A program made the translations under genes and the position numbers. 64,000 nt of DNA. It comes from Malaciobacter pacificus (GTDB lineage Bacteria; Campylobacterota; Campylobacteria; Campylobacterales; Arcobacteraceae). Within the stretch, counting starts at the first letter, position 1; each line of letters begins with the position of its first letter. The stretch covers positions 1,364,001 through 1,428,000 of the forward strand of contig NZ_CP035928.1 of NCBI RefSeq assembly GCF_004214795.1, read 5' to 3'. Shown here in pieces: positions 1 through 64,000 of the stretch. Under the pieces are notes generated by a model. The model was not told the origin of the DNA, did not search any database, and saw nothing but the letters and a program-made list of their open reading frames with translations.

Positions 1-1
1 T

Positions 2-2260
2 CCTATATCAGAATTAAAAGATTTTACAAAAGTATTTTTAGAGCCTTGTCACTTGTCTATTATGATAGGCAAATATACGGTTATCAATGAGACTCAAAAA
101 AGACTTATGGTATTAAGACCTTATCAGTACTATGCAGTTGAAAAAATAGTAAAACAAGTCAAAGACTCTATAGATGGTGGGTATATTTGGCATACTACAG
201 GAAGTGGAAAAACACTAACTTCATTTAAAACTTCTCAAATCATCAAAGATAACTCAAATGTAAAAAAAGTGCTTTTTGTGGTTGATAGAAAAGATTTGGA
301 TTATCAAACAGCACAAGAGTTTAACAGTTTTAAAAAAGGTAGTGTAGATAGTACCGATAATACATCAAAACTTATAGAGCAACTTATATCAAATACGGAA
401 GATACAAAGCTTATAGTTACCACTATCCAAAAGCTTAATAATGCTATCTCAAAAGAGAGCTTTAAAAAGCAAATTGAGCATTTGCAAAATGAGAAGATCG
501 TATTTATTTTTGATGAGTGCCATCGAAGCCAATTTGGTGAAACACATGGAAAAATAAAAGAGTTTTTTCAAAACAATCAAATGTTTGGATTTACTGGGAC
601 ACCTATCTTTAACGATAATGCTGTGGCAAATAGCAAAGGTAAAAGAACTACAAAAGATTTATTTGGAGAAAGATTACACACTTATGTGATCAAAGATGCT
701 ATTAAAGATGAAAATGTATTGAAGTTTTCAGTTGAATATATAGGTAAATATAAACAAAAAGAGGACTCAAAAACAAAGATAGATATATCTGTAGCGGATA
801 TTGATAAAAAAGAGGTAATGGAGTCTGAAGATAGAATCGAAAAGATTGTAAATTATATTATCGCTGTACATGGTAAAAAAACACATCAAAGAAATTTTAC
901 TGCAATGCTTTGTGTAGGTAGCGTCGAGGGTGCTATAAAGTACTATGAACTATTTAGAAAGAAAAAAGAGAATCAACAACACAACCTAAATATAGCAACT
1001 ATATTTTCTTATGGACAAAATGAGGAAGCAAAAGAATCTTATGGAATTATAGAAGAGGAAAAACTTGAGGTAAATGCTTCTCAGGTAAATGAAACATACA
1101 AGTCTAAGTTGGAATCGTATATTGAAGATTTTAATAACAAATTTGAGACAAATCATTCTCTAAAAGATACCCAAAGCTACTATACATACTACAACGATAT
1201 AGCAAAAAAAGTAAAAGAGAAAAAAATAGATATTTTAGTAGTGGTAAATATGTTTTTAACAGGGTTTGATAGTAAAAAACTAAATACACTTTATGTGGAT
1301 AAAAACTTAAAATATCATGGACTTATTCAAGCATATTCAAGAACAAATAGAATTGATAGTGAATTAAAAAGTCAGGGTAATATAGTGTGCTTTAGAAATT
1401 TAAAAGATCAAACAGATGAAGCAATCGCACTTTTTAATGATGAAGAAGCAAACGAGTTTGTAAAACATAATGATGTGTTTATCGAAACTTATGAGGAATA
1501 CCTTGAAAAATTTAAAGATGCTCTAAATAGTTTAAAAGATGTTGCACCAACTGTTTCAAGTGTTGATGACTTAAAAGACGAAAAAGAGGAATTGAAATTT
1601 ATAAAAGCATTTAGACAAATCATGAGATTAAAAAATGCTATGACTTCATTCTCTGATTTTACTTGGGATGATTTGGGCTTAAGTGAACAAGAGTTTGAAG
1701 ATTATGTAGGTAAATATCTTGATTTAAACGATAAAGTAAAAAGAAATCAAAATAGTGAAAAAGAATCTATTTTAGATGAAATAGATTTTGAGCTTGAGCT
1801 ACTGCACAAAGATGATATAAATGTAGCGTATATTTTAGAGCTTTTAGCAAGAGTAAGACGAGAAAAAGGCGATGACTATCAAAAACAAAAAGATGCTGTA
1901 ATAAAAATGATTGTCGGTGAATCAAAACTAAGAAGTAAAAAAGAGCTTATTGAAAAGTTTATTGATGACCATTTGATGAAGCTTGGGGAAGAAGATAATA
2001 TCGAACAAGTTTTTATGAGCTATTTAGATACTGAAAGAGAAAAAGCTATTGATTTCCTTTGTGAAGAAGAGAGCCTCAATAAAGAGGGATTTTATAAACT
2101 AATTGAGACTTATTTATCTAAGGGAGATGATGCAAGAAGTACGGAAATAATAAATCTTTTAGAAAAAAAACCATCTTACCGTGAAAGAAAGGTAATAGTT
2201 GAAAGATTGAAAAAGAAAATCGGTGATTTTATAGAGATTTTTATTGATGGTGTGCATTAA
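2..2260 (+). CDS. hsdR: Type I restriction endonuclease subunit R (HsdR), 5' end cut by window
   Basis: This is the motor and C-terminal part of a type I restriction subunit, which translocates DNA using ATP and cuts it in complex with HsdM and HsdS. The reading frame is open to the left edge, so the N-terminal nuclease domain and true start lie outside; a TTG at 53 is only an internal codon. Helicase motifs are in order: Walker A TTGSGKT (about 194-214), DECHRS (511-528), TGTP (593-604) and QAYSRTNRI (about 1328-1354). A helical C-terminal region of about 250 residues, the usual HsdM-contacting part, follows. The next gene starts 5 bp after the stop, so the downstream cargo is probably co-transcribed. 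The family call is firm. Presence of hsdM/hsdS upstream is inferred. Confidence 0.95.
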   Translation, partial: PISELKDFTKVFLEPCHLSIMIGKYTVINETQKRLMVLRPYQYYAVEKIVKQVKDSIDGGYIWHTTGSGKTLTSFKTSQIIKDNSNVKKVLFVVDRKDLDYQTAQEFNSFKKGSVDSTDNTSKLIEQLISNTEDTKLIVTTIQKLNNAISKESFKKQIEHLQNEKIVFIFDECHRSQFGETHGKIKEFFQNNQMFGFTGTPIFNDNAVANSKGKRTTKDLFGERLHTYVIKDAIKDENVLKFSVEYIGKYKQKEDSKTKIDISVADIDKKEVMESEDRIEKIVNYIIAVHGKKTHQRNFTAMLCVGSVEGAIKYYELFRKKKENQQHNLNIATIFSYGQNEEAKESYGIIEEEKLEVNASQVNETYKSKLESYIEDFNNKFETNHSLKDTQSYYTYYNDIAKKVKEKKIDILVVVNMFLTGFDSKKLNTLYVDKNLKYHGLIQAYSRTNRIDSELKSQGNIVCFRNLKDQTDEAIALFNDEEANEFVKHNDVFIETYEEYLEKFKDALNSLKDVAPTVSSVDDLKDEKEELKFIKAFRQIMRLKNAMTSFSDFTWDDLGLSEQEFEDYVGKYLDLNDKVKRNQNSEKESILDEIDFELELLHKDDINVAYILELLARVRREKGDDYQKQKDAVIKMIVGESKLRSKKELIEKFIDDHLMKLGEEDNIEQVFMSYLDTEREKAIDFLCEEESLNKEGFYKLIETYLSKGDDARSTEIINLLEKKPSYRERKVIVERLKKKIGDFIEIFIDGVH

Positions 2261-2265
2261 AAATT

Positions 2266-3522
2266 ATGGAAAATTTAAAAACTTTTGACATACAAAATTT
2301 TACATCTAGTTATTCTGAACACATTAGGTTTAAAAAAGATGGCATTGAAATATCTTGTGTAGATTTTAATAATACAAATTTTTCTTTAGATGCTCATTTT
2401 ATAAATCAGTGTAGAAAAGCCGTAAATCAAGAACGACAAAATTTTAGTTTACTTGAACTTTCTTCTCATAATGAAACTTATGAAAAAATAGAAATAGTAT
2501 TTAAAAACTGTAAATTTGCAAACATTACTGTTAATGAACAAATTATTCGAGATGATATTTTTATAGAATTTGATATAAATGATGAAAAAGTTAAAAATTT
2601 ACAAATGAATTTTATAAGAATAAGTACTTCAAAATTTCATGGTAAGTTTTATATTAATAAACAGTATGATGGATACAAAGAAGAATTTAGTATCTTTAAA
2701 TTATTAATTGAAAATTCAATTTTTTATGATAATTTTAAACTTCATAAATGCAAAATTGAAGAAATACATATAAAAGATTGTGATTTTGAAAGAAATGCAG
2801 ATTTTTTCAAAAGTAAATTTTTAAGTGGAGAAAAACAAGACAAGCAACAAATCGAAATTTATTTTCATGCTTTAAATTTTAGAGGGTTAGTACTATTTGG
2901 TGATGTTTATTTCTACAAAAAATTTCATTTACAATATGTCACGATTGAAGGCTATAGTCATTTTAGAAATGCAATATTTGAAGAAGGTTTAGACTTAGAT
3001 TATGCAAATATTCAACATGAAATGAATTTTTTCGGATGCAAAGGACTTGAAAAGTTAAATTCAAGAAAAAATACATCTCAAGAGACATACAGAATTATTA
3101 AGCATAATTTTAAAAAGTTAAATAATACTATTGAAGCAAATCAATATCACTCATTAGAATTGAGTACACATAGAAAGAATATAAAAATACTTGATGCTTT
3201 TTTAGATTGTAGGATACCTTTACAAAATATTCTTGATTGGTTGGTTTCATTTTTTCATCTTATCACTTCAAATTACTCAAAAAACTGGTTTTTAACTTTA
3301 ATTTGGATTGTGATAGTTAGTATAGGAACAAATTTATGTTTAGAGCATGAGCTATATTTGAATAAACAAATAAATTGGGAATGTATTTTTAAATATCTAA
3401 ATATTTTAACAAGTAAAGATGATTTTGATAATTCTTATATAGCTATGACTTTCAATAAAGTTTTACTGGGTTACTTGTATTATCAATTTTTAACAGCAAT
3501 CAGAAGAAACACAAAAGAATAA
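2266..3522 (+). CDS. Pentapeptide-repeat-like membrane protein in the restriction operon
   Basis: The 418-residue product has a long N-terminal region with degenerate pentapeptide-like, beta-helix-type periodicity (repeated N-x-x-F and C-x-F elements such as DFNNTNF, NCKFAN, NSIFYD, DCDFER and NAIFEE). The C terminus is hydrophobic, with segments near residues 322-360 and 397-412, and ends in the basic tail FLTAIRRNTKE. This architecture (repeat sensor plus C-terminal membrane helices and a basic tail) occurs in pentapeptide-repeat membrane proteins. No enzymatic motif was seen. It lies 5 bp after hsdR and 15 bp before the GHKL ATPase gene, which implies one transcript. A membrane effector or sensor role in phage defence is inference from location only. 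Confidence 0.6.
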   Translation: MENLKTFDIQNFTSSYSEHIRFKKDGIEISCVDFNNTNFSLDAHFINQCRKAVNQERQNFSLLELSSHNETYEKIEIVFKNCKFANITVNEQIIRDDIFIEFDINDEKVKNLQMNFIRISTSKFHGKFYINKQYDGYKEEFSIFKLLIENSIFYDNFKLHKCKIEEIHIKDCDFERNADFFKSKFLSGEKQDKQQIEIYFHALNFRGLVLFGDVYFYKKFHLQYVTIEGYSHFRNAIFEEGLDLDYANIQHEMNFFGCKGLEKLNSRKNTSQETYRIIKHNFKKLNNTIEANQYHSLELSTHRKNIKILDAFLDCRIPLQNILDWLVSFFHLITSNYSKNWFLTLIWIVIVSIGTNLCLEHELYLNKQINWECIFKYLNILTSKDDFDNSYIAMTFNKVLLGYLYYQFLTAIRRNTKE

Positions 3523-3537
3523 AGTGGAGAAAATAAA

Positions 3538-5340
3538 ATGAGTGGAACAGTACCAGCAAGCATAGAAACTATAGTTAATGATTTACAAGATGTCTCTTGG
3601 GAACAAGTTGTATTTGAAGCTGTTACTAATTCATTACAGGCAAATGCAACAGAGATAAATGTTAGATTTAATTCATCTTCTTTGGAAATCACTGATAAAA
3701 AATATATAGATCAACTTATAGTTGAAGATAATGGAGAAGGATTTATAGATGATAATATCCAATCATTTCAAAATTATCGTTCACAGTTAAAAAGAGATTT
3801 AGGATGTAAAGGTATTGGAAGATTTTTATATCTTAAAATTTTTGAAAAAGTTCAAATTGAAAGTTTAGATAAAAAGATTGATTTTGTTATAAACAAAGAT
3901 ATTCAAGTATCAAGTCTAGCCTCAAAAGATCAAACAACAAAAGTCTTTTTCAATAATCCTAAAAAACAATTTACGGTTAACTATGATAAGTTAGAACAAG
4001 ATTTAAAAGATCATTTTATCGCTTATTTTAGATTAATTTTGGGACAAAAAGAAGTTAGTATCAATATTTTTGAAAATAATACACTTCAAAAAACAATAAA
4101 GAGTACAGATATACCGAAGTTTGAAACTCATCCATTTAAGATTCATACTCATAAATTTACACTTGATTATGTTTTTAATGATGAAAATATAAAGAATTAT
4201 GATGGTTTTTACTGTGCAGGTGGTAGAGTTGTTGTAAGAAATTCACATTTAGAAGGAAAAAAGAAATTCAATTCTTTTAAAAATATCAATATTCTTTTTC
4301 TTTTATCATCTTCGTATTTTGATAACAATGTAAATGAAACAAGAGATGATTTAACTATCATGCCTGTAAGAACAAGCGAAGGTTTATTTCATGATTTATC
4401 GTGGAGAGATATACATTATGAGCTAGCAAATCAGATAAAAGAGATAGCTAAAAAACATGAAATTGATATAGATGAAGAAGCTAGAATAAGTTTATCAAAA
4501 GCTAGAGAGGAAGCACCTTATTTAGCTTATTATTTAACAGACAATGAGAACGGATTAGATGCTGATAGTTTGCTTAGTAAGGCAAAAAAACAATTTGAAG
4601 ATGATAAAGAAGCTTTGAGAACTAATAATAAACAAGCTTTAGAGGATTTTGATAAAATCATCAACATTGTTACACAAGCAGAATTAGCAGAGTATATTTT
4701 TGATAGACAAAAGAAAATTGATAAATTAAAACAACTTACCGATACAAATGCTATAGAGCAAGAGATACATAATCTTTTTATGAAACAACATACAGAGGAT
4801 GACAAGGAAGATTATAGAAAAAATAGTTTATGGCTTTTTGACGATAGATTCATGACTTATGACAAAATCTTTAGTGAAGCACAACTTAATAAAATTTTTC
4901 CAAACTTACCAGATATTGCTAAGCGACCTGATATTTTAAGCATTATTTCTAATACATATGAAGAAGATGACCTTACAGATGTTGTAATTATAGAACTTAA
5001 GAGACCAAATGAAGATATAACACCAGCAGGTGCAGAAGAACAACTTTTAAGATATGCTAGATATATAAATGACTCAAGAGAAAATAATAAAATTAGAATT
5101 TGGACTTATGCATTTTTAAATTTTAATACTGAAACAGAGTTTGATTTGGACAATAAATCATATAACAAAATACCTACTCAAGGTGGTTTTCCAATTTATT
5201 ACAAATATCACGAGAAGCCAAATACAATTATTAATTTTATAGATTATAAATCTTTAGCTTTTGATGCAGATACAAGAAATAAAACTTTTATGAAAATACT
5301 AAAAGGTTCTACTTTTAGTAAAAATAAGTTGTTAGATTAA
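3538..5340 (+). CDS. MORC/MutL-like GHKL ATPase with C-terminal PD-(D/E)xK nuclease motif
   Basis: This 600-residue protein starts with a GHKL ATPase: N-box E27-A-V-T-N31, the G1 box VEDNGEGF (residues 62-69) and the G2 box GCKGIGRF (89-96). The middle (about 330-440) is charged and helical. The C-terminal part has a nuclease-like pattern P464-D465, then E486-L-K488 inside VVIIELKRP, followed by a helix containing EEQLLRYARYI. MutL/MORC-type ATPases in restriction-modification loci are established from comparative genomics; they are thought to clamp or remodel DNA in an ATP-dependent way. The start is supported by GGAG about 10 bp upstream. ATP-controlled DNA cleavage is an inference from the two domains. 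It is sandwiched between a membrane protein and a DUF3800 gene in the hsdR operon. Confidence 0.8.
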   Translation: MSGTVPASIETIVNDLQDVSWEQVVFEAVTNSLQANATEINVRFNSSSLEITDKKYIDQLIVEDNGEGFIDDNIQSFQNYRSQLKRDLGCKGIGRFLYLKIFEKVQIESLDKKIDFVINKDIQVSSLASKDQTTKVFFNNPKKQFTVNYDKLEQDLKDHFIAYFRLILGQKEVSINIFENNTLQKTIKSTDIPKFETHPFKIHTHKFTLDYVFNDENIKNYDGFYCAGGRVVVRNSHLEGKKKFNSFKNINILFLLSSSYFDNNVNETRDDLTIMPVRTSEGLFHDLSWRDIHYELANQIKEIAKKHEIDIDEEARISLSKAREEAPYLAYYLTDNENGLDADSLLSKAKKQFEDDKEALRTNNKQALEDFDKIINIVTQAELAEYIFDRQKKIDKLKQLTDTNAIEQEIHNLFMKQHTEDDKEDYRKNSLWLFDDRFMTYDKIFSEAQLNKIFPNLPDIAKRPDILSIISNTYEEDDLTDVVIIELKRPNEDITPAGAEEQLLRYARYINDSRENNKIRIWTYAFLNFNTETEFDLDNKSYNKIPTQGGFPIYYKYHEKPNTIINFIDYKSLAFDADTRNKTFMKILKGSTFSKNKLLD

Positions 5341-5356
5341 AGGTATATAAAAAATA

Positions 5357-6349
5357 ATGAGCAAAGAAAAAATTAAAATAATCCAAAATATCTTAAAAAA
5401 AGAAAATAGATACGATATAGCCATATTGCTAGAAAATGCTTATTTTGAAGATTATATTATTGATGGCTGGAATGGTGGAATTGGCGAAGTTAATATTTTT
5501 GTGCATCCAAATAACTATCTTCAATTAAGTAGATTAGAAGAGAACGAAAAAAGTATTCTTATTAAACTTTTTGATGGGTTGCCACACGAATACTACGAAA
5601 TAAACTCTCTTACCTTTTCTATAAATACAGATATTGCAATAGAGCATGTAAATGATGCAGTTTATATTTTTGTAGATGAAGCTGGCGATATGGATTTTTC
5701 TTCAAATGGTTCAAAATATTACATGTTTAATTTTTTGATAAAAAATAGACCATTCAATCTTCATGAAATTATTGCAAATTATCGATATTCACTATTAGAG
5801 AGAAATTTAGACCCACTTAGTGGAAAAAGACTTGATATTGAAGCTTTTCATGCTTGCGAAGATAATAAATACATAAGAGATGAAATGTTTAATCTTATCT
5901 CAACATTTGATAAAAATAGTGTTAAGTCATATTCTTATATCCTTGAAAAACCAAAAGTTGATCCCTCTAAAAGAGATGAAAAAGATAAGTTTTATGTGGA
6001 TAATTTGAATTTTGCTATTCATAAATTATTAGATGAACTTGAAATACAAAAAGATTTTATCATCATTACGGATAGACTCCCCGTTCATAAAAATAAAAAT
6101 CGTCAAGTAGCAGCTTTAAAAAAAGGTATTAAAGAATATATCAAAACTAAAAAGTTAAATATCAGATATGATATTTTTCATCACTGTAGTGCATCTAGTG
6201 TTAATCTTCAAATCGTTGATTATATAAGTTGGGCAATTTTTAGAAAATATGAAAGAGATGAGGATATTTTTTATAAAAAAATAGAAAAATATTTGATAAA
6301 AATAGATGAGATGACAAAAGGTAGGAAAATTTTACACTATGAAAAATGA
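5357..6349 (+). CDS. DUF3800 (RNase H-like fold) protein with N-terminal extension
   Basis: Residues from about 102 carry the DUF3800 signature FVDEAGD (D107, E108, D111). Later acidic segments IITDRL and QIVDYISWA fit the remaining metal-binding acids of an RNase H-like fold. DUF3800 proteins are predicted nucleases often found in defence islands, but their activity is largely uncharacterised. Family members commonly begin near the FVDE motif; this one has roughly 100 extra N-terminal residues with no motif I recognise. It sits 16 bp after the GHKL ATPase gene, and its last 11 bases overlap the next small ORF, so it is probably part of the same operon. The DUF3800 assignment is fairly sure; substrate and function are unknown. 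Confidence 0.75.
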   Translation: MSKEKIKIIQNILKKENRYDIAILLENAYFEDYIIDGWNGGIGEVNIFVHPNNYLQLSRLEENEKSILIKLFDGLPHEYYEINSLTFSINTDIAIEHVNDAVYIFVDEAGDMDFSSNGSKYYMFNFLIKNRPFNLHEIIANYRYSLLERNLDPLSGKRLDIEAFHACEDNKYIRDEMFNLISTFDKNSVKSYSYILEKPKVDPSKRDEKDKFYVDNLNFAIHKLLDELEIQKDFIIITDRLPVHKNKNRQVAALKKGIKEYIKTKKLNIRYDIFHHCSASSVNLQIVDYISWAIFRKYERDEDIFYKKIEKYLIKIDEMTKGRKILHYEK

Positions 6350-6470
6350 CCCATGCTACCTATCTTACGAAGCTTCCCTTGGAATCTTATCAGTAGCTGG
6401 GAACTTTGAAGACAATTATACACTGAGTTTGATTAATAAAAGTTTAAGTCTAAAGGAGCCAAAAAAATGA
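6339..6470 (+). CDS. Small 43-residue ORF overlapping the DUF3800 stop
   Basis: An ATG at 6339 opens 43 codons (begins MKNDPCYLSYEASLG, ends LKEPKK). It overlaps the DUF3800 gene by 11 bases and its stop overlaps the ATG of the next small ORF in an ATGA arrangement. Such overlaps suggest translational coupling. No family is recognised. It could be a real small protein or a remnant of a longer gene. Confidence is moderate to low because of its length. Confidence 0.4.
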   Translation: MKNDPCYLSYEASLGILSVAGNFEDNYTLSLINKSLSLKEPKK

Positions 6471-6634
6471 TAGATATTGATAAAAAACTCCAACAATTTT
6501 TAAGTACAAATGATGAAAATGAGATTTTAGAGTACAAAGAAGCTAAAAATCAGTACGATTTTGACAATCTTGGCGGTGAATACATCATAGTTAGGATTGA
6601 AGAAAAATTTAAAAATCAAATGTTTGAGGTTTAG
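6467..6634 (+). pseudogene. Truncated AlbA_2 (Schlafen-type) N-terminal fragment, 55 residues
   Basis: An ATG at 6467, preceded by AAAGGAG about 8 bp upstream, opens 55 codons. The segment NEILEYKEAKNQYDFDNLG matches the opening of AlbA_2 ATP-binding proteins (E-F/Y-K motif followed by the region leading to the G-E-Y-I-S-A-L segment). After G-G-E-Y-I the sequence departs into IVRIEEKF and stops. It is therefore best read as an AlbA_2 protein with a large internal deletion, or a short relic fused to unrelated sequence. The full-length AlbA_2 gene begins 1 bp after its stop, so two AlbA_2-related N termini are in tandem. A functional micro-protein cannot be excluded because the ribosome binding site is good. 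Confidence 0.45.
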
Positions 6635-6635
6635 T

Positions 6636-8006
6636 ATGGATATCATCAAAAGAATATCAAATGGTGAAGATAGCTATACACAGTATAAAGTAGATGTATC
6701 AAACGCAGATAAATTAGCACAAGAGTTTGTGGCTTTTTCAAATGCAAGAGGTGGATTGCTTATAATTGGTGTGGATGATGATGGAAGTATAATTGGGGTT
6801 GATACAAAAGATATACAACGAATCAATCAACTCATAGGAAATGTGATAAATACACATATAACACCGCCAATCTATCCACTTGTGAAGATTGAAAATATTG
6901 ATGATAAAAAAATAATTGTTGTTGAGATAGATGAGGGAAGCAATAAACCATACTCTACAAACGGTGGACTATACCTCACAAAAGCAGGAAGTGATAAACG
7001 AAAAATCTCTCCACAAGAGCTTAGAAGACTTTTTGCAGAATCTAAAAGCATTTATCCAGATGAAGAGCCTCTTCATAAAACTACTATAGAAGATATCGAT
7101 GTGATAAAACTCAAAAAATGGCTCAAAGTTGACAATCCAAATATACTAGAAAAACTGAATAAAAATCAACTAGAGCTTGAAAATATCCTTACAAATCTGG
7201 AGCTTTTCAAAGATGGTCATTTGACTTTGGCTGGAAATCTACTATTTGGAGAAAATCCACAAAGGTTTTGCCCATCTTTTTATGTAGATTGTTGTTATTT
7301 TGATGGGTATGATGTGAGTGTGACGAAATTTATCTCAAAACAAGTGTTTAAAGGTACATTTGACGAGCTTTATGATGATAGTATGAGGTTTGTCACAAGT
7401 CAGCTTAGAAGCTATCAAGTAGAGGATGATTTTAACTCAAATCCAAAACTTGAGATTGCCAGAGAGATTCTCACAGAGCTTATTATCAATGCCTTGGTGC
7501 ATAGGGATTATTATATCAACTCATCTATAAAGATATTTATGTTTCATAACAGAGTGGAGATTATAAGCCCTGGAAAACTTACAAATTCTCTTACAGTTGA
7601 GAAGATAAAAAATGGCATTGCCGTACATAGAAATCCAATACTTAATTCAATTTGTAAAAATCTTTTGCCATATACAGGCTATGGAAGTGGTATCAAAAGA
7701 GCAGTAGAACTTGATCCAACAATAGAGCTAATCAATGATTTGGAGATGGAACAATTTAAATGTATCATCAAAAGAGATGAAAAGTTGGGTGATAACGATA
7801 AAACTAGGGTAAAAACTAGGGTAAAAACTAGGGTAAAAATATTAGAATTGATAGAAAAAAATCCAACCATAACAAATCAAGAGATAGCAGATACCTTAGA
7901 CATTACTGTAAAAGGTGTGGAGTGGCAAATAAAAAAATTAAAAGATGAAAATATAATTACAAGAATTGGTTCAACTAGATCTGGAAGTTGGAAGATTATT
8001 TCATGA
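6636..8006 (+). CDS. AlbA_2/RecG-like ATP-binding protein with C-terminal winged helix
   Basis: Start chosen at ATG 6636, preceded by GAGG (6625-6628) and 1 bp after the previous stop; an upstream TTG at 6597 would overlap that ORF. The product (456 residues) begins with an AlbA_2 (Schlafen-like) domain: YTQYKVDV, then NARGGLLIIGVDDDG. The middle resembles the GHKL-like C-terminal module of this family (EILTELIINALVHRDYY, IISPGKL, RNPIL and GYGSGIKRA). A TRVK-repeat linker leads to a winged helix (NPTITNQEIADTLDITVKG). Such proteins, often mis-named RecG, are putative DNA- or RNA-binding regulators and are frequent in type I restriction loci. Regulation of the island is inference. Confidence 0.8.
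   Translation: MDIIKRISNGEDSYTQYKVDVSNADKLAQEFVAFSNARGGLLIIGVDDDGSIIGVDTKDIQRINQLIGNVINTHITPPIYPLVKIENIDDKKIIVVEIDEGSNKPYSTNGGLYLTKAGSDKRKISPQELRRLFAESKSIYPDEEPLHKTTIEDIDVIKLKKWLKVDNPNILEKLNKNQLELENILTNLELFKDGHLTLAGNLLFGENPQRFCPSFYVDCCYFDGYDVSVTKFISKQVFKGTFDELYDDSMRFVTSQLRSYQVEDDFNSNPKLEIAREILTELIINALVHRDYYINSSIKIFMFHNRVEIISPGKLTNSLTVEKIKNGIAVHRNPILNSICKNLLPYTGYGSGIKRAVELDPTIELINDLEMEQFKCIIKRDEKLGDNDKTRVKTRVKTRVKILELIEKNPTITNQEIADTLDITVKGVEWQIKKLKDENIITRIGSTRSGSWKIIS
7799..7834 (+). repeat. 12-bp tandem repeat (three units) inside the AlbA_2 gene
   Basis: Three consecutive 12-bp units built on AAAAACTAGGGT (the first differs by one base) run from 7799 to 7834, with a partial fourth (AAAAA). 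In frame they encode TRVK-TRVK-TRVK between the ATPase-like module and the winged helix. Because the unit length is a multiple of three, gain or loss of units would change linker length without a frameshift. Confidence 0.9.
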
Positions 8007-8038
8007 GATTAAATAGAAAATATATTTAAAGGTTATAA

Positions 8039-9049
8039 ATGGATAAACTTATACGAAACTCAACAGCAGAATTTTTGATATTTACTTCCCAAAGTGGTGA
8101 AAATAGTATCGAAGTGAAAGTTTTTGATGAATCTGTTTGGCTTACTCAAGCTATGATTGCAGAGCTTTTTGAAGTGCAACGACCAGCCATAACTAAACAC
8201 TTGAAAAATATATTTGAAAGCAATGAATTAGATGAAGAAAGAGTATGTTCCATTTTGGAACACACTGCAAATGATGGCAAAACTTACAATACAAAATACT
8301 ATAACCTTGATGCAATCATCTCTGTGGGATACAGGGTAAACTCAAAAAAAGCTACACAGTTTCGACAATGGGCTACAAGTGTACTAAAAGAGTTTGCCAT
8401 TAAAGGATTTGTGCTAGATAAAAAACGACTTGAAAACGGCTCATTTTTAGGGAAAAACTATTTTGATAAACTCTTAGAAGAGATAAGAGAGATTCGTCTA
8501 AGCGAGCGGATGTTTTATCAAAAGATAACCGATATTTATGCCACAAGTGTCGATTATAACAAAGAAGATGAGACAACTAAAAAGTTTTTTGCAAAAGTTC
8601 AGAACAAACTTCACTTTGCTATACATGGACACACAGCAGCAGAGCTTATTTATAATCGTGCAGATAGTCAAAAAGAACATATGGGACTAACAACTTGGGA
8701 TAATGCTCCAGATGGAAAAATACTGCGAACAGATGTAACTATCGCTAAAAATTATCTATCAAAAGATGAACTTGACTCACTTGGAAGAATCGTGAATGCC
8801 TTTTTAGACCTTGCAGAAAGTAGAGCTAAAAGAAACATCCCTATGACTATGGAAGATTGGGCAAAACGACTTGATGCATTTTTAGAGTTTGATGATAGAG
8901 AGATATTGCAAGACAATGGTAAAATCACTAAAAAAATAGCAGATGAAAAAGCTTTTAGTGAATTTGAAAAATATCGAATAGTACAAGATAGACTTTTTAT
9001 GAGTGATTTTGATAAATTACTTTTGAATATAAAAAATGATGAGGATTGA
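8039..9049 (+). CDS. RhuM-family (virulence protein RhuM) accessory protein
   Basis: The 336-residue product matches the RhuM family along its length: an N-terminal DNA-binding-like part (VKVFDESVWLTQAMIAELF, ITKHLKNIFE, YYNLDAIISVGYRVNS, FRQWATSVLKEF) and a helical C-terminal part containing KLHFAIHGHTAAELI and YLSKDELDSLGRIVNAFLD. RhuM proteins are named from Salmonella, are widespread near type I restriction genes and have no settled biochemical function. The gene is 32 bp after the AlbA_2 gene with AAAGG upstream of its ATG, so it probably ends the operon. The family call is strong; the role here is unknown. Confidence 0.85.
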   Translation: MDKLIRNSTAEFLIFTSQSGENSIEVKVFDESVWLTQAMIAELFEVQRPAITKHLKNIFESNELDEERVCSILEHTANDGKTYNTKYYNLDAIISVGYRVNSKKATQFRQWATSVLKEFAIKGFVLDKKRLENGSFLGKNYFDKLLEEIREIRLSERMFYQKITDIYATSVDYNKEDETTKKFFAKVQNKLHFAIHGHTAAELIYNRADSQKEHMGLTTWDNAPDGKILRTDVTIAKNYLSKDELDSLGRIVNAFLDLAESRAKRNIPMTMEDWAKRLDAFLEFDDREILQDNGKITKKIADEKAFSEFEKYRIVQDRLFMSDFDKLLLNIKNDED

Positions 9050-9119
9050 ATAAATTTCATCTATTTGTTGAAGAAATACAAATCTTAATCAGTCACCGGC
9101 GGTACAACCGTCGGAAGCC

Positions 9120-9157
9120 GTCGGAACCAAAAAAACACTAATAGTTTTTTAGACAAA
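9120..9157. repeat. Direct repeat copy 1 (38 bp)
   Basis: GTCGGAACC followed by an A-run, then CTAATAGT, a T-run and TTAGACAAA. It matches copy 2 at 9611-9650 except for a few substitutions and a 2-bp length difference. The copies lie 491 bp apart and frame degraded coding sequence. A tandem CCGTCGGAA pair (about 9108-9126) overlaps its left end. Confidence 0.75.
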
Positions 9158-9285
9158 TGAGTGATATTTTAGACGAAGAGCAAAAGAAAAATAAGGTAAA
9201 AAACAACCTTCAATCATTGAGAAAAAGCAGTAAAATAGAGCCTTATAGGCGAATTTGGCATTTGTCTAAAACAAAAAAAGTTTAG
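9157..9285 (+). pseudogene. Winged-helix C-terminal fragment (42 residues)
   Basis: An open frame from ATG 9157 to TAG 9285 encodes 42 residues including KVKNNLQSLRKSSKIEP and RRIWHLSK. This resembles the C-terminal winged-helix tail of Fic- or AlbA_2-type regulators, where a recognition helix is followed by K-I-E and a beta hairpin with W. No N-terminal part is present. It looks like the surviving 3' end of a decayed gene related to those upstream. The repeated TTAGACRAA words in and after it are part of the coding debris. Confidence 0.5.
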
Positions 9286-9342
9286 ACGAAGTTAGACAAA
9301 TTTTTAGACGAAGCTAGACGAAAAGAGTAAAATAAAGAAAAA

Positions 9343-9455
9343 GTGAATTCAAGAATGCCATTTTCAGATATTAAATCAAAAACTATTTACAAGAACTTAA
9401 GAAAGATGGCTTAATAGTAAATAGTGGAAAATATTGGGAAATGGCTAAAAATTAG
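9343..9455 (+). pseudogene. Frameshifted second winged-helix tail
   Basis: Frame 1 from 9343 reads NSRMPFSDIKSKTIYKNL; a second frame from 9375 reads IKNYLQELKKDGLIVNSGK then YWEMAKN and a stop at 9453-9455. Joined by a frameshift near 9390 they give one plausible helix-turn-helix end (KTIKNYLQELKKDGLI). Its 3' end differs from the 9157 fragment, so at least two regulator genes have decayed here. No start, ribosome binding site or upstream domain is visible. Confidence 0.45.
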
Positions 9456-9610
9456 GATAAAAAAATATTTTAGCCATTTTTTTAGCCGTTTTTATCCCTA
9501 AACTACTGGCTGATAAGGACTAAAAACTAGTGTTTTTGGGATATTTGAGCATAAAATGGAATAAATAAAAATAGCTAAACAAAAAAACTTAGCCATTTTT
9601 TTATACCACT
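9456..9610. other. Gene-free AT-rich stretch with imperfect inverted repeats
   Basis: TTAGGATAAAAA (from about 9452) can pair with TTTTTATCCCTAA (to about 9500) with one bulged C, enclosing a loop with two TTAGCC words. A further TTAGCC word lies near 9589. No open frame of interest was found. The stretch is probably residue of the decayed genes around it. Confidence 0.4.
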
Positions 9611-9650
9611 GTCGGAACCAAAAAAATATTAATAGTGTATTTTAGACAAA
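9611..9650. repeat. Direct repeat copy 2 (40 bp)
   Basis: Second copy of the element at 9120-9157: GTCGGAACC, A-run, TATTAATAGTGTA, then TTTTAGACAAA. It closes the segment containing the two winged-helix relics. It could be a recombination footprint or a homologous remnant shared by two decayed gene copies. Confidence 0.75.
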
Positions 9651-9808
9651 AAAATAATAAAATAAAAAGAAGATTACAGTGATGAGGGACTATGTTGGGA
9701 CTAAGTAAGGATCAAGTTCATAAGTTACAGCAAAGAATATACAAAAGTTAGTTGCTAATTTTATTTCTCAGCCCTCAAGAACTAGCAGAGTCGCTCCCGT
9801 CTTAGGGC
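9651..9808. other. Non-coding stretch with a bulged hairpin; no intact gene
   Basis: Only short frames are present (for example 19 codons ending KLQQRIYKS near 9690-9750). AGCCCT-C-AAGA (9770-9780) pairs with TCTTAGGGCT (9800-9809), a 10-bp stem with one bulged C and a 19-nt loop. It lies directly against the 45-bp palindrome. Whether it is part of an element end or transcript structure cannot be told from sequence. Confidence 0.4.
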
Positions 9809-9853
9809 TTGATATTCAAGAGAAATTTTACCAAAATTTCTCTTGAATATCAA
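9809..9853. repeat. Perfect 45-bp inverted repeat (21-bp arms, 3-bp loop)
   Basis: The left arm is TTGATATTCAAGAG followed by AAATTTT, the spacer is ACC, and the right arm is its exact reverse complement, ending ATATCAA. The stop codon of the minus-strand gene at 9850-9852 lies in the right arm. No T-run follows on either strand, so it is not a typical intrinsic terminator. It lies at the outer edge of the integrase-containing element. Confidence 0.9.
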
Positions 9854-10047
9854 ACCATTTGCACTCCAAAATCCTCTGGCTTGATATGAAAATGTGATGC
9901 TATTTTTTGATACATCAGTTCATTTACTTCACTTAAAATCCCTTCGCTTTGCTCATCGATGAAGTTATTTTTGATATCATAAGCAAATAGCAGTTTGTTT
10001 TCTTCATCCAATTTTATGGCTGTTAAATATTCTTTAACAATAAGCAT
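9850..10047 (-). CDS. Small 65-residue protein downstream of the integrase gene
   Basis: Start chosen at ATG 10047 because AAAGGAAAC lies about 5-10 bp upstream; a longer frame to 10098 has no such site. The product (begins MLIVKEYLTAIKLDEENKLL) is acidic and has no domain I recognise. It follows the integrase gene in the same direction. It could be a recombination accessory or directionality protein, but nothing in the sequence shows this. Its stop codon lies in the 45-bp palindrome. Confidence 0.5.
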   Translation of the reverse strand: MLIVKEYLTAIKLDEENKLLFAYDIKNNFIDEQSEGILSEVNELMYQKIASHFHIKPEDFGVQMV

Positions 10048-10101
10048 TTTTGTTTCCTTTTTTTGAATATATTTTACAAAAATATGAGTTTTTGTCAAGA
10101 T

Positions 10102-11076
10102 TTAACCACCTAAATAATGCTCTGTAATACTTGCACGATTATGCTTCATCTCATAACTAACTTCTTGAAGTGACTGGGCATAAGAGTAACCAGCTTTTGC
10201 ATATTCAAGCATTCTTCTTTTTGCAAAATTCCATCTCAAGCCGTGGCTAGCTTCTGATGTTTCATCTGATAAAAGTGCTGATTGTTTGATATCTTCATAA
10301 TAAGCTTGGCGATTGATTTTGAAAGTTTTATACTTTTCAAAGTGAGCTACAAGTTCATTATAAGTATCAAGTGATACTAAAACTTCTCCCTCTTTGCCAC
10401 CTTTCTCTTTAGTAAAAATTATTCCTTTTTGAGTATTTGTAATAGTATCTATTTGAGTTCCAAGAAGTTGTTCAGGCTTAATAAGTGCCACACCTTCAAT
10501 TCTAGCACCTCCTTCATATTGAATAGAAGCAGCTAATTTATGAAGTGAATTTTGAAGATTTGATATTAAAACTTTTGGATTATTGTAAGCTCTATTGTGA
10601 TAGTTGTTAGCAACATATTTTAAATCTCGTGCTTCATCTAAAGGAGTTTGACGGATTGAAAAATCATAATTTCTATCTTCATTATAAATATTTTTTGCAA
10701 AGAGTTTTAGAGCAATTTCAAGTTTTCCAAGTGCAGCACTTATCTTTTCGAGATATTGTTTTGAAGGATAGTATTCTATTTTATAATCCATATAGGCTTG
10801 GATATGTTGAGATTCTATTTTTTCAAAATCTTTTATACCCCAATGCTCTTTTAAATAGTTAAAAAAGTTGTTCCAAATACTTCTATAACTCTCCATAGTT
10901 TTATAGCTTGCTACTTTTTGAAAATGCTCATGGTTTGGATTGATTCTATCCTCTTTTTTAGCTCTAGCTTCAAAGATTTGTTTAGCTAGTTGTGAACTTT
11001 GATAGTAAACACTTCCTCTCAAAAAAGTATCCTTTGTAGTTTGGTTTTTGATAGTTTCAGCCTCTATCATAGGCAA
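10102..11076 (-). CDS. Tyrosine recombinase (phage-type integrase)
   Basis: The 324-residue product has the tyrosine recombinase layout. A core-binding region (about 55-130, TMESYRSIWNNFFNYLKEHW) is followed by a catalytic domain with R192 in GGARIEGVALI, candidate catalytic Lys in TKEKGGK (223-228), H278-G-L-R281 in SHGLRWNFA, H312 in MKHNRASITEHY and nucleophile Y321. All key residues are present, so the enzyme should be active. It would integrate and excise the surrounding element. The nearest candidate target is tRNA-Leu at 14367-14450, about 3.3 kb away, with the excisionase-like gene next to that tRNA. Site choice is inference. Confidence 0.9.
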   Translation of the reverse strand: MPMIEAETIKNQTTKDTFLRGSVYYQSSQLAKQIFEARAKKEDRINPNHEHFQKVASYKTMESYRSIWNNFFNYLKEHWGIKDFEKIESQHIQAYMDYKIEYYPSKQYLEKISAALGKLEIALKLFAKNIYNEDRNYDFSIRQTPLDEARDLKYVANNYHNRAYNNPKVLISNLQNSLHKLAASIQYEGGARIEGVALIKPEQLLGTQIDTITNTQKGIIFTKEKGGKEGEVLVSLDTYNELVAHFEKYKTFKINRQAYYEDIKQSALLSDETSEASHGLRWNFAKRRMLEYAKAGYSYAQSLQEVSYEMKHNRASITEHYLGG

Positions 11077-11182
11077 AAAATTGTTTAGTCAATCTACATT
11101 TATTTTTCGATTTTTGCATCTAAATCGCTAACATTTCGTACAATACCAGTTAGAAGTAAAAACTTATAATATATTTTAAAAC

Positions 11183-11234
11183 TTGTACTAGCAGGTCAAA
11201 GCTTGCTACTCTTCTTTGATTGTTGGTAGTACAA
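11183..11234. repeat. Nested inverted repeat upstream of the integrase
   Basis: TTGTACTA (11183-11190) pairs exactly with TAGTACAA (11227-11234). Inside, TCAAAG (11196-11201) pairs with CTTTGA (11214-11219). The nested symmetry over 52 bp lies in the 480-bp gap 11077-11555, where I found no convincing gene. It could be a protein-binding site or structured leader for the integrase gene. Confidence 0.55.
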
Positions 11235-11530
11235 AAAATTTCTAAATCAAAGGAAATCAAAATCTTTTGACGCTCTTTTGTTTGAGATGGGATGATTCAT
11301 TCGTAAATGTATCTGAGCTCCACCTATAAGGTAATTTGTCTTTTGAAATAAAAAAACTAAAGTGATTTTAACATGAAAAATTGTTTGATATTTTCATACC
11401 CAAAAAAGAGGTAGTGACAAATATTTTTTTCAGTTTCCTTTTTTTGGATAATCAAACACAAAAGTGCTTTTACAATGGTATTTTGTGATGGTTTTAAAAA
11501 TATGGTTAAAAAACAGAAAAATAAACAGAT

Positions 11531-11560
11531 TCTAAACAGGTATATAAACACCTGTTTAGA
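11531..11560 (-). terminator. Probable terminator of the element's minus-strand operon
   Basis: TCTAAACAGGT and ACCTGTTTAGA form a perfect 11-bp stem with an 8-nt loop. On the minus strand a T-rich stretch follows after a few bases. The stop codon of the gene ending at 11556 is in the stem. Confidence 0.6.
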
Positions 11561-12356
11561 TTGATTGAAGAAGTTTTTGTGGTAATTCTTTTCTTACTTC
11601 AAGTGCTTTTGAAACTTCACTGTCATTATATGGTAAAGTTTCAACTACTGAAAAAGCATCATATAATGCCTCTTGAATGAAATAGACTTTCTCTTTTTCT
11701 GTTTCAACCATATGAACTATATTTTTTATGGCTAGAGCTTCTTTATAATCTTTTAACATTTTATCAATGATGTTTTGTGGTACATCTTTTGATAAATAAT
11801 GTACTGATTGCTTTAATGCTACTATAAATATTGATATTAAAAGATTTTGTGCATCTTTTTTATTGAATCTTGTTATATCATCCATACAGTAAGATATCAT
11901 ATGTTTGATAATATCTTTAGTGCTATAGACCTGATAAGACTTTGAGGTTTGCACTTTGTTATATTTATCTCTTACATTCATGGTGATAACTTTTGAGTAT
12001 GGATCGATAATCATAAAATCATTATCATTAATAAGCAGCAAAAATTCATAAAATTTACTATGAAAAGGTTCATTTATCCAAAGATTATCATGAACTACTA
12101 GCTTATATATTGAATTAAATTCATGTAAACCTTGAAAATTAGGGTTATAGAGTGAATATCTTACTTTATGAGTATTTAACTCATAAAGTAGATCCTCTTC
12201 AAGGGCTTCTTGAATAGCTATTTGTAGAAGGCTTGGTTTTTGTGCTTCTTCTTTTTCTTTTGCAACTTCTTCTTGATAAAGCTTATATATTTTATACAAG
12301 TAATAAAATAAAAAGATAGTACCAACTATGATAAGAGTATTGCTAAAGAGCTTCAT
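11556..12356 (-). CDS. Unrecognised membrane-anchored protein of the integrative element
   Basis: The 266-residue protein begins with a single transmembrane segment (about residues 4-22, NTLIIVGTIFLFYYLYKIY). A charged stretch follows and then a mixed cytoplasmic domain. The topology suggests an inner-membrane anchor with the bulk on one side. I recognise no family. The gene is 5 bp downstream of the 157-residue gene and appears to be last in a four-gene minus-strand operon. The function is unknown; membrane-linked defence, exclusion or regulation are all possible. Confidence 0.55.
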   Translation of the reverse strand: MKLFSNTLIIVGTIFLFYYLYKIYKLYQEEVAKEKEEAQKPSLLQIAIQEALEEDLLYELNTHKVRYSLYNPNFQGLHEFNSIYKLVVHDNLWINEPFHSKFYEFLLLINDNDFMIIDPYSKVITMNVRDKYNKVQTSKSYQVYSTKDIIKHMISYCMDDITRFNKKDAQNLLISIFIVALKQSVHYLSKDVPQNIIDKMLKDYKEALAIKNIVHMVETEKEKVYFIQEALYDAFSVVETLPYNDSEVSKALEVRKELPQKLLQSI

Positions 12357-12361
12357 TGAAA

Positions 12362-12835
12362 TTACCTTAGCAATAATTGATTGTCATGAAGGATTTTAGC
12401 AAGAAGTTGCGGTGTAAAGCGAAACTCCTTTTCAAGTACAGTGGCGATCGAATAGCCCAAAAAAGCTAAATTATAAATTTTATACATCGCTTTTGCTTCA
12501 GATCGTGAGATAAAAATATTTTCATCACCGTTGTGTTTTAGTTTTAAATTTTTTGTACTTTGATATTCAGTTACATCAAGGTATTTGTTTTGATTATTGC
12601 CAATATCAAAGAGGTTTAACTCTTCCATGAAATGAACTGTATCACTAAATGTTGAAGTTAGTATTTGATTACCTACCAAAACTAATTCATTTCTAATAAA
12701 CTTTTTCTTTGCACTGTTGTCTTCTTCAAATACATGAAGAAGATATATCTCTTTATCATGATTAAGTGCTACAGGTATGATTTTAAGTTCAACCCCAAAA
12801 TCATCTCTAAGTGTAAATATTTGATCGTATGCCAT
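12362..12835 (-). CDS. Unrecognised 157-residue cytoplasmic protein of the element
   Basis: A soluble protein beginning MAYDQIFTLRDDFGVELKI, with no signal peptide or membrane segment. The last third is helical (SRSEAKAMYKIYNLAFLGYS). No domain is recognised. It lies between the HTH/coiled-coil gene (16 bp upstream) and the membrane-anchored gene (5 bp downstream) on the same strand, which supports a shared operon and that the gene is real. Confidence 0.5.
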   Translation of the reverse strand: MAYDQIFTLRDDFGVELKIIPVALNHDKEIYLLHVFEEDNSAKKKFIRNELVLVGNQILTSTFSDTVHFMEELNLFDIGNNQNKYLDVTEYQSTKNLKLKHNGDENIFISRSEAKAMYKIYNLAFLGYSIATVLEKEFRFTPQLLAKILHDNQLLLR

Positions 12836-12851
12836 TTAAATTATCCTTTGT

Positions 12852-13304
12852 TTATATTTTATTTTCTAGCTCATTCCAAAGTTCATAAATCGTGGAATAA
12901 GAAACCTCAAGCTTATGATATTTGGCAAAGTAAGTTGCAATATCTCTAAAGCTCATGTTTTGTTCTAACTTTAAAGTTCTTACTATCGCCCAATATCCAA
13001 GCACCTTTTGTCGTTTTATTTTGGCTTTATTATTTTTGCCTCGAAGTTTTATTGCATTGAGATTGATTTCATCAAGCTCTTTTGCAACTGTATCTATTGC
13101 TAAAACAAGTGATGATAGAGTCAAAATTGTATTATCTACATCACTATAAGCACTTTTTAGTTTGTGAAACAGTTGCTTTTGAAGCTGCAATATTTGTAAC
13201 TTCATTTTTAAATCAACCCTTGCAAAAAGTCGCAAGTTTTGATTTTGTATCTCAATTGAAAATTTTGTGATGGTTTCTATGCTTTTTTCATCATTTGAAC
13301 TCAT
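12852..13304 (-). CDS. Coiled-coil protein with C-terminal helix-turn-helix
   Basis: The 150-residue protein has a helical N-terminal two-thirds (LKMKLQILQLQKQLFHKLKS), a basic linker (GKNNKAKIKRQK) and a C-terminal helix-turn-helix-like segment (MSFRDIATYFAKYHKLEVSY). It probably binds DNA. Its start overlaps the stop of the preceding gene by 4 bases, so it is translationally coupled to the winged-helix protein. It may act in replication or partition of the excised element, but this is inference. Confidence 0.55.
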   Translation of the reverse strand: MSSNDEKSIETITKFSIEIQNQNLRLFARVDLKMKLQILQLQKQLFHKLKSAYSDVDNTILTLSSLVLAIDTVAKELDEINLNAIKLRGKNNKAKIKRQKVLGYWAIVRTLKLEQNMSFRDIATYFAKYHKLEVSYSTIYELWNELENKI

Positions 13305-13960
13305 CTTTGTCCTCTTATGATTTGCACATTAAGTGAATTTGCCATCTTTTGATACAGTTTGCTTGCATGCACTTTTGAAAGTACAATATCACTTGCTTCA
13401 TCTTTTAAAAGCATTAGTCCATTTTTATTGATAAATGAATATGTGATATTTTCAAACACAACTTTTAGATTTGGATATTCCATTGCATTTGATTTTAAAA
13501 CATTGACGAACTCATAATAGGCTTTTTTTCTTCCCTTTTTTTGAGTATTTTTTTTATTACTCTCTTTAGTTTGGTTAGAGTGAGTATTAGTAGTCAATGG
13601 TTTTCCGCTATCGTTTTTACCGACATCAGTTTTTCCAATCTCGGTAAAATCTTTTAAATCTTCACTACTTAATTTCTCATCACTAAACATCCAAAGCTTA
13701 TTTGAAAATCTTCCTTTGTCTCTTAGCTGTTTTCTAAAAAGATAACCGCTTACTTCAAGCTCTTTGAGTGCATTTGATATTGCTGTTTTTCCATCACTTG
13801 CATAATCTTGAAGTTTTTCTTCATAAAAATGCCAATCTTGTGGAAAATGAACCAATATCAAGCACATACCTTTAGCTTTTAAACTTATGGTGTTATCTTT
13901 AGCAATAATATTACTCACCATTGTGAAGTTTTTCTTTTTTTGTTGAAGATTAACTTTCAT
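13301..13960 (-). CDS. Winged-helix, replication-protein-like DNA-binding protein
   Basis: Residues about 10-95 form a winged-helix domain of the type found in phage and plasmid replication or regulatory proteins (SLKAKGMCLILVHFPQDWHF, DGKTAISNALKELEVSGYL, then a basic beta-hairpin). A low-complexity N/K/S-rich linker (about 118-150) and a smaller C-terminal domain follow. This N-domain-linker-C-domain pattern resembles plasmid or phage replication initiators. It is the first gene of the minus-strand operon and faces the excisionase-like gene across the inverted repeat at 14043-14075, which may control both. The replication role is inferred. Confidence 0.6.
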   Translation of the reverse strand: MKVNLQQKKKNFTMVSNIIAKDNTISLKAKGMCLILVHFPQDWHFYEEKLQDYASDGKTAISNALKELEVSGYLFRKQLRDKGRFSNKLWMFSDEKLSSEDLKDFTEIGKTDVGKNDSGKPLTTNTHSNQTKESNKKNTQKKGRKKAYYEFVNVLKSNAMEYPNLKVVFENITYSFINKNGLMLLKDEASDIVLSKVHASKLYQKMANSLNVQIIRGQR

Positions 13961-14026
13961 AATCTCATTCCTTGCTCCTTTTTTTCTTTATAAGCTTATA
14001 AATTTTTTTCCATGGATGTGGAATTT

Positions 14027-14032
14027 TATAAT
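14027..14032 (+). promoter_or_regulatory. -10 box for the excisionase-like gene
   Basis: TATAAT at 14027-14032 lies about 10 bp before the operator-like inverted repeat and about 95 bp before the ATG at 14126. Campylobacterota promoters rely mainly on this hexamer with poorly conserved -35 elements. Confidence 0.45.
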
Positions 14033-14042
14033 GAAAAAACGG

Positions 14043-14075
14043 TTTTGTGATTATCTGTGTCAAATAATCACAAAA
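14043..14075. promoter_or_regulatory. Operator-like perfect inverted repeat between divergent genes
   Basis: TTTTGTGATTAT (14043-14054) and ATAATCACAAAA (14064-14075) are exact reverse complements separated by 9 bp. The dyad lies between the divergent winged-helix gene and the excisionase-like gene, just after a TATAAT box. This is the position and size expected for a dimeric repressor site. Which protein binds is unknown. Confidence 0.6.
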
Positions 14076-14125
14076 TGAATTTTTTTAACTATGATTTCAA
14101 AAAAGAAAATTATGGAGATAAAAAA

Positions 14126-14320
14126 ATGGAAGAACTAATACCAAAAAGAATATCATTTTCACTCAAAGAGTTAGAAAGTTTAGGATTTATGAAAGTTTCA
14201 ACTGCAAAGAAGCTTATTAAAGAAAATAAACTAAAATCTTTTAAAGTTGGAGTGAAGCATTTTATTTTAAGAGAAGAGGTTCTTAGATATATTGATGAAA
14301 ATAGTTGTGTGTCGCTTTGA
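14126..14320 (+). CDS. Excisionase-like MerR-type helix-turn-helix protein
   Basis: Start chosen at ATG 14126, with GGAGAT at 14114-14119; the longer frame from 14057 begins with GTG inside the inverted repeat. The 64-residue product fits small excisionase/AlpA-type DNA-binding proteins: SLKELESLGFMKVSTAKKLI (recognition helix) and KSFKVGVKHFILREEVLRYI (wing plus helix). Excisionases bend att-site DNA and set the direction of integrase. It is the last gene before tRNA-Leu, as expected for an element integrated there. The call rests on size, HTH pattern and context. Confidence 0.65.
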   Translation: MEELIPKRISFSLKELESLGFMKVSTAKKLIKENKLKSFKVGVKHFILREEVLRYIDENSCVSL

Positions 14321-14366
14321 TTGTTTAGAACTTCGTAAAATAGGGATTTTGTAATGAATAAAAAAG

Positions 14367-14450
14367 TGGTAGCCCCGGCCGGAATCGAACCGGCACTCCA
14401 TTGGAATATGATTTTGAATCACACGCGTCTACCAATTCCGCCACGGAGCC
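14367..14450 (-). tRNA. tRNA-Leu(CAA)
   Basis: The reverse complement folds as a class II tRNA: D-arm GGCGGAATTGGTAGACGC, anticodon loop TTCAAAA (anticodon CAA), short variable arm, TTCGATT T-loop and encoded CCA. The acceptor stem GGCTCCG pairs with CGGGGCT using two G-U wobbles, one at the terminal pair. The other end of the gene faces a second 5' tRNA-Leu half at 14557-14597. Confidence 0.95.
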
Positions 14451-14556
14451 ATTTTTGTTGTTTTAACAGTAAATTTTATATAAGTTGTGTACCTTTTTTA
14501 TGTACCCAACATCTAAAAAAACCTTTATTTAGGGCTTTTAAACCACTTGCACGATA

Positions 14557-14597
14557 GATTTTGAATCGCACGCGTCTACCAGTTCCGCCATGGAGGC
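14557..14597 (-). repeat. Partial tRNA-Leu (5' half, to the anticodon loop)
   Basis: Forty-one bases match the 5' half of tRNA-Leu at 14410-14450 with four mismatches (acceptor GCCTCCA instead of GGCTCCG). Similarity stops just after the anticodon loop (TTCAAAATC). The 3' half is absent. Anticodon-loop breakpoints are typical of tyrosine-integrase attachment sites, so this may be an integration scar. Confidence 0.75.
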
Positions 14598-14614
14598 AAT
14601 TATTAATTTATGAT

Positions 14615-14646
14615 ATAAAAAAAGGCCTATCTATAAAGATAGACCT
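14615..14646 (-). terminator. Intrinsic terminator of the HU gene
   Basis: AGGTCTATCT / TTAT / AGATAGGCCT on the minus strand (one G-T pair) followed by a run of T. It lies just after the HU stop codon. Confidence 0.85.
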
Positions 14647-14672
14647 AATAAAGTTTCTCAATAAAGAAAAAA

Positions 14673-14948
14673 TTACTTAGCTACAGCTTCTTTTAAAGCT
14701 TTACCAACTTTGAATTTTGCAACAGTAGTAGCAGGTACTTCAACAGTTTTGTCTGTTCCTGGAACTTTAGCAGTTCTTGCAGCTCTATCAGCAGTAGTAA
14801 ATGTACCAAATCCGATAAAACTTACAGATTCTTTTTTTACTAAAGTCTCAGTAATTGTATCTAATACAGCGTCAACTGCACCTTTTGCATCTTTTTTAGA
14901 TAAACCAGCTTTAGCTGCTACTGCATCAATAAATTCCGCTTTGTTCAT
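14673..14948 (-). CDS. hup: HU-family histone-like DNA-binding protein
   Basis: A 91-residue protein that fits HU over its full length: MNKAEFIDAVAAKAGLSKKD, the dimer-core FIGFGTF motif, and the DNA-binding arm region with KVPGTDKTVEVPA. It bends and compacts DNA as a dimer in the nucleoid. GGAG lies 7-10 bp upstream of ATG; a TACTATAAAG-type -10 element is visible further upstream on the minus strand. A terminator follows directly, so it is monocistronic. It marks the start of core chromosome next to the tRNA-Leu integration region. Confidence 0.95.
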   Translation of the reverse strand: MNKAEFIDAVAAKAGLSKKDAKGAVDAVLDTITETLVKKESVSFIGFGTFTTADRAARTAKVPGTDKTVEVPATTVAKFKVGKALKEAVAK

Positions 14949-15068
14949 TAAGAACTCCTTATTTAAAATTAAAATTTATAAACTTTATAGTATTTAACCT
15001 TTAGAATAGCTAAAACTAGGGGGTTTGCGCTAAAAAATAATAAAAAATATAATAAAAATTATAACTTT

Positions 15069-15647
15069 TTAATCAAATGAAGCTTTTATACTTAAAAGTC
15101 TGCAAGAATTCTCTAAAATAGCTATTTTTTTGACTAGTTGATGAACGTCTCTATCATAGACATAGGTACCAACACCTTTTACTATCATAACATTATTTGA
15201 TGACTCTTTTAAATACTTTGTAACTTCTAAAGCATTTCTTTGATACCAAGTGGAAAAATCTCCAGGATCATATACTTTTAAGTTCCCAAATGTTGTTTTT
15301 CCAAAGAAATCTTCAAATTGAATATTGTCATGTTCAAAAGTGTAGGCAGTAGTATAAATTGGCATTCCAAACGCAATATATTTTGCTTCATGAATATTTG
15401 AATAAATCGTTTGATGAATATGAGATTCAATACTTGCCATATTCCATCTATAATCTTTTTTATTCATATTAAGTGTACAAAAAGATTTCTCAGTCATCTC
15501 ATCAAAAATTGCATCTGAAGTATTAATTAAAAAGTGATTTTGATCTAACTTTGAAGAGATTGCTCCATGGTAAATACCAAAGAAGTTTTTTCTAAACATA
15601 GTAAGAGAAAGTTTTGTTAATAAATCAACGGTAGCTTTATCAATCAT
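15069..15647 (-). CDS. Class II aldolase/adducin-fold protein lacking zinc ligands
   Basis: The 192-residue product follows the class II aldolase/adducin domain (SIESHIHQTIYSNIHEAKYI near the middle, VKGVGTYVYDRDVHQLVKK near the end). Active aldolases bind zinc through an H-x-H-P motif and a later N-H-G histidine. Here the first site reads FGMPIYTTAY and the second KGVGTY, so these ligands are missing. It is therefore probably not a metal aldolase; a non-catalytic or altered function is likely. It is divergent from rsmH and appears to be a single gene. Confidence 0.65.
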   Translation of the reverse strand: MIDKATVDLLTKLSLTMFRKNFFGIYHGAISSKLDQNHFLINTSDAIFDEMTEKSFCTLNMNKKDYRWNMASIESHIHQTIYSNIHEAKYIAFGMPIYTTAYTFEHDNIQFEDFFGKTTFGNLKVYDPGDFSTWYQRNALEVTKYLKESSNNVMIVKGVGTYVYDRDVHQLVKKIAILENSCRLLSIKASFD

Positions 15648-15707
15648 TTTAAAAGCCTTAAATCTTATTTTTGGTATTATATATTAATTTTTATAAGGAC
15701 TATTTTA

Positions 15708-16610
15708 ATGCACATACCTCATATACCAGTATTATATCAAGAAACAATTGATGCTTTTAAAGATATAAATGGCGGTTATATCATTGATTGTACTACAGGT
15801 TTTGGTGGACACAGTAATGGAATATTAGAACAAAATCAAAATATAAATTTAATTTGTAATGACCAAGATGATGAAGCTTTGGCTTTTTCAAAAAATAGAT
15901 TAGAAAAATACTCTTCAAGGGTAACTTTCAATAAAGGAAACTTTGAAACAGTAATTGATACTTTTAAAGATTATGATATAAAAGGTGTTTTAGCTGATAT
16001 TGGAGTATCTTCACTTCAACTTGACAAATTAGAGAGAGGTTTTGGTTTTGAAAGTGAAGTTTTAGATATGAGAATGAATCAAGATAATCCTTTGGATGCT
16101 TCTGTTGTAGTTAATACTTATTCTCAAACAGATTTAGAAAGAGTTTTTAAAGAGTATGGAGAAGTTAGAGAGTATAAAAAACTAGCTTCACTTATCGTAA
16201 ATAATAGACCATTTTCATCTGCAAAAGAGTTGTCCTCTTTTATTGCAAGTAAAATGTCAAAAGGAAAAATTCATCCAGCTACTCTTCCTTTTCAAGGAAT
16301 AAGAATAGAAGTAAATGATGAATTAGGTGTTTTAACTAGATTATTTGACTCATTAGAAAAAGCAAAATTAAAAGATTGTACGGTTGCTATTATCTCTTTT
16401 CATTCTTTAGAAGATAGAATTGTAAAAAACTATTTTAAAAAATGGACAAAATCATGTATTTGTCCAAAAGAAGTTTTTAGATGTGAATGTGGAAACAATC
16501 ACGCTTTAGGAAAAATAATTACAAAAAAACCAATAATTCCAACAAAAGAAGAGATAAAACAAAACCCAAGAAGTAGAAGCTCAAAATTAAGGATATTTAA
16601 ATTTGACTAG
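15708..16610 (+). CDS. rsmH: 16S rRNA (cytosine(1402)-N(4))-methyltransferase RsmH
   Basis: This enzyme methylates C1402 in the 16S rRNA decoding centre using SAM. The 300-residue sequence shows HIPVLYQETIDAF, the SAM-binding DCTTGFGGHSNGIL, LADIGVSSLQLD, FPFQGIRI-like LPFQGIRIEVNDEL and ISFHSLEDRIVKNYF. A cysteine cluster near the C terminus (CICPKEVFRCECG) is a common extra in this family. It starts the plus-strand operon; the next gene overlaps its stop by 8 bases and is FtsL-like, as in the usual mraW-ftsL order. Confidence 0.95.
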   Translation: MHIPHIPVLYQETIDAFKDINGGYIIDCTTGFGGHSNGILEQNQNINLICNDQDDEALAFSKNRLEKYSSRVTFNKGNFETVIDTFKDYDIKGVLADIGVSSLQLDKLERGFGFESEVLDMRMNQDNPLDASVVVNTYSQTDLERVFKEYGEVREYKKLASLIVNNRPFSSAKELSSFIASKMSKGKIHPATLPFQGIRIEVNDELGVLTRLFDSLEKAKLKDCTVAIISFHSLEDRIVKNYFKKWTKSCICPKEVFRCECGNNHALGKIITKKPIIPTKEEIKQNPRSRSSKLRIFKFD

Positions 16611-16857
16611 TATTGGACCTAAAACTGCATTATTACTTGTCTTAACTATTTTAATATTTGCTTTAGTTTTATTTATACCAAAAATTTATCTAAGAAATAA
16701 TATCTATTATGTAAGCAAAGATATTAATAAACTATATGCGCACTATATCTCTTTACAAGAAGAGAATAAGTTTTTAGCCCAACAATTAGAAGATATGAAA
16801 TTTAAAAATCAAATTATAGATTCATTACTTTTTAATCCTTTAAATCAGGAAGATTGA
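16603..16857 (+). CDS. FtsL-like single-pass septum protein
   Basis: The 84-residue protein has a short cytoplasmic start, one transmembrane helix (TALLLVLTILIFALVLFIP) and a periplasmic coiled-coil-like part (DINKLYAHYISLQEENKFLAQ). Size, topology and position right after rsmH match FtsL-type proteins, which link early and late divisome parts with FtsB and FtsQ. Translation begins at TTG inside the end of rsmH, suggesting coupling. Sequence identity to FtsL is too low to be certain without a profile search. Confidence 0.6.
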   Translation: MTSIGPKTALLLVLTILIFALVLFIPKIYLRNNIYYVSKDINKLYAHYISLQEENKFLAQQLEDMKFKNQIIDSLLFNPLNQED

Positions 16858-16858
16858 T

Positions 16859-19800
16859 ATGATTAAATCAATTATTGAATTTAGTTTACGAAAACCAATT
16901 TTAATTCACTTTATTTTACTTTTTGTTTTTTTACTTGCACTTTTTGCATATTTTAAAATTCCAAAAGAGATTTTTCCTCCCTCAACTTTAGATGCTGTTG
17001 CAATAAATGGTTTTTATAGTGGAGCAAGTTCTGAGTTACTTGATAAGATTGCAGTTGCTGATATTGAAGATGAACTTTTAGGTTTAAGTAGTATTGATAC
17101 AATTTCATCAACTATTAAAAATGGAAGTTTTTCTATAAGAGCAGATTTAAAAGAAGGCTACGAATCAAATATTGTAGTAGATGATGTAAAAGATATTGTT
17201 ACAAAAATCAAAACAAATCTTCCAAGTGATATGGATGAACCAACTGTAAAAGCTCTTGAACATGCATTTCCTCTAATAAATATATCTGTTACTTCAAAAC
17301 AAAATGTTTCAAAAGAGTATTTAATTGAAGTTGCCGATGAAGTAAAATCAAGAGTTATGCAATTAAAAGATTTATCCCAAGTTTCTGTTTTTGGGAAAAG
17401 TGATAAAGAACTATTAATCAGATTTAATGATGAAAAAATAGATGCTTATGGACTTAGTAAACTTTCTGTTATAAACGCTGTTTCAAGTATAAGTACAATT
17501 TTTCCAATTGGAATGATAAAAGATACAACAAGACACTATTATTTATCTACTTTTAATGGTGAAAAAAATATTGATAATATTAAAAATACAAAAATTAGGG
17601 TAAATGGTCAAACTCTATATTTAAAAGATATTGCTGATGTTAGCTTTACTTTAGGAGATGTTGCAAATATCTCTCATTTTGATGGAAAAACAAATATTTC
17701 TGTTGGTATAAATAAGGGTGAAAATGGTGATTCAATTGAGTTAGTAAAAGAGATTAAACAAATCACCAAAGAGTTCGCACTTAAGTATCAAAATTTAGAG
17801 TTTGATACATATATTGATACTTCTGTTTGGATTAAAAATAGACTAAATACTGTTACATCTAATATTATATTTGGACTTATTTTACTATTTATTGCACTAT
17901 TTTTCTTTATAAATATAAGAATTGCAATTGTAATTGCAATTGGAATTCCAACATCATTTATGATAGGACTTATTGGGGCTGATTATTTAGGTTATAGTTT
18001 AAATATGTTATCACTTTTAGGAGCCTTAATAGCCCTTGGAATGTTAGTTGATGAAGCTATTGTAGTAGGGGAGAATATATATCGTCACTTAGAGATGGGA
18101 AAAGATAGATTTACTGCTGCAAGGGATGGGGCACTTGAGATGTATCCAGCTGTTTTAACAGCAACTGCAACTACTATCTTTGCATTTTTACCTATTTTAA
18201 TGATGACTGGGGAAGTAGGAAAATTTATGCAAATACTCCCTATTATGATTACAATTTTACTTTTAAGTTCCCTTGTTGAAGCATTTTTCTTTCTGCCTTT
18301 ACATGCCCAAGAGATTTTAAAAGTTAGTAAAGATGAAAGAAAATCTCATAAGGTTTGGGATTTTAATTTTAGACTTTATGGAAATATTTTAGAGTTTTTA
18401 TTAAAGGGTAAATATATTGCAATTGCTATTATGATAGCTCTTATTTGCAGTTTATCATATTTTATTATAACTACCCAAAAATTCAAATTTATGCCTTCTT
18501 TTGATTCAACGCAGATTTATATAAATGGTTCTGTTGGAGTTGGAAAAAAGATTGAGCAAACAGAAAAATTAGTATCACATCTAGAAAATAAAATTTTAAA
18601 TAATGTAGATTTAGAAAATGTTGTTGATTCAGTTAGTTCAGTTATTGGTATGAAACTTGATGGGAAAAATCAACCCCACAATGAAGAGTTCTATTTTCAG
18701 ATATTTGTAAATCTTTATGAAAGAGCCCCAACTAATGTTTTTGAAGAGTATATAAATCCATATTTATCTCCAAAATATGATGATACAAATATGATAAGAA
18801 CTATTAGTGCTCAACAAATGGAAGAGAAATTAAAAGAGATATTAAAAGATGAAGTTGCTTCAAGTGATTTTGATGAGTTAAAAATTTTCGTTCCTCAAAC
18901 AGGAATAGTTAAAAATGACGTTGAAATAGCTATTAGTGGAGATAAAAAAGAGGTTGCAAATGCTGTTAAAACATTAAAAGAGATTTTAGGAGATACAAAA
19001 GGTGTATCAAATATAGCTGATGATTCTTTAATTGGAAACTATGAACTTAAGTTTAAAGTAAACCCTTATGGAAATGATTTAGGGATAACTGAAGAGAGTG
19101 TATTAAATCAGTTAAGACCTTTTTACTTAAAAGGAACTTACTCTAAAATGTTTGATGATAAAGGTATTGTTGATGTTGTTTTTGAAAGTAATCAAAAAGA
19201 TGTTTTAAGTAGTTTAAATAGCTTTGAAATAGTTACTGAAGCTAATCAAAAAGTACTTCTAAAAGATGTAGTAGAGTTTGTAAAAATCCCAGCTTATTCT
19301 CAAATATTTAAAGAGAATAATCAACAAATCATAAGTGTAACAGCATCACTAAATAAAGTTACATCAACTGAGGTTTTTGAAAAAATTAATCCAGTGATAG
19401 ATGAACTTAGAAAAACAGTAACTTTACAAATAAAAGGTGAGCAAGAAGAGAATGAAAAAGTTCAAAAAGAGATGGCTCAAGCTGCACTTATAGCAATTGT
19501 TTTAATTTTTATGTCTTTAGTTTGGATGTTTGATTCAATTGTTAAACCTCTAATAATTATTAGTACGATTCCTTTATCTATTTTAGGAGTTTTAATAGGG
19601 CATGTTATTATGGGAATAAATGTATCAATGCCAAGTTTAATAGGTATGGTTGGACTTGCAGGAGTTATTGTAAATGATGGAATTATTATGATGGATTTTA
19701 TTAAAAAAGCGAAAAACCTAGAAGAGATGATTGAACTTGCAAAAATGAGATTAAGACCAATATTACTAACTTCTGTTACTACTGTTTTAGGATTAGCTAG

Positions 19801-19942
19801 TTTAATATTCTTTGCTTCTGGTCAAGCACTTATTTTACAACCTATGGCTATATCATTAGGATTTGGTATTTTATGGGCAACAATTTTAAATCTATATTTT
19901 GTACCTATGATTTATAGAGTTATTTATTTAAGAGATAAATAG
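16859..19942 (+). CDS. RND-family efflux permease
   Basis: The 1027-residue inner-membrane protein has the RND layout: an N-terminal helix, two large periplasmic loops and two bundles of membrane helices (about 330-540 and 860-1020). TM4 carries GMLVDEAIVVGENIYRHLEM, with the acidic pair used for proton coupling. The second half repeats this pattern (VGLAGVIVNDGIIMMDFI). It follows the FtsL-like gene by 1 bp. No membrane-fusion or outer-membrane partner gene is next to it, so partners must be elsewhere or it acts alone. Substrate cannot be read from sequence. Confidence 0.9.
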   Translation: MIKSIIEFSLRKPILIHFILLFVFLLALFAYFKIPKEIFPPSTLDAVAINGFYSGASSELLDKIAVADIEDELLGLSSIDTISSTIKNGSFSIRADLKEGYESNIVVDDVKDIVTKIKTNLPSDMDEPTVKALEHAFPLINISVTSKQNVSKEYLIEVADEVKSRVMQLKDLSQVSVFGKSDKELLIRFNDEKIDAYGLSKLSVINAVSSISTIFPIGMIKDTTRHYYLSTFNGEKNIDNIKNTKIRVNGQTLYLKDIADVSFTLGDVANISHFDGKTNISVGINKGENGDSIELVKEIKQITKEFALKYQNLEFDTYIDTSVWIKNRLNTVTSNIIFGLILLFIALFFFINIRIAIVIAIGIPTSFMIGLIGADYLGYSLNMLSLLGALIALGMLVDEAIVVGENIYRHLEMGKDRFTAARDGALEMYPAVLTATATTIFAFLPILMMTGEVGKFMQILPIMITILLLSSLVEAFFFLPLHAQEILKVSKDERKSHKVWDFNFRLYGNILEFLLKGKYIAIAIMIALICSLSYFIITTQKFKFMPSFDSTQIYINGSVGVGKKIEQTEKLVSHLENKILNNVDLENVVDSVSSVIGMKLDGKNQPHNEEFYFQIFVNLYERAPTNVFEEYINPYLSPKYDDTNMIRTISAQQMEEKLKEILKDEVASSDFDELKIFVPQTGIVKNDVEIAISGDKKEVANAVKTLKEILGDTKGVSNIADDSLIGNYELKFKVNPYGNDLGITEESVLNQLRPFYLKGTYSKMFDDKGIVDVVFESNQKDVLSSLNSFEIVTEANQKVLLKDVVEFVKIPAYSQIFKENNQQIISVTASLNKVTSTEVFEKINPVIDELRKTVTLQIKGEQEENEKVQKEMAQAALIAIVLIFMSLVWMFDSIVKPLIIISTIPLSILGVLIGHVIMGINVSMPSLIGMVGLAGVIVNDGIIMMDFIKKAKNLEEMIELAKMRLRPILLTSVTTVLGLASLIFFASGQALILQPMAISLGFGILWATILNLYFVPMIYRVIYLRDK

Positions 19943-19944
19943 CT

Positions 19945-21159
19945 CTAAGAGTTTATTTTATTTATATGTTTAACATAGTTTTCAAGAAGCTTTTCTTTTG
20001 ATATATCTTTAAATATAAAAATATACTCTTCAATATGACCTTTATTGTTTATAACAGGCTTTATAGTAAGTTCACTCCAAAAAAATTTACCATTTTTCTT
20101 CTGACTTTTTATTTTACCTTTCCAAATTTTATTATCATTTTTTATTTTATTCCATAAAGATAAATAAAACTTTTCAGAATTATCTGAAGGATTAAAAATA
20201 TTGTGTGATTTATGAATTAACTCATTTTTTTCAAACCCAGTTAACTCACATAAACACTTATTTACATTTTTAATAAAACCATGTTTATCACAAGTCAATA
20301 TATTAAAACTATCTTCTAATACATCTTTATATTGTTCTAGTAAAAATTGAAAATATTTATTCTCTTTTTCTTTTCTTTTATAATCAATATTTAAATCTAC
20401 TTTGAGTACCAATTCTTCTACAATATATGGTTTTCTTAAAACATCTTTTGCCCCAGCTTTTAAGCCTTCTCTAATAATATCAGTATCTTTACTTCCTGAT
20501 ACTATAATTACAGGAATATTTAATTTATCAATAATTATATTTCTTTTTTTATTAAGAAAATCAATACCATTTTTATCTTTTAAATTTACATCTAGAAGCA
20601 TTAAATCAATATCATTTACTTCAATCATTTCCATTATTCTCTCAATGCAGTCACAACTAAATGTTTGATAGTTTCTATTTGATAAAATCTCAGTTAGTTG
20701 TTCTTGAATAACATATGAATCTTCAACAATCAAAATTGATGATTGTTTGTTTTTTTCTATTTTTTCTATAATTTTTGAAATATTATCAAGTTTCAAAAAA
20801 AAGTCTTTATCTTTTACAATATAGTCTATAACTCCATTTTGGAAAGATATTTCTCTTAATTGTTCATCATCTTGACTAGTTAAAACAAATATTTTTATTC
20901 CACTTGAAGCATATTTTTTAATAATTTCATATCCATTACCATCGGGAAGATTCATATCTAAAAAAATAAAGTTAATATTATTCTCTTTGAGTATTTTATG
21001 TGCATCAGTTAAGTTATATGAATAATAACAGTTATAATTTAAATCTGTAAATTTGTTTTTTATAATATTAACTAAAGATTTTGAGTCTTCTATTATTAAT
21101 ATATTGTAGTTTTTAGGATTAAATTTAAACTTATCAAAAATATTTACTGATATACTCAT
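19945..21159 (-). CDS. Dual response-regulator (REC-REC-PAS) protein without output domain
   Basis: Two receiver domains are present. REC1 (about 18-132) has phospho-acceptor D68 in FLDMNLPDGNG. REC2 (about 141-255) has D190 in LLDVNLKDKNG and K243 in LRKPYI. A PAS domain (about 270-385; ITCDKHGFIKNVNKCL, GFEKNELIHKSHN, KDISKEKLLENY) follows. The protein ends without a kinase, GGDEF, EAL or DNA-binding domain, so output is probably through protein contact. It converges on the RND gene with a 2-bp gap and is otherwise alone. Confidence 0.85.
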   Translation of the reverse strand: MSISVNIFDKFKFNPKNYNILIIEDSKSLVNIIKNKFTDLNYNCYYSYNLTDAHKILKENNINFIFLDMNLPDGNGYEIIKKYASSGIKIFVLTSQDDEQLREISFQNGVIDYIVKDKDFFLKLDNISKIIEKIEKNKQSSILIVEDSYVIQEQLTEILSNRNYQTFSCDCIERIMEMIEVNDIDLMLLDVNLKDKNGIDFLNKKRNIIIDKLNIPVIIVSGSKDTDIIREGLKAGAKDVLRKPYIVEELVLKVDLNIDYKRKEKENKYFQFLLEQYKDVLEDSFNILTCDKHGFIKNVNKCLCELTGFEKNELIHKSHNIFNPSDNSEKFYLSLWNKIKNDNKIWKGKIKSQKKNGKFFWSELTIKPVINNKGHIEEYIFIFKDISKEKLLENYVKHINKINS

Positions 21160-21239
21160 TAAGTGCCTTCTTATTTAATAATTTTAATAAATTCGAATTA
21201 TAGCATTGTAATGTTAAAAATAATATTTTATATCAGTAG

Positions 21240-22658
21240 TTATTTTTTAGCATTCTTTACAATACTTTTTATCATATTGTTAAAAACTAAATAGTGTATT
21301 GGTATTAAACTGTACCAATAAATTCGTCCAAATAATCCTTTTGGATAGAAATATGCTGATTGAATAAGCTTATTATTCTCTATTTTAAACTCCAACCAAG
21401 CAGTTCCTGGAACTTTCATTTGAGCGTATAAAAGTAGTCTTTCATTTTTCTTTATATCAACTACTTTCCAAAAATCTAGACTCTCCCCAATTCTGAGTTT
21501 ATGTTGATCTCTTCTTCCTCTTTTTAATCCAACTCCACCAATAATTTTATCAATAAAACCTCTTATTTCCCAAAGAAAATCAAAATCAAACCAACCATTA
21601 TTTCCACCAATACTCATAAAGCTTTTATATACTTTCTCTTTAGAAATATTTGAAATATCAAGCTCTTTTCTATCAAAAAATATTGCACTATTTATCTCTT
21701 TAGAGTGGTCTTTATCCCATATAACACCACTATTGTCACTCCATCTACTTATCACTTGATTTTCTTCAATCTCCTTTATCGCTTTTTTCACACTGTCAAA
21801 AAAAGATATTGGTTGTATTTGAGGAAAGTACTTTTTTGCATTATCGTTTTGTTTTATAACTTCAGATTTTAATCCTTCAATCAAAGCTTTTGCAACGCTA
21901 AAAGGAACAGGCGTAAAAAGATTTAACCAATAAGATGAAAGATTTATGGATAAAAAGGGAAGGGGAATGAGAACTCTTTTTAATTCAAGTGCCTTTGCAG
22001 TTTGAAGCATCATATCTTTATACGTTAACTGCTCACTTCCAATATCAACTGTTAAATTCTTATCATAATCTAAATATAAACTGTCAACTAAGTATTCTAA
22101 CACATTATCAACACCAATTGGTTGAGCTTTTGTATTTACCCATTTTGGAGTTGTCATAATAGGAAGTTTTTCTGTTAAATGTCTAATAATTTCAAAACTA
22201 GTACTACCAGAACCAATAATAACACCAGCTCTTATCCATATAGTTTGAACTTCATTTGAAGAAGAAAGTATCTCTCCCGTTTCAATTCTACTTAATAAGT
22301 GTTTACTTGTATTTTCATCTTTTACACCCAGTCCACCTAGGTATATTACTCTTTTTACACCACACTCTTGTGCAACATCGATAAAGTTTTGAGCAGAGAT
22401 TTTATCTAAATTTTTATAGTCGTCACTATTTAGTGAGTGAATTAAATAATACGCTGTATGTACACCACCAAGAGCTTTTTTTAAGCTATCTTTATCAAAA
22501 CTATTACCTTCAAATATTTCAATATTTTTATCAATATTTGAAGATAATGTTTTTTTATTTCTTACAAAAAGTCGTAAGTTGATATTTTCAATTTCAAGGA
22601 GTTTTTGTTTTAGTCTTCGTCCTATATATCCATTTGAACCTGTTAATAAAACTTTCAT
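21240..22658 (-). CDS. SDR-family NAD(P)-binding protein with DUF2867 C-terminal domain
   Basis: The N terminus is an atypical/extended short-chain dehydrogenase fold with the nucleotide motif TGSNGYIGRRL (G-x-x-G-x-x-G) and a Y-x-x-x-like segment after GGVHTAYYLIHSL. The C-terminal part (about 330-470; GGNNGWFDFDFLWEIRGF, LRIGESLDFWKV) fits DUF2867. Such two-domain proteins are common in bacteria, but their reactions are mostly unassigned. AAAGGATATATC lies just before the ATG. It appears monocistronic. The family assignment is good and the substrate is unknown. Confidence 0.8.
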   Translation of the reverse strand: MKVLLTGSNGYIGRRLKQKLLEIENINLRLFVRNKKTLSSNIDKNIEIFEGNSFDKDSLKKALGGVHTAYYLIHSLNSDDYKNLDKISAQNFIDVAQECGVKRVIYLGGLGVKDENTSKHLLSRIETGEILSSSNEVQTIWIRAGVIIGSGSTSFEIIRHLTEKLPIMTTPKWVNTKAQPIGVDNVLEYLVDSLYLDYDKNLTVDIGSEQLTYKDMMLQTAKALELKRVLIPLPFLSINLSSYWLNLFTPVPFSVAKALIEGLKSEVIKQNDNAKKYFPQIQPISFFDSVKKAIKEIEENQVISRWSDNSGVIWDKDHSKEINSAIFFDRKELDISNISKEKVYKSFMSIGGNNGWFDFDFLWEIRGFIDKIIGGVGLKRGRRDQHKLRIGESLDFWKVVDIKKNERLLLYAQMKVPGTAWLEFKIENNKLIQSAYFYPKGLFGRIYWYSLIPIHYLVFNNMIKSIVKNAKK

Positions 22659-22733
22659 GATATATCCTTTATTAATTCAATTTTAACATTTAATAGTATT
22701 ATTTGATATATTTTTAAAATAGGTTTATATAAA

Positions 22734-23009
22734 TTATTTGGCTATACAAATCACAGCTTTTTCAAGATGATATGAAATTCTACTTATGTGAATACTAACT
22801 CTACGTAGCCATCTAATAGCCTCTTGCATCGTTGAAATTCCAACAAAACTGAAGCAGAAGCAGCTCTATGTAAATGAAAGCATGATTGAACGAAGTTTAT
22901 TACCTGCAACTGTATGAAGTGAATTTGTCATTGTAGTTAATCTAAGAAGAAAAATACCAAGACCACCACAAGCTGTGATAATTGTTATTAGATTCGATGA
23001 TTCAACCAT
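22734..23009 (-). pseudogene. Na/Pi cotransporter-family gene, internally deleted remnant
   Basis: From ATG 23009 the minus strand reads 46 residues (MVESSNLITIITACGGLGIF..., then TMTNSLHTVAGNKLRSIM) that match the N terminus of Na/Pi-cotransporter (PNaS) proteins, then a stop. In another frame the 3' end reads MQEAIRWLRRVSIHISRIS followed by YHLEKAVICIAK and a stop, matching the C-terminal helical tail of the same family. The roughly 450-residue middle is gone. The two ends in correct order and orientation show a large internal deletion rather than chance. Confidence 0.75.
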
Positions 23010-23053
23010 AATAAATCCTTTGTATAATTAAAACATTAGATTTTTATTTATTA

Positions 23054-23494
23054 TTATTTCACAAAAAATAAGCTGACAAAACCTACTATTAAAGCTGGAA
23101 TTAAAGTTATTAAAAAAAAGATACCACTTACACAACCCATAGAACCACAATCATAAAATAAATAAATCATATAAATAAAAAGTAAAAAAGGAATAGAGGT
23201 AATTATTAACCAAATTATCCATTGACTATATACTTTATTTGAATTACTGTTTATAATAATTTTATCTATTGATATTATTGGAGCAGTTAAATGAATAAGA
23301 AATACAATGGTAATTACAATTGTCCAGATAAAGAAAATTATCATAGGTTCAAAACCTTCTGTAAATAATTTATAAAAAAGTATTGGTATAAGAAATATAA
23401 TATATATGGCAATGAACTTTATTTTATAACCCATAGTTAGGTTTTTATTTTTATTAGATTTATTTTTTTTATTTAAATTATCTTCAATTATCAT
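23054..23494 (-). CDS. Small four-helix membrane protein
   Basis: The 146-residue protein has a lysine/asparagine-rich start and four predicted membrane helices (FIAIYIIFLIPILFYKLF, PMIIFFIWTIVITIVFLIHL, WLIITSIPFLLFIYMIYLF and GIFFLITLIPALIVGFVSLF). It overlaps the NlpC/P60 lipoprotein gene by 4 bases and is probably translated with it. No family is recognised; the arrangement suggests an envelope role linked to that peptidase. Confidence 0.6.
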   Translation of the reverse strand: MIIEDNLNKKNKSNKNKNLTMGYKIKFIAIYIIFLIPILFYKLFTEGFEPMIIFFIWTIVITIVFLIHLTAPIISIDKIIINSNSNKVYSQWIIWLIITSIPFLLFIYMIYLFYDCGSMGCVSGIFFLITLIPALIVGFVSLFFVK

Positions 23495-24756
23495 AAAACA
23501 ACTATTCCTAAAATCCTATTAATCATATTATTATTTTCATCAAAATCTTTTAAATCTTTCCCTGGTTCTAGTGTTGTAATAGTAGCTTTACCTACAATAT
23601 GTCTATACTTTTTACCCCATTTATCTTTTAATCTTACACTCCACATATTATGCATAACAAGAGGTTCATCTTCTTTTATTCCAATATAAAGCATGATATG
23701 ACCTTTTAGATACACTAAAGTTGAGAATGGAATACCATGTTTTTTTATAAACTCTTTTTTTTCATTTTTACTTAATTTTGATACATCTAAATATTCGCCA
23801 TTTTTAGTTTGGGCTTTTGAGTTTCTATGTAAATATTTTCCAAATGGAGTAAAAAAATCTTGAGTAAAACTTGAACAATCTCTATTATTCAGTAATCCAC
23901 CCCATCCATAAGGTTCATCCATCATCTCTTTTGCAATCTTTACTTTATTCTCTTTATTAAATGCAATTGGCATTTTTTCAACTTCATTAGTAAGTTCTAT
24001 ATGTACTAATTTTGCATTTTGGTTAAAGTCAGGCTTTGCAATTATATAACCATTTTCATCTTTTGGGAAAATTGTACCAACCTTTACATACTCTCTAAAG
24101 ATAATATCATATATTGGGAACTTCTCTTTAACTGCAACATAATAATTATCATTTTTAAATTTGTTTATAAATTCATCATCAACAAAAGCAATATCTTCTA
24201 CTTTTACCCAACCCCCAACAATTGAAGCTTGAATATAAGCCCATGCTCTATCTTTTGAAAAATGTGAAACTATAACAGGTGTATTTATTTTTAATAGTGA
24301 GTTTTGGTTATAATCAAAGGGAAAACCTTCACCTGGCTTATTTGGATTGTAAAACATTACTGAAGATGTTGGTAAAACTCTAACATTTGTATTTTTAAGA
24401 GTAATCGCTTTTTTTATAGTAGTATTATACTCTTCAAAATTTGAGTTATCAATTTGTTTATCAAACCACTCTGGAGTAGCTAAAATATGATTTTCTAAAT
24501 AGATTTTTTTTAATCTATATCCATGTCCCCATTTTGCATCTTTTAAAGGTGTAGATAATTTATCAAGCTCCCAAGGTGCAAAATACTTTTTAAAATATTT
24601 TTGTGCTTCTATATTTTCATTTATATTTGAAATATCATTTTGATTAATAGTTGTTAAGTCTTTTTTATTAAAATCTATTGAACTTTTTTGTGAACAAGCA
24701 GAAAAAAATATTGTTGAAGATAAAGCTAAAGCTATTAGTTTGAAGTTAAGTTTCAT
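23491..24756 (-). CDS. SH3-domain NlpC/P60 lipoprotein (cell-wall peptidase)
   Basis: A lipoprotein signal peptide (ALSSTIFFSACS, lipid-attached Cys about residue 21) is followed by SH3-like domains (about 100-260; TNVRVLPTSSVMFYN, VGGWVKVEDIAFVDD) and a C-terminal NlpC/P60 peptidase. The catalytic Cys is in WGGLLNNRDCSSFTQDFF, the His in KGHIMLYIG, and a further polar residue in MHNMWS. Such enzymes cut peptidoglycan stem peptides in the periplasm. The gene has an upstream SD-like AGAAGG and overlaps a small membrane-protein gene. Catalytic residues appear complete. Confidence 0.85.
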   Translation of the reverse strand: MKLNFKLIALALSSTIFFSACSQKSSIDFNKKDLTTINQNDISNINENIEAQKYFKKYFAPWELDKLSTPLKDAKWGHGYRLKKIYLENHILATPEWFDKQIDNSNFEEYNTTIKKAITLKNTNVRVLPTSSVMFYNPNKPGEGFPFDYNQNSLLKINTPVIVSHFSKDRAWAYIQASIVGGWVKVEDIAFVDDEFINKFKNDNYYVAVKEKFPIYDIIFREYVKVGTIFPKDENGYIIAKPDFNQNAKLVHIELTNEVEKMPIAFNKENKVKIAKEMMDEPYGWGGLLNNRDCSSFTQDFFTPFGKYLHRNSKAQTKNGEYLDVSKLSKNEKKEFIKKHGIPFSTLVYLKGHIMLYIGIKEDEPLVMHNMWSVRLKDKWGKKYRHIVGKATITTLEPGKDLKDFDENNNMINRILGIVVL

Positions 24757-24815
24757 ATAAATACAACCTTCTAAAATTTTTAGGAGATTGTATCTAAATA
24801 TAATCTTTTAAATAA

Positions 24816-25976
24816 TTAAAATTGAAATTTTTTATTTAATTTAAAGAAATAAGCTATTGTTTTGTATTGAACAAAAATAAATGGAATCATAAGTATAAAA
24901 TAAGCAACCGAATATTTATCAATTATACCATTTAAAGTTAATCCAAAATTGATAAAAAACATACCTAAAACCATGAACGCAACACCTGGACAAATTAGGG
25001 CAAATGATACAGCTGATTTATCTTCTGAGTGTATATATTTATCAAAATAACCAATACTTTTCATAACTTTATACCCTAATAATCCAAATAATATTTGTAA
25101 TGATAATACAATTGATAATAAAATAAATAGACTAGTTTTCTCCATTGGTGCTTGGAAATTATGGTCTAATCCAAAAGTTAATCTAACAAATGTAATACCA
25201 AGAAGTGTTAAAATAGGAATTATAATCCACAATGATGGTGCCGCTTCCATAGATATTCCACTTTCAAAAATATTTTTAATACCAATTGTTAATTTAATAA
25301 AAATCAATAAAATAGCAAGTGAAGCAAAAAATATTGAACCAAAAAATGCAATTGCATTAATAACTATATTATGACTCATTGCTGCAGGTGCAGCGAATCC
25401 AACTCCAACCATTGCAAATGCAAAAATAGAAATCATTTGTGAAAGATTGTTATTTGTTGCAAAATCAAAGTTACCTTTGATAATAAGTCTTGAAAAATAA
25501 TCAAAGAAAATCTTCAATGCAAAGTATCCAGCTATTACAAAGCCTAAAATAGCAAATGGAAACATATATTCAACAATTTCCCAAAGTCCAGGAACAAAAA
25601 CAGCCCCTAGTACAAAACATACATTTATCGTCATTGCAAAAGTTAAAGGAATTGCCATAAGCGTTACTTGTGAATTTGAGTTGATTAATTTATTATATGA
25701 TTCACTTTTTTTATATAAATTAAATTGTTTTACATTAAAAATTAGTAGTTTAAAGTGAAAAAATGCAAAAACTAAAATAAATACAAGTGAAATACCTACT
25801 ACAATAGATAGCCAATCCCCTTTTAAAAGTGCTGGCATAACAAAATCAAATGTTGCTAAAGGTACCTTTGGATGTGGTACTAAAAACATTAAATACATAA
25901 AAAATGATACACTAAGTCCTCCTGCTCCAAGTGAAGCTAAAAAGCACATAGGTGAAAAGTTTTTTCTATAAGTCAT
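24816..25976 (-). CDS. Multi-pass membrane protein, TsoY/TDT-like
   Basis: The 386-residue protein has about ten membrane helices. The opening SPMCFLASLGAGGLSVSFF and the small-residue-rich helix FAMVGVGFAAPAAMSHNI resemble the TsoY family, tellurite-resistance/dicarboxylate-type proteins that in some Campylobacterota contain selenocysteine. This one has no in-frame TGA. I am unsure of the family name from memory. Transport or membrane-bound redox function is possible. It is monocistronic, transcribed toward the NlpC/P60 gene. Confidence 0.55.
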   Translation of the reverse strand: MTYRKNFSPMCFLASLGAGGLSVSFFMYLMFLVPHPKVPLATFDFVMPALLKGDWLSIVVGISLVFILVFAFFHFKLLIFNVKQFNLYKKSESYNKLINSNSQVTLMAIPLTFAMTINVCFVLGAVFVPGLWEIVEYMFPFAILGFVIAGYFALKIFFDYFSRLIIKGNFDFATNNNLSQMISIFAFAMVGVGFAAPAAMSHNIVINAIAFFGSIFFASLAILLIFIKLTIGIKNIFESGISMEAAPSLWIIIPILTLLGITFVRLTFGLDHNFQAPMEKTSLFILLSIVLSLQILFGLLGYKVMKSIGYFDKYIHSEDKSAVSFALICPGVAFMVLGMFFINFGLTLNGIIDKYSVAYFILMIPFIFVQYKTIAYFFKLNKKFQF

Positions 25977-26136
25977 TAAAATCTCCTTTTAAATATGACT
26001 GCTATTATATAGTTAATTATTTTAAATACTTATAAATATATTATAATTTTTACTTATATAAATAAATTAGAAATAATTATCATATTAACTGCTAAGTTAT
26101 TTATTGATATAGTACGTCTTATTATCTGGAACTAAA

Positions 26137-26979
26137 ATGTATAAAATATCAGTCTCAAAAGATTTATTCGAAGAAATATTATTAAAAAAAACAAATATAC
26201 TAAAAAAAGAGAATACTAAATATTGGAAAAAAGAATTACTAGAAGTAAAAATATTAAATGATAAATTATCATATTCAATAAAAAGTATTGATAAGTTAAT
26301 CATCACAAATGGTTTAGGAAATGATAAGCCATATATGAAAGTAGAGTGTTTAGATATAGTTTATTCTCCATCAAAAGAGTGTTTTGAATTTTATTTAGGA
26401 AAAGTTCTAGAGCAAAAAAATACACAAATTGAAGAAAATTATAAAGATATTTTAATTGAAAGACTTATTAAAGAAAAATTAGAGCTACAAAATAGTTTAA
26501 ATAAAGATCATTTAACACAAGTATATAATAGAAGAAAAATGGAAGATGATTTAAATATTTTTATAAATCAAAAAAATGCTTTTATGCTAACCGCAATTTT
26601 TATAGATATTGATAGGTTTAAAGAGATCAATGATAATTTTGGGCATGATATTGGAGATAAGGTTTTAGAACATATCTCAAAAATACTAAGGGTCTATGCT
26701 AAAAAGTTAAATGGAGAAGTTTACAGATTTGGTGGAGAAGAGTTTGTGATTTTTTCTTTTATTGCAAAAGATAGAATAATAACTATTTTAAATGAACTAA
26801 AAAATGAAGTAAAATCAAATAAAATGTATCATCCAAAGAGAGATATTTTTATTAGTATTAGTATGGGAATATCATTTTATGATGATTATAAAGACAAAAA
26901 ATTGTTTATTAAAAAAGCTGACTTAGCTGTATATGAAGCTAAAAAAAATGGTAGAGATAGAATAGAGTTTGCAAATTAA
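26137..26979 (+). CDS. GGDEF diguanylate cyclase
   Basis: Residues about 120-278 form a GGDEF domain: DHLTQVYNRRKMEDDL, FIDIDRFKEINDNFGHDIGD and the active-site RFGGEEF (G199-F203). The metal-binding Asp in FIDIDRFK is kept. It should make c-di-GMP from two GTP. No R-x-x-D inhibitory site precedes the GGEEF motif, so feedback control through that site is unlikely. The N-terminal 115 residues carry no sensor domain I recognise and no membrane helix, so the protein is soluble. It is a single gene with its own terminator. Confidence 0.9.
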   Translation: MYKISVSKDLFEEILLKKTNILKKENTKYWKKELLEVKILNDKLSYSIKSIDKLIITNGLGNDKPYMKVECLDIVYSPSKECFEFYLGKVLEQKNTQIEENYKDILIERLIKEKLELQNSLNKDHLTQVYNRRKMEDDLNIFINQKNAFMLTAIFIDIDRFKEINDNFGHDIGDKVLEHISKILRVYAKKLNGEVYRFGGEEFVIFSFIAKDRIITILNELKNEVKSNKMYHPKRDIFISISMGISFYDDYKDKKLFIKKADLAVYEAKKNGRDRIEFAN

Positions 26980-27008
26980 AGCTAGATTTACTAGCTTTAA
27001 TTTTTTAT
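26976..27008. terminator. Bidirectional terminator between GGDEF and cytochrome genes
   Basis: TTAAAGCTAG / ATTTA / CTAGCTTTAA is a perfect 10-bp stem followed by T-runs on both strands. It serves the converging GGDEF gene and the cytochrome c gene. Confidence 0.85.
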
Positions 27009-27283
27009 TTTGCTATTTTATTAGCAATTGCTTCAATATCAGCATCTGATAAATCTTTAACTTGATTTACCATAAGAATCTTTTGAGGCCCACCATATGT
27101 TCCGTCTTTATAACCTTTCATTGCAGCTATAAAGTCAGCTTTAGTCATATCTTTTATAACTTTTGATTTACCTAATGCAACTTTTTCTCCCGAAGCTCCA
27201 TGACAAGTAACACATTTTGCATATGGGTCAGCAAATGCAACACATGCAGTTAATATAGTTGTAGCTAAGATTATTTTTTTCAT
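27005..27283 (-). CDS. Small class I c-type cytochrome
   Basis: A 92-residue periplasmic electron carrier with a signal peptide (MKKIILATTILTACVAFA) and one heme motif CVTCH. A methionine in GGPQKILMVNQVKDLSD, near the C terminus, is the likely sixth heme ligand, as in cytochrome c553-type proteins of Campylobacterota. The C terminus ADIEAIANKIAK forms the usual last helix. It probably carries electrons between respiratory complexes. It lies between two terminators, so it is expressed alone. Confidence 0.9.
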   Translation of the reverse strand: MKKIILATTILTACVAFADPYAKCVTCHGASGEKVALGKSKVIKDMTKADFIAAMKGYKDGTYGGPQKILMVNQVKDLSDADIEAIANKIAK

Positions 27284-27322
27284 GAATATATCCTTTTTAT
27301 GAAATAGAATATATTATTTTAT

Positions 27323-27350
27323 AATAAAGAGAATTTATTTTCTCTTTATT
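27323..27350 (-). terminator. Terminator of the glutamate-mutase cluster
   Basis: AATAAAGAGAA and TTCTCTTTATT form an 11-bp stem with a 6-nt loop; the minus strand then continues AT-rich. The stop codon of the acyl-AMP ligase gene is inside the stem. Confidence 0.65.
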
Positions 27351-28917
27351 TTGTAAGAATTTCTTTTTTTAGTTCTTCTTTATTGATTTTATTTTTGTCA
27401 GAAGGAACCAATGGAAGTGATTTTTTATATACAATTTTTGAAGGAATCATATAAGAAGCTAGATGTTTTTTTAGTTCAAATAAAATCTCACTAGAGTTTA
27501 ATTCTGCAAGTGCAGTATAAACTAAAACAATCTCTTCTTCAATCTCATCATTTTGGATTGAAAAAACTGCACATCTTTCAATTTCTGCAATATTTGAATG
27601 AACTACTTCTTCAATTTCATAAGGATTTACTCTAAATCCTCTTGTTTTAATCATGTCATCATGTCTTGATACAAAGTAGAAGTAACCTTCTTCATCTTTA
27701 TAAACATAATCTCCTGTTTTTACTACAACTTCATCTCTAAGTTGTCCTTCAAGATTAATTACATTTTTTAGAATATCAATTGATTTAAATCTTTGCGCTG
27801 TTACTTCAGGTGCATTCCAAAATCCTTTGTAAATATATCCACCTCTATGAATTAATTCACCAACAACTCTTGGAGCACACTCTTCACCTTTTTCATTGAT
27901 TACATATAATTCAACATCTGGAATTGCTTTACCAATTGATTTTGGTCTTATTTTTAATTGACTTGGGTCTAAATATGTTGATCTAAATGCTTCTGTTAAT
28001 CCATGCATTGAGTAAAACTTAGCACCAATAAAGTGCTTTTCAACATCATTAATCATTTTATCTGTAACATTTCCACCAGAACTAGTAATAATTCTTACAT
28101 TTTTTAGTAATTCACCACTTGGAAGTCTGTGTTCATCTTCATCAAACATCTCAGTGATATTTATAGGCATTACAGGTAAAACTGTAACTTTATCATTGAT
28201 AATATGATTAAAGAAATCATTTGGCAATACAAATCTATGAAGTGCCAATGTTGCTCTTTTATATAATGAACAGAAAAGTTGATTTAATCCATAATCTAAA
28301 TTAAATATTAAGATACTAGAGATTACATCATCTTCATGTAATTGTAAATATTGAGATACAACTCTTGCACTATCAATTAAATTTCTATGGGAAATTACAA
28401 TACCATTTGGTTTACCACTTAAACCAAAAGAGTAAGTAATAACTGCATTATCATGACCACTTATTTCACAATTATATGGCTTATTATAGTATTTATAAAT
28501 CTCTTCAAATGATGGTAAATCTTTATGAGTTGTTTCGTATGAAATAATATGACCATCAAATTTAATCTCTTCAATTGATTCAATTTTAATTTTATCAGTA
28601 ATAATACATTTAATATCACAATCTTCAATGATATACTCAACTTGTTCTGATTTTAATAGTTTTGTTAGTGGAACCAAAACATAATCTGTTGATAAAATTG
28701 CAAGTATTGCAATTACTTGGTCAACACATTTATTTGAATAAATACCAACTCTACTACCTTTAGGTAAGTCAAGTTCTGCTAAATAGTAAGCAATTTGATT
28801 TACTTTTGTAAATAATTCACTATAAGTTAATTTTTCATTCCCAAATACTAAGGCAACTTTGTCTGGGTGTGATACATTTGCATCTTCGATTAATGTTCTA
28901 ATACAGTTTATTGACAT
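27346..28917 (-). CDS. AMP-dependent acyl/amino-acid ligase in the glutamate-mutase cluster
   Basis: The 523-residue ANL-superfamily enzyme activates a carboxylate with ATP. Motifs are: A3-like SFGLSGKPNGIVISH (canonical S-G-T-T-G-x-P-K-G altered), YSMHGLTEAF, KTGDYVYKDEEGYFYF, RHDDMIKTRGFRV and the C-terminal DKNKINKEELKKE with the candidate catalytic lysine. The P-loop changes (T to L, T to S, K to N) are unusual but the core Gly residues remain. It lies 9 bp after mutL in the same operon as glutamate mutase, so its substrate may be methylaspartate or a product of it; no carrier protein is adjacent. The substrate is unknown. Confidence 0.8.
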   Translation of the reverse strand: MSINCIRTLIEDANVSHPDKVALVFGNEKLTYSELFTKVNQIAYYLAELDLPKGSRVGIYSNKCVDQVIAILAILSTDYVLVPLTKLLKSEQVEYIIEDCDIKCIITDKIKIESIEEIKFDGHIISYETTHKDLPSFEEIYKYYNKPYNCEISGHDNAVITYSFGLSGKPNGIVISHRNLIDSARVVSQYLQLHEDDVISSILIFNLDYGLNQLFCSLYKRATLALHRFVLPNDFFNHIINDKVTVLPVMPINITEMFDEDEHRLPSGELLKNVRIITSSGGNVTDKMINDVEKHFIGAKFYSMHGLTEAFRSTYLDPSQLKIRPKSIGKAIPDVELYVINEKGEECAPRVVGELIHRGGYIYKGFWNAPEVTAQRFKSIDILKNVINLEGQLRDEVVVKTGDYVYKDEEGYFYFVSRHDDMIKTRGFRVNPYEIEEVVHSNIAEIERCAVFSIQNDEIEEEIVLVYTALAELNSSEILFELKKHLASYMIPSKIVYKKSLPLVPSDKNKINKEELKKEILTK

Positions 28918-28926
28918 AGTTTCTCC

Positions 28927-30114
28927 TTATTGTTGTGTTATACCTAAAGTCCAAATATCATAATTTGAATCTAGGATAATTGATGGATAAATTTCAGAAG
29001 TTAAAATCTTTTTGTAGAAAAATGAAATAATATCTTCAGCTTCTTCAAAACTAAGAACTTTAGTAATCCCACCTGTTAATACTATAGATTTTAGTAGATT
29101 TAACTTTAATTTTATATATAAAGGATGGGCTTCACTAACTTTATATAGTACTAAGAAGATTGCAAGTTGCATTAATATTCTTGTTGCTTTTTCAGATTCT
29201 TCATTAAAGATATTTTCTGTTACTTTTAAATGAGCTAATAATTCATATACAAACTCATTGTTTTTTGCTGCAAAAATTAATGATTCTTTTGATTTAAAAA
29301 CCCCTAGTTTTTTAAATACTAATCTATCATATTCATTTTCAGTTACCATATTATTATCAATTGCTAAATCTTTAGAATAGTGAATATCAGTAGTTGCTCC
29401 ACCAATATCAATTAAGATAAATGGATTTACAGCTGCAAACTTACTATCAATAAGTGGTAATGTTTTATTTACAATATATGGTGTTGAGTAAATTTGATTT
29501 GAAGTTAATTCATATAGGTGTTTAATGTCTTCTTTACCCATAATATCAGCTTGATAAAGATTTGTTAAATAATCTTTTAAAGGCTCTTCAACCACATGAA
29601 GTTTATTATCAATAATATTATCAACAACAACTACATTATCAATATTTTCTTTTATATAATCTTCATCTAAACTTGAACCTGCAAATACAATATTTGAGTA
29701 GTTTAAATTTTCTAAGAAATTAAACAGTTTTTCATCAAATACATCTTTAACACTATCAATTCCACCTGCAATAATAACAACATCAATTAAATCACTAGGA
29801 ATTGATGCACTTTCAATATCTTGATATAAAACAGTATTAATAATATTAATTCCAGAGTTATAAGCAATATTTGTGGCATATTTTAATGAAAATGAGTTAG
29901 TAACTCCAATAATAAGTGTTGTTAATCCTCCATTTGCAGAAGAACAAATATAAACATCTTCTTTTGCAAATTTTGAGATAGTATCACCACATTTACTAGT
30001 TAAATCATCAAATATATCTTTATTAAAATCTCTAAAGTGTTGTTCTACATTTCCATTTGCACAAACTTTAAAATATGTACTTCCTACATCTACTAATAGT
30101 TTATTTTCTACCAT
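28927..30114 (-). CDS. glmL: Glutamate mutase-associated ATPase MutL (GlmL)
   Basis: The 395-residue protein belongs to the actin/Hsp70-fold MutL family: LLVDVGSTYFKV (phosphate-1 loop) at the start, VIIAGGIDSV, FILIDIGGATTDIHYS (phosphate-2) and IVLTGGI (adenosine motif). It is a homologue of reactivating factors for adenosylcobalamin enzymes and normally sits between mutS and mutE genes. Here it follows glmE, with which it overlaps by 7 bases. It probably exchanges damaged cobalamin on glutamate mutase. It is unrelated to the mismatch-repair MutL. Confidence 0.85.
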   Translation of the reverse strand: MVENKLLVDVGSTYFKVCANGNVEQHFRDFNKDIFDDLTSKCGDTISKFAKEDVYICSSANGGLTTLIIGVTNSFSLKYATNIAYNSGINIINTVLYQDIESASIPSDLIDVVIIAGGIDSVKDVFDEKLFNFLENLNYSNIVFAGSSLDEDYIKENIDNVVVVDNIIDNKLHVVEEPLKDYLTNLYQADIMGKEDIKHLYELTSNQIYSTPYIVNKTLPLIDSKFAAVNPFILIDIGGATTDIHYSKDLAIDNNMVTENEYDRLVFKKLGVFKSKESLIFAAKNNEFVYELLAHLKVTENIFNEESEKATRILMQLAIFLVLYKVSEAHPLYIKLKLNLLKSIVLTGGITKVLSFEEAEDIISFFYKKILTSEIYPSIILDSNYDIWTLGITQQ

Positions 30115-31475
30115 TGCATAATCCCTATATCATGAATAATATCATTTACGATTGATGAAGCATCTTTATTTAAGTCACATTGAGATTTTTCGTACTCAAA
30201 ACATCTATCAGAAATTGGTAAATTACCTTTTTTGATGATTCTAATGTTTTTGTTTTTATCTCTAACTGTTACAACTTCATTGTGGTTAATGATGTGTGGT
30301 GAGTATGGACAATCGATAATTCCAGATTTAATAGAGTTAAATACTTTTCTCCATAATGTATCTGCTTTATCGTTGAACACTGCACTCATAATACTCATAA
30401 CTTCTTCAGTTAATATTTCTTCTTCCATTTCATCAGTAATATCAGGAATTCCATTTAACATTCTTAAAGTATATTGAGTATTTGCAACGGTTTTGGCATT
30501 TGATTCACGTGTAGGAATACCAAATGCTTCATCTCTAGTTTTTGTAATAATCTTATCTGCTTTTACCATCATAGCAATAATTGTTGCAGTATTAATTAAT
30601 GATTCAGAGAAATCTTTATTTGCAGGGAATGCACCCATCCATTGATGATATACTAAGTGAATATCAGCATCTCCACAGTTAATTTGTTCTGCGTAGTGTT
30701 TTGCTAATTTTCTTAATACTTTAGCTGTTACAATATCTTGAATCATAGACCCAGTTTGTGAGAATGATACAGAGAATGATTTTACACCCTCTTCAAGTGA
30801 TAAAAGCATTTCACAAAGTTGAATAACAATAGTTACACAAGGTGGAACTAATGTTGCAGTTAAAGGTCCAAATGATTCTCTATTTATTGGTTCATTTAAT
30901 TTTGAGTAGTTTGCACAAACTCTTTCTACATATTTCCAGTATAAAAATGCTTTATCTAAAGGAAAGTTTTTAGAGTAAGGTAAAAGATATGTAATCGGTC
31001 CACCTTCAATTTCAAAGATACCAGAAGCAATTGCAGTTTCAACTAATAGTCTTGCATCAGGTGTACCATGTCTTAATGAAATCGGTTTATTAAAATGAGT
31101 CATCATTTTTCTAGTAGTTCTATATCCATGATTAACTAATGGGTAACCATTTAACATATCAACTTCATTTTCTTCACTAAGTTTTAACATCTTAGCAGAA
31201 CTAGCGTAATCATTTAATCTTGTATTTGAATCAATCGTACAAGGTAATACATCTACATCTGCATCAACAAAGAATTCATAAAGTGAAAACATTTTTTTGT
31301 AAGTTGGGAATCCACCTCTTGGTTGAACCAACATTTTATTTTTAGTTTTAAAATTGTGAGATATAAATAGGTCCTTTGATGCACCTTTTACAAACTCTTC
31401 AATTTCTGCAAAGTCAAAATTATCTGCATATTTATTTTGAACGATTATATTTCGTTCTTCTTGAAGTAAACTCAA
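30108..31475 (-). CDS. glmE: Glutamate mutase epsilon subunit (methylaspartate mutase E)
   Basis: Catalytic TIM-barrel subunit that converts L-glutamate to L-threo-3-methylaspartate with coenzyme B12. The substrate-binding arginine triad of the family is kept: PRGGFPTY, TIDSNTRLNDY and SLRHGTPDARLL. The catalytic acid and tyrosines are in EGGPITYLLPYSK. INRESFGPLTATLVPP and VYHQWMGAFP also match. The length (455) is close to the clostridial enzyme (about 480). It is directly downstream of glmS and overlaps mutL, so the three are probably co-expressed. Active-site residues indicate a working glutamate (or very close substrate) mutase. Confidence 0.93.
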   Translation of the reverse strand: MSLLQEERNIIVQNKYADNFDFAEIEEFVKGASKDLFISHNFKTKNKMLVQPRGGFPTYKKMFSLYEFFVDADVDVLPCTIDSNTRLNDYASSAKMLKLSEENEVDMLNGYPLVNHGYRTTRKMMTHFNKPISLRHGTPDARLLVETAIASGIFEIEGGPITYLLPYSKNFPLDKAFLYWKYVERVCANYSKLNEPINRESFGPLTATLVPPCVTIVIQLCEMLLSLEEGVKSFSVSFSQTGSMIQDIVTAKVLRKLAKHYAEQINCGDADIHLVYHQWMGAFPANKDFSESLINTATIIAMMVKADKIITKTRDEAFGIPTRESNAKTVANTQYTLRMLNGIPDITDEMEEEILTEEVMSIMSAVFNDKADTLWRKVFNSIKSGIIDCPYSPHIINHNEVVTVRDKNKNIRIIKKGNLPISDRCFEYEKSQCDLNKDASSIVNDIIHDIGIMQW

Positions 31476-31880
31476 TTATCTCTCCTCCAAGTATTTTTGT
31501 AATTCGTCAAGTCCAGTATTTAAATCTGTTTGATGGAATACTAAATCAAATCCATAATCCTTGAATTTTGGAACTAATACATCAGCATCTCCCTCACCAA
31601 CAGCAAGGTTACCACCAATCATAAATACAACATCTTTTAAATTTTTATATTTTGATTTCAAAATCTTTAGTTCTCTACACCAACCTTCAGCTTCGCCGTT
31701 TAATGATGAGATTAATAATACATCTGCATTTGTTTCAATAACTGCATCAATAAACTCTTCAAGATAAGTGTTAACACCTAAATTAAATACTTCAAATCCT
31801 CTTGCTTGTAATGATATATCAATCAGTCTATTTGCAACAACGTGAATATCATTACCAACTACTCCAGTAACTACTTTCAT
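31476..31880 (-). CDS. glmS: Glutamate mutase sigma subunit (B12-binding, methylaspartate mutase S)
   Basis: The 134-residue B12-binding subunit has the Rossmann-like cobalamin fold: GVVGNDIHVVANRLI at the start (the D-x-H-x-x-G loop, here D-I-H-V-V-A), LLISSLNGEAEGWC (S-L-x-G region) and FMIGGNLAVGEGD (GGN loop). The Asp and His that displace the lower B12 ligand are present, but the loop glycine is alanine. It partners GlmE immediately downstream. The symbol glmS here means the mutase subunit, not glucosamine synthase. It is first in a four-gene operon. Confidence 0.9.
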   Translation of the reverse strand: MKVVTGVVGNDIHVVANRLIDISLQARGFEVFNLGVNTYLEEFIDAVIETNADVLLISSLNGEAEGWCRELKILKSKYKNLKDVVFMIGGNLAVGEGDADVLVPKFKDYGFDLVFHQTDLNTGLDELQKYLEER

Positions 31881-31986
31881 ATCTTATACCTAAATATTTA
31901 TTATTTGTTTTATTCAAAAGTTTGCGATAATATCTAATCTTTGGTTAGAAATAGATTAGGGTAGGGTGTTTTAGCAAGTTTTGAAG

Positions 31987-32010
31987 CTCTAAGACTAAAT
32001 AGTCTTAGAG
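31987..32010 (-). terminator. Possible terminator/hairpin at the hemN stop
   Basis: CTCTAAGACT / AAAT / AGTCTTAGAG is a perfect 10-bp stem containing the hemN stop codon. No clear T-run follows on the minus strand, so it may instead protect the 3' end or terminate weakly. Confidence 0.45.
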
Positions 32011-33362
32011 AATCTTCTTTTTTCTTCGGGAATTTTGTTTAAATATGCATCAAATGGCATACAAATATTTCTAATAAGCATAGCACCTGTTTGATTAACT
32101 TCAATTTTTTCATTACTTAAAGTTAGTAATTCTGCTTCCTCAAACTCTTTAAGTGCACTTAGTGCATCAGCAAAATATTCACCAAAGTTTATATTAAATT
32201 CATTTTCAACTCTAGTAATATTTAATGAGAAGTTACTCATAAGTTCCATAATAACAAATTGTCTTAATTGGTCATCATCACTTAAGGCATAACCTTTAAA
32301 TGTAGGTAAATCCCCATTATCAATAGCCTCTTCATAAGGTTTTAAATCTTTAAAGTTTTGTGCATAGTAATCAACTCCATTACCAATAGAAGTAAGACCA
32401 ATTCCAATTAAATCTGCTCCTCCTTTAGTAGTATATCCTTGGAAGTTTCTATGTAATTCACCTTTTTCAATTGCTTTGAATAATTCATCTTCAGGTTTTG
32501 CAAAGTGATCCATTCCAACCATTTTATAACCATTTGATGTAAAGAAATCAATTGTATCTTTTAACATCTCAAGTTTTTCTTGTGGTTTTGGAAATGTTGT
32601 TTCATCAAATTTTCTCATTGTTTTCATAAGCCATGGAACATGAGCATAATTAAATACTGCAAATCTATCAGTATCAAGTGTAATCATTTTTTCTAAAGTC
32701 TTTTTAAATGACTCTCTAGTTTGATGTGGTAATCCATAAATTAAATCTGTGTTTATTGAATGAATTCCAGCTTCACGTGCAATTTTAATAACATTTTGAG
32801 TTAATTCAAATGGTTGAATTCTATGAATTGTTTTTTGTACAGTTTCATCTAAATCTTGTACCCCAAAACTTAATCTATTACATCCACCATTTTTAAGAAC
32901 ATCCATATGCTCTTTTGTGAAAAATCTAGGATCTACTTCACAAGAGATTTCAGCATCATCACTGAAATTTGGAAATATTTCTTTAATTGCTGTTATTACT
33001 TCATTTAATTGTTCAGGTGAGAAAAAAGTTGGTGTTCCTCCACCAAAATGCATTTGAGTTACAACTCTTTTTGTATTTAGGTGTTGTTTTAATATATTTA
33101 ACTCTTTTTTTAAGTATTCAATATATCTTACTTTTTTATCTTCTTTTGATGTAAAAATAGTATTACACCCACAAAAATAACATGCGCTTCTACAAAAAGG
33201 CATATGAATATAAAGTGATAATGCTCTATCATCACTTTGATTTTTGTAATATTGTTTTAAATCTTCTTGAGTGAACTCTACACTAAACTCAGGGGCAGTT
33301 GGATATGAAGTATATCTTGGTCCTGGTTTAGAATATTTTACAAACTTGGCAAAATCTATCAT
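31995..33362 (-). CDS. hemN: Oxygen-independent coproporphyrinogen III oxidase HemN
   Basis: A radical-SAM enzyme of heme synthesis that decarboxylates coproporphyrinogen III without oxygen. The 4Fe-4S motif CRSACYFCGCN (about 57-67) has the HemN-type extra cysteine. RYTSYPTAPEF near the start, GGGTPTFFSPEQL and RLSFGVQDLDETVQKTIHR are characteristic. The length of 455 matches bona fide HemN rather than HemW. Its start abuts the argF stop without a gap, so the two genes are probably one operon. Confidence 0.93.
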   Translation of the reverse strand: MIDFAKFVKYSKPGPRYTSYPTAPEFSVEFTQEDLKQYYKNQSDDRALSLYIHMPFCRSACYFCGCNTIFTSKEDKKVRYIEYLKKELNILKQHLNTKRVVTQMHFGGGTPTFFSPEQLNEVITAIKEIFPNFSDDAEISCEVDPRFFTKEHMDVLKNGGCNRLSFGVQDLDETVQKTIHRIQPFELTQNVIKIAREAGIHSINTDLIYGLPHQTRESFKKTLEKMITLDTDRFAVFNYAHVPWLMKTMRKFDETTFPKPQEKLEMLKDTIDFFTSNGYKMVGMDHFAKPEDELFKAIEKGELHRNFQGYTTKGGADLIGIGLTSIGNGVDYYAQNFKDLKPYEEAIDNGDLPTFKGYALSDDDQLRQFVIMELMSNFSLNITRVENEFNINFGEYFADALSALKEFEEAELLTLSNEKIEVNQTGAMLIRNICMPFDAYLNKIPEEKRRFSKTI

Positions 33363-34292
33363 CTATTTTTCATCTCTTTTTCGATCTAGCCAAACCATTA
33401 CACCTTTTTGTGCATGTAATCTATTTTCTGCTTCTTCAAAAACAAGACTTTGTTCACTTTCAAATACCTCTTCAGATACTTCATAACCTCTATAAGCTGG
33501 TAAACAATGTAAGAAAATGGCTTTATCTTGAGCGAGTTTCATCATTGATGAGTCTACCATATACCCAGCAAACTCTTTAACTCTTTTCTCTTTCTCTTCT
33601 TCTTGTCCCATAGAAACCCAAGTATCAGTTGTAACAACAGTTGCACCTTTAACAGCTTCTCGAGGGTCATTTCCTACAATGATTTTTGCACCAGATTCTT
33701 TTGCTATTTTTTGAGCATTGGCTAAAATCTCAGCATCAACTTCATAACCTTTTGGAGTTGCAATTCTAAGCTCAAACCCTAATTTAGCTGCCATATTCAG
33801 CCATGAATGTGCCATATTATTACCATCACCTACATAAGCAGCAACTAAATCTTTATCTAGTCCTGCTTCTTGGATAGTCATATAATCAGCCATTAATTGA
33901 ACAGGATGATATTCATTTGTTAAACCATTTATTACAGGAACTTTTGAGTATTTTGCGAACTCTTCTAATTTTGATTGTTCGAAAGTTCTTATCATTACCA
34001 TGTCTACCATTCTAGATATTACTCTAGACGTGTCACTCATTGGTTCACCTCGTCCTAGTTGAATATCATTAGATGATAAAAATAAACCAATTCCACCAAG
34101 CTGATAGATACCAGTTTCAAAAGAAACTCTAGTTCTTGTTGAACTTTTTTCAAAAATCATTCCTAATGTTTGATTAGGCATGTAGTCTTTGAAGTTTTTT
34201 TGCTTAGTCTCTTGTTTGATTTGTTTAGCTAATTCTAAAATTTCTAAAATCTCTTCTTTAGAATAGTCTGCTAATGTTAAGAAATGTCTCAT
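33363..34292 (-). CDS. argF: Ornithine carbamoyltransferase
   Basis: Makes citrulline from ornithine and carbamoyl phosphate in arginine synthesis. The 309 residues include the carbamoyl-phosphate site [10 protein letters not shown], the HPVQ element (here [12 protein letters not shown]), [11 protein letters not shown] and the ornithine-site HCLPAYRG with its cysteine. All catalytic elements are intact. It directly precedes hemN on the minus strand with no intergenic gap. Confidence 0.95.
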
Positions 34293-34363
34293 TTTATTTC
34301 CTCTGTAAATTTATAAAAAACAAATATTCTAGTTAATTAAGCTTTGAAATAACTTAAAATAAC

Positions 34364-35335
34364 CTATTTTCTTAAAAGTTCACAAGCTTCTTTTGCATGA
34401 TAGGTAATTATTATATCTGCACCAGCTCTTTTAAAGCTCATTAAAGTTTCCATCATTACTTTTTCATAATCAATTAGTCCAGCTGCTCCTGCATGTTTTA
34501 ACATAGCGTATTCACCACTAACATTGTATGCACATAAAGGTAAATTTGTATTATTTCTAATATCTCTAATTACATCTAAAAATGATAATGCAGGTTTAAC
34601 CATTAAAATATCAGCACCTTGTCTCTCATCTTCAAGTGATTCTTCAATAGCTTCTAATCTATTAGCTGGATTCATTTGATAGCTTCTTCTATCTCCAAAA
34701 GATGGTGTTGATTCAGCAACATCTCTAAAAGGTCCATAATATGCACTTGCAAATTTTGTTGAGTATGCCATAATTGGTAGATTTTCATAGCCATTTTTGT
34801 CTAATGCTGTTCTTAATGTTTCAATAATTCCATCCATCATTCCACTTGGAGCAATCATATCAGCACCTGCTTTTGCATGTACTATTGCTTGTTGAGCAGA
34901 AATTTCTAATGTTTTATCATTATCCACAGTCTCAGTTTTAGGATCTAATATTCCACAATGTCCATGATCTGTATATTCACAAAAACATAGGTCTGTTACT
35001 ACAAACATATCAGGAAATTTTGCTTTAATTGCTTTTATTGTTCTTGCTATAATACTCTCATCACATAAACATTCACTTCCAACTGAATCTTTAACATCAG
35101 GAATTGCAAAAAGAATAATAGATTTTAAATCAATACTACATAGATATTCACACTCTTTTACTATTTCATCAATACTCATTTGAAAAACACCAGGCATTGA
35201 TGAAACTTCAGTTTTTATTCCAACACCTTCTTTTACAAATAATGGATATATAAAATCATTGCTAGTTAATGTAGTCTCTTGTACTAAGTTTCTTAATGTT
35301 TTATTTATTCTTAATCTTCTATTTCGTTTAAACAT
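34364..35335 (-). CDS. hemB: Porphobilinogen synthase (delta-aminolevulinate dehydratase)
   Basis: Condenses two 5-aminolevulinate molecules into porphobilinogen, the second step of heme synthesis from ALA. The Schiff-base lysines are in AYSTKFASAYYGPF and MVKPALSFLD. The metal-site cysteines CFCEYTDHGHCG indicate a zinc-type enzyme. RRSYQMNPANRLEA and YNVSGEYAMLK also match. The length of 323 is normal. It lies upstream of argF and hemN on the same strand, giving a heme-linked grouping (71-bp gap). Confidence 0.95.
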   Translation of the reverse strand: MFKRNRRLRINKTLRNLVQETTLTSNDFIYPLFVKEGVGIKTEVSSMPGVFQMSIDEIVKECEYLCSIDLKSIILFAIPDVKDSVGSECLCDESIIARTIKAIKAKFPDMFVVTDLCFCEYTDHGHCGILDPKTETVDNDKTLEISAQQAIVHAKAGADMIAPSGMMDGIIETLRTALDKNGYENLPIMAYSTKFASAYYGPFRDVAESTPSFGDRRSYQMNPANRLEAIEESLEDERQGADILMVKPALSFLDVIRDIRNNTNLPLCAYNVSGEYAMLKHAGAAGLIDYEKVMMETLMSFKRAGADIIITYHAKEACELLRK

Positions 35336-35394
35336 AATATTTACCTCTTTTGGTTATAATCGCAGAATTCTAACAATTTAAGGTTTAAATACAA

Positions 35395-35970
35395 ATGAAT
35401 ATTGAGAAATCAAATATTGCTAAGTTACCTACTAAACATGGTCAATTTTTTATAAAAGCGTACAAATATAATGACCAAGAACATTTAGCAATAATGAGTG
35501 AAAATTTTGAAAAAATTGAAGCACCTTATGTAAGAATTCACTCAGAATGTTTAACTGGAGATGCATTAGGAAGCCTAAAATGTGATTGTCAAGCGCAATT
35601 AAACTTAGCACTAGATTTTATAGCACAAAATGGTGGAATGGTTGTTTATCATAAACAAGAGGGAAGAAACATAGGTCTTTTCAATAAAGTTAATGCGTAT
35701 GCATTACAAGATAAGGGTAGAAATACAATTGAAGCAAACGTAGAACTTGGTTTTGCTCAAGATGAAAGAGATTATTCAGTTGTAGGGTGTATATTTGAAG
35801 ATTTAGGTGTTAAAAAAATAAAATTAATTACAAATAATCCTGAAAAAATCAAATATGTAGAAAGTTTAGGTGTAAATATAGTTGAAAGAATGCCAGCTAT
35901 TATTGAAGCTAATATTCATAACAAAGATTATTTAGCAACAAAAAAAGATCAAATGGGGCATTTACTTTAA
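35395..35970 (+). CDS. ribA: GTP cyclohydrolase II (RibA)
   Basis: First committed step of riboflavin synthesis: opens GTP to the 2,5-diamino-pyrimidinone phosphate. The zinc triad is complete in ECLTGDALGSLKCDCQAQL (C-x2-G-D-x8-C-x-C). YHKQEGRNIGLFNKVNAYAL and LITNNPEKIKYVESLGVNI are family hallmarks. The length of 191 is that of a stand-alone RibA. It overlaps rsmG through TAATG. The RibBA-like gene at 40505 has lost these cysteines, so this is the likely functional cyclohydrolase. Confidence 0.95.
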   Translation: MNIEKSNIAKLPTKHGQFFIKAYKYNDQEHLAIMSENFEKIEAPYVRIHSECLTGDALGSLKCDCQAQLNLALDFIAQNGGMVVYHKQEGRNIGLFNKVNAYALQDKGRNTIEANVELGFAQDERDYSVVGCIFEDLGVKKIKLITNNPEKIKYVESLGVNIVERMPAIIEANIHNKDYLATKKDQMGHLL

Positions 35971-36554
35971 TGAATTTAAAAAGTTTACTTGAATTAAATG
36001 GTTTAAAATTTGAAGATAAGTTTTATGAAGATTGTAATGTTTTTGTAGAACTTCTTCAACAGTGGGGGAAAATTCACAATTTAAGTGGAAGATTAAGCAG
36101 TGAAGATATTTATGAAAATATTTTAGACTCACTTTATCCTTTATCTTTTATTGATAATTATGACTCTTTTGCAGATATTGGAACAGGTGCTGGGTATCCT
36201 GGCTTGATACTTGCAATTGCTCTTAGAGATGTAAAGTCATATTTAATAGAACCACGAATAAAAAGGGTTTCTTTTTTAAATTTTGTGAAAGCTAGTTTAA
36301 AACTTGAAAATTTAACTATCATTTGTGATAGAGTGGAAAAAGTAAAAGATGTTGAAGTTGATTTAATTACTTCAAGAGCAGTTACTAATACCTCTTTATT
36401 ACTTGATATTACACAAAATATCAAAAAAGAGAATAGTTCGTACCTTTTTTATAAAGGAAGTATGCTAGATACTGAATTAAATGAAGCAAAAGTGAATAAC
36501 TACAAGATAGTTAATAGAAAAGATAGAAATTATCTATATATAAAAGGTATGTAA
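35970..36554 (+). CDS. rsmG: 16S rRNA (guanine(527)-N(7))-methyltransferase RsmG
   Basis: SAM-dependent methyltransferase for G527 of 16S rRNA. The 194 residues include WGKIHNLSGRLSSEDIYENI, the SAM-binding FADIGTGAGYPGLILAIALR, FLNFVKASLKL and LITSRAVTNTSLLLD. It is slightly shorter than the enteric protein. It starts within the ribA stop codon and ends overlapping the next ATG (TAATG), so ribA, rsmG and the zinc-ribbon gene are translationally coupled. Confidence 0.93.
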   Translation: MNLKSLLELNGLKFEDKFYEDCNVFVELLQQWGKIHNLSGRLSSEDIYENILDSLYPLSFIDNYDSFADIGTGAGYPGLILAIALRDVKSYLIEPRIKRVSFLNFVKASLKLENLTIICDRVEKVKDVEVDLITSRAVTNTSLLLDITQNIKKENSSYLFYKGSMLDTELNEAKVNNYKIVNRKDRNYLYIKGM

Positions 36555-36772
36555 TGGTATTAAAAGTTTTAGCAATTGTTGTTGTGCTAATTTTGGTTTA
36601 TATCTTCTTTTTCAAAAAAAGTAGAGAAAGTGAAATTACAGGTAACAAAAAACATGAGATAGAAGATGAATTGGTTGAATGTCCAACTTGTAAAACATAT
36701 GTTTCAAGTAAAGAATCAATTTTAAGTAATGGTAAATACTATTGCTCTAAAGAGTGTTTACTAAATAAATAG
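36554..36772 (+). CDS. PP0621-like small membrane zinc-ribbon protein
   Basis: The 72-residue protein has one N-terminal transmembrane helix (LKVLAIVVVLILVYIFFF), a polar linker and a C-terminal zinc-ribbon pattern ECPTCKTYVSS then YYCSKECLLNK (C-x2-C, C-x3-C). This fits the PP0621 family of unknown function. Its ATG overlaps the rsmG stop. It is probably an inner-membrane protein with a cytoplasmic zinc knuckle. Confidence 0.7.
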   Translation: MVLKVLAIVVVLILVYIFFFKKSRESEITGNKKHEIEDELVECPTCKTYVSSKESILSNGKYYCSKECLLNK

Positions 36773-36781
36773 GAATTTAAA

Positions 36782-37150
36782 ATGATATTAATAGGTGATA
36801 AGTTAATTCCCTTTGAAAATATATCCAAAATATCAATTATTGATGATATAAAGCACACAAACTCTAATAGTACAATTATTTTTTATTTTCAAGAAGAGAT
36901 TTTAAAATATTGTTTTGAAAATGAATTATCAAGTGCGGTTATAGTTTCAAATATAAAAGAGGCAGTATATGCTAACAGCTTAAATGCAAAATATATTATT
37001 TGTAAAGAAAATCTTGCTATTAAAATTCAAAAAATAGCAGATAACTATATGTTTGATACTAGAGTTTTAGCAATAATAGAAAACTCAGATGAGATAGAAT
37101 CTGTAGCTTTAAATGAAATTGATGGAGCAATTTACAAGGATTTGCTTTAG
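36782..37150 (+). CDS. Unrecognised 122-residue cytoplasmic protein
   Basis: A protein with no signal peptide or membrane helix, beginning MILIGDKLIPFENISKI. Alternating short strands and helices (AVIVSNIKEAVYANSLNAKY, TRVLAIIENSDEIE) suggest a small alpha/beta fold, and the latter half is reminiscent of TrkA-type nucleotide-binding segments, but this is weak. It follows the zinc-ribbon gene by 9 bp in the same operon. Confidence 0.5.
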   Translation: MILIGDKLIPFENISKISIIDDIKHTNSNSTIIFYFQEEILKYCFENELSSAVIVSNIKEAVYANSLNAKYIICKENLAIKIQKIADNYMFDTRVLAIIENSDEIESVALNEIDGAIYKDLL

Positions 37151-37220
37151 GCTTTTTACTTAAAAGTAAGTAATTTTTAGATAGGATAATTGCCTTTAAT
37201 AACACACTAATAGGAAAATT

Positions 37221-37376
37221 GTGAAAGAAATATTAGATATTATAATCTTAGTAATGTTTGTTATAATGGTTGCATTATTTATTATCAACTTTAATAGACA
37301 ACAAATAGACAAATACAAAGATAAACTTCAAGATAACGAAAAAAAGAATTCAAGCAAGGATACAGTAGATGAATAA
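37221..37376 (+). CDS. Small 51-residue membrane protein overlapping glyS
   Basis: GTG at 37221, with AGGAAAA a few bases upstream, opens 51 codons: a membrane helix (IIILVMFVIMVALFIINF) followed by a charged tail (QIDKYKDKLQDNEKK). Its stop overlaps the start of glyS by 8 bases, so translation may be coupled. No family is recognised. Confidence 0.55.
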   Translation: MKEILDIIILVMFVIMVALFIINFNRQQIDKYKDKLQDNEKKNSSKDTVDE

Positions 37377-39384
37377 ACCATTATTAATTGAGATTGGTGT
37401 TGAAGAATTACCAGCAATTCCATTTTTAAAAGAGTTACCAAATATTGAAAAAAAATGGGCAGATATTTTAGAAAAAAATAGATTACTATGTGATTTTGAA
37501 TTTTTCTATACACCAAGAAGATTAGTATTATGGCACAGAGAGTTCCAAGTAAAGCAAGAAGATTCAGTTGTTGAACAATTTGGGGCTCCTGTTAAAATAG
37601 CTTACAAAGATGGTGAACCAACTGGAGCTGCACTTGGTTTTGCTAAAAAATGTGGTGTAAGTGTTGATGAATTAGAAAGAATTGATCAAGGTAAAGGTGA
37701 AGTTCTTTACTTCAAGCAAGAAGTAGTAGGAACAGATGCAAAAGATTTATTAAATGATATGGTTAATGAATTTATCTCATCACTTAATTTTGGTAAATCT
37801 ATGAGATGGGGAAGTAGAACAGATAGTTTTATTAGACCAATTAGAAACTTATCTATTATCTTAGGTGAGCAAATAGTTGAGGGTGAATTATTTGGTGTTA
37901 AATCTTCAAACTTCTCATTTGCACATAGAATGGTTTCTTATGAACCATTTACTTACTCTTTTGCAGGTGATTATTTCTGTAAACTTGATAAAAATGGTGT
38001 AATATTATATCCAGATGAAAGAAGAAAAATCATCTTAGATCAAATGAAAACGATCGAACAAAGAGAAAATGTATCTATTGAAATTGATGCAGAGTTACTA
38101 GAAGAAGTTGTAGCAATTACTGAGTATCCAACGGCTTTAATTGGTAAATTTGATGAAGAGTTCTTAGAGTTACCTGAAGAGGTTATTGTAACTTCTATGA
38201 AAGAACACCAAAGATATTTTGCTGTTTATAAAGATGGAAAATTAACAAATAATTTTATTGTTGTATCAAACTCTAAAACTGATGACTTTGGATACATTAT
38301 TCAAGGTAATGAAAAGGTTCTACGACCAAGACTTGCTGATGGTATGTTCTTTTGGAAAAATGATATCAAAAATGGCTTATCAAATGAAGGACTTAAAAAA
38401 TTAACATTTGTTGAAGGTTTAGGTTCAATGTATGAAAAATCGCAGAGAGAAGCTAAAATAGCTAATTATCTTGCAGATGAATTTGGAGTTGAGCAAAAAG
38501 AGCTATTACAAAAAGCTGTAATGATGGCAAAATCTGATTTAATGTCTGAAATGGTATTTGAGTTCACTGAACTACAAGGTTTAATGGGGTATTACTATGC
38601 AAAACTTGCAGGTGAAGATGAATTAGTTTATACTGCACTAAAAGAGCAGTATTTACCAGATGGTGAAGATTCAGAACTTCCTTCAAATAAGTTCTCTTCA
38701 ATTGTTGCATTATCTTTCAAATTAGATAGTTTAATGGGATTATTTAGTGTTGGTAAGATTCCAACTGGTTCTAAAGATCCATTTGGATTAAGAAGAGCAG
38801 CAGCTGGTATTGTAAAAATTGCAATGGAGCATAAACTTCCAATTGATTTAGAAAAAATCATTGATGCATTAATCTCTAATTATCCAGGTTTAGATAAAAA
38901 AGTTTTAGTAGAGTTTTTCAATGAAAGATTATTTAAAATCTTTGATGTTAATCCAACAGTTCTTAAAGCAGTTTTAGGAAGTGGTGAAACAAATGTTTAT
39001 GAAATATCACAAAAACTTTGTGCACTTAATCCAATTGTATTGAGTGATAATTTTAAAGAGTACACTGCAACATTTAAAAGAGTTGCAAATATTATCAAAG
39101 ATCTTGATACTAATTCACAATTATCAATTGATGAATCATTATTTGAAGATGAACAAGAAAAAGCATTGTTTGCAAAATATAGTGAAGTAACTTCTAAGTC
39201 TTATGATGATTATGAAGTTGAATTAGATGCATTATTTAGTATGAAAGTACAACTTGATGATTTCTTTGATAATGTATATGTAAATCATGAAGACGAAGCT
39301 ATAAAAACAAATAGAAAAAATCTTATTGGTTTAGTATATCAAGCATTTAGAAAAATTGCTGATATTAAAGAAATTACAATATAA
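37369..39384 (+). CDS. glyS: Glycine-tRNA ligase beta subunit
   Basis: Beta subunit of the bacterial alpha2-beta2 glycyl-tRNA synthetase, needed with GlyQ for charging tRNA-Gly. The 671 residues begin LLIEIGVEELPAIP, then PTGAALGFAKKCGV, TEYPTALIGKFDEEFLELP, MKEHQRYFAVY and DPFGLRRAAAGIVKI near the C-terminal anticodon-binding region. All hallmark segments are present. glyQ is not nearby. It may be translated together with the small upstream membrane protein. Confidence 0.95.
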   Translation: MNKPLLIEIGVEELPAIPFLKELPNIEKKWADILEKNRLLCDFEFFYTPRRLVLWHREFQVKQEDSVVEQFGAPVKIAYKDGEPTGAALGFAKKCGVSVDELERIDQGKGEVLYFKQEVVGTDAKDLLNDMVNEFISSLNFGKSMRWGSRTDSFIRPIRNLSIILGEQIVEGELFGVKSSNFSFAHRMVSYEPFTYSFAGDYFCKLDKNGVILYPDERRKIILDQMKTIEQRENVSIEIDAELLEEVVAITEYPTALIGKFDEEFLELPEEVIVTSMKEHQRYFAVYKDGKLTNNFIVVSNSKTDDFGYIIQGNEKVLRPRLADGMFFWKNDIKNGLSNEGLKKLTFVEGLGSMYEKSQREAKIANYLADEFGVEQKELLQKAVMMAKSDLMSEMVFEFTELQGLMGYYYAKLAGEDELVYTALKEQYLPDGEDSELPSNKFSSIVALSFKLDSLMGLFSVGKIPTGSKDPFGLRRAAAGIVKIAMEHKLPIDLEKIIDALISNYPGLDKKVLVEFFNERLFKIFDVNPTVLKAVLGSGETNVYEISQKLCALNPIVLSDNFKEYTATFKRVANIIKDLDTNSQLSIDESLFEDEQEKALFAKYSEVTSKSYDDYEVELDALFSMKVQLDDFFDNVYVNHEDEAIKTNRKNLIGLVYQAFRKIADIKEITI

Positions 39385-39394
39385 AAGGATTCTT

Positions 39395-39745
39395 ATGAAA
39401 AAAACACTATTAATTTCATCATTGGTTGTATTAACGTTTTTAATTACAGGTTGTGAAGAAAAACAGAATAAAATTAATAGATATATCCAAAACTGGACAG
39501 GTGTTAATGGTGTTTTAGAGGTTTATGCAGGGGATAAGCTAGTTAAGAGATTTATAAAAATTGACAAGCTTTCAACTGCAAATGCAACTGAAGGAAACTT
39601 TAGTAGACCATATAGATATGGTTATGGTATTTTAGATGAAAATCTTAACTTTCAAGCTGATTCAAATGAAAAAAAAGTATATTTTGAGTTTTCAGATTAC
39701 TCTACTAGTTATATTTTCTTTGAAAACCCAAATGTAAAAAATTAG
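39395..39745 (+). CDS. Small lipoprotein
   Basis: Start chosen at ATG 39395 with AAAGGA upstream; an earlier frame start would lie inside glyS. A lipoprotein signal (LISSLVVLTFLITGC) is followed by about 98 residues including YIQNWTGVNGVLEVYAGDKL and YRYGYGILDENLNFQAD. It is exported and lipid-anchored. No domain is recognised. It sits 10 bp after glyS and is probably co-transcribed. Confidence 0.7.
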   Translation: MKKTLLISSLVVLTFLITGCEEKQNKINRYIQNWTGVNGVLEVYAGDKLVKRFIKIDKLSTANATEGNFSRPYRYGYGILDENLNFQADSNEKKVYFEFSDYSTSYIFFENPNVKN

Positions 39746-39758
39746 AAGGTTTATTCCT

Positions 39759-39962
39759 ATGAAATTTAGAAATTTATTTTTAACAGTTTTTTTAGTTTTT
39801 TTATTTACAGGATGTGCTACATGGGAAGGTGTGAAAAAAGATGCTGCATCTGCATGGGAAGTGATATCAAATAAAAGTGCTGATGCATGGGATGCTACTA
39901 AAGAAAAAAGCTCAGAAGTTTATGATGATACAAAAGATAAAATAAATGAGGCTACAAAATAA
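39759..39962 (+). CDS. Small lipoprotein with amphipathic repeats
   Basis: Lipoprotein signal VFLVFLFTGC followed by 50 residues made of repeating amphipathic units (AASAWEVISNKSADAWDATK, EKSSEVYDDTKDKI). It resembles small alpha-helical envelope lipoproteins in character only. It is 13 bp downstream of the previous lipoprotein gene. The function is unknown, probably outer-membrane or periplasmic. Confidence 0.65.
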   Translation: MKFRNLFLTVFLVFLFTGCATWEGVKKDAASAWEVISNKSADAWDATKEKSSEVYDDTKDKINEATK

Positions 39963-39969
39963 TAATTTA

Positions 39970-40024
39970 AATAGCTATAACACAATAATTTAATATTCGC
40001 GCATTTTTAAAAGTTATAGCTATT
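39970..40024 (+). terminator. Long-loop inverted repeat after the lipoprotein genes
   Basis: AATAGCTATAAC (39970-39981) pairs with GTTATAGCTATT (40013-40024) with a 31-nt loop. An AT-rich run and a T-run near 40040-40050 follow. It could end the glyS-lipoprotein transcript or serve as a 3' structure facing the tRNA genes. Confidence 0.4.
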
Positions 40025-40071
40025 ATATAATAATTGTTTGATTTTTTTTAATAAAAATTTAGAAAAATTCG

Positions 40072-40148
40072 TGGAGCTGATGAAGGGAGTCGAACCCCCG
40101 ACCTGCTGATTACAAATCAGCTGCTCTAGCCAACTGAGCTACATCAGC
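40072..40148 (-). tRNA. tRNA-Thr(TGT)
   Basis: A 77-base cloverleaf with encoded CCA. The acceptor GCTGATG pairs with CATCAGC, the anticodon loop is TTTGTAA (TGT) and the T-loop is TTCGACT. First of a group of three tRNA genes on the minus strand. Confidence 0.95.
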
Positions 40149-40187
40149 ATCCAAAAATATAAGTATTTATTCAATGAATAAATAAAG

Positions 40188-40264
40188 TGGTGTCAAGAGA
40201 GAGACTTGAACTCTCGACCTCCGGCTTATGAGACCAGCGCTCTAGCCAGCTGAGCTACCTTGAC
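40188..40264 (-). tRNA. tRNA-Met(CAT), elongator type
   Basis: A 77-base cloverleaf with encoded CCA. The acceptor GTCAAGG pairs fully with the 3' strand, and the anticodon loop is CTCATAA. It lacks the three G-C pairs of an initiator anticodon stem, so it is read as elongator Met; an Ile2 identity with modified C34 is less likely but cannot be excluded. Confidence 0.88.
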
Positions 40265-40279
40265 TTCTTGACTAATAAT

Positions 40280-40356
<77 letters not shown>

Positions 40357-40462
40357 ACTAAAAAAGTGACTTAAAATATATTCTATCTTTTAAGTGGTGG
40401 AATTATAGTGAAAAAAGTTTACTATGTCAAGGGCTTTTTATATTAAATTTTAGAAATTTCGA

Positions 40463-40468
40463 TATAAT
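40463..40468 (+). promoter_or_regulatory. -10 box of the ribBA-like gene
   Basis: TATAAT at 40463-40468, 37 bp upstream of the ATG at 40505, in an AT-rich stretch typical of Campylobacterota promoters. No FMN-riboswitch-like conserved leader is seen between it and the start. Confidence 0.5.
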
Positions 40469-40504
40469 TTAAAATATATAAATAAATATGATAAAGAAGT
40501 ATAA

Positions 40505-41536
40505 ATGAATGCAATACAAAGAGTAAAAGAAGCAATAGAAGAGATTCAAAAAGGTAACATGGTTATCATGCTTGATGATGAGGATAGAGAGAATGAAGGT
40601 GATTTAGTTTATGCTGCACCTTTAAGTACTCCTGAAAAAGTGAATTTTATGGCAACCCATGCTAAAGGTCTAATTTGTGTATCAGTTACAAAAGAGACTG
40701 CAAATAGATTAGAATTGAATCCTATGGTTAGCTCTAATACATCTTCATATGAAACTGCATTTACAGTTTCTGTTGATGCTGCTAATGCAGCAACTGGTAT
40801 TAGTGCAGGGGAAAGAGATGATACAATTAAAATCTTAGCTAATCCTATTTCAAAAGAGTGTGAATTAGTAAAACCAGGACATATATTTCCTTTAATTGCT
40901 AAAGATGGTGGAGTACTAGTTAGGACTGGACATACCGAGGGAAGTGTCGATTTATGTAAATTAGCAGGATTAAATGGTGAAGCTGTTATTTGTGAAATTA
41001 TGAAAGAAGATGGAACAATGGCAAGACGTGATGATTTAGATATCTTTGCTGAAAAACATAATATGAAACAAATTTATATTTCTGATTTAGTAGAATATAG
41101 ATTGTCCCATGAAAAACTTGTGGAAGAGATTAGCTCTGTTGATACTAAGTTTTTTAATAGTGATGTTAAAAAGAAAGAGTTTAAAGACCATTTGGGAAAT
41201 ATTCACACTGCAATTGTTTTTAAAGAATTTGAAGAAATTACTCATGTTAAATTTCATTCAGTTATTCCAGATATTGACCTATTTTTAAATGATAATAAAT
41301 TACATTCAATGTTAAAAACTATTAATTTCTTACAATCAAAAGGTGGGATTTTAATATTTTTAAGTGGCGATGAAAAAATGAAAGATAGTCAAAAAGATTA
41401 TGGAGTAGGGGCTCAAATACTAAACTCACTTGATATAAAGAAAATAAAACTTATGACAAGTGGAGGGAAGCACTCTTTTGTTGGTTTAAATGGCTTCGGA
41501 TTAGAGATTGTTGAGGAAATACAAATAGAGTGTTAA
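40505..41536 (+). CDS. ribB: 3,4-dihydroxy-2-butanone-4-phosphate synthase with degenerate GTP cyclohydrolase II-like domain
   Basis: The N-terminal domain (about 1-205) is RibB, which makes the four-carbon unit of riboflavin from ribulose 5-phosphate: MVIMLDDEDRENEGDLVYAA, FMATHAKGLICVS, FPLIAKDGGVLVRTGHTEGS and ARRDDLDIFAEKH. The C-terminal part has the general GCHII outline (DHLGNIHTAIVF, DYGVGAQILNSLDIKKIKL) but none of the zinc cysteines, so it cannot be an ordinary cyclohydrolase. A complete RibA is encoded at 35395. Such RibBA-like proteins are known in Campylobacterota. It follows a TATAAT box and appears monocistronic. Confidence 0.9.
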   Translation: MNAIQRVKEAIEEIQKGNMVIMLDDEDRENEGDLVYAAPLSTPEKVNFMATHAKGLICVSVTKETANRLELNPMVSSNTSSYETAFTVSVDAANAATGISAGERDDTIKILANPISKECELVKPGHIFPLIAKDGGVLVRTGHTEGSVDLCKLAGLNGEAVICEIMKEDGTMARRDDLDIFAEKHNMKQIYISDLVEYRLSHEKLVEEISSVDTKFFNSDVKKKEFKDHLGNIHTAIVFKEFEEITHVKFHSVIPDIDLFLNDNKLHSMLKTINFLQSKGGILIFLSGDEKMKDSQKDYGVGAQILNSLDIKKIKLMTSGGKHSFVGLNGFGLEIVEEIQIEC

Positions 41537-41562
41537 AATATTAACGCTCTATTTATTTAGAA

Positions 41563-42057
41563 TTATGATAAACCAATAGCTGATTTAATTAGATCTAGTG
41601 TTTTTTGAGGAATAATCATTTCATTAAATAATTTATCCTCATTTTTTTTATAATATTTAGATTCTAATATAGTATTAATTTTATCTTCAAATTTCTGAAC
41701 TACAGTTTCTTGAGTATCTTTATCTTCAATATCTAAAAATTGTTTTGGTTCTTGATTTTTAACTCTAGCTAACCTATAGTTAAATAAATATTCATTATCA
41801 GGGTCTTCATTTAAAATCTCACAAATAATTTTATATATATCATTTAGCTCTGATTTATATTTTCTATAAATAATTCCTGTACTATCATTTAATGATTTTG
41901 TAAAATTATCATAATTAATAAAAAGTTCTTTTAATTCTGAGTCTTCAATAGAATCATTTTCTACATCAAATTTTTTTGATAATAAATGTTTACAACAATA
42001 ATAAACAACTTCTTCTTGATTATTTTTAATATCTTCTAAAAAGTTAGAGATTTTCAT
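41563..42057 (-). CDS. Unrecognised 164-residue acidic protein
   Basis: A soluble, acidic, mostly helical protein (starts MKISNFLEDIKNNQEEVVYY; includes a CC pair and EILNEDPDNEYLFNYRLARV). No domain is recognised. It lies downstream of the pckA terminator, so it probably has its own promoter or relies on read-through. It could be a conserved Arcobacter protein of unknown role. Confidence 0.5.
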   Translation of the reverse strand: MKISNFLEDIKNNQEEVVYYCCKHLLSKKFDVENDSIEDSELKELFINYDNFTKSLNDSTGIIYRKYKSELNDIYKIICEILNEDPDNEYLFNYRLARVKNQEPKQFLDIEDKDTQETVVQKFEDKINTILESKYYKKNEDKLFNEMIIPQKTLDLIKSAIGLS

Positions 42058-42080
42058 GTAGTTCTCCTATTTATATATTC

Positions 42081-42113
42081 AAAAAAAAGGGAGCGATTAA
42101 ATCACTCCCTTTA
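42081..42113 (-). terminator. Strong intrinsic terminator after pckA
   Basis: On the minus strand AAAGGGAG-T-GATT / TA / AATC-G-CTCCCTTT forms a long stem (one T-G pair) followed by a run of eight T. It separates pckA from the unknown gene downstream. Confidence 0.95.
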
Positions 42114-42141
42114 TGTTAAATTTTTATAGGAATATTATATC

Positions 42142-43722
42142 TTAAATTTGTGGCCCTGCAGCTGTAAAATCATACTCACTTTCTAAAGTTAAGTATTTTT
42201 TAAAGTTATCAATATACATTGCTGCAAGTTTTTCTCTAGTTTCATCATATGCAGCTTTATCTGCCCATGTATTTCTAGGGTTTAGAACATTAGTATCAAC
42301 ACCATTTAATGTTTTTGGTATTTGTAAATTAAATATTGGCAATGTTTCAAATTCTGAAGATTCAATTGAACCATCTAAAATTCCATTGATACAAGCTCTT
42401 GTATTTTTAATACTCATTCTTGAACCAATACCATATGGACCTCCTGTCCATCCTGTATTTACTAAATAAACATTTACGTTGTGTTTGTCAATTTTTTGAC
42501 CTAATAACTCAGCATATACCGTTGGGTTAAGAGGTAGAAATGCTTCACCAAAACAAGATGAGAATGTAGCAACTGGTTCAGTAATACCTCTTTCAGTTCC
42601 AGCTACTTTTGCTGTATATCCACTTAGGAAGTAGTACATAGCTTGTTGTTTATCTAATTTTGCAACAGGAGGTAATACACCAAATGCATCTGCACATAAG
42701 AAGATAATATTGTTAGGGTGACCACCTTTCATATCAGGAGTATGATTTGGAATATGATCTAATGGATATGAAACTCTTGTATTTTCTGTTTTAGAACCAT
42801 CAGTATAATCAACAACACCATTTTCATCATAAACAACATTTTCTAAAATTGCACCTTTTTTAATAGCATTGAAAATTTCTGGTTCACTTTCTCCATCAAG
42901 GTTAATTACTTTTGCGTAACATCCACCTTCAAAGTTGAAAATACCTTCATCATCCCATCCATGCTCATCATCACCAATTAATGCTCTATTTGGATCAGTT
43001 GATAATGTCGTTTTACCAGTTCCAGAAAGTCCGAAGAATAGTGCAGTATCCCCATCTTTACCGATATTAGCTGAACAGTGCATAGGAAGTTTACCTTCTA
43101 ATGGTAACCAGTAATTCATCATTGAGAATACACCTTTTTTCATTTCACCAGCATACCAAGTACCACCAATGATTGCTGTGTTTTCTTCAACATTAAAAAT
43201 TACATAAACTTCAGAATGTAAACCATGACTTGCATAAGCCATATCTACTGTTTTACAAGAGTTATAAATTGTAAATTCTGGTTCAAAATTGTCTAATTCC
43301 TCTTGAGTTTGAGGAACAATAAACATATTTTGAATAAAGTGTGCTTGCCAAGCAACTTCAGTGATAAATCTAACTGATTTTCTAGAATCTAATGAAGCTC
43401 CACAGTAAACATCAGTAACATATATATCTTTGTTGCTTAATTGTTTTTTAGAGTTTTTTAATAAATCTTCATAAACATTTTTTGATACTTTTTGATTTAT
43501 ATCACCCCATGCAATATATTTATTTGAAGGATCTTGGTTTACAAAAAATTTATCCTTAGGACTTCTTCCTGTAAAAATTCCCGTATCAATCATTAAAGCA
43601 CCAGTTGAAGAGACTTTCGCCCCTTCATTTTCAACAGCATGTTGAATTAATATGTCAACATCTGCATTTCTCCTAATTTCACCTACGTTTTCTAAACCTA
43701 ACGTGTCTTTGATTTCAGACAT
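42142..43722 (-). CDS. pckA: Phosphoenolpyruvate carboxykinase (ATP)
   Basis: Interconverts oxaloacetate plus ATP with phosphoenolpyruvate, CO2 and ADP. The kinase-2 P-loop [11 protein letters not shown], the substrate motif [28 protein letters not shown] and [20 protein letters not shown] are intact, as is [17 protein letters not shown]. The length of 526 is normal. It is 44 bp downstream of oadB in the same direction, so the group joins pyruvate, oxaloacetate and PEP and fits gluconeogenic growth on organic acids. Confidence 0.96.
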
Positions 43723-43766
43723 AATTTAACTTTCCTACTTAAATTTTTTTGTAATTATATACAAAT

Positions 43767-45101
43767 CTACTTAAAAATAGATATAAGAACTCCAGCAGCA
43801 ACTGCAGATCCAATAACTCCCGCAACATTTGGACCCATAGCATGCATTAATAAAATATTTGATGAGTCATATCTTTGTCCTTCTTTACTTACAACTCTCG
43901 CTGCCATTGGTACAGCTGATACTCCTGCTGCTCCAATTAAAGGATTGATTTTGTTTTCTTTCGACATAAATAAATTCATAAGTTTTGCCATTAATACACC
44001 TGTCGCAGTACCTGCTGCAAATGCTAATAGACCAATTGCCATAATACCTAATGTTTCACCAACTAAGAACTGTTCTGCTGCTAGTTTTGAACCAACACCT
44101 AATCCTAAGAAAATAGTTACAATATTAATTAAAGCATTTTGCATTGTATCAGAAAGTCTATCTACAACTCCTGACTCTTTTGCAAAGTTACCAAAACAGA
44201 AAGCACCAATTAGTGGGGCAGCATCAGGTAAAATTAACATTGCTAAAACAACAACAAGTATAGGGAAAGTAATTTTTTCTAATTTAGTTACTTTTCTAGC
44301 AACTTTCATTTTAATTTTTCTTTCTTCCATAGTTGTTAAAGCTCTCATAATTGGAGGTTGAATAACTGGTACTAGTGCCATATATGAATAAGCAGCAACA
44401 GCAATAGCTCCAAGTAATTCAGGTGCAAGTGCAGTGGCAATAAATATTGAAGTTGGTCCATCAGCTCCACCAATAATAGAAATTGCAGCAGCTTGTTCTA
44501 ATGAGAACTCAATTCCTGGAACGTATTGAGATAATACTATTGCACCTACTAATGATCCAAAAATACCAAATTGAGCTGCTCCACCAAGTAATGCAGTTTT
44601 AGGATTAGATAATAATGGACCAAAGTCCGTCATAGCTCCAACACCCATAAAGATCATTAAAGGGAAGAAACCATTAGAAATACCCATATTATAAATAATA
44701 CCTAACATTCCATTTTCACCAGCAATCTCTGCAACTGGAATATTTGCTAAAATACCACCAAACCCTATAGGAATAAGTAGTAATGGTTCAAAACCTTTAG
44801 CAATAGCTAAATAAAATAGCATAAAACAAATTCCAAACATAATAATTCTACCGAAGCTTTGAGCAAAAGGCGTTAATTCTTCACCGTGAGGACCCTTTAA
44901 GCCCTCATGTGGTTCTAAAATTGCTTTTAAACCAGTAGTACTATAAAAAGAATCAAATAGTTGTCCTAATGATTTTGATTCATACTCTTTTTTTTCTTCT
45001 GTAACTTCAACTGGTGTTGATGCTGCAAAAGAATTCACAGAAAAGACTGTAAAAAGAGTAAATAAAACTAAAAATAAACTTTTCTTCATTTTTAAATCCA
45101 T
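43767..45101 (-). CDS. oadB: Sodium-pumping oxaloacetate decarboxylase beta subunit
   Basis: Membrane subunit that decarboxylates carboxybiotin and exports sodium ions. The 444 residues contain many membrane helices and the key ion-site segment [20 protein letters not shown] plus [20 protein letters not shown] and [14 protein letters not shown] hydrophobic signal-like stretch ([19 protein letters not shown]) and a soluble insert precede the core, a longer N terminus than the classical protein. It starts 3 bp after oadA. The order is gamma, alpha, beta on the minus strand. Confidence 0.93.
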
Positions 45102-45104
45102 AAA

Positions 45105-46898
45105 TTAAGCAATTACTGCTAAAGGTTGACCTTCATCAACTGCTTGGTTTTGTTCCACTAATATTTTTGTTATCGTACCAGCACTTGGAGATGTTATATC
45201 AATTTCCATTTTCATAGCTTCTAAGATCATAATTTGTTGACCTTCTTCAACTTTATCACCTTCTTTTACTAAAATTTTCCATACATTACCATTTACAGCT
45301 GCAGGAATTTCAGAAGCATCTCCACTTGGAGCTGCTGGTGTAGGAGTTGAATCATTTGAAGCCACTGGAGTTACTTGAATATCTGCATTTCCTTCAGCTA
45401 CTGTTACATTGAATTTTTGTCCATCTACTACAACTGTGTAGTTTCCATTTGCATTTGCCATATTAGTATTTTCTCCTTGAGTATTATTGTTATTACCTTT
45501 TCTTACATTTAATGGTGATTCACCTTTTAAGAATGCAATTCCTTTTTCATCACAAGCTGCAGCAATAAAGATATTCTCTTCAGTTGTTTCAATACCTTCG
45601 TGCTCTAATCTCTCTTTCCATACAGAGATTTTTTTCTTATCATCTCTATCTGCAATATCTAAAGGATTCTCTTTTGTTGGTTCTAATTTTAATTTCTCAG
45701 CTGCTAATGCTACAACTTCAGGATCTGGCTCAACTGGAGTTTTACCAAAGTATCCTAGAACCATTTTTCCATAACCTGGAGCAATTTGTTTCCATGGTCC
45801 AAACATTACATTTGCGTATGCTTGTTGCCAGTAGAATTGTGAAACAGGAGTAACTGATGTACCATAACCACCTTTTTCAACAACTTCTCTCATAGCTTTA
45901 ATAACTTCTGGAAATTTGTCTAGTGTACCATTGTCTCTCATCATTTGAGTATTAGCAGTTAATGCTCCACCTGGCATTGGTGAGAAAGGAATTAATGGTG
46001 AAACTTGTGTAGCTTCAGGTGGCATAAAGTAGTCTTTTAAACAATCATTTAATACTTCTTGATATTTTAAGATTTTCTCAATATCTAAACCACCTAAATC
46101 ATAGTTTTTACCTTTAACAGCATGCATCATAGTTAAAATATCAGGTTGGCTAGTTCCTCCAGAAACTGGACTTGCAGCTAAGTCAATACCATCAGCACCT
46201 GCTTCTAAAGCAGCTAGATAACAAGCAACAGAAACTCCCGCAGTTTCATGTGTATGTAATCTAATATGAGTATCTTCTCCAACTAGTTTTCTAGCCATTT
46301 GGATAGTTTCATATACTTTTTGAGGTGAAGATGTTCCTGATGCATCTTTGAAACAAATTGAATCATGTGGAATACCACTATCTAGAATTTGTCTTAATGT
46401 TTTTTCATAAAATGCTACATCATGAGCTCCAACACATCCAGGAGGTAAATCCATAAGTGTTACAACAACTTCATGATTTAAACCATACTTTTTGATACAT
46501 TCAGCAGAATATTCAAGATTTTGAACATCATTTAAAGCATCAAAGTTTCTAATTGTAGTTGTTCCATGTTTTGCGAACATTTTAGCATGTAAGTCAATTA
46601 ATTCTCTAGAACCAGTATCAAGCATAACTGTGTTGATACCTCTTGCTAGTGTTTGTAAGTTTGCATCTGGACCAACAATTTCTCTGAATTTGTCCATCAT
46701 TTCAAATGCGTTTTCTTGTAAGTAGAAGAATAAAGATTGGAATCTTGCTCCTCCACCAAATTCAAAGTGTGTTATCCCAGCATCTTTCGCAGCTTCAACA
46801 GCTGGAAAGAAGTCGTCCATTAAAACTCTACCTCCAAAGACAGATTGAAATCCATCCCTAAAAGTAGTATCCATGACATCGATATACTTTTTAGCCAT
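45105..46898 (-). CDS. oadA: Oxaloacetate/pyruvate carboxylase alpha subunit (carboxyltransferase plus biotin carrier)
   Basis: The N-terminal HMGL-like carboxyltransferase has MDTTFRDGFQSVFGGRV, CFKDASGTSSPQKV, HTHETAGVSVACYLAALEAG and SPVSGGTSQPDILT. A C-terminal biotinyl domain has ILEAMKMEID with the biotin lysine near residue 563. An N-rich and a T/P-rich linker (NNNNTQGEN, STPTPAAPSGD) joins the two. It transfers the carboxyl group from oxaloacetate to biotin, delivering it to OadB. OadG is the preceding gene (5-bp gap). Confidence 0.93.
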   Translation of the reverse strand: MAKKYIDVMDTTFRDGFQSVFGGRVLMDDFFPAVEAAKDAGITHFEFGGGARFQSLFFYLQENAFEMMDKFREIVGPDANLQTLARGINTVMLDTGSRELIDLHAKMFAKHGTTTIRNFDALNDVQNLEYSAECIKKYGLNHEVVVTLMDLPPGCVGAHDVAFYEKTLRQILDSGIPHDSICFKDASGTSSPQKVYETIQMARKLVGEDTHIRLHTHETAGVSVACYLAALEAGADGIDLAASPVSGGTSQPDILTMMHAVKGKNYDLGGLDIEKILKYQEVLNDCLKDYFMPPEATQVSPLIPFSPMPGGALTANTQMMRDNGTLDKFPEVIKAMREVVEKGGYGTSVTPVSQFYWQQAYANVMFGPWKQIAPGYGKMVLGYFGKTPVEPDPEVVALAAEKLKLEPTKENPLDIADRDDKKKISVWKERLEHEGIETTEENIFIAAACDEKGIAFLKGESPLNVRKGNNNNTQGENTNMANANGNYTVVVDGQKFNVTVAEGNADIQVTPVASNDSTPTPAAPSGDASEIPAAVNGNVWKILVKEGDKVEEGQQIMILEAMKMEIDITSPSAGTITKILVEQNQAVDEGQPLAVIA

Positions 46899-46903
46899 AA
46901 CAA

Positions 46904-47146
46904 TTAACCTTTAAGATTTTTATGATGTTGTACAGCAGCTACAATTGCAGCTACTTTAGCAGTTTGATTAGATGCAGAAGAATTCTGCGGCTTCCTAGTA
47001 GTTTCTTTTTCCTTTTCAGGAAAATACTTCGTTAATAATGCGCCTTGCGCTTTTAACACAAAAATTAATATTACTAAAAAAGAGAATACAACTCCCATTC
47101 CTAGCATCATAAACTTTAGTGCTTCTGTAATTAAGTTTATTTCCAT
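46904..47146 (-). CDS. oadG: Oxaloacetate decarboxylase gamma subunit
   Basis: The small subunit anchors alpha to beta. Start chosen at ATG 47146, with GGAGAG 6 bp upstream; a longer frame to 47167 lacks support. The 80-residue product has one membrane helix (FMMLGMGVVFSFLVILIFVL) and a short soluble tail ending VAAIVAAVQHHKNLKG. Size, topology and position before oadA identify it. Confidence 0.8.
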   Translation of the reverse strand: MEINLITEALKFMMLGMGVVFSFLVILIFVLKAQGALLTKYFPEKEKETTRKPQNSSASNQTAKVAAIVAAVQHHKNLKG

Positions 47147-47267
47147 AATACTCTCCGTGGTTACCACCTAAAATATTAGTGCTATGATATATTAAACTTG
47201 CTTTATTAATTGTTATACTAATGCTATTTTTTATTAAATTTTAAAATTTAAAATTAATATTTTTATT

Positions 47268-47363
47268 TTATAAAACTTTATTACCAAATTCATATATTAA
47301 TGAATCAATCTTCTGAAAAAAAATCATTACATTGTTTTTAGTTTTAATAATTTTTTTTGCCAT
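47268..47363 (-). CDS. Possible 31-residue micro-ORF divergent from the S24 regulator
   Basis: ATG at 47363 with AAGGA about 8 bp upstream opens 31 codons (MAKKIIKTKNNVMIFFQKID and a tail). It lies in the 300-bp gap between oadG and the S24 regulator, divergent from the latter. It may be a real micro-protein, a leader peptide or chance. No family is recognised. Confidence 0.25.
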   Translation of the reverse strand: MAKKIIKTKNNVMIFFQKIDSLIYEFGNKVL

Positions 47364-47440
47364 TTTGAATCCTTATGTTAAAAATATATCAAATTTTATA
47401 CTTTTTTTAACTTACTCTTGAAAAATATGTCATTTTGTAA

Positions 47441-47446
47441 TATAAT
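47441..47446 (+). promoter_or_regulatory. -10 box and repeated TGTAA motifs upstream of the S24 regulator
   Basis: TATAAT at 47441-47446 is flanked by three TGTAA words (about 47436, 47449, 47460) spaced 13 and 11 bp. Repeats over the promoter of a LexA/CI-type gene could be autoregulatory operator half-sites. Confidence 0.4.
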
Positions 47447-47474
47447 TATGTAAATCATATGTAAAAGGACTTTT

Positions 47475-48131
47475 ATGTTAATTGTTGATGAAATTATTGA
47501 AAAGTTAAAAGATATATTAAGTGCAGATGGAAAAAATGGTAAGGTTTTTGATAAAGATGTTGCAAGTTCTTTAGACTTATCACAAGCAAATTTTGCAACT
47601 ATGAAAAATAGAGGTAAGATTCCATATTCAAATATTTTAGATTTTTGTGCAAAAAAGAAGATTTCTATTAATTGGTTACTATATAATCAAAATCCAGGAT
47701 CACTCGTAGATACTACAGATAAATATTGGATTAAATACTATCCTGAAGTAAATGTAAGTGCTGGTGGTGGTGCTTATGAAAATGAAGATGCTTATGAATC
47801 TTTAGAAGTTCCTCCATATTTTATAAAAGCACTTGGAGGAAAAGAGAATCTAAAAAATATTGATGCAATCAATGTAGTAGGTGATTCAATGGAACCAACA
47901 TTAAATAGTGATAATATAATTTTTATTGATAAAACAAAAAGTGATGTTGCTAGAGATGGTATATATGCTTTTACAACTACTCATGGTCTTTTTGTAAAAA
48001 GAATTCAAAGGAGAGTTGATGGAAATCTTGATATCATATCTGATAATAAGGATTATCCATCTCAAATTTTAAGTAAAAATGATTTATCTATTTTAGGGAA
48101 AGTTGTAAGTTCATTTGGAATGGTTTATTAA
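47475..48131 (+). CDS. S24-family (LexA/CI-like) self-cleaving regulator
   Basis: Residues about 8-70 contain a helix-turn-helix (DKDVASSLDLSQANFATMKN). A C-terminal S24 peptidase domain has the cleavage-site-like VSAGGGAY (A96-G97), nucleophile S138 in VVGDSMEPT and general-base K175 in LFVKRI. Such repressors lose DNA binding when RecA filaments trigger self-cleavage. The gene is stand-alone with a TATAAT box, not next to phage structural genes, so it may control nearby or distant stress genes. The catalytic dyad is present. Confidence 0.85.
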   Translation: MLIVDEIIEKLKDILSADGKNGKVFDKDVASSLDLSQANFATMKNRGKIPYSNILDFCAKKKISINWLLYNQNPGSLVDTTDKYWIKYYPEVNVSAGGGAYENEDAYESLEVPPYFIKALGGKENLKNIDAINVVGDSMEPTLNSDNIIFIDKTKSDVARDGIYAFTTTHGLFVKRIQRRVDGNLDIISDNKDYPSQILSKNDLSILGKVVSSFGMVY

Positions 48132-48132
48132 A

Positions 48133-49125
48133 TTAAAAAAGAGTTAACTCTTTTTCCTGTTTTGTAAGACTATCATGTATATCTTTATATTCAAAACCTA
48201 TTAAATAAACAGCATTAAAGTCAACTTTTTTTAAAGTTGATTTTAAATCTTCTATATTTTTAAGTACTAACTGGTTCTTTTTTATAAAGTCTAACTTATG
48301 AGATGTTATAAAAAGTATTTTTGCATATTTATATTTTTTTTCTAAAAATTGAAACTCTTTTTTTACTAAAGAATCACTATTTTGACATAATACAAATTTA
48401 TCACTCTTTCCAAAGTCAACTAAATTTAAATTTTTATCCAGAAAAAGAGGTTTGAAGTTATAGAATTGTTTTAATTTACTCATATCTAATTCGTAGTTTA
48501 AATAATTCAATACAGTAATTAGTTGTTTTATATAAATACTTGGTATTTTCAATTTAGAATAAAATTGTTCATTATATGAAAATGATGTTTCAAATAATGA
48601 ATGTTCTATAAGGTTTTCAACTTTATACTCTTCTAATCCATTTAAGTTCTTATTATTGGGATAAATTTTATCTAAAACCTCTTTATGATGATAGATTAGT
48701 ATATCATCATGGGTAATGTCATTTAATATTTTAAAAAATTTATTTAAGTCATTAGGTATTAAAACTATATTTTTTTTTGAATTTGGAGCATAGATTTTTA
48801 GTAAATCATATGTTGCTTTATCACAATGATATGCTTCAAGATTAGATATTGCTAGTTTATATCTAATTAGTTTTATAATAGCAGTTTCTATATTTTCAAC
48901 TTTTATCCAAGCTATTTCTTCATCTATTACAGGATAATCTTTATCTATTAATATTGCAAATGCACCATTTTTAACAGCAGTTTTTATATCTTCATGATTT
49001 TTAGCAATAAATAAGTCACCTTCTTTGACTTTTTTTACATTAGTTTTAAAAGCATAAATAAATGAGATAAATGGAGAGTTTAAAAGCTCTCCATTTATAA
49101 TATCAACAATAGATGAGATTTGCAC
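48133..49125 (-). CDS. MurF-N-terminal-like protein without the ATP-binding motif
   Basis: The 330-residue protein begins like a MurF substrate domain (FKTNVKKVKEGDLFIAKNHE, AVKNGAFAILIDKDYPV), the UDP-MurNAc-tripeptide recognition part. The central Mur-ligase P-loop (G-x-x-G-K-T/S) is missing; the matching region reads NIVLIPNDLNKFFKILNDIT. Later segments (KYKYAKILFITSHKL) could be remnants of the C-terminal domain. It is probably not an active ligase. It abuts metG by one base and may be co-transcribed with it. The function is unknown. Confidence 0.5.
   Translation of the reverse strand: MQISSIVDIINGELLNSPFISFIYAFKTNVKKVKEGDLFIAKNHEDIKTAVKNGAFAILIDKDYPVIDEEIAWIKVENIETAIIKLIRYKLAISNLEAYHCDKATYDLLKIYAPNSKKNIVLIPNDLNKFFKILNDITHDDILIYHHKEVLDKIYPNNKNLNGLEEYKVENLIEHSLFETSFSYNEQFYSKLKIPSIYIKQLITVLNYLNYELDMSKLKQFYNFKPLFLDKNLNLVDFGKSDKFVLCQNSDSLVKKEFQFLEKKYKYAKILFITSHKLDFIKKNQLVLKNIEDLKSTLKKVDFNAVYLIGFEYKDIHDSLTKQEKELTLF
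48135..48155. terminator. Short bidirectional terminator
   Basis: AAAAAGAG / TTAA / CTCTTTTT, a near-palindrome with A/T runs on both sides, lies between the converging S24 and MurF-like genes and overlaps the stop of the latter. Confidence 0.65.
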
Positions 49126-51077
49126 TAGCTTATTTTAGTTCCAGATTTTTTAGGAGTTTCTGGTCTAATCAAAGATAAACCATTTTCATCTTTAGCAGCC
49201 ATTAACATGCCTTCACTAAGCATTCCCATTAGTTTTGCAGGCTTAAGGTTTGCAACAACACAAGCTTGAGTTCCAACTAATTCTTCAGCACTATAGAACT
49301 CTTTGATTCCTGCTAAAATTTGTCTATTTCTTCCTTCTCCTAAATCAACTTGTAGCTTTAAAAGTTTTTTAGATTTAGGTACTTCTTCGGCCTCAACTAT
49401 TGTTCCAATTTTTAAAGTTGTTTCAAAGAATTTATCAATAGTGATTAAGTTATCTTCTTCAACTACTTCTTCTTTTGTTTCTACTTTTTTCTCACATTCT
49501 GCTTTTGTTTCATCTGCAACATCAGGTTGAGCTAAAAGTAGTTCTTCAATTCTAGGAAATAGTTGGTCTACTTTTGTAATAGTAGTTGTAGTTAATAGTT
49601 CTTTATTATTGATTAATGAGTTGTAAGTATCTGTATCAATTTTTATTCCTAAAGATTGAGAAATTTTAGCAATCTTTTCTGGCATAACTGAATCTAAAAG
49701 TAAGGCAACTTTAGCCATAATATTCGTAATAAGTGCAACTAAAGCCATAGCTTCATCAACTTTCCCGTCTTTCATTTTAGCCCATGGTTCATAATCACCA
49801 ATTGCTTTATTTGCAATAGTTAATATCTTCCAAATCTCTTCTAGATATCTATTAATTTGCATATTATAAAGTAATGGCTCTAATCCATCTAAAATTGTAT
49901 TAACTTCATCTAACTCTTTTTGATGGAATTTAATAACATCTTTAGAATCAATTTTAAAGTCAAAATATTTTCCACTCATACCAGAAATTCTATTCAATAA
50001 ATTTCCTAAATCATTTCCTAAATCAGAGTTAATTCTATCCATTAATGCTTTTTGTGAAAAATCACCATCTTGACCAAAAGGTACTTCTCTTAACATAAAG
50101 TATCTAAATGCATCTAATCCGTAAGCATCAGCTACTTCTTTAGGATTTACAACATTTCCTTTTGATTTAGACATTTTTTCACCATCTCTTGTCCACCAAC
50201 CATGTGCTGCAATATGTTTTGGCAATGGTAAATCTAAAGACATTAAGAATGCTGGCCAATAAATAGCATGGAATCTTAAGATGTCTTTTCCTACTAATTG
50301 AACATTTGCTGGCCAGAAATCCATATTCTCTTCTTTACCACCATATCCAAGTGCAGTGATATAGTTCATTAGTGCATCTAACCATACATACATAACATGT
50401 TTTGGTTCATTCATTGATTCTGGTAATTTTACACCCCAATCAAATGAAGTTCTTGAAATTGATAAATCTTTCAATCCACCTTTTACAAAGTTAACAATTT
50501 CATTTTTCTTACTTCTTGGTAAAATACAGTCTGGATTCTCTTCATACCATTTAATTAGCTTATCTTCATAAGCTGATAATTTAAAGAAATAGCTCTCTTC
50601 TTTTACAATTTGAGTTGGTCTTCCACACTCTGGACAAAATTGTTCATCTACAAGTTGTTTTTCAGTAAAGAATGTCTCACAAGGTACACAGTAATAACCT
50701 TCATATTCACCCTTATAAATATCACCCTTTGCATGCATCCTTTCAAAAGCTTGTTGAACACCAATTTTGTGTTCTTCATCAGTTGTTCTAATAAACTTGT
50801 CATAAGTTATATTAAAATCATCCCATAAGGCTCTAAATTTTCCAGATACTTCATCTGCATACTCTTTTGCAGTTTTTCCTCTTTGTTCTGCACTTTGAGC
50901 GATTTTTTGTCCATGCTCATCAGTTCCTGTAAGGAAATAAGTATTTTGACCAGTTAGTCTAGAGTATCTAGCTAGCATATCTGCAATAATTGTAGTATAT
51001 GCATGACCAATATGAGCCACATCATTTACATAGTAAATTGGAGTAGTAATATAAACATTTTTACAAGATTCTTGCAT
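49125..51077 (-). CDS. metG: Methionine-tRNA ligase
   Basis: Charges tRNA-Met. Class I signatures are intact: HIGH as VAHIGHAYTT near residue 16 and KMSKS as GEKMSKSKGN. A zinc knuckle (CVPCETFF ... CPECGRP) and a C-terminal tRNA-binding domain (QVDLGEGRNRQILAGIKEF) are present. The length of 650 is normal for the type with a fused C-terminal domain. SD-like AAGAGG is upstream. It is followed directly by the MurF-like gene and preceded by a small cysteine-containing gene. Confidence 0.96.
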   Translation of the reverse strand: MQESCKNVYITTPIYYVNDVAHIGHAYTTIIADMLARYSRLTGQNTYFLTGTDEHGQKIAQSAEQRGKTAKEYADEVSGKFRALWDDFNITYDKFIRTTDEEHKIGVQQAFERMHAKGDIYKGEYEGYYCVPCETFFTEKQLVDEQFCPECGRPTQIVKEESYFFKLSAYEDKLIKWYEENPDCILPRSKKNEIVNFVKGGLKDLSISRTSFDWGVKLPESMNEPKHVMYVWLDALMNYITALGYGGKEENMDFWPANVQLVGKDILRFHAIYWPAFLMSLDLPLPKHIAAHGWWTRDGEKMSKSKGNVVNPKEVADAYGLDAFRYFMLREVPFGQDGDFSQKALMDRINSDLGNDLGNLLNRISGMSGKYFDFKIDSKDVIKFHQKELDEVNTILDGLEPLLYNMQINRYLEEIWKILTIANKAIGDYEPWAKMKDGKVDEAMALVALITNIMAKVALLLDSVMPEKIAKISQSLGIKIDTDTYNSLINNKELLTTTTITKVDQLFPRIEELLLAQPDVADETKAECEKKVETKEEVVEEDNLITIDKFFETTLKIGTIVEAEEVPKSKKLLKLQVDLGEGRNRQILAGIKEFYSAEELVGTQACVVANLKPAKLMGMLSEGMLMAAKDENGLSLIRPETPKKSGTKIS

Positions 51078-51097
51078 TCTTTACCTCTTTTATTTAA

Positions 51098-51298
51098 TTA
51101 AAATTCAAATCCACCGCCAGAACCTTTGTTCATAGATTCATAAGCAGCTAATACATATTTTTTTCTTAATTCACACTCAAAAAACTTATCACAAGGTGTG
51201 CATGAATTTAGATTATTTGATTCTTGACATTTTTTTAATTCATCTAAAACTTTATCAAGTTTTATTTGCCATTCATCAATAACAATTTCGTTAGACAT
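51098..51298 (-). CDS. Small conserved-looking cysteine-containing protein
   Basis: A 66-residue soluble protein with four cysteines (ECQESNN is not the motif; rather [19 protein letters not shown] and [16 protein letters not shown]), suggesting a metal-binding knuckle, then a Gly-rich tail (GSGGGFEF). It overlaps the end of fbp by 8 bases and lies 20 bp before metG, so it is likely part of the mobB-fbp-metG operon. No family is recognised with confidence. Confidence 0.55.
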
Positions 51299-52133
51299 TT
51301 TTAGCGTAAACTTCTAATACTCTATTAATTTCTGTTTTTGAACCAAAGAAACAAGGTGTTGTATCATGTATATGAGTAGTTTCAACTTCTAGTGCTCTTT
51401 TAAATCCATCAACTGCGCCACCATTTGCTTTTTCATAAGTAAGTGCAAAAGGGAATACTTCAAATAACTGTCTTAATTTTCCTTTTGGTCTATCAGTAGT
51501 TCCTGGATAAGAAAATAATCCTCCACCTTTTAATAAAATTTGGTGTAAATCTGGAACCATACCACCTGAGTATCTTAATCTATAACCATCATTGAAAATA
51601 TCATCAATTAGTTGTTTATGGAAAGGTGCCCAACAGTTTTGTGTTGAACCAGGTGCATTTAATTTACCTTTTTCTTGAAGCTCTAAGTTTTGTATAAACT
51701 CAAATTTACCATTTAAAAGTCTATACATTTTAACATCATCTGTTGTTACAACCATTTCAACTCTTGGACCAAATACAACATAAACAGAAGCTATAATATT
51801 TTGAGCATTAAACTCATTTTTATAAATTCCATAAATAGAACCAACAGATAAGTTTACATCAACTAGAGAAGAACCATCTAATGGATCATAAGCGATTAAG
51901 TACTCTCCATCTTCATTTAAAGGTACAATTGACTCTTGTTCTTCACTAACAATTGCTTTAATACTTGGTATAGTTTTGAAAATATCTTCGATAATTTCAT
52001 CACTTGCAATATCAAGTTTGAGTTGTGTGTCACCAGTTGAGTTTTCTTGTTCACTTTTGCCTGTATCACCAGTTTCAATTAGGTGTTTGATTTTTATTGA
52101 TGCTTCTTCGATAGCTTTTATAATTTCTTGCAT
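51291..52133 (-). CDS. fbp: Class I fructose-1,6-bisphosphatase
   Basis: Gluconeogenic enzyme that removes the 1-phosphate of fructose-1,6-bisphosphate. Start chosen at ATG 52133, one base after the mobB stop; an earlier ATG at 52151 would overlap mobB. The metal-site motif [21 protein letters not shown], cut here to its core DPLDGSS, and [21 protein letters not shown] and [11 protein letters not shown]-like segment [13 protein letters not shown] are class I hallmarks. The length of 280 is on the short side for the family. Confidence 0.9.
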
Positions 52134-52134
52134 G

Positions 52135-52632
52135 TTATACTCTTTTCCCATTTTTATCTATCCAGTTGATTATCTCTTCTGGGTTATTTAAATCAAGTTT
52201 CTCAATAGAGTTAGGAATTAAATTACTATCTATTGTTTTATCAGTTGCAATAGCATCTGTAACATCAAAATAGCTTTGATCAAGTTGATTCCTAAATATA
52301 GAAATTCTTGGTAAATCTAAAGTTTTTAATCCTTCAACTAATAAATAGTCAAAATCTTTAAATAAATCAATTATTTCATCTATAGTAGAGCTTTGTCTTT
52401 TAAATAGTGTAGTCCTTGTAGGACTTACTATTGCCACATTTGCTCCAGTTTGTGAAAACTTATGTGAGTCTTTACCTACTGTATCAAATACTGCTTTATC
52501 TCTAGGGTCATGTTTTATGATACAAACATTAAAACCTCTATCTTTTAAGATGTTTGAGACATTAACAATAGTAGAAGTTTTTCCACTATTTGAAGGTCCT
52601 GAGAAAGCTACTACTAATCTTTTTGATTTCAT
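52135..52632 (-). CDS. mobB: Molybdopterin-guanine dinucleotide biosynthesis protein B
   Basis: A P-loop GTPase that assists MobA in making the guanine dinucleotide form of molybdenum cofactor. Walker [11 protein letters not shown] lies near residue 12. [21 protein letters not shown] and [15 protein letters not shown] are the typical MobB segments. The length of 165 is normal. It starts a minus-strand operon, with fbp 1 bp later. This supports molybdoenzymes such as nitrate reductase or formate dehydrogenase elsewhere in the genome. Confidence 0.88.
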
Positions 52633-52707
52633 AAAGGGGATTTTATCTAAATGATTGTTAAAGTAAATTTAATGTAAAATGCCATCTAATCAAAGCTTGG
52701 AGAAGAT

Positions 52708-53184
52708 ATGTATAAAATTTTAGTACCAATATTTTTAACAATTTTTTTTACTTCTTGTAGTAGTAAAAATAGTGCATCAGAATATTTTAAGAACTCTACT
52801 ATAAATACCCAAATAATTCAATTTACAAAAAAAACTGATATAAAGATAGATAATCAACCAAAAGTTTTAATTTGGGCAACTTATTTAAACGGTTTAGAAA
52901 AATATAAAGATTTAAAAAATGAGACATTTTTAGTTACTACTTATTTTACAAATCAAGAAAGCAATGGTATTGAAACAAATGGATATGAATTATTTTTAAA
53001 TGATAAGAAAAGCCAAGCTTTACAAAAACTATCAGAAGATAGTATTTATAAAGAGTTGTTTATTAAAAATAAATGGGCTAGCAAGTATTTAGTTACATTT
53101 GATGAAATTATTAAAGAACAGTATGAGTTAAATCTTATAATTAAAAATAACACTTCTAAGGCGCAACTAAAGTTTGAAAAATAG
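52708..53184 (+). CDS. Lipoprotein of unknown function
   Basis: A lipoprotein signal (ILVPIFLTIFFTSC) and 140 exported residues with a mostly beta character (PKVLIWATYLNGLEKYKDLK, TYFTNQESNGIETNGYELF). No family is recognised. It is divergent from mobB, and its last 29 bases overlap the converging lytic transglycosylase gene. It appears to be a single gene. Confidence 0.65.
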   Translation: MYKILVPIFLTIFFTSCSSKNSASEYFKNSTINTQIIQFTKKTDIKIDNQPKVLIWATYLNGLEKYKDLKNETFLVTTYFTNQESNGIETNGYELFLNDKKSQALQKLSEDSIYKELFIKNKWASKYLVTFDEIIKEQYELNLIIKNNTSKAQLKFEK

Positions 53185-54817
53185 TTGATAGCCTTACTTT
53201 ATTTTTAGGGTTTAAATAGTTATTATAAACATAATAATTAGTTAATACTTTTTTCCCATACTCTTTAGTCTCTGGATATGAAATCATTTCCATACTTAAA
53301 AAAGGTTCATATTTTTTATCAATTCTTTTGAATAAACCTTGTTTAAATTGACTTTTAGTATATCCAGCTCCCCCATTATAAGCATATGCTATAAATAAAG
53401 GGTTGTTGTTGAATTGTTTCATTAATGTTTCTAAATGATAACTCCCATATTTGATATTAACTTCTGGATTAAATTGATCATAAATATTATAATTTTCATT
53501 TAATTTATTTGCAATAGTTTCTGATAAAAATGGCATTATTTGCATAACACCTTGTGCTGTTGAAAATGAGATTGATGAAGGAATAAATAAACTCTCTTGC
53601 TTGGCAATTGAATATAACAATACTTTCTTATATGTAGAATAATCTTTTACAATATCTTTAAATGGAGTTATAAAATAATGATTTCTATATTTATGAAATC
53701 TTGTTAATACAAAGGCTAAGTGAGGTTTAGTGTTTTCATTTGTAAAAATAGTTTCATATTTTTTTAATTTATTTTCATCTAAATTCTTTTTTGTATCATC
53801 TAAAACTTTCATCCATAAAAATTGATCATAAATGTCATATTTTGTAGGAGTATTTGGAATTTCAATATCATAATAAATATTCTCTAAAGGTACTTCAAGT
53901 AGTTCTTTTGCGTAAGCAGAATATAAATTAATATGGAAGCTTTTTGATAGCTCATGTAAAAAAGTTTTATTATCAGTTACTAGATATAGCCAAAAAAGAG
54001 CTTTGTCTTTGTCACTTCGTAAATAAGACTTTTTAAATGCATTCTCAAAAAAGTAATAAGCTTTTTCATCATTATTATGATTTACAGCATTAATTCCAAG
54101 TAAAAACAATACATTTGGCGTTAAATCTTTATTATTTTTTGTATTTAGTAAAGATTTCTGTAGATTTTGTAATCTATTTTTTTTGTATATTGTATATCTT
54201 ACTAGCATCTCAAACTGTTTTTGAGTTGCTAGTTTATTTATAAACTCTTCAGAATAATTATTATCAAAATTTTTATATCGATAAGAAGTCCCAAGTTTAA
54301 AGAAAAACTTGAAAAAATTGTCATATCCATAATTTAAAGATTCACTTCCAATATCTTTATTATATATGATATTTAAATCTTTTTTTAAAGTAGGGTAGTT
54401 TTCTATCTTTTCTATAAATTTTGCAAGTTTAGCTTTTGGAATTTGAGTTGCTTCTTTTAAACTTAGACCTAAAGCAATACATTTTTCATTATTCATTTTT
54501 AATAATTCATTTATACTTGCTTGATAACACTCTAAATTTGAAGCTTTGATTTTATTATACTTTTTATAGGCATCCTTTATATATCGAGTTTTCTTATGAG
54601 CCAAGTCATAAGCTTTTTTCGCTTCTTCTAATGAAATATCATTTTGATTTAAATATTGAATAATAAAGAAGTCTCTTGAGTAGCTTTTGGGTTTTTGTTC
54701 AAGCCACTCTAAAGTGACTTGAAAATTATCTTGTAAAATTTCACTTTTTATTTCAGTATTTGCTGAAGATAAAGTAAATATAACTGCACTAGAAAGTGCA
54801 ATAAGTGTTTTTTTCAT
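53156..54817 (-). CDS. Soluble-type lytic murein transglycosylase
   Basis: An exported protein (signal MKKTLIALSSAVIFTLSSA) with a long helical superhelix (about 30-385), then an SLT domain. The catalytic Glu is in LYSIAKQESLFIPSSISF, followed by STAQGVMQIMPFLSETIA, NPEVNIKYGSYHLETLM and AYNGGAGYTKS. It cuts glycan strands in peptidoglycan, forming anhydromuramyl ends, as in Slt70-like enzymes. The length of 553 is a little short of enteric Slt (about 645). The next gene, yggT, is 9 bp upstream of its start. Confidence 0.9.
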   Translation of the reverse strand: MKKTLIALSSAVIFTLSSANTEIKSEILQDNFQVTLEWLEQKPKSYSRDFFIIQYLNQNDISLEEAKKAYDLAHKKTRYIKDAYKKYNKIKASNLECYQASINELLKMNNEKCIALGLSLKEATQIPKAKLAKFIEKIENYPTLKKDLNIIYNKDIGSESLNYGYDNFFKFFFKLGTSYRYKNFDNNYSEEFINKLATQKQFEMLVRYTIYKKNRLQNLQKSLLNTKNNKDLTPNVLFLLGINAVNHNNDEKAYYFFENAFKKSYLRSDKDKALFWLYLVTDNKTFLHELSKSFHINLYSAYAKELLEVPLENIYYDIEIPNTPTKYDIYDQFLWMKVLDDTKKNLDENKLKKYETIFTNENTKPHLAFVLTRFHKYRNHYFITPFKDIVKDYSTYKKVLLYSIAKQESLFIPSSISFSTAQGVMQIMPFLSETIANKLNENYNIYDQFNPEVNIKYGSYHLETLMKQFNNNPLFIAYAYNGGAGYTKSQFKQGLFKRIDKKYEPFLSMEMISYPETKEYGKKVLTNYYVYNNYLNPKNKVRLSTIFQTLVAP

Positions 54818-54826
54818 AATTAATTG

Positions 54827-55099
54827 CTAGTAAAATAAGTTTTTTAAGAATGTTTCTAAAAATATTAATGCAAAAATTAAAATAATTGGTGCTAAATCCA
54901 TACCACCAAATGTTGTTGGGATATATCTTCTAACAAAAGCATAAGCAGGCTCTGTTAATCTATAAAGCATTTGCACTATTGGATTATAAGGATCAGGTCT
55001 AACCCAAGTTAAAATAGCTGATATTATAATCACCCATTTATATAAAAATATAATTCCCAATACAACTGTTAAAATTGAAGAGAGTAGTGCATCTATCAT
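54827..55099 (-). CDS. YggT-family membrane protein
   Basis: A 90-residue protein with two or three membrane helices ([37 protein letters not shown]) and the YggT signature [20 protein letters not shown] plus [11 protein letters not shown]. The family is linked to membrane organisation and osmotic or division phenotypes but has no settled function. Its start overlaps the end of the GltX-like gene by 4 bases (coupled translation). Confidence 0.88.
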
Positions 55100-56361
55100 T
55101 TTACAATTTCTCCTATATAATTTTTAATTAAAGAATAAACTTCATTAAGTCTTAAAGTATCTTCATTTCCTGTTAAAATATAAGCTAAAGGTTTTAAAAG
55201 TTTATCTTCTTGTAGCTTTGTTTTTTCACTTAAATATTTTTCTAAATCATTGTAATCATTAAAAAAAGGAGCATCTTTAAATGCCTCTTTTATTTTATTA
55301 TATTCATCTTCAAAACCATTTAAAGGAGTTTTCTCACTAAAAATTGTATCTATCTTATTTTTGATCTCTTTAATAGTAGAACACTCATTTAAATACAATT
55401 TTGCAAGTTTCCCAATATCACTATCAGCAAAACCTAAAATTTTAGATAATCTCATATCTTCAATTGTTTCTAAATGTTTTCTATTTATCTCTTTTAGCTT
55501 CTCAATATCAAAATCTACTGACTCTTTTGAAAGGTTTTCTATTTTAAACCATTCAATAGCTTCTTCTAGTGTAAAAATTTCTTTTGGTGTATTATTTGCA
55601 AGTAATACTAAATAGTTTGCAATAGCACTTGGTAAAAATCCATCATCAATTAACTCTTGAACTGTAAGATTAGTATTTAATGATGGTAAATGTATATAGT
55701 TTATCTCTTTGTCATATCCTAGTGAGTTTCTAATATGAATCTGTCTAGCAGTATTTAATAGATGCTCTTCATCTCTTAAAATAGTAGAGATATTCATTAT
55801 CATATCATCAGCAGCACATGAATAGTTATAAGTTGGTGTTTTATCATGAGTTAATATATGAAAAGCATCTACTTCATAAGGTTTATAAGAAATTTCACCA
55901 TTTAATGCGTCCGTAAACTTTATATCTTCTTTTGGTTTAGACATTCTTACAGTAAATGGAGCATTTGTATTTAATACTGTTTCATCAGATAATTTTTCAC
56001 AAAAATCATCATAACTAAATACTTTACCTTTATTTTCAGCTTTTTCTTTTAATTCTTGAAGTTTTTCATCACTACAAAAACATGAGAAAGCCTTTTTCTG
56101 TCCCATAAGTTGCATGGCAAGTTTTTGATGATATTTTAGTGATTCACTTTGATAAACTACACCTTTATACTCAATTGAAAAAAGATTTATTAGTTCTAAA
56201 ATCTTTTTATCCATACCTTCAATAACTTTTTCTTTTTTATAATCATCTATTCTAATTACTAAATCTTCATTTAATTGTTTTGATAATATGTAGTTATAAA
56301 TAGCAACTCTTAGTTTATTTATACTTAAATCTTCTGTTTGACTTGGTGCAAATCTTAACAA
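55096..56361 (-). CDS. Glutamyl-tRNA synthetase homologue with lost HIGH and KMSKS motifs
   Basis: The 421-residue sequence aligns in layout with Glt[21 protein letters not shown] at the start, [35 protein letters not shown] and a C-terminal helical domain. Where GltX has P-T-G-x-L-H-I-G it has Q-T-E-D-L-S-I-N. The K-x-S-K-R loop after HLP is deleted ([20 protein letters not shown]). RIEDTD is RIDDYK. These losses should abolish ATP activation, so it is probably a pseudo-synthetase. The frame is intact and starts at TTG with AAGGAAA upstream. A functional gltX must exist elsewhere. It is coupled to yggT. Confidence 0.8.
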
Positions 56362-56363
56362 AT

Positions 56364-57656
56364 CTATTTCCTTACTATTGCAAATGTTAAATTTTTTATT
56401 TCATTATGTGATTTAATATAAGAGTTTAAATCTTCTAATGATAAATTTTGGATTTTTTCTAATTCTTTTGCTGAATAATCTAAACCTAAACCTTTATAAT
56501 AAAGCATATATGCTCTATGCAGTCTTTGAGAAAGAGTTTCATTTCTTAATGGTTCACTTCCACTTAAAAAGTTTTTAGCTGCTATTAATTCTTCTTGTGT
56601 AACACCATTTTCTACAAAATCATTTACTAAATCATTTACTATTTTTTGAGCTTCTTGTGCATTTTCATTTTTTGTTTGTAAGTATCCATTGAAATAAGAG
56701 TGAGATTTATTTATAGTTATATAACCATATGCACTATAAGCTAAACCTCTTTTTACTCTAATTTCTTCCATTAGTCTTGAACCAAAACCAGAACCACCTA
56801 AAATAAATGAGGCTACCTTTGCTTTATAATTGTTTTCATCTTTAGGATCTACATTAAAAGAACTACCAAAGTATATGTATGCTTGTTGAGTATCTTTAAT
56901 TAATGTTTTTTCTTCTTTCTTAGAGTTGATATCTATTAGTTTTAATTTTGCTTTTTCACCAGTTTTTAAAGTTTTTAATATAGGTGTTACTAATTCTTCA
57001 AACTCTTCAAATGTATAATCTCCACCTGCAACTAAAATTAGATTGTTTAAAACTAAAGTTTTATCAAGAAACTTTTTAACATCATCTATTTTTATTTTTG
57101 AAATTGATTCAATAGTTCCAGAACTAGAGTTTTCTAAAGGAGTGTCTTTAAATAACATTGATTTTAGAAGGTTTTTTGAAACATAGTCGTAATCATTCTC
57201 TTTTCTTTTTAATGCACCTGTTTGGATTGTTTTAATTTTCTCTAATGTATCTTTAGAATAATTTGGTGATTTTAATAAGTCATTTAAAAGTTTTATAGCT
57301 TTATTAGATACATCTTTTAAATTTGATAACTCTATTACAAATGTTTCAAAACCATTTGACGCGCTTAAAGATATAGCATTTTCTTCAAGTTTTTGTGCAA
57401 ACTTAACTGAACCTAACTCTTTTGTTCCTTCGTTTAAAACTTTTGAAGATATATTTGCTAAACCACTTTTTTTGCCATCTTGGATATAGCCAGAGTTTTG
57501 AAAAACCATTTGTAAATTTAATATTGGTAAACTTTTTTGTTCCTCAAAAATAACTGGAACTTCAATATTATCTATTTTTATGTACTTGATTTGTGCACCC
57601 ATTAAACTTCCTTGTATAATTGCTAATATTAATAAAATTTGTAATTTTATTTTCAT
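56364..57656 (-). CDS. M16-family (insulinase-like) exported protein without zinc motif
   Basis: A signal peptide ([17 protein letters not shown]) and two M16-type halves: [20 protein letters not shown] and, in the second, [20 protein letters not shown] followed by LAYSAYGYI. Active M16 enzymes have H-x-x-E-H after G-L-A; here the sequence is [16 protein letters not shown], so the zinc site is absent. The C-terminal R-x-x-L-A-Y-S segment typical of substrate-binding subunits is kept. It is likely a non-catalytic periplasmic partner or chaperone-like protein. It lies between mqnC and the GltX-like gene with short spacing. Confidence 0.8.
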
Positions 57657-57673
57657 GATAGCTTTAACTCCTC

Positions 57674-58762
57674 TTAGAATTTTTCTAAAATCTCGTAAGC
57701 TGTATTTCTTTTTGCTGGGTTCTCTCCAACATCTTTGATAAGTCTAATCATCTCATCTTGATTCATTCTATTAGCAGCACCTGCTGCTTTTACTACATTT
57801 TCTTCCATCATAGTACTTCCTAAATCATTTGCACCAAATTTAAGTGCTAATTGACCTACATATGAGCCTTGAGTTACCCACGAACTTTGCATATTTTTAA
57901 AGTTATCTAAATATAGTCTTGAAACGGCAAGTAGTCTTAAGTATCTATTTGAAGATTGTGGTTTTATTTGGGGATGTTCTTCCATAAGTTTTGTATTTTG
58001 ACCTTGGAAAGACCACATAATAAATGCTCTAAAACCGCCTGTTTCATCTTGTAGTTTTCTTAAGTGTTCCCAATGCTCAATTATCTCTTCATCAGTTTCA
58101 ACTGTACCAAACATCATAGTTGCAGTTGTTTTCATACCAATTGAGTGTGCAAGTCTGTGAACTTCTAGCCATTCACTTGTATCCATTTTCTTTGGAGCAA
58201 TAATATCTCTTACTCTATCAGATAAAATTTCAGCTCCTGCTCCTGGAATAGAACTTAATCCTTTAGCTTGTAGTCTTTTTAAAACTTCAAGTTTAGAGAT
58301 TTTTGAAACTCTTGCAATAAACTCTATTTCAATAGCTGAAAAACCATGAATTGTAATTTGTGGATATTTTGTATGAATATGATCTACTAACTCTTCATAG
58401 TAATCAATTTTTAATTTTGGATGAACTCCACCTTGGAATAGGATTTGTGTTCCACCAATTTCAAGTAATTCATCAATCTTTTTATCAATCTCTTCAAATT
58501 TTAAAACATATGAATCTTCATCTCTACCGTGTCTATAAAAAGCACAGAATTTACAATCAACCCAACATACATTTGTGTAGTTGATATTTCTATCAACGAT
58601 AAATGATGTAATTTTTTCAGGGTGTAGTTGTGCTTTTTTTGCACTTGCTAATTCCCCTAACTCTAATAAAGAAGCATTTTTTATTAAATCTAATGCTTCT
58701 TCATTTGTAATTCTTCTATTTATAATATCTTTATCTATTTTATTTTCTATTTTTTTTACCAT
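57674..58762 (-). CDS. mqnC: Dehypoxanthine futalosine cyclase MqnC
   Basis: A radical-SAM enzyme of the futalosine menaquinone pathway that cyclises dehypoxanthine futalosine. The CxxxCxxC cluster is in VCWVDCKFCAFYRHG. FIVDRNINYTNVC, FQGGVHPKLKIDYYEELV, HGFSAIEIEFIA and LSSIPGAGAEILSDRVRDII are MqnC-type rather than MqnE-type. The length of 362 is normal. It overlaps the bamA stop by one base and shows that the organism makes menaquinone by the alternative route. Confidence 0.92.
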   Translation of the reverse strand: MVKKIENKIDKDIINRRITNEEALDLIKNASLLELGELASAKKAQLHPEKITSFIVDRNINYTNVCWVDCKFCAFYRHGRDEDSYVLKFEEIDKKIDELLEIGGTQILFQGGVHPKLKIDYYEELVDHIHTKYPQITIHGFSAIEIEFIARVSKISKLEVLKRLQAKGLSSIPGAGAEILSDRVRDIIAPKKMDTSEWLEVHRLAHSIGMKTTATMMFGTVETDEEIIEHWEHLRKLQDETGGFRAFIMWSFQGQNTKLMEEHPQIKPQSSNRYLRLLAVSRLYLDNFKNMQSSWVTQGSYVGQLALKFGANDLGSTMMEENVVKAAGAANRMNQDEMIRLIKDVGENPAKRNTAYEILEKF

Positions 58763-61032
58763 TAGAATGCTGCTCCTAGTGAGAATTCAAATGATGAAGT
58801 TTCATCACCTGGTTTATCATTTAAAGGTCTTGCAAAAATAAGTTGTAATGGTCCAAATGGTGAAATCCATTCTAGTAATGCACCTGTACTAACTCTTGAG
58901 TCTTTAGAAAAGTCATCAACTCCAATAGAACCATAATCAGCAAATATTGCCCATCTCATGTTAGCTGTTGGAATAAGTGGGAAACTCATTTCAACTGAGT
59001 TTGCAAACATATATTTGTATGGCTCTTCAACTTCACCATCTTCATTATTTGGTCCAAATGCATAAGATTTAAATCCTCTTAAACTTCTAGTACCACCTAA
59101 GTATAAAGAATCCCCTTGATTAATTTGTCCATTATCAACTAAAACTTTTACTTGTGTTTTAAATCTAAAAATCCAATCTAATTCTGTTAAATCTTCAATT
59201 GAGTAGAAATATTTTAAGTATGAACTAGATTTTACATATTTTGAATCACCACCAATTCCTGCATACTCTAAAGAAGTACCAATTTTAAAACCTTCTCTTG
59301 GAATATAAAAATCATCCGTATTATCAAAGTTAATATAAGGAGTTATTGAGCTAGTTGTATAGTCAGCATCTTCTAAATATGTTAATGGATTTCCATCCCC
59401 ATCAATTGCTGGTTTAGCAAAATCACTATCCCAAGTATAATCCTCTTTTATAAAGTCAAGTCTATACTTAGCTCCTGCATATAAGTTTCTAACTATTTCT
59501 CTTCCAACTCCAACTGTAAAACCTTTTACAGTTTTAGTTGATTCATAGTTGTCTCTATCAATTTCACTTTCATTACTGTGAATATCTATTGTAGCATTAT
59601 ATTTACTATCAAATATAGCTGGATTAGTTAATTGTAATGAAAAATCACTTTGGTGGGCTGATAGTTCTGTACTTAATGATGCACCTATTCCTGAACCAAA
59701 TACATTCTTATCTGAAATTGCAGCATTAACCATTAGTTTATCATAAGATCCATATCCTCCACCAAGCATAAGTGAACCAGTAGCTGCCTCAGTTACTTTA
59801 ACTAAGATATCTACTTTATCTTCACTAACTCTTTTTTCTTCAATAATTACATCTTCAAAGAAACCAGATCTTTTTAATTTGTTTTTTGAATCTTTAAAAT
59901 CTGTTAAATTATATAAATCACCTGGGGCTAAGTATACATTTCTTCTAATTACTCTATCTAAAGTTCTACTATTGCCAGAAATTTTTACATCATTTATATA
60001 AACTTGTTTTCCTGGAATTACATTAAATATAACATCAACTTTAGAATCGTCTTTTTCTTTTTTAATATCAAATCTTACATCAGCAAAAGCGTAACCTTTA
60101 TTAGCTACTTGTGTTTTAATATAATCTTGGTCTTGTCTTAGTTTTTTAATATTAAAAGTATTACCAACGATAAGTTTTAATTCAGGGTATAAATCATCAG
60201 CTTTTACAATTGATTCATCCACATATATTTTTATGTCATTAGTTGTGTATTTAGTCCCTTCTTCAATGAAAAAGTCAAGTTTTGCTTGATTTGATGCAAA
60301 GTCAATATCTAAATAAGGTTCTTTTACTTTAGCATCTAAATATCCCTTTTCAAAATAAAGTTCATTTATTCTTCTTGCATCATATTTTAACTGATCAGCT
60401 TTTACTTCTCCATCATTTTGCCCAAACCACCATGAGGCAAACTCTTTTTCTTTGTTTGCTGTTACGTGATCAAAATCATCTTGGTCTAGTTTGTCTGCGC
60501 CATAATAGTTAGCTTTTTTAATTATTATCTCATCACCTTTATTTACATTAAAAGTTAATGATACTGAGTGTTTGTTTAGCTCTTCAACTTCTATTTCAAC
60601 AACTGAATTGATAAATCCTTCATTTTCTAACATATCTAAAAGAGTTTTCTTAGCATCTTCAACTCTTTTATTAGTATACATAGCACCTTTTTTAAGGTTT
60701 ATCATTGTTTTTAAAGCATCAATATCTTCAGCTCTTGTTTTATATCCTTTGATATCAACTTTTGCAATGGAAGGTTTCTCTTCAAATAAAATTCTTAAAT
60801 TTCCATTCTCTTCTTCTGCAAGAATATCAGTAAAATAGCCATAGCTATAAAAGGTCTTTATAGCATTATTTAGTTTTTGAAAGTCTAATTGATCACCAAC
60901 TTTTAAATCTAAAGTTTCATTAATGATTTTTGGTGAGATTTTATTAAGATTAACAAAATCAATCGATTTAATTGTTTGAGCACTTAATACTGTTGCACAA
61001 GCAAGGGAAAATAGTATTACTTTATTTTTCAC
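58762..61032 (-). CDS. bamA: Outer-membrane protein assembly factor BamA
   Basis: Central component for folding beta-barrel proteins into the outer membrane. The 756 residues have a signal peptide (VILFSLACATVLSAQ), five POTRA domains (about 18-400; for example TIKSIDFVNLNKISPKIINE, GKQVYINDVKISGNSRTLDR) and a 16-strand barrel with the VRGF-like loop motif (LGGTRSLRGFKSYAFGPNN). The last residues SSFEFSLGAAF end with the C-terminal aromatic needed for barrel insertion. It precedes mqnC with a one-base overlap and is divergent from tyrA. Confidence 0.95.
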   Translation of the reverse strand: MKNKVILFSLACATVLSAQTIKSIDFVNLNKISPKIINETLDLKVGDQLDFQKLNNAIKTFYSYGYFTDILAEEENGNLRILFEEKPSIAKVDIKGYKTRAEDIDALKTMINLKKGAMYTNKRVEDAKKTLLDMLENEGFINSVVEIEVEELNKHSVSLTFNVNKGDEIIIKKANYYGADKLDQDDFDHVTANKEKEFASWWFGQNDGEVKADQLKYDARRINELYFEKGYLDAKVKEPYLDIDFASNQAKLDFFIEEGTKYTTNDIKIYVDESIVKADDLYPELKLIVGNTFNIKKLRQDQDYIKTQVANKGYAFADVRFDIKKEKDDSKVDVIFNVIPGKQVYINDVKISGNSRTLDRVIRRNVYLAPGDLYNLTDFKDSKNKLKRSGFFEDVIIEEKRVSEDKVDILVKVTEAATGSLMLGGGYGSYDKLMVNAAISDKNVFGSGIGASLSTELSAHQSDFSLQLTNPAIFDSKYNATIDIHSNESEIDRDNYESTKTVKGFTVGVGREIVRNLYAGAKYRLDFIKEDYTWDSDFAKPAIDGDGNPLTYLEDADYTTSSITPYINFDNTDDFYIPREGFKIGTSLEYAGIGGDSKYVKSSSYLKYFYSIEDLTELDWIFRFKTQVKVLVDNGQINQGDSLYLGGTRSLRGFKSYAFGPNNEDGEVEEPYKYMFANSVEMSFPLIPTANMRWAIFADYGSIGVDDFSKDSRVSTGALLEWISPFGPLQLIFARPLNDKPGDETSSFEFSLGAAF

Positions 61033-61098
61033 AACTATCCTTAATATATATTAATAGGTTGATAATATAACTAAATTAACTTTATATGATAATTAAGA

Positions 61099-61104
61099 TA
61101 TAAT
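61099..61104 (+). promoter_or_regulatory. -10 box of tyrA
   Basis: TATAAT at 61099-61104, about 30 bp before the TTG start of tyrA, in the divergent bamA/tyrA gap. Confidence 0.6.
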
Positions 61105-61133
61105 AGATATTTAATTTATTAAAGGATTATGAT

Positions 61134-61964
61134 TTGAACGTAGGAATTATAGGTTTAGGTTTAATGGGTGGGTCATTAGCTAAAGCCTTAAAAAAATATG
61201 CATTAGCAACTAAAATTTATGGATATGCAAGAAGTGAAAAGACTAAAAAAGAGATTTTAGAATTAAATTTAGTTGATGAGATTGCTACTATTGATACTAT
61301 AAAAGAAAAATGTGATTTAATTGTATTAGCAATGCCAGTTGATAATATTATTGCTTTTTTTCCAAATTTATTAGATATAAAAGATGATACTACAATAATG
61401 GATTTAGGTTCAACAAAAGAGTTTATTATAAAAAATATTCCCCATACTATTAGAACAAATTTTGTAGCAGCTCATCCAATGTGTGGAAATGAAAAGTTTG
61501 GTCCAAAAGCTGCAATGGATAATCTATATGAAGGTAAAACAATAGTTTTATGTGATTTAGAAGCAAATGATGATTTACATAAAAATAGGGTAATAACTCT
61601 TTTCCAAGAAATTGGAATGAGACTTGTAATGATGAATGCCCATGACCATGATGTTCATGCTTGTTATATGTCTCATTTACCTCATGCTATTTCATACTCA
61701 TTAGCAAATACTGTAATGGGACATGAAGATCCAAAATCTATTATAGCACTTGCTGCTGGTGGATTTAGAGATATGAGTAGAATTGCAAAATCTAGTCCTG
61801 ATATGTGGACTGATATTTTTAGACAAAATAGAGATAATCTTTTAGATTCAATTGAGCTTTTTAATAAGCAAATGAGTGATGTTAAAAAAATGGTTGAAGA
61901 CGAAGATTATGAAAAATTAAAAGAGTGGATGCATAAAGCAACAAGTTTACATGAGATACTTTAA
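61134..61964 (+). CDS. tyrA: Prephenate dehydrogenase
   Basis: Converts prephenate to 4-hydroxyphenylpyruvate with NAD+ in tyrosine synthesis. The Rossmann motif GIIGLGLMGGSLAKALKK, IVLAMPVDNII, MDLGSTKEFI, AAHPMCGNEKFGPKAA and the catalytic His segment MSHLPHAISYSLA are present. Start is TTG 61134 with AAAGGA upstream. The length of 276 matches monofunctional TyrA without ACT domain. It is monocistronic with its own terminator. Confidence 0.93.
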   Translation: MNVGIIGLGLMGGSLAKALKKYALATKIYGYARSEKTKKEILELNLVDEIATIDTIKEKCDLIVLAMPVDNIIAFFPNLLDIKDDTTIMDLGSTKEFIIKNIPHTIRTNFVAAHPMCGNEKFGPKAAMDNLYEGKTIVLCDLEANDDLHKNRVITLFQEIGMRLVMMNAHDHDVHACYMSHLPHAISYSLANTVMGHEDPKSIIALAAGGFRDMSRIAKSSPDMWTDIFRQNRDNLLDSIELFNKQMSDVKKMVEDEDYEKLKEWMHKATSLHEIL

Positions 61965-61985
61965 TTAGTATCTCATCTTTTTTTA
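61951..61985 (+). terminator. Intrinsic terminator of tyrA
   Basis: ATGAGATACT / TTAATT / AGTATCTCAT is a perfect 10-bp stem followed by CTTTTTTTAT. The tyrA stop codon is in the loop. Confidence 0.95.
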
Positions 61986-62783
61986 TATATTTTCAATTGC
62001 TTCAAAAACTTTTATTGCTTGATAGTGTTCTTTTACGTCATGGCATCTAATTATACTAGCACCATTTTGTATTGATTTTAAATGAATTGCTAATGTTCCA
62101 GGAAGTCTTTGCTCAATTGAACTTGGAACAATTTTATCTATCATTGATTTTCTACTAGCCCCAATTAAAAGTTCATATCCAAAGTGTTTGAAGTGCGATA
62201 ATTTATTTAATAGTGTTAAGTTATGTTCTAAATTTTTACCAAAACCAATACCAACATCTAAAACAATATCATTTATTCCAAAACTTTTTGCCTTTGAAAT
62301 TTGATTTTTAAAGTATTCATCTATTTCTAAAACTACATTTTCATAATTTGGATTATTTTGCATATTTGTAGGGTCATTTTGCATATGCATAATTACAACT
62401 TGAGCATTATATTTTGCTGCAATCTTACAAACTTCATCATTTTGTAAACCTGTAATATCATTTACAATTTTAAAGCCTTTATTTAAAACATAATCAATAA
62501 CTTTTGGAGCATAAGAGTCAATTGAAAAATCTACTTTTTTATAATACTTATTTGTATAAATTGTATTAACAATATCTTTAATTCTTTCTAGTTCAGCATC
62601 TTCACTAATGGCAATACTTCCAGGTCTACTTGAAACAGCTCCAATATCAATAATATCAGCACCATCTTCAATCATTTGTTCTATTTTCTTAGAGGCTTGA
62701 GAATTATCAAATCTACTTTGTGAAAAAAATGAATCTTCATTGGCATTTAATACACCCATGATTTTATTATTGTATGTATTCAT
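61983..62783 (-). CDS. folP: Dihydropteroate synthase
   Basis: Joins p-aminobenzoate to dihydropterin pyrophosphate in folate synthesis; target of sulfonamides. The 266 residues include the first signature MGVLNANEDSFFSQSRF (usual form N-V-T-P-D-S-F-S-D-G-G; here altered in a way that remains acidic and Ser-rich), ADIIDIGAVSSRPGS, KIVNDITGL, VIMHMQND and GIGFGKNLEHNL, LIGASRKSMI. It follows holB with an 18-bp gap in a hobA-holB-folP cluster known in Campylobacterota. Confidence 0.9.
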   Translation of the reverse strand: MNTYNNKIMGVLNANEDSFFSQSRFDNSQASKKIEQMIEDGADIIDIGAVSSRPGSIAISEDAELERIKDIVNTIYTNKYYKKVDFSIDSYAPKVIDYVLNKGFKIVNDITGLQNDEVCKIAAKYNAQVVIMHMQNDPTNMQNNPNYENVVLEIDEYFKNQISKAKSFGINDIVLDVGIGFGKNLEHNLTLLNKLSHFKHFGYELLIGASRKSMIDKIVPSSIEQRLPGTLAIHLKSIQNGASIIRCHDVKEHYQAIKVFEAIENI

Positions 62784-62801
62784 TATATAATACCTTATTT
62801 A

Positions 62802-63425
62802 TTAATTTTGTTTATTTGCTAAAGTTAAAAGTAGGGTAGTTAAAACATTAATTGGTTTTGAGTTTAAATCAATTAGTTTTATAGATTTTGAGAATATTTC
62901 TAATTGGTTTTGTGATAATTCTAGGTTTTGAAGTTTTGCTTTCAATAAAATTGATTCAACTAATTCTTTTGCTTCATTTTTAGAAACTCTTTGATTATCT
63001 TTTAAAAAAGAGTACATATCTTTTAGATCAAGTTTTGCAATATCTAATTTACAAGGCTCTTTAGAAATAGAAGTTTTTAAATATTTATAGGGGATTCTTG
63101 AATAAATTGTAGGTAAAATTGATGATTTTGAATTTGTAACTATTATAAAAACAACATTTTTAGGTGGTTCTTCTAATATTTTTAATAAAGAGTTTTGTGC
63201 TTCTCTTCTAAATGTAGTTCCACATAAAAAGATATATTTTTTTTCATTTGAAGCTATATATGCCTCTTTTATAGTTAAATTTGCTTGGGCAATTTGAAAT
63301 TCATCTTTCTCTTCATTTTTAATTACTCTTGTATAATGAGTTGGATATAAAGGTGATAGCTTATTTAAAGTCTCTGTTATATCATTAACAATTAAAATAC
63401 AAGAATCATCTATAAAAGTTAACAT
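62802..63425 (-). CDS. holB: DNA polymerase III delta' subunit (short HolB)
   Basis: Clamp-loader subunit. The 207-residue protein is shorter than the enteric form (about 330) as is usual in Campylobacterota. KYIFLCGTTFRREAQNSLLK, ILEEPPKNVVFIIVTNSKSS and ILPTIYSRIPYKYL match the delta' sensor and SRC-like regions (S-R-I replacing S-R-C). The Walker A motif is lost, as typical for delta'. It is 1 bp from hobA, in keeping with replication-gene clustering. Confidence 0.85.
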   Translation of the reverse strand: MLTFIDDSCILIVNDITETLNKLSPLYPTHYTRVIKNEEKDEFQIAQANLTIKEAYIASNEKKYIFLCGTTFRREAQNSLLKILEEPPKNVVFIIVTNSKSSILPTIYSRIPYKYLKTSISKEPCKLDIAKLDLKDMYSFLKDNQRVSKNEAKELVESILLKAKLQNLELSQNQLEIFSKSIKLIDLNSKPINVLTTLLLTLANKQN

Positions 63426-63426
63426 A

Positions 63427-63978
63427 TTAATTTTCTACATTAATTTCAGCAAAAAGTGATGCACTTATAGTTTTATTATATAGTCTAAACATTTGAAGAA
63501 GTTTCATATCTAAGGCTTCATCACTGCTTTTTAGATTAAAAGCATCTTGTTTATCTTCATCAAATAACCATAAAAAAGAGTTTTTAGAAACTTTTGGAAT
63601 TGTTGCTCTAATATCTTGACTTTTACCAATGTACCAAAAACAGTATCCATTTGGGAAAGAAATCTTTAGCATATCTTTAATACATGATATATCTTCATCA
63701 GATTTAATTAAATCTATATTTTTAGAAAATGATTTAAAATCATAAAATGGTAAAAATGGTCTATTTAATTTTGTAGAGTTAATATTTGTTAAAATATACT
63801 CTAAAAACCATTCTCTATCTTTATCTGTAATAACAATTATAGAGCAACCTTTTTCTAAAAGATTATATATGTTTTTTGATACTAAAGGAGTCCATTCATA
63901 TTTTTTTTCTTCCAGCCAAGGAGATAGAAGTCTATCATCCCTGATTGTATCAACAGTCCAGTTTAAAAACTCTTGCAC
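63427..63978 (-). CDS. hobA: HobA, DnaA-binding replication initiator regulator
   Basis: HobA promotes DnaA oligomer formation at the origin in Campylobacterota. The 183-residue sequence starts MQEFLNWTVDTIRDDRLLSP and has SFPNGYCFWYIGKSQDIRAT and FLWLFDEDKQDAFNL, as expected for the family. The start is GTG at 63978, close to the stop of the preceding gene. The adjacent holB and folP agree with the known lysC-hobA-holB-folP arrangement. HobA is specific to this phylum, so it is also a taxonomic marker. Confidence 0.9.
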   Translation of the reverse strand: MQEFLNWTVDTIRDDRLLSPWLEEKKYEWTPLVSKNIYNLLEKGCSIIVITDKDREWFLEYILTNINSTKLNRPFLPFYDFKSFSKNIDLIKSDEDISCIKDMLKISFPNGYCFWYIGKSQDIRATIPKVSKNSFLWLFDEDKQDAFNLKSSDEALDMKLLQMFRLYNKTISASLFAEINVEN

Positions 63979-63980
63979 TT

Positions 63981-64000
63981 TTACTTATCCAGTTCGTATG
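63981..64000 (-). CDS. 3' end of upstream gene, probably aspartate kinase (lysC)
   Basis: The minus strand at the window edge reads Y-E-L-D-K and a stop at 63981-63983, directly before hobA. Aspartate kinases often end in L-H-x-x-Y-x-L-D-K, and lysC precedes hobA in related genomes. Only five residues are visible, so the call rests mainly on synteny. Confidence 0.35.

Follow-up and report, generated by a model that had tools for sequence, protein, structure and literature searches.

The locus described here raises a simple question: why does a gene for a glutamyl-tRNA synthetase (GluRS) stay open when its catalytic motifs are gone? The window, i.e. the whole stretch of DNA that we analysed, is 64,000 nucleotides long and comes from Malaciobacter pacificus (NZ_CP035928.1, positions 1,364,001 to 1,428,000). 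The encoded protein matched Pfam tRNA-synt_1c (E 4e-50) and, over residues 1-413, NCBIfam TIGR00464 gltX_bact (294.6 bits, cut-off 289.95); the preliminary description, which had called the 421-codon open frame a full-length GluRS homologue, was right in this and in the coordinates and strand. An AlphaFold2 model (pLDDT 92.8, whole chain) gave a complete GluRS fold, which matches 2cfo with Z 35.6 across 420 residues. By similarity the protein is thus a bacterial GluRS (TIGR00464), but it has neither the HIGH motif nor the KMSKS loop. Comparison with relatives showed that their motif stretch RFAPSPTGDMHIGNLR is replaced in the window gene, which has SINK in place of HIGN, and that GKKMSKRDD falls within 12 residues that are absent from it. 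The changes of HIGH to QTEDLSIN and of RIEDTD to RIDDYK and the deletion of the KMSKS loop had been noticed earlier, and all three were borne out, as were the ribosome binding site (AAGGA, 7 nt upstream of the TTG) and the coupling to yggT by ATGA (Table 1). A sequencing error or frameshift was rejected as the cause of the motif loss because many relatives carry losses at the same sites, with deletions of differing length in the same loop.

Table 1. Features of the gltX2 locus, in window positions
Feature	Position	Strand	Details
Lytic transglycosylase (slt), conserved neighbour	53156..54817	(-)	
yggT	54827..55099	(-)	4-nt overlap of its start with the gltX2 stop (ATGA); linked to gltX2 throughout the order
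gltX2 (GluRS2 orthologue by sequence) without catalytic motifs	55096..56361	(-)	421 aa, TTG start
C-terminal anticodon-binding domain	55099..55437	(-)	equivalents of K386, K396, K398, R405 gone (E374, Q384, D386, A393)
Site of 12-residue KMSKS-loop deletion	55669..55680	(-)	residues about 228-231
Degenerate IRGEDH	55762..55779	(-)	residues 195-200, LRDEEH
Zinc-site motif CxCx20Yx3C, kept	55999..56082	(-)	C94, C96, Y117, C121
Degenerate RIEDTD	56236..56253	(-)	residues 37-42, RIDDYK
Degenerate HIGH region	56317..56340	(-)	residues 8-15, QTEDLSIN; PTGDMHIG in relatives
Shine-Dalgarno-like AAGGA	56369..56373	(-)	inside end of upstream gene, 7 nt upstream of gltX2 TTG
M16-family peptidase homologue, upstream	56364..57656	(-)	neighbour conserved within Arcobacteraceae

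The 2.66-Mb single-contig genome holds three tRNA-synt_1c genes: the window gene, a canonical GltX1 (HIGG, KLSKRD) at 85.6 kb and, at 1985 kb, a GlnRS of 754 aa in which HIGH and MSKRK are intact. The window protein is 50-67% identical to GltX2 proteins of its family and 32% identical to its own GltX1, so a degenerate GltX1 copy was rejected. Its nearest relatives are GltX2 and not GltX1, and they share the yggT/slt locus; named relatives found by sequence belong mostly to Arcobacter and Aliarcobacter, and nearly all other genomes of the family have a full-length homologue. HIGN and KMSKRD are kept in GltX2 of A. caeni, A. vandammei, A. vitoriensis, Ca. Thiovulum and one Campylobacterales MAG. 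A search of plasmids matched distant ordinary gltX only. Glu-Q-RS (YadB) is also a GluRS paralogue that bears a CxC..Yx3C zinc motif, but it is catalytic and has no anticodon domain, whereas the window protein has the C-terminal domain and reached 117 bits against the YadB cut-off of 276.7. Judged by these sequence relationships, the gene is a GluRS2 (GltX2) orthologue. In Helicobacter pylori, GluRS2 glutamylates tRNAGln only (PMC9976931; PMC3927822). This enzyme is of the orthologous lineage and has the identical domain order, and intact Campylobacterales GltX2 best match the window protein; unlike it, the window gene lacks HIGH, KMSKS, GED and the anticodon-site residues and shares its genome with GlnRS.

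We then compared GltX2 across the order, in which GlnRS was found in 138 of 399 genomes (62 of 104 in the window's family). Six residues (H13, G15, G197, K236, S238 and K239, A. caeni numbering) were scored in 202 Campylobacterales genes. Where GlnRS is absent, 81 of 82 GltX2 have all six, and the one that does not (G017) comes from a MAG of 74% completeness. Where it is present, at least two residues are lost in 107 of 120 GltX2, and at least four in 94 of these; the KMSKS-loop deletion in such dead copies varies from 0 to 12 residues. In a careful tree of 110 GltX2 sequences, from which catalytic and anticodon-site columns had been removed, the dead/intact label changes 22 times, 19 of them forced by well-supported branches, this being a gene tree and not a species tree, with many of the genomes drafts or MAGs. 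A single ancestral loss was rejected, as at least 19 changes are forced and none of the bootstrap trees had only one. Across 19 independent pairs with and without GlnRS on the careful tree, GltX2 death accompanied GlnRS in 13.3 and ran counter to it in 0.3 (median p 0.00024), and the 202 sequences gave a similar outcome. The catalytic death of GltX2 is almost certainly tied to GlnRS, and its chemistry has apparently been lost about 19 or more separate times, almost only beside GlnRS.

Several of the exceptions among GlnRS-containing genomes look early or special. In three of them (G399, G316 and G441) change in GltX2 has already begun. One genome has a GlnRS pseudogene (15 or more stops) beside a fully intact GltX2 (locus L215, G023:C171:7000-11000). 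Dasgupta and Basu (2014, PMC3927822) noted GluRS2 and GlnRS together in six of ten epsilonproteobacteria and proposed that GlnRS may lack function in them. Our data suggest the reverse: HIGH and MSKRK of GlnRS were retained in every full-length frame read and it is GltX2 that loses its motifs, which points to GlnRS as the active enzyme. We found no report of a degenerate GluRS2 in Campylobacterota in the literature searched, a set outside which most subscription journals lie.

The dead copies could be decaying pseudogenes caught early, with no present function. This predicts relaxed selection, and pooled NG86 dN/dS is indeed roughly doubled, from 0.147 in 16 intact GltX2 pairs to 0.256 (range 0.11-0.36) in 28 disjoint dead pairs. 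Neither the pooled value nor that of the pair including the window gene (0.351) is near 1, as it would be for a pseudogene, and the relaxation is concentrated: five-fold in the catalytic motifs (0.079 to 0.412) and 1.3 to 1.9-fold elsewhere, where dead copies have values of 0.15-0.35. The window frame is open, as are those of all 108 dead GltX2 analysed, in which we saw no internal stop or frameshift, whereas about 28 nonsense changes would be expected per neutral pair at the observed dS. The zinc cysteines C94, C96 and C121 were kept in 108 of 108. Genuine decay looks different: in G027, both GlnRS and GltX2 are riddled with stops. Early decay would also fit with the absence of gltX2 from about 20 of 112 GlnRS-containing genomes outside the window's family and with the truly decayed copy of G027. 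We consider it highly improbable for the 108 copies with their open frames.

The dN/dS values, the open frames and the invariant zinc ligands show that purifying selection maintains the window GltX2 as a non-catalytic protein that folds and probably binds zinc. The preliminary description had spoken of a retained pseudo-synthetase, and this reading holds well, since its catalytic motifs have been lost, purifying selection acts on the frame across relatives and the same state recurs in six families. The likely cause, a GlnRS encoded elsewhere in the genome, went unremarked there. Dead GltX2 is probably retained for a function of the protein itself. The retained role is dispensable, because one dead GltX2 (G019; L216, G019:C60:2300-4000) has lost the whole zinc/acceptor-binding subdomain by in-frame deletion, with yggT still directly 3', and because of the GlnRS-containing genomes without gltX2 mentioned above. 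In a MAG of 84% completeness, a single contig (L214, G027:C290:4800-10200) carries M16, gltX2, yggT and glnS genes that all appear decayed, either as a true pseudogene island or through assembly errors.

What has decayed in these proteins extends beyond catalysis. The residues considered here were placed by equivalence to the contacts of Thermus thermophilus GluRS, which we presume to hold. At the ATP site, H13 is kept in 27% and K239 in 8% of dead copies, and T41 on the CCA side in 36%. Among the basic residues of the anticodon domain, K386 is kept in 51%, K396 in 50%, K398 in 23% (E in 59%) and R405 in 63%, and elsewhere R116 in 24% and R171 in 20%; the window protein has S116 and T171 at the last two (the others are in Table 1). 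Mean net charge falls from -3.5 in intact to -15.2 in dead GltX2 (-16 in the window protein); on independent pairs, the test of this acidic shift is weaker (median p 0.03). We infer that the window protein does not aminoacylate. With its ATP-site, CCA-end and anticodon contacts eroded, it has probably ceased to handle tRNAGln.

Dead GltX2 might still bind tRNA, as a chaperone or decoy for tRNAGln or tRNAGlu, and most copies do keep a complete GluRS fold, anticodon domain included. The lost lysines and arginines and the fall in charge argue the other way, as do three copies (G138, G242 and G360) with no anticodon domain, and we regard tRNA binding as very unlikely; strict retention of tRNAGln binding is disfavoured by the same lost residues and charge drop. 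Binding of tRNA-Glu, suggested in the preliminary description, is unlikely because conserved RNA-contact Lys/Arg are lost and net charge has fallen by about 12, with CCA-side residues decaying as well; moreover, the lineage is that of GluRS2, specific for tRNAGln in H. pylori (PMC9976931). For the heme/tRNA-dependent chemistry also suggested there, we found no support in this lineage, with its decayed RNA contacts and lowered charge. A further alternative is moonlighting that involves neither GatCAB nor GlnRS, e.g. ligand sensing or regulation through what remains of the glutamate pocket. R3 is kept in 108 of 108 dead copies, E39 as E or D in 98% and S7 in 82% (95% in Arcobacteraceae), in contrast to H13 and K239; other residues of the pocket vary more (Y178 64%, R196 73%) and dead GltX2 has no regulatory domain. 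We think such a role unlikely.

The genomic context offers an explanation in cis. The gltX2 frame might be kept since its translation is needed for that of yggT through the ATGA overlap, the protein being merely foldable and harmless. The two genes adjoin in all dead loci scanned, from six families, and in intact lineages too, with slt mostly linked. The overlap is present in 97 of 108 dead loci and in most intact ones, it is the functional surfaces that decay and the core that is preserved, and the G242 copy retains the yggT junction despite having dropped its anticodon domain. A passenger of this kind could nevertheless shrink to a short coupler, and most dead copies are 390-433 aa long. Their deletions concentrate in the KMSKS loop, many to most conserved charged or polar positions outside RNA-contact sites are kept at 85-100%, and in some other Campylobacterales yggT does not adjoin gltX2. 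This is the main rival to retention for a protein-level role. We think it fairly unlikely, given that most copies have stayed full-length and kept their conserved polar residues. Upstream of gltX2, no HxxEH zinc motif is apparent in the M16-peptidase homologue, a lack shared with inactive M16 partner subunits, so the window operon may hold two successive catalytically dead enzymes.

Placement relative to glnS differs between families. The dead gltX2 of family f20 directly follows glnS, in tandem in 27 of 30 cases and with an 8-nt overlap in most loci read (L229, L230 and others), apparently as a translationally coupled pair. The two genes are divergent in 13 of 20 cases in family f16, and in Arcobacteraceae they mostly lie far apart.

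The explanation that we favour, and hold to be somewhat more likely than not, is redundancy made by GlnRS followed by retention as a non-catalytic partner. Ancestrally, GltX2 would have supplied Glu-tRNAGln to the amidotransferase GatCAB. With a YqeY-tailed GlnRS in the genome, its charging step became redundant and its catalysis was lost, as the comparison across the order shows; the folded, probably zinc-binding protein has been kept under purifying selection. Its most likely role would be that of a candidate partner that docks, via the zinc domain, on GatCAB or on the GatB-like tail that GlnRS of the window's group carries. GatB occurs in 102 of the 104 family genomes and none of 41 genomes yielded an AsnRS, so the making of Asn-tRNAAsn probably still depends on GatCAB. 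In the Thermotoga maritima transamidosome, the zinc domain of GluRS contacts GatCAB, a contact argued to be its core role; the zinc-bound GluRS has the same motif as the window protein, CxCx20Yx3C (PMC4381286). Strict retention of the zinc site in a GltX2 without substrate contacts fits such a docking role, and the GatB-like tail as an alternative dock would explain the f20 glnS-gltX2 operon.

As to the partner itself, GatCAB or GlnRS is a tentative and somewhat doubtful candidate. The coupling of dead gltX2 behind glnS in one family and their divergent arrangement in another count for it. Against it count the G019 protein without its zinc domain, the GlnRS-containing genomes that lack gltX2, the usual distance of glnS in Arcobacteraceae, the shrunken copies in one family with three lacking the anticodon domain, and the near-invariant yggT linkage, which gives a cis explanation of the open frame. 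Put more generally, GluRS2 may have turned non-catalytic about 19 or more times in GlnRS lineages and so exposed a hidden second function that needs neither ATP nor tRNA contacts (e.g. as a stoichiometric subunit, either of GatCAB or of the YqeY-tailed GlnRS); we give this wider reading an even chance.

Among known systems, HisZ has a class II fold and is not known to have arisen by losses repeated in parallel lineages. It is like GltX2 in being a synthetase paralogue (of HisRS) that has lost charging and is kept for another job, in histidine biosynthesis; its role is established, in contrast to that of the window protein (PMC9437257). A second GluRS without charging activity has also been reported in T. 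maritima. PMC3927822, which cites that report, describes this inactive GluRS2 as a product of gene duplication, next to a GluRS1 able to charge both tRNAs, and no tie to a gain of GlnRS is made there.

The Campylobacterales thus present a replicated natural experiment, in which one housekeeping enzyme repeatedly loses its chemistry, almost only beside a replacement, and keeps its fold. The intact retention of a GltX2 without chemistry points to a second job, and a second function of GluRS2 is thereby opened to direct test. For many Campylobacterota genes the annotation "glutamate--tRNA ligase" is wrong, and even the window protein passes the cut-off of the family model. Some Campylobacterales (families f14, f17 and f21 and genus g56 of family f13) have one GluRS only, with neither GlnRS nor a clear GltX2, and this single enzyme is presumably non-discriminating.
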